Source: Pseudomonadota bacterium (GTDB lineage Bacteria > Pseudomonadota > Alphaproteobacteria > Reyranellales > Reyranellaceae). Taken from it: 8,378 nt of DNA. The stretch spans positions 1 through 8,378 of the forward strand of contig JAEZHS010000557.1 of the NCBI GenBank assembly GCA_023436825.1. Reading direction: 5' to 3'. The notes beneath the pieces are model-generated. The model was not told where the DNA came from. It made no database searches and worked only from the letters and a program-made list of their open reading frames with translations. The stretch's first letter is position 1. Every line of letters starts with the position of its first letter. Positions 1-8,378 of this stretch are shown here, in pieces. A program made the translations under genes and the position numbers.

Positions 1-18
1 GTCTTAGAACAGCCTCAC

Positions 19-108
19 TGTCATCCCGAGCGTAGCGAGGGACCTTTCCTGGGGCCTGAAAGGCCCCTCGCTTCGGTAAGCGCGGGGTAACCCTCGCGCC
101 GGGTGACA
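19..108. repeat. Hairpin-rich intergenic repeat (REP/MITE-like)
   Basis: This 90-bp stretch has imperfect inverted ends: TGTCATCCC at 19-27 and GGGTGACA at 101-108, whose reverse complement TGTCACCC differs by one missing base. Inside are a perfect hairpin, GGGGCCT (51-57) / loop GAA / AGGCCCC (61-67), and a second stem, GCGCGGGG (80-87) / TAA / CCC-T-CGCGC (91-99), with one bulged T. The phrase around 21-42 (tcatcccgagcgtagcgagg) is of a kind I know as a dispersed intergenic repeat in many high-GC proteobacteria; that is recollection, not a search. It begins 8 bp beyond the stop codon of the minus-strand hydrolase gene, so in RNA it could act as a 3'-end stabiliser or weak terminator. There is no U-tract, so a classic intrinsic terminator is unlikely. 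Confidence 0.6.
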
Positions 109-116
109 ACATTCGG

Positions 117-908
117 TTACCCGACCGGCGGGACGTCCAGCCTGACCACAACCCCCTCGAGCGCCTTCGACGGCGCCGGATAGCGCTTCATCACCAGCGG
201 ATCGTGGCCCGGGATGATGTGCTGCGGCGACGCCGCCAGTGACCGCAGCTTGTCGTAGCCCTCGATCGTGTCGCCGACATGGAAGGTCGTCGGGAAGGCG
301 CGGCCGGTCTCCATGTGCTCGTAGTAGTGGCTGCAGTCGGAGGCCAGCACCAGCCAGCCGCGTTCGGTGGCCACGCGCACGCACTGCAGGCCCATCGTAT
401 GCCCGCCGATGTGATGCACGCTGATCCCGGGCGCCAGCTCGGCCGAACCGGCATGGAAGCGCACGCGAGCGCCGAACACCAGCCGCACCATGCCGACGAC
501 GTCCTCGACCTCGTAGCCGTGGTTGAACCGGCCGTGGCGCATGTAGCGGCCGGTGGCGAAGTTCATTTCCAGGTCCTGCAGATGGAACTCGGCCGCGGGA
601 AAGTCGAAGAACGTGCCGACATGGTCGTAGTGCATGTGGGTGATGACGACGTCCTTCACCGCCTTGGCATTGACGCCCATCAGCGCCAGCCCTTCGGTCG
701 GGGTGCGCAGGAAAGTGCGCTTGCGCTTCTTCGCCATCGCCTCGGTGAAGCCGGTATCGACCACGACGGTGCGGTTGGCGTTGCGCACCAGCCACACGAA
801 ATAGTCCATCGGCATGGGCGCATCGTGCGGATCGCCGCCGATGAAATGCGAGGCGCGCATGGCATCGCGCGTGGCGTATCGGATGGCGAAGACTTCGTAG
901 GTTTCCAT
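117..908 (-). CDS. MBL-fold metallohydrolase, N-acyl-homoserine-lactonase-like family
   Basis: A 263-residue cytoplasmic metallo-beta-lactamase-fold hydrolase with no signal peptide or membrane segment. The dinuclear-metal motif HMHYDH is at residues 91-96 (H91, H93, D95, H96). Further ligands are expected at H170 (GGHTMG), D191 (ASDCSH) and H235 (PGHDP), so the full HxHxDH-H-D-H set is present and the enzyme should be active. DTG at 51-53 is the usual strand/turn of the fold. Length and layout fit the AiiA/AttM-type lactonase group, but that group also contains lactonases and esterases for other substrates, so quorum quenching is only a possibility. The frame stays open upstream to 1052, but that start would run into the divergent binding-protein gene. 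The ATG at 908, giving METYEVFAIRY, matches the usual N-terminus of the family. Its Shine-Dalgarno is poor: GGGA lies only two bases from the ATG. It is divergent from the TTT binding-protein gene at 1012, which suggests the hydrolase may act on the ligand of that protein. Confidence 0.88.
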   Translation of the reverse strand: METYEVFAIRYATRDAMRASHFIGGDPHDAPMPMDYFVWLVRNANRTVVVDTGFTEAMAKKRKRTFLRTPTEGLALMGVNAKAVKDVVITHMHYDHVGTFFDFPAAEFHLQDLEMNFATGRYMRHGRFNHGYEVEDVVGMVRLVFGARVRFHAGSAELAPGISVHHIGGHTMGLQCVRVATERGWLVLASDCSHYYEHMETGRAFPTTFHVGDTIEGYDKLRSLAASPQHIIPGHDPLVMKRYPAPSKALEGVVVRLDVPPVG

Positions 909-1011
909 GATCCCGATGCCAATTCTTGCTTGAAACCCAGTCTTCCGGCGGACATCGTCGGCAACAAGCAAAAACGCCGCGCAAGACCGCGGACCGATGG
1001 GAGGAACGACA
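909..1011. promoter_or_regulatory. Divergent intergenic region between the hydrolase and the first TTT binding protein
   Basis: These 103 bp separate two genes read outwards, so promoters for both must lie here or inside the flanking genes. It is the most A/T-rich stretch nearby (for example aattcttgcttgaaa at 921-935 and aagcaaaaac at 966-975). A TTGAAA at 930-935 could be a plus-strand -35 box, but the base run 17 nt downstream (catcgt) is a poor -10. No convincing operator palindrome was seen. The regulatory role is inferred from gene orientation, not from a recognised motif. Confidence 0.45.
999..1005 (+). promoter_or_regulatory. Ribosome binding site deciding the start of the first TTT binding protein
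   Basis: GGGAGGA ends 6 nt before the ATG at 1012, a near-ideal Shine-Dalgarno. An in-frame ATG at 997 overlaps this element and would add only five residues before the positively charged start of the signal peptide, so 1012 is the better start. Confidence 0.75.
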
Positions 1012-1974
1012 ATGCTCACGCGACGCCGGGGCCTGTTGGGGTCCTTTGCCATGACGGCTGCCTGGCCGGCGGCCGGCCGGGCCCAAACGGCCTATCCCAG
1101 CAAGCCGATCCGCATTGTCCACGGCTACGGGCCGGGATCGAACCCCGACATCATCGCCCGCGTGATCTCGCCCAGCCTGACCAGCACGCTGGGCCAGAGC
1201 GTGATCGTCGAGCCCAAGCCCGGCGCCGGCGAGCGCATCGCGGCGCAGTACCTCACCACCCAGCCGCCCGACGGCTACACGCTCTATCTCATCACCGGCG
1301 GGGCCAACGTCATCAGCGCGACCGATCCACAGGTGACCTTCAGCACGCTGAATGACTTCTCCTACATTTCGACCATCACGCTGTTTCCCTTCGCGTTGTT
1401 CGTCGCGGCGAACGCGCCCTACAAGACGCTGAAGGATTTCATCGCCACGGCCCGCGAGCGGCCCGGCAAGCTCAACTACGGCCATGCCGGCACCGGCAAC
1501 ACGCTGCACCTCGCCGTCGAGCTCCTGAAGTCGCGCACCGGCATCCAGATCGAGCCGGTCGCCTACAAGGACCAAGCGCAGCTCATCAGCGACGTGATCG
1601 TGGGCCGCATCGAGGCCTCGATCAGCACCTTCACCAACTTCCACGGCGCGTTGAGCTCCGGCCAGGCGCGGGCGCTCTGCGTCACCTCGGAGGGGCGCTG
1701 GCCGCTCAATCGCGACGTCCGGTCGGTGGCCGAGGACGTGCCGGGCTACGAGGTCGTGTCGTGGCTGGGTCTTGCCGCGCCCGCCGGCCTGCCGGCCGAC
1801 ATCGCGAGCAGGCTTTCGGACGCGGTGAAGGTCGCCGTCGCCCTGCCCGAGCTGCAGGCCCGACTGCGCGACATGGGCAACGAGGCCCGCGCCAGCACGC
1901 CCGAGCAATTCCGGGCGCGCGTGGTCGCCGACTACGACAAATGGAAGCCGCTGGCGAAGATCGTGTATCCGTGA
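1012..1974 (+). CDS. TTT-family (Bug/TctC) periplasmic substrate-binding protein
   Basis: A 320-residue extracytoplasmic solute receptor for a tripartite tricarboxylate transporter. Residues 1-24 are a signal peptide: TRRRGLLG, a short hydrophobic stretch, then GRA before Q25. The TRRR-GLL start loosely resembles a Tat motif but lacks the usual Phe, so either Sec or Tat export is possible. The mature part starts YPSKPIRIV (28-36), followed by the first ligand loop GPGSNPDIIAR (40-50), then LGQSVIVEPKPGAGE (60-74) and PPDGYTLY (85-92), all typical of Bug proteins. It departs from the common form in two places: PGSNPD replaces PGGxxD, and PGAGE replaces PGAGG. Both lie in the loops that hold the carboxylate ligand, so the ligand may differ from that of the second binding protein in this window. 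No TctA or TctB membrane subunits are present here. The ligand cannot be deduced. It is divergent from the hydrolase gene and converges on putA with a 16-nt gap. Confidence 0.9.
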   Translation: MLTRRRGLLGSFAMTAAWPAAGRAQTAYPSKPIRIVHGYGPGSNPDIIARVISPSLTSTLGQSVIVEPKPGAGERIAAQYLTTQPPDGYTLYLITGGANVISATDPQVTFSTLNDFSYISTITLFPFALFVAANAPYKTLKDFIATARERPGKLNYGHAGTGNTLHLAVELLKSRTGIQIEPVAYKDQAQLISDVIVGRIEASISTFTNFHGALSSGQARALCVTSEGRWPLNRDVRSVAEDVPGYEVVSWLGLAAPAGLPADIASRLSDAVKVAVALPELQARLRDMGNEARASTPEQFRARVVADYDKWKPLAKIVYP

Positions 1975-1990
1975 TCTGCGCGCCCCAGCG

Positions 1991-4900
1991 CTACCCGATC
2001 GTCATCAGGCTGGCGTTGCCGCCGGCCGCCGCCGTGTTGACGCTGAGCGAGACTTCGTTGCCCAGGAATTCCAGCGGATAGGGCTCGACATAGACCGGCA
2101 CGATCGGCCCGTCGCGCGCGGCCAGGCGTTGGTTCAGCGCTAAAAGCTCGTCGGCGGTGCCGGCGAACAGCGCCGCGGCGATGCGAGCATCGGCCGGATC
2201 TTCCGTCACCTGGTTGCCGCTCGCCTTCACGAGATCGACCTGCACCGCCTTCTTCGCCGAGTCATGGGCGACGCAGAGGATCGTGCCCTTGGGCCGGTGG
2301 CCGTAGCTGTTGCGTTCGCCGACCGGTCCTACCAGTTCGCCGCCCGGCGGCGTGAGCAGAGGACGTTCCGCCAGCAGGCGATGGACATAGAGCGGCCCGC
2401 CCGCCTTGGGGCCGGTGCCCGACAGGCCATGGCCGCCGAACGGCTGCACGCCGACCACGGCGCCGATCATGTTGCGATTGACGTACTGGTTGCCGGCGGC
2501 ACTGGCCGCCGTGGCGCGCTCGATCGTCTCGTCGATGCGGCTGTGTACGCCGAAGGTCAGGCCGAAGCCGGTGGCGTTCACCGCCCGGACCACCGCCTCC
2601 ATGCCCTCGCGCCGGTAGCGCAGCACGTGCAGCACCGGCCCGAACACCTCGCCCGGCAGGTCGGCGACCGAATCGATCTCGATCAGCGTCGGCGGCACGA
2701 AGGTGCCCTGCTGCGTCTCTCCCGGCAGCGCCACCTGGTGCACGGCGTGACCCGCCGCGCGCATGCGCTCGATATGCGCGTCGAGGCCCTTCTGCGCGCC
2801 AGCCGAGATCACCGGCCCGACATCGACCGAGAGCCGATCGGGATTGCCGAGGCCGAGCTCGGCCATCGCCCCCTTGAGCATGGGCACGACCCGGTCGGCG
2901 ATGTCGTCCTGCAGGCAGAGCACGCGCAAGGCCGAGCAGCGCTGGCCCGCCGAATCGAAAGCCGAGGTCAGCGCATCGAGCACGAGCTGCTCGGGCAAGG
3001 CCGACGAATCGGCGACCATCGCATTCTGCCCACCGGTCTCGGCGATCAGCACCGGTGGCCGGCCGTCGCCATTGAGCCGACGGGCAAGCTCGCGGTTGAT
3101 CGACTGCGCCACCTCGGTCGAACCGGTGAACACCACGCCGGCGACCGTCGGATTGGCGACCAGGCGGGCGCCGACCTTGCCGTCGCCGGGCAGCAGCTGC
3201 AGCGCCGTGCGCGGCACGCCTGCCTCGTGCAGCAGCGCCACGGCAAGCGAGGCGATCAGCGGCGTCTCCTCGGCCGGCTTGGCGATGACGGCATTTCCCG
3301 CCGCCAGCGCGCCCGCAATCTGGCCGGTGAAGATCGACAAGGGGAAGTTCCAAGGGCTGATGCAGGCGACCGCGCCCAGCGGCTTGTGCGTGTCGTTGGA
3401 AAAACCTTCGATGCAGTCCGCGTAGTAGCGCAGGAAGTCGACGGCCTCCCTCACCTCGCCCACGGCATTGCCGAAAGTCTTGCCGGCCTCGCGCACGATT
3501 GGCCCCAGCAGCGGTTCCAGCCGCGCCTCCATCAGGTCAGCGGCCTGCCGCAGGATCGCCGCACGCGCCGCGGGCGCCTCCTGCCACGGCCTTGCCTGCT
3601 GGCAGGCCGCGTCGACCAGTTCGGGCGTGGCCTCGACGACCGTGCCGACGACGTCGCGGCGATCGGCCGGATTTGCGATCGGCTGCGCCTCGCCGCTTCG
3701 TGGACCGTCGGCCAGCACCGGCACCGCGGCGATCGGCTGTCCTTCCTGCAAAATCTGCGCGAGCCCCGCCAGTACCTGCTCGTTGGCGAGATCGAGTCCC
3801 TGAGAGTTCTTGCGGGTGGCGCCGAAAAGGTCGCGCGGCAGCCTTATGCGTGGATGCGGCGCACCCACGGGCTGCAGCGCCAGCGCCCGCTCCACCGGGT
3901 CGCCGAGAAGCGTGTCGAGCGTCACCTCCGGATTGGCGATCTGGTTGACGAACGAGGTGTTGGCGCCGTTCTCCAGCAGGCGGCGCACAAGATAGGCCAG
4001 CAGCGTCTCGTGCGTGCCTACCGGGGCATAGATGCGGCACGGCCGGTTCAGCCTGTCGCGCCCGACGACCTCCTCGTACAGCGGCTCGCCCATGCCGTGC
4101 AGGCATTGAAACTCGTACTGGCCGGCATAAAAATTCCCGCCGGCCATGACGTGGATGGTAGCGAGCGTCAGCGCATTGTGCGTGGCGAACTGCGGAAACG
4201 CCGCATCGGGCGCGGCCAGCAACCGGCGCGCGCAGGCGAGGTACGACACGTCGGTGTGGATGCGCCGTGTGAACACCGGGTAGTCCGAAAGGCCATCGAG
4301 CTGGGCGCGCTTGATCTCGCCGTCCCAGTAGGCGCCCTTGACCAGCCGCACCATCAGCCGGCGGTGCGAGCGGCGCGCCAGGTCGATCAACCAGTCGATC
4401 GTGAACACCGCACGCTTCTGATAGGCCTGCACGACGAAGCCGATGCCGTTCCAGCCTTCGAGCTCGGGCTCGAAGCAAAGCCGCTCCAGCAGGTCGAGTG
4501 AGATCTCCAGCCGGTCGGCCTCCTCGGCATCGATGTTCAATCCGATGTCGTAGTGGCGCGCGAGCACCGCCAGCTCCTTCAGTCGCGGATAGAGCTCGCC
4601 CCGCACACGCTCGATCTGTGCGCGGCTGTAGCGCGGATGAAGCGCCGACAGCTTGATCGAGATGCCGGGCCCTTCGTAGATGCCCCGTCCCCGGGCGCCG
4701 CGGCCGATGGCATGGATCGCCCGTCGGTAGGCCTGCATGTAGGCGAAAGCCTGTTGGGCCGTTACCGCCGCCTCGCCCAGCATGTCGTAGGAGTGGCGGA
4801 AGCCTTCGGCCTCGCGATCGCGGCCGTTGTCGAGCGCCTCCTCGATGGTCTGGCCGGCGACGAACTGCTCGCCCATCAGGCGCATGGCGATGTTCACGCC

Positions 4901-5407
4901 CGTGCGGATCAGCGGCTCGCCGCCGCGTCCGATCAGGCGGACCAGCGCCGCCGACAGGCCCTGCTCGCTGCTGGTCGCCGTCAGCCGCCCGGTCAGCAGC
5001 AGGCCCCAGGTCGCGGCGTTCACGAACAGAGACGGGCTGTGGCCGAGATGGGCACGCCAGTCGCCGCCGCCTATCTTGTCGCGGATCAGAGCATCGCGCG
5101 TGTCGTCATCGGGGATGCGCAGCAGCGCCTCGGCCAGGCACATCAGCGCCACGCCCTCCTGGCTCGATAGAGCGTATTCGTGGATCAGCCCTTCGACGCC
5201 TCCTGATGGAGTCTTTTTCCTGAGCGCTTCGACCAGCCGCACCGCCAGAGCGCGCGCCCGCTGGGTGCGCGCCGGCGCGAGCTTCGCCTGCTCGATCAGC
5301 GGCGGCAGGCATTCGGGCTCGGGGCGACGCCACGCTGCGGTGATGGCCGCCCGCAGCGGGGTTTGCGGCTGGATCGATTGTGCAAAAGCGTGAAAAGGAC
5401 CGGACAT
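1991..5407 (-). CDS. putA: Bifunctional proline dehydrogenase / L-glutamate-gamma-semialdehyde dehydrogenase PutA
   Basis: An 1138-residue enzyme that oxidises proline to glutamate in two FAD- and NAD-dependent steps, passing the intermediate through an internal tunnel. From the N-terminus: an alpha-helical arm (about 1-130); a proline dehydrogenase barrel (about 170-490) with GISIKLSALHPRYS (248-261), NIDAEEADRLE (291-301), RLVKGAYWDGEIKRAQ (354-369), FATHNALT (407-414) and YLVRRLLENGANTSF (472-486), whose R475-R476 pair binds the proline carboxylate; an aldehyde dehydrogenase domain (about 540-1010) with SPWNFPL (684-690), FTGSTEVA (760-767), general-base E790 and nucleophile C824 (GQRCSA); and a C-terminal domain ending in SVNTAAAGGNASLMTIG, the conserved motif of longer PutAs. 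There is no N-terminal ribbon-helix-helix domain, so it should not repress its own gene as E. coli PutA does. In other alphaproteobacteria such PutAs are controlled by an Lrp-type PutR, which is absent here. The ATG at 5407 (MSGPFHAF) is chosen because GAGG lies 9 nt upstream; in-frame ATGs at 5434 and 5515 are alternatives, and 5515 would overlap the divergent gene. Confidence 0.96.
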   Translation of the reverse strand: MSGPFHAFAQSIQPQTPLRAAITAAWRRPEPECLPPLIEQAKLAPARTQRARALAVRLVEALRKKTPSGGVEGLIHEYALSSQEGVALMCLAEALLRIPDDDTRDALIRDKIGGGDWRAHLGHSPSLFVNAATWGLLLTGRLTATSSEQGLSAALVRLIGRGGEPLIRTGVNIAMRLMGEQFVAGQTIEEALDNGRDREAEGFRHSYDMLGEAAVTAQQAFAYMQAYRRAIHAIGRGARGRGIYEGPGISIKLSALHPRYSRAQIERVRGELYPRLKELAVLARHYDIGLNIDAEEADRLEISLDLLERLCFEPELEGWNGIGFVVQAYQKRAVFTIDWLIDLARRSHRRLMVRLVKGAYWDGEIKRAQLDGLSDYPVFTRRIHTDVSYLACARRLLAAPDAAFPQFATHNALTLATIHVMAGGNFYAGQYEFQCLHGMGEPLYEEVVGRDRLNRPCRIYAPVGTHETLLAYLVRRLLENGANTSFVNQIANPEVTLDTLLGDPVERALALQPVGAPHPRIRLPRDLFGATRKNSQGLDLANEQVLAGLAQILQEGQPIAAVPVLADGPRSGEAQPIANPADRRDVVGTVVEATPELVDAACQQARPWQEAPAARAAILRQAADLMEARLEPLLGPIVREAGKTFGNAVGEVREAVDFLRYYADCIEGFSNDTHKPLGAVACISPWNFPLSIFTGQIAGALAAGNAVIAKPAEETPLIASLAVALLHEAGVPRTALQLLPGDGKVGARLVANPTVAGVVFTGSTEVAQSINRELARRLNGDGRPPVLIAETGGQNAMVADSSALPEQLVLDALTSAFDSAGQRCSALRVLCLQDDIADRVVPMLKGAMAELGLGNPDRLSVDVGPVISAGAQKGLDAHIERMRAAGHAVHQVALPGETQQGTFVPPTLIEIDSVADLPGEVFGPVLHVLRYRREGMEAVVRAVNATGFGLTFGVHSRIDETIERATAASAAGNQYVNRNMIGAVVGVQPFGGHGLSGTGPKAGGPLYVHRLLAERPLLTPPGGELVGPVGERNSYGHRPKGTILCVAHDSAKKAVQVDLVKASGNQVTEDPADARIAAALFAGTADELLALNQRLAARDGPIVPVYVEPYPLEFLGNEVSLSVNTAAAGGNASLMTIG

Positions 5408-5484
5408 GTCGTTGATCCTCAGATGAGGTAACATGACCTGAAAGACAAGCACCCCCATTGGATCGCTTAGGGAGGGTGACGCCG
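5408..5484. promoter_or_regulatory. Divergent spacer between putA and the tphC-like gene, with a short inverted repeat
   Basis: These 77 bp lie between two genes read outwards and must hold regulation for both, or share it. The inverted repeat CCTCA-GA-TGAGG at 5417-5428 overlaps the putA Shine-Dalgarno (GAGG on the minus strand, 5420-5417). It could be a short operator or a small hairpin hiding the putA ribosome-binding site. On the plus strand, AGGGAGGG at 5469-5476 sits 8 nt before the ATG at 5485 and fixes that start in preference to the in-frame ATG at 5458. No clear sigma-70 promoter and no recognised PutR or IclR (TphR-type) operator was seen. Confidence 0.45.
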
Positions 5485-6444
5485 ATGACGCTTCTGTCGC
5501 GTGCCGCCGCCGCACTGTTGCTGATGGCCGCGTCCGCGTTTGCCCAGAGCTACCCCAACAAGCAGGTGCGCATCGTCGTGCCCTTCCCGGCCGGCGGCTC
5601 GGCCGACATCCTGTGCCGCCTGGTCGGCGAGAGGCTCTCGGCGGGCTGGGGACAGACGGTGATCATCGACAATCGCGCCGGCGCGGGCGGCAACGTCGGC
5701 GCCGAGATCGTCTATCGCGCCGAGCCTGAGGGCTACACCTTGCTGTGCAGCCCGCCGGGCCCGCTCTCCATCAACCACAACCTCTACAAGACGCTGCCCT
5801 ACGACTGGACAAAGTTCGTGCCGGTCGGCGTTCTGGCGCTGGTGCCGAACGTCATCACGGCGCGCGCCGACCTGCCGGCCAACTCGCTTCAGGAGTTCAT
5901 CGCCTATGCCAAGGCCAACCCCGGCAAGGCGACCTACGCCTCGCAGGGCAGCGGCTCGACCTCGCACCTGTCGGCCAGCAACCTTGCGACCCTGGCCGGC
6001 ATCGAGCTGGTGCACGTGCCTTATAAAGGCGAGGGCCCGGCCCTGGTCGACATCAGCGCCGGCCGGGTCGACATCTTCATCGGCAACATCTCGGCGTCGT
6101 TGCGCTTCGAGAAGCAGAAGCAGGTGAAATTCCTGGGGCTGGCCAGCCGCACCCGCAGCCCCGTGGCGCCCGACGTGCCGACCACGGCCGAGCTCGGCCT
6201 GCCAGGCCTGGTGGCAAGCGCCTGGTTCGCCCTGGTGGCGCCGCCTGGGACGCCGGACGCCATTGCACATAAGGTAAGTGCCGACATGGCCGCAGCCCTG
6301 AAGCTGCCCGAGCTGCGGGCGCGGTTCCTGGAGCTCGGCGCCGAGCCGCAAGGTCGCACCCTGGCCGAGACCGCCGCCTTCATCAAGGACGAGGAAGCGC
6401 GCTGGCGCAGCGTCATCAAGTCGGCCAATGTAACGCTGGAGTGA
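5485..6444 (+). CDS. TTT-family substrate-binding protein, probable aromatic dicarboxylate (TphC-like) receptor
   Basis: A 319-residue periplasmic receptor of the Bug/TctC family. Residues 1-20 are a clean Sec signal peptide (one Arg, an Ala/Leu core, ASAFA before Q21). The mature protein begins SYPNKQVRIVVPFPAGGSADI (22-42), followed by the second ligand loop DNRAGAGGNVGAEI (62-75), PEGYTLL (81-87), HVPYKGEGPALVDISAGRVD (177-196) and APPGTPDAI (252-260); these are family hallmarks, with the standard PAGGSAD and GAGG loops that hold carboxylates. Its stop codon is 12 nt before the oxygenase alpha gene, so the two are surely co-transcribed. In Comamonas terephthalate operons the gene immediately before tphA2 is tphC, a TTT binding protein that delivers terephthalate to the TpiA-TpiB permease. 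This position makes terephthalate or a similar aromatic dicarboxylate the favoured ligand, but sequence alone does not fix Bug-family ligands. No permease genes are in the window, so it would have to use subunits encoded elsewhere. Confidence 0.9.
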   Translation: MTLLSRAAAALLLMAASAFAQSYPNKQVRIVVPFPAGGSADILCRLVGERLSAGWGQTVIIDNRAGAGGNVGAEIVYRAEPEGYTLLCSPPGPLSINHNLYKTLPYDWTKFVPVGVLALVPNVITARADLPANSLQEFIAYAKANPGKATYASQGSGSTSHLSASNLATLAGIELVHVPYKGEGPALVDISAGRVDIFIGNISASLRFEKQKQVKFLGLASRTRSPVAPDVPTTAELGLPGLVASAWFALVAPPGTPDAIAHKVSADMAAALKLPELRARFLELGAEPQGRTLAETAAFIKDEEARWRSVIKSANVTLE

Positions 6445-6445
6445 C

Positions 6446-6451
6446 AGGAGG
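6446..6451 (+). promoter_or_regulatory. Strong ribosome binding site of the oxygenase alpha gene
   Basis: A perfect AGGAGG ends 5 nt before the ATG at 6457 and begins just 2 nt after the previous stop codon. This tight spacing points to coupled expression of the binding protein and the oxygenase. Confidence 0.75.
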
Positions 6452-6456
6452 TTCGC

Positions 6457-7740
6457 ATGGACGTCCGACACGACGAAGGACTGAAAGAGCCGGTCTCGAC
6501 CGGCATCTGGCCGGAGGAGTCCCTGGCCCGCGTGCCCTACTGGGTCTACCAGGACGAGGCCAACTACAGACGCGAGATGGAGCGCCTGTTCGAAGCCGCC
6601 ACCTGGAACTTCGTCTGCCTGGAAGCGGACATCCCCAACAAGGGCGACTATCGCACCAATCATGTCGGCATCATGCCGGTGATCGCGGTGCGTGCGGCGG
6701 ACGGCGGAATCAACTGCTTCGAGAACCGTTGCTCGCATCGCGGCGCGCTGATCGCCTTCGACGACGGCGGCAACGTCGGCAACCAGTTCCGCTGCGTCTA
6801 TCACTCGTGGAGCTACGACCTCGCCGGCAACCTGCGCGGCATCGCCTTCGAGCGCGGCATCAACGGCCCTGATGGCATACCAAGGGGCGGCATGCCCAAG
6901 GATTTTTGCCGCGACGATTTCAGCCCGAGGAAGCTGCGCACCACGACGTTGGCGGGTCTGGTGTTCGCCACGCTGTCGCCCGACACGCCACCGATCGAGG
7001 AATACATCGGCGCCGAGGTGCTGGGCCGCCTGAAGCGCGTGCTCAACCGGCCGATCCGGGTGATGGGCCGCTTCGTGCAGCCGCTGCCCAACAACTGGAA
7101 GCTCTATGTCGAGAACGTGAAGGACACCTATCACGCCTCGATCCTGCACACCTTCCTCACGACCTTCCGCATCTCGCGCCTGACCCAGGGCGGCGGCGTG
7201 CTGGTCAGCCCCGACGGCGGCAACCATGCGAGCTACACCATCGCCATCCCCGAGGGCGCCAACGCCAATGCCTACAAGGAGCAGCAGATCCGCTCCGACC
7301 AGGACGGCCGCTTCGCGCTCGCCGATCCCAGCGTGCTCGATTCGGTCGAGGAGTTCGGCGATCACATCCAATTGCAGATCCTGTCGGTGTTCCCGGGCTT
7401 CATCCTGCAGCAGATCCACAATTGCCTGGCCGTGCGCCATGTCGTGCCGCGCGGCGTGGGCAGGATGGACCTGGTGTGGACCTACTTCGGCTTCGAAGAC
7501 GACACGCCCGAGATGAACCGGCGGCGGCTGAAGCAGCAGAACCTGGTCGGCCCGGCCGGCTTCATCTCCATGGAGGACGGCTGCGTCGGCGGCTTCGTGC
7601 AGCGCGGCACCGCCGCGGCGGCCGACGAGGTGTCGGTGATCGAGATGGGCGGCAGCACCGCCGAAAGCCAGGCCACCCGCGCCACCGAAGCCTCGGTGCG
7701 CGGCTTCTGGAAGGCCTATAGGCGGCATATGGGTTACTAG
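6457..7740 (+). CDS. tphA2: Rieske aromatic-ring-hydroxylating dioxygenase alpha subunit, terephthalate 1,2-dioxygenase (TphA2)-like
   Basis: A 427-residue catalytic oxygenase subunit. The Rieske [2Fe-2S] site is C92-x-H94 (RCSHRG) and C113-x2-H116 (CVYHSW). The mononuclear iron site is in ENVKDTYHASILH (219-231): D223 is the inter-subunit electron bridge and H226 and H231 are ligands, with D374 (SMEDG) as third ligand. All required residues are present. Blocks such as PNNWKLYVENVKD, LQILSVFPGF, GPAGFISMEDG and SVRGFWKAYR match my memory of Comamonas TphA2 (413 residues) better than salicylate 5-hydroxylase NagG, which has a different C-terminus. The TphA2 residues I recall as holding terephthalate (S243, R309, R390) correspond to S259, R327 and R408 here. 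The expected reaction is O2- and NADH-dependent cis-dihydroxylation of terephthalate to 1,2-dihydroxy-3,5-cyclohexadiene-1,4-dicarboxylate, with electrons from a separate reductase (TphA1) not in this window. The family (Rieske alpha) is certain; the substrate is inferred. A related para-substituted benzoate remains possible. Confidence 0.93.
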   Translation: MDVRHDEGLKEPVSTGIWPEESLARVPYWVYQDEANYRREMERLFEAATWNFVCLEADIPNKGDYRTNHVGIMPVIAVRAADGGINCFENRCSHRGALIAFDDGGNVGNQFRCVYHSWSYDLAGNLRGIAFERGINGPDGIPRGGMPKDFCRDDFSPRKLRTTTLAGLVFATLSPDTPPIEEYIGAEVLGRLKRVLNRPIRVMGRFVQPLPNNWKLYVENVKDTYHASILHTFLTTFRISRLTQGGGVLVSPDGGNHASYTIAIPEGANANAYKEQQIRSDQDGRFALADPSVLDSVEEFGDHIQLQILSVFPGFILQQIHNCLAVRHVVPRGVGRMDLVWTYFGFEDDTPEMNRRRLKQQNLVGPAGFISMEDGCVGGFVQRGTAAAADEVSVIEMGGSTAESQATRATEASVRGFWKAYRRHMGY

Positions 7741-7748
7741 AATCACTG

Positions 7749-7876
7749 CCTCCTCAGCGAAGCTGGGGAGGTGGCGCCGTCATACGGCGACGGAGGGGTC
7801 ATGGGCATCAGCACTGTTGCTCATGACCCCTCCGTCCGCTTCGCGGACACCTCCCCATCGTCTAACGATGGGGAGG
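7749..7876. repeat. Nested palindromic intergenic repeat between the two oxygenase subunit genes
   Basis: A 128-bp element made of two inverted half-units. The centre is a perfect 15-bp inverted repeat, GACGGAGGGGTCATG (7789-7803) / CATGACCCCTCCGTC (7822-7836), with inner AGCA/TGCT (7810-7813 / 7818-7821). Around it are four small hairpins, each with a 3-nt loop: 7749-7771 (10 bp, one G-T pair), 7776-7788 (5 bp, perfect), 7834-7848 (6 bp, perfect; its first three bases are shared with the central repeat) and 7850-7876 (12 bp, perfect). GGGGAGGTG at 7765-7773 in the left half matches CACCTCCCC at 7848-7856 in the right. The arms can fold either as one long stem or as a clover of hairpins. This resembles BIME/REP-type or non-autonomous mobile repeats of high-GC proteobacteria. 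It carries no gene; the reading frame running through it from 7771 is only an upstream extension of the beta-subunit frame. Confidence 0.85.
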
Positions 7877-7878
7877 AA

Positions 7879-7884
7879 GGGAGG
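7879..7884 (+). promoter_or_regulatory. Ribosome binding site of the oxygenase beta gene, abutting a hairpin
   Basis: GGGAGG ends 3 nt before the ATG at 7888, slightly close. A second GGAGG at 7872-7876, 11 nt from the ATG, is the 3' arm of the 12-bp hairpin 7850-7876 and would be hidden when that hairpin forms. The site fixes 7888 as start and rules out the upstream in-frame ATG at 7771, which lies in the repeat. Confidence 0.7.
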
Positions 7885-7887
7885 AAA

Positions 7888-8352
7888 ATGGACATCGCCC
7901 GCCTCGTCGAACTCAACGCCATCTACGCGCGCGTCATCGACAACGAGCAGTTCGAGGAATGGCCAAAACTGTTCCACGATCCCTGCCTCTACAAGCTGAC
8001 GACGGCAGAGAACGTGGCACGCGGCCTGGAGGGCGGGCTCATCTACGCCGATACGCGCGGCATGCTGGAGGACCGCGTCGCCTCCCTGCGCAAGGTCAAC
8101 ATCTACGAGCGCCAGCGCTATCGCCATATCGTCGGCTTGCCCGTGGTGCTGGGCCGGCAGAACGGCGCGGCCGAGGTCGAGACGCCGTTCCTGATCGTGC
8201 GCATCATGCGCGAAGGCGACATGGACGTGTTCGCCACCGGCTGCTACCGCGACAAGGTCAAGCCCGACGCCTCGGGCGCCCTGCGCTTTGCCGAGCGCGT
8301 GGTGATCTGCGACGGCCGCCGCTTCGACACGCTGGTCGCGCTTCCGTTCTGA
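7888..8352 (+). CDS. tphA3: Aromatic-ring-hydroxylating dioxygenase beta subunit, terephthalate 1,2-dioxygenase (TphA3)-like
   Basis: A 154-residue small subunit of a Rieske dioxygenase, with the cone-shaped SnoaL/NTF2-like fold. It carries no metal site and supports the alpha-beta hexamer. Landmarks are NAIYARVIDN (10-19), EEWPKLF (23-29), GLIYADTRGMLEDRVASLR (50-68), the signature NIYERQRYRHIVGLP (71-85), TPFLIVRIM (99-107), VFATGCYRDK (114-123) and the end FDTLVALPF. Comamonas TphA3, as I recall it, is also 154 residues, shares the NIYERxRYRHIxGLP block, and ends DTLMALPL. The start at 7888 follows a good Shine-Dalgarno and gives the family's usual N-terminus. It should assemble with the alpha subunit encoded at 6457-7740. 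The 147-nt gap between two genes whose products must be made in fixed ratio is unusual and is filled by the palindromic repeat. The beta-subunit family is firm; terephthalate specificity rests on resemblance and context. Confidence 0.92.
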   Translation: MDIARLVELNAIYARVIDNEQFEEWPKLFHDPCLYKLTTAENVARGLEGGLIYADTRGMLEDRVASLRKVNIYERQRYRHIVGLPVVLGRQNGAAEVETPFLIVRIMREGDMDVFATGCYRDKVKPDASGALRFAERVVICDGRRFDTLVALPF

Positions 8353-8378
8353 CCATGCCCTTGCTGGGGGCCACTGGA

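Follow-up and report, generated by a model that had tools for sequence, protein, structure and literature searches.

The window, a stretch of DNA of 8,378 nucleotides, carries a three-gene cassette that, judged from its sequence, is of the TPADO type and belongs to the Reyranella family, with a place that appears to be beside and not within the group of characterised TPADOs. This assignment follows from the matches to solved structures, the pocket residues, the TphC signature and the tree taken together. In its host, a Reyranella relative, the cassette probably serves to lead a para-dicarboxylated aromatic acid to protocatechuate without TphB.

The ORF list of the window confirms the three genes read in the first-pass annotation, a binding protein, a Rieske alpha subunit and a beta subunit, all in the same direction (Table 1). 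The nearest relatives are Reyranella kin, in agreement with the alphaproteobacterial source that had been suggested. The TctC ORF spans 5458-6444 with an ATG exactly at 5485, and the stretch from this ATG resembles a signal peptide as judged by eye. The alpha ORF encodes 427 amino acids. The mechanical ORF of beta begins at a GTG at 7771; from its ATG the protein is 154 amino acids long, equal to chains 7vju_B and 7q04_A, which bears out the earlier claim that its length is that of the TphA protein. The Pfam E-values are 4.9e-68 for TctC, 5.3e-15 for Rieske, 3.7e-12 for Ring_hydroxyl_A and 6.7e-13 for Ring_hydroxyl_B.

Table 1. Features of the cassette and its flanks in the window.
Feature	Coordinates	Strand	Basis
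TphC-like periplasmic solute-binding protein, TctC family, P86/Q150/T155/A242 signature	5485..6444	+	PF03401; closest solved structure is 8hka
TphA2-like Rieske oxygenase alpha subunit, TPADO-type	6457..7740	+	S259, I308, R327 and R408 conserved; S240 in place of N224
TphA3-like oxygenase beta subunit, 154 aa	7888..8352	+	matches 7vju_B, 7q04_A
Alpha/beta spacer, 147 bases, contains palindrome	7741..7887	.	
Short divergent gap, putA vs tphC-like gene	5408..5484	.	ORF list

On the minus strand, putA probably starts at an ATG at 5407. The ORF list shows no regulator gene in the gap between putA and the tphC-like gene, and none adjoins the cassette. The palindrome in the alpha-beta spacer lies at 7789-7836 and has arms of 23 bases. 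In related loci, measured from match end to match start, this spacer is 47-156 bases long in L001-L007 and 3-21 in L008-L033, L021 being without a beta match. A promoter and terminator scan gave signal no better than that of shuffled sequence. The window shares all three tph-type genes (binding protein, alpha and beta) with L001, L002 and L005; of these, L002 is Reyranella soli NBRC 108950, a named strain that has this gene set. The window holds only 26 bases 3' of beta.

The closest solved relatives of alpha are the terephthalate dioxygenase structures 7q04 and 7vju, with an E-value of 2e-154 against 7q04 compared to 2.4e-92 against the salicylate 5-hydroxylase 7c8z. The Rieske motif C-x-H-x18-C-x2-H is found at residues 92-116, the iron-ligand positions hold His226, His231 and Asp374, and the accompanying beta subunit finds its solved matches in 7vju_B (E = 2.6e-42) and 7q04_A (E = 6.1e-42). 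Four of the five pocket residues of Comamonas TPADO are kept: R309, for the first carboxylate, is R327 in the window alpha, S243 and R390, for the second carboxylate, are S259 and R408, and I290 is I308. The fifth, N224, also for the second carboxylate, is replaced by S240. It is noted that N224 is one of three residues proposed as a TPADO motif. In the clade of the window, position 224 is Thr or Ser, mostly Thr, with Asp in L021, so that the published motif is only partly present. The TphA-type assignment made earlier for the subunits is supported by the closest solved proteins, the tree and four pocket residues, but falls short at N224. No assayed enzyme from the alpha clade of the window was found.

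A tree against characterised enzymes, as the first-pass annotation had proposed, groups alpha with TPADO and leaves the AndAc, AhdA1c-like, OhbB-like and NagG rows outside. The window alpha shares a 71-row clade with the enzymes of Comamonas E6 and Rhodococcus RHA1 (SH-aLRT 99), within which it sits on its own branch (SH-aLRT 96) beside these two characterised TPADOs, the order of the fork not being settled by the tree. The split from the non-TPADO rows has an SH-aLRT of 99, at a place where the program warns of long branches meeting.

The binding protein has the terephthalate-binding protein 8hka as its best solved match (E = 1.4e-103), followed by 7ndr (1.4e-93). At TphC positions 30, 86, 150, 155, 156, 178 and 242 it holds F-P-Q-T-S-G-A; the signature P86, Q150, T155, T/A242 is thus complete, as P-Q-T-A, and the TTT binding protein is TphC-like, in line with the tphC-type gene suggested earlier. 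A second TctC protein in the window has T-A-T-S at the signature positions. According to PMC8556258, A242 belongs to a small subset of the published tph-like operons. A TphC-like gene was found in at least 23 of 44 alpha-bearing family genomes versus 1 of 31 alpha-less ones (Fisher 3e-6); it was not found in the other 21 of the 44 among the candidates scored, 29 of up to 159 per genome, so that misses are possible.

The operon of Comamonas sp. E6 consists of tphR, then tphC-tphA2-tphA3-tphB-tphA1. The window is like it in the order of binding protein, alpha and beta, in the beta of 154 residues, in an alpha 55.9% identical to TphA2 and in the four pocket residues; it is unlike it in the Ser at N224 and in the palindrome-bearing spacer, and its close relatives have no adjoining tphB, tphA1 or regulator. 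The tpa operon on plasmid pRHL2 of Rhodococcus jostii RHA1 (L081) encodes an alpha 56% identical with the same residues at 243, 290, 309 and 390, but differs by Asn224, by its further genes (PdxA-type, reductase, MFS transporter, IclR regulator) and by the lack of a TctC gene within the 11.2 kb seen. Loci of the same family that bear tphB, e.g. L014 (Enhydrobacter aerosaccus ATCC 27094), L017, L020 and L029, share the gene context in part and have alphas 75-78% identical to that of the window; they differ by a tphB-like gene after beta, 50-53% identical to plasmid TphBs, and by Thr in place of Ser at 224.

The operon tphC-tphA2-tphA3-tphB-tphA1 proposed for the window is borne out for its first three genes, in order, but not for the last two. 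In L001 (95.6% identical) and likewise in L002, L003, L005-L007, L010 and L011, neither tphB nor tphA1, the genes expected downstream, lies 3' of beta with at least 1200 bases readable; the same holds for L008 with 1037 bases. Neither was found in any of the 10 nearest-relative genomes searched (G001-G010). A canonical tph operon is rejected on account of this absence in close relatives. Across the family, tphB was found in 22 of the 44 alpha-bearing genomes and not found in 22, and the matches in the TphA1 search were only 33-37%, the two that were scanned being BenC-like and under the cut-off. Remnants of tphB in three tphB-less loci (L023, L193 and L011) indicate that the gene was lost more than once. 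The view that the absence of tphB is peculiar to this family is weakened by the Asn224 loci, 19 of 38 of which also have no adjoining tphB where at least 1200 bases past beta can be read; in L045 the better alpha copy stands without tphB, and a second copy has both tphB and tphA1. Among the literature pairing Reyranella with terephthalate, no work on tph genes was seen, as judged by titles and abstract openings, and none of the phrases for a missing tphB was found among the matches listed. Alphaproteobacterial tph operons are themselves not new, such tph-like operons having been published (PMC8556258).

Purifying selection has continued on alpha and beta despite these losses. Compared with the closest kin (L001, L002, L005 and L008), alpha has a dN/dS of 0.06-0.17 and beta one of 0.06-0.18; with the more distant L010 and L023 the values are 0.26 and 0.38 (alpha) and 0.19 and 0.31 (beta). 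Such low values mark both genes of the window as constrained. Across eight tphB-less pairs the values are 0.06-0.18 for alpha and 0.11-0.21 for beta, as low as in tphB-bearing pairs, and all 18 tphB-less loci checked are free of internal stops in alpha and beta.

For the preferred route, we infer the substrate, the reductase, the membrane subunits and the way in which the TphB step is met. In the periplasm, the TphC-like protein would bind terephthalate, or a form of it substituted on the ring, and hand it to TTT membrane subunits encoded elsewhere. The alpha-beta Rieske oxygenase, with a reductase also encoded elsewhere, would dioxygenate ring carbons 1 and 2, and the product would enter the PcaGH pathway by way of protocatechuate, TphB not being needed. 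The protocatechuate dioxygenase PcaH scores over its cut-off in 17 of 18 genomes.

Two sub-cases of this route can be considered. It is quite possible, if short of probable, that the pathway is that of terephthalate and that the dihydrodiol is oxidised by a non-homologous dehydrogenase encoded elsewhere (SDR, MDR or housekeeping PdxA), only the gene set of the locus differing from Comamonas. The pocket and the binding protein look suited to terephthalate, the tphB-bearing sisters share the pocket, and the 48-77 SDR-type matches per genome leave room for such a replacement. BphB-like proteins in G050 and G008 reach 416 and 403 bits (cut-off 459.85), and a BenD-like piece in G006, interrupted by the contig end, 293 bits (cut-off 322). 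However, neither NF009463, which we take to be the BenD model and which the tool names PRK12823.1, nor BphB/TodD had a match over cut-off in any of 20 genomes among the candidates scored (at most 77 of up to 174 per genome). Nor does any single gene take the place of tphB next to beta; a shared replacement is ruled out by the different genes found there in different loci, namely a DUF900 hydrolase, a VOC-like protein (by eye), a flavin monooxygenase and a TPP enzyme.

More tentatively, the lineage may use 2-substituted terephthalates (2-hydroxy, 2-amino), whose product re-aromatises spontaneously to protocatechuate and makes tphB dispensable. PMC9060491 demonstrates this chemistry for Comamonas TPADO with oxygenase and reductase alone, 2-OH-TPA being converted to protocatechuate with 100% coupling and 2-NH2-TPA with 22%, and PMC8556258 reports that TphC responds to 2-hydroxy- and 2-aminoterephthalate. 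Repeated loss of tphB under constraint on alpha and beta is also consistent with it. On the other hand, no natural source has been demonstrated, and the change at 224 does not track tphB loss: a tie between Asn224-to-Ser and the loss is ruled out by L012, L150, L162 and L164, which combine Ser with tphB, and many 224T rows carry tphB. That the oxygenase serves ring-2-substituted terephthalates or a similar natural para-dicarboxylate, giving protocatechuate in one enzymatic step with repeated tphB deletion as the consequence, appears somewhat unlikely.

It is very unlikely that the tphB-less loci are decaying, non-functional remnants: tphB remnants do exist, and a TphC-like gene went undetected in 12 of the 22 alpha genomes lacking tphB, but also in 9 of the 22 that bear it, and the intact reading frames and low dN/dS speak against decay. 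Most improbable is another aryl-carboxylate oxygenase (anthranilate, salicylate or picolinate type) mistaken for TPADO, for although the best NCBIfam models are AndAc (NF041684) and AndAd, the scores of 420.6 of 750 and 130.5 of 230 bits lie far below the curated cut-off of the former and the cut-off of the latter, S243 and R390 are missing in all five AndAc, AndAc-like, AhdA1c-like, OhbB-like and NagG rows, where R309 is kept, and the tree separates these rows, subject to the long-branch warning. The AndAc/AndAd anthranilate 1,2-dioxygenase of Novosphingobium KA1 (L086) shares the Rieske subfamily, R309 and the iron ligands with the window enzyme, but its AndAc is only 44% identical, has F/I/L at 224/243/390, and its locus continues with the ferredoxin gene andAb and an FAD-dependent oxidoreductase gene.

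Terephthalate is a building block of PET, and the preferred TphB-free route would rest on an uptake protein and an oxygenase typical of its breakdown. Metagenome counts that take tphA2A3 homologues as terephthalate degraders would include such tphB-less loci. PMC9060491 points out that terephthalate in the environment is a xenobiotic and that the primary substrate of TPADO might be another compound. That question may be approached through an enzyme of the TPADO type which, in environmental bacteria, has remained constrained although TphB was lost repeatedly.

The alpha subunit is most similar to solved terephthalate 1,2-dioxygenase (TPADO) chain 7q04 (E 2e-154, 55.9% identity over 401 aligned positions) and to 7vju (E 1.3e-153); the next-best solved match is salicylate 5-hydroxylase at E 2.4e-92. 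The beta subunit matches 7vju_B (E 2.6e-42) and 7q04_A (E 6.1e-42). The best matches of the second TctC receptor are the terephthalate-binding protein 8hka (E 1.4e-103) and 7ndr (E 1.4e-93), the other TctC structures listed scoring behind; we take 7ndr, labelled in the database as a TTT substrate-binding protein, to be Comamonas TphC. The top NCBIfam models, AndAc and AndAd, score far below cut-off.

Features of the window and their coordinates
Feature	Coordinates	Strand
Metallo-beta-lactamase-fold protein	117-1052	-
First TctC receptor, without TphC signature	997-1974	+
PutA (ORF extent)	1991-5515	-
Second TctC receptor (TphC-like), from ATG	5485-6444	+
Rieske alpha subunit	6457-7740	+
Beta subunit	7888-8352	+

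The window ends 26 bases past the beta gene. The metallo-beta-lactamase-fold ORF overlaps the start of the divergent first receptor ORF, and its product shows weak likeness to quorum-quenching lactonases (53.6 bits, cut-off 360). A 759-residue open frame on the minus strand (5467-7746), opposite the tphC-like gene and the alpha gene, looks spurious because its codon-position GC (0.90, 0.47, 0.64) differs from that of the real genes here. It is noted that the alpha-beta spacer carries a palindrome (7789-7836; 23-base arms, 91% complementary, 2 bases between), to which a stretch in the same spacer of relative L005 is similar (76%), matched in reverse orientation as palindromes permit. A short stretch at 9-75, with second occurrences elsewhere in L001 (14732-14788, 91%) and L005 (5464-5531, 90%), is probably a dispersed intergenic repeat.

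The TPADO substrate contacts given in PMC9060491 are R309, S243, I290, N224 and R390 (Comamonas numbering), of which N224, S243 and R390 are described there as exclusive to TPADO among five characterised members aligned. The window alpha subunit retains four of the five as R327, S259, I308 and R408, with N224 replaced by Ser (S240). When 92 loci were aligned with the window and two reference chains, R309 and R390 were kept in all terephthalate-type rows reaching those positions (L038 and L042 are too short), with S243 replaced by Thr in L021 and L066, and I290 by Met in L028, L030 and L032. R309 without S243 and R390 is found in AndAc of Novosphingobium KA1, NagG and the AndAc-like row, and in rows that we presumptively label AhdA1c-like and OhbB-like. 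L021, a second alpha in the MAG that also holds L009, has Asp224 and Thr243 with no beta match adjoining, and is a diverged paralogue. At the TphC signature positions (P86, Q150, T155 and T242 or A242, according to PMC8556258), the second receptor has P, Q, T and A, and the first has T, A, T and S.

In a quick-search tree of 92 alpha rows (L038, L042 and L052 excluded), the 87 terephthalate-type rows form one clade apart from five others, with an SH-aLRT of 99 at a split where the program warns of long branches meeting. Three Val224 rows and several Asn224 rows diverge first within it, leaving a 71-row clade (SH-aLRT 99) with an unresolved fork among two Asn224 groups, one containing Comamonas E6 and Rhodococcus RHA1, and a Thr/Ser224 clade of 40 rows (SH-aLRT 96). 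This branching order suggests Asn224 as the ancestral state, followed by Thr and later Ser; the window enzyme therefore stands beside the characterised TPADO group, not within it. The Thr/Ser224 clade, grouped once more (100/97) in a careful 52-row tree, comprises Reyranella kin, two Rokubacteria loci, the betaproteobacterial MAG locus L036, where tphC-A2-A3-B-A1 occur in order, and the Variovorax plasmid locus L083. The Rokubacteria MAG loci L034 and L035 have terephthalate-type alpha and beta genes, with no tphB nearby over the 1.8 and 9.5 kb that follow beta.

In the groundwater MAG locus L001, the window has matches of 6385 bases (95.6% identity) and 1869 bases (95.9%). In L001, Reyranella soli L002, L003, L005, L006 and L007, a DUF900 hydrolase gene lies right of beta, followed, as far as contigs extend, by convergent genes (flavin monooxygenase, TPP enzyme, another TctC); neither tphB (PdxA-type dehydrogenase) nor tphA1 (reductase) is found over that extent. 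Among 12 plasmid records examined of 944 matching, eight are terephthalate-type (L081-L085, L090-L092), and in all eight the locus includes genes for a PdxA-type protein and a reductase, the latter gene preceding the others in L083. This Thr224 locus (3963-9376, Variovorax WDL1) encodes, in this order, reductase, alpha, beta, PdxA-like protein, hydrolase and VOC protein, and its oxygenase may act on a different substrate. Terephthalate-type loci without tphB are frequent outside the R. soli family too; among the 38 Asn224 loci in which 1200 bases or more can be read past beta, 19 have no tphB beside it. In the Asn224 loci L044 and L057, tphB's usual place after beta is occupied by a 323-residue gene family, shared by the two, that, judged by eye, appears amidohydrolase-like.

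With TphB of L017, a tphB-bearing locus of the family, as query, 77-100% matches were found in five of 18 genomes with alpha loci; the other 13, including the window's nearest kin searched (G001-G010), gave 35-39% PdxA-like matches only, or none. Across 75 genomes of the family, alpha (E up to 1e-100) is present in 44, partially in G026, G030, G042 and G044, and TphB (at least 73% identity) in 23, four of these matches being split across pieces and one piece in G072 carrying two stop codons. TphB occurs in 22 of the 44 alpha-bearing versus one of the 31 alpha-less genomes (Fisher 7e-6), and a TphC-like protein in 23 versus one (3e-6; only 29 candidates were scored per genome, out of as many as 159). 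Some TphB absences may be gaps, since four of the 22 TphB-less alpha genomes (G016, G042, G043, G064) lack any PdxA-like match at 1e-30 and completeness is not given; "MAG" is absent from the titles of three tphB-less genomes (R. soli L002, URHD0017 L005 and SYSU D60007 L033). Among the 40 rows of the 52-row tree coded for tphB, at least five changes between presence and absence are required, four of which are forced by well-supported branches (the window, L016, L021, L034, L035, L083 and six outgroup rows were uncoded). Ser/Thr at 224 does not track the presence of tphB.

Past beta in L023, the final 37 of 305 queried tphB codons remain (86% identical, E 7e-17), which shows that tphB was lost there rather than never gained. 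Loss is indicated less strongly in L011, where eleven codons from near the tphB start survive as a 32-base match (91%; E 5e-8 by blastn, 0.1 by tblastn), and in L193 of genome G034, where a 29-base match to the tphB start (86%, E 0.001) is followed within at most 9 bases by the sequence that adjoins the matched tphB end in L017. No remnant was found in L001 or L002, and the best matches within 4 kb past beta in L003 and L005-L008 have E > 0.5. For the window's own branch, loss is suggested by the tree.

None of the 18 tphB-less loci checked has internal stops in alpha or beta. The dN/dS values of eight tphB-less pairs are 0.06-0.18 for alpha and 0.11-0.21 for beta, and those of six tphB-bearing pairs are 0.08-0.21 and 0.09-0.37. 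Values are higher for the window versus L010 and L023, reaching 0.38 (alpha), 0.31 (beta) and 0.44 (receptor).

The loss of tphB fits either substituted terephthalates as substrates or a replacement dehydrogenase. According to PMC9060491, Comamonas TPADO needs no TphB to form protocatechuate from 2-hydroxyterephthalate (100% coupled) or 2-aminoterephthalate (22%), and both compounds elicit a TphC response (PMC8556258). SDR-type matches are numerous in 20 genomes, in which BenD and BphB/TodD models gave nothing above cut-off (no more than 77 candidates were scored per genome, out of as many as 174). Protocatechuate is probably usable, since the PcaH model is above cut-off in 17 of 18 genomes, the exception being G008 (4.3 Mb); a LigA-type domain is above cut-off in 13. 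For tphA1, the top matches in the R. soli family are 33-37% identical, with no match at 1e-20 in G008 and G012, and the two matches scanned are BenC-like, below cut-off.

PMC8556258 already describes tph-like operons in Alphaproteobacteria, as well as TphC homologues located apart from such operons. Literature searches at the level of titles and abstracts yielded no description of the present lineage, which has Ser or Thr at 224, lacks tphB and bears traces of its loss. The cassette most likely serves the uptake and dioxygenation of terephthalate or a substituted terephthalate, and the alpha-beta oxygenase would receive its electrons from a reductase encoded elsewhere.
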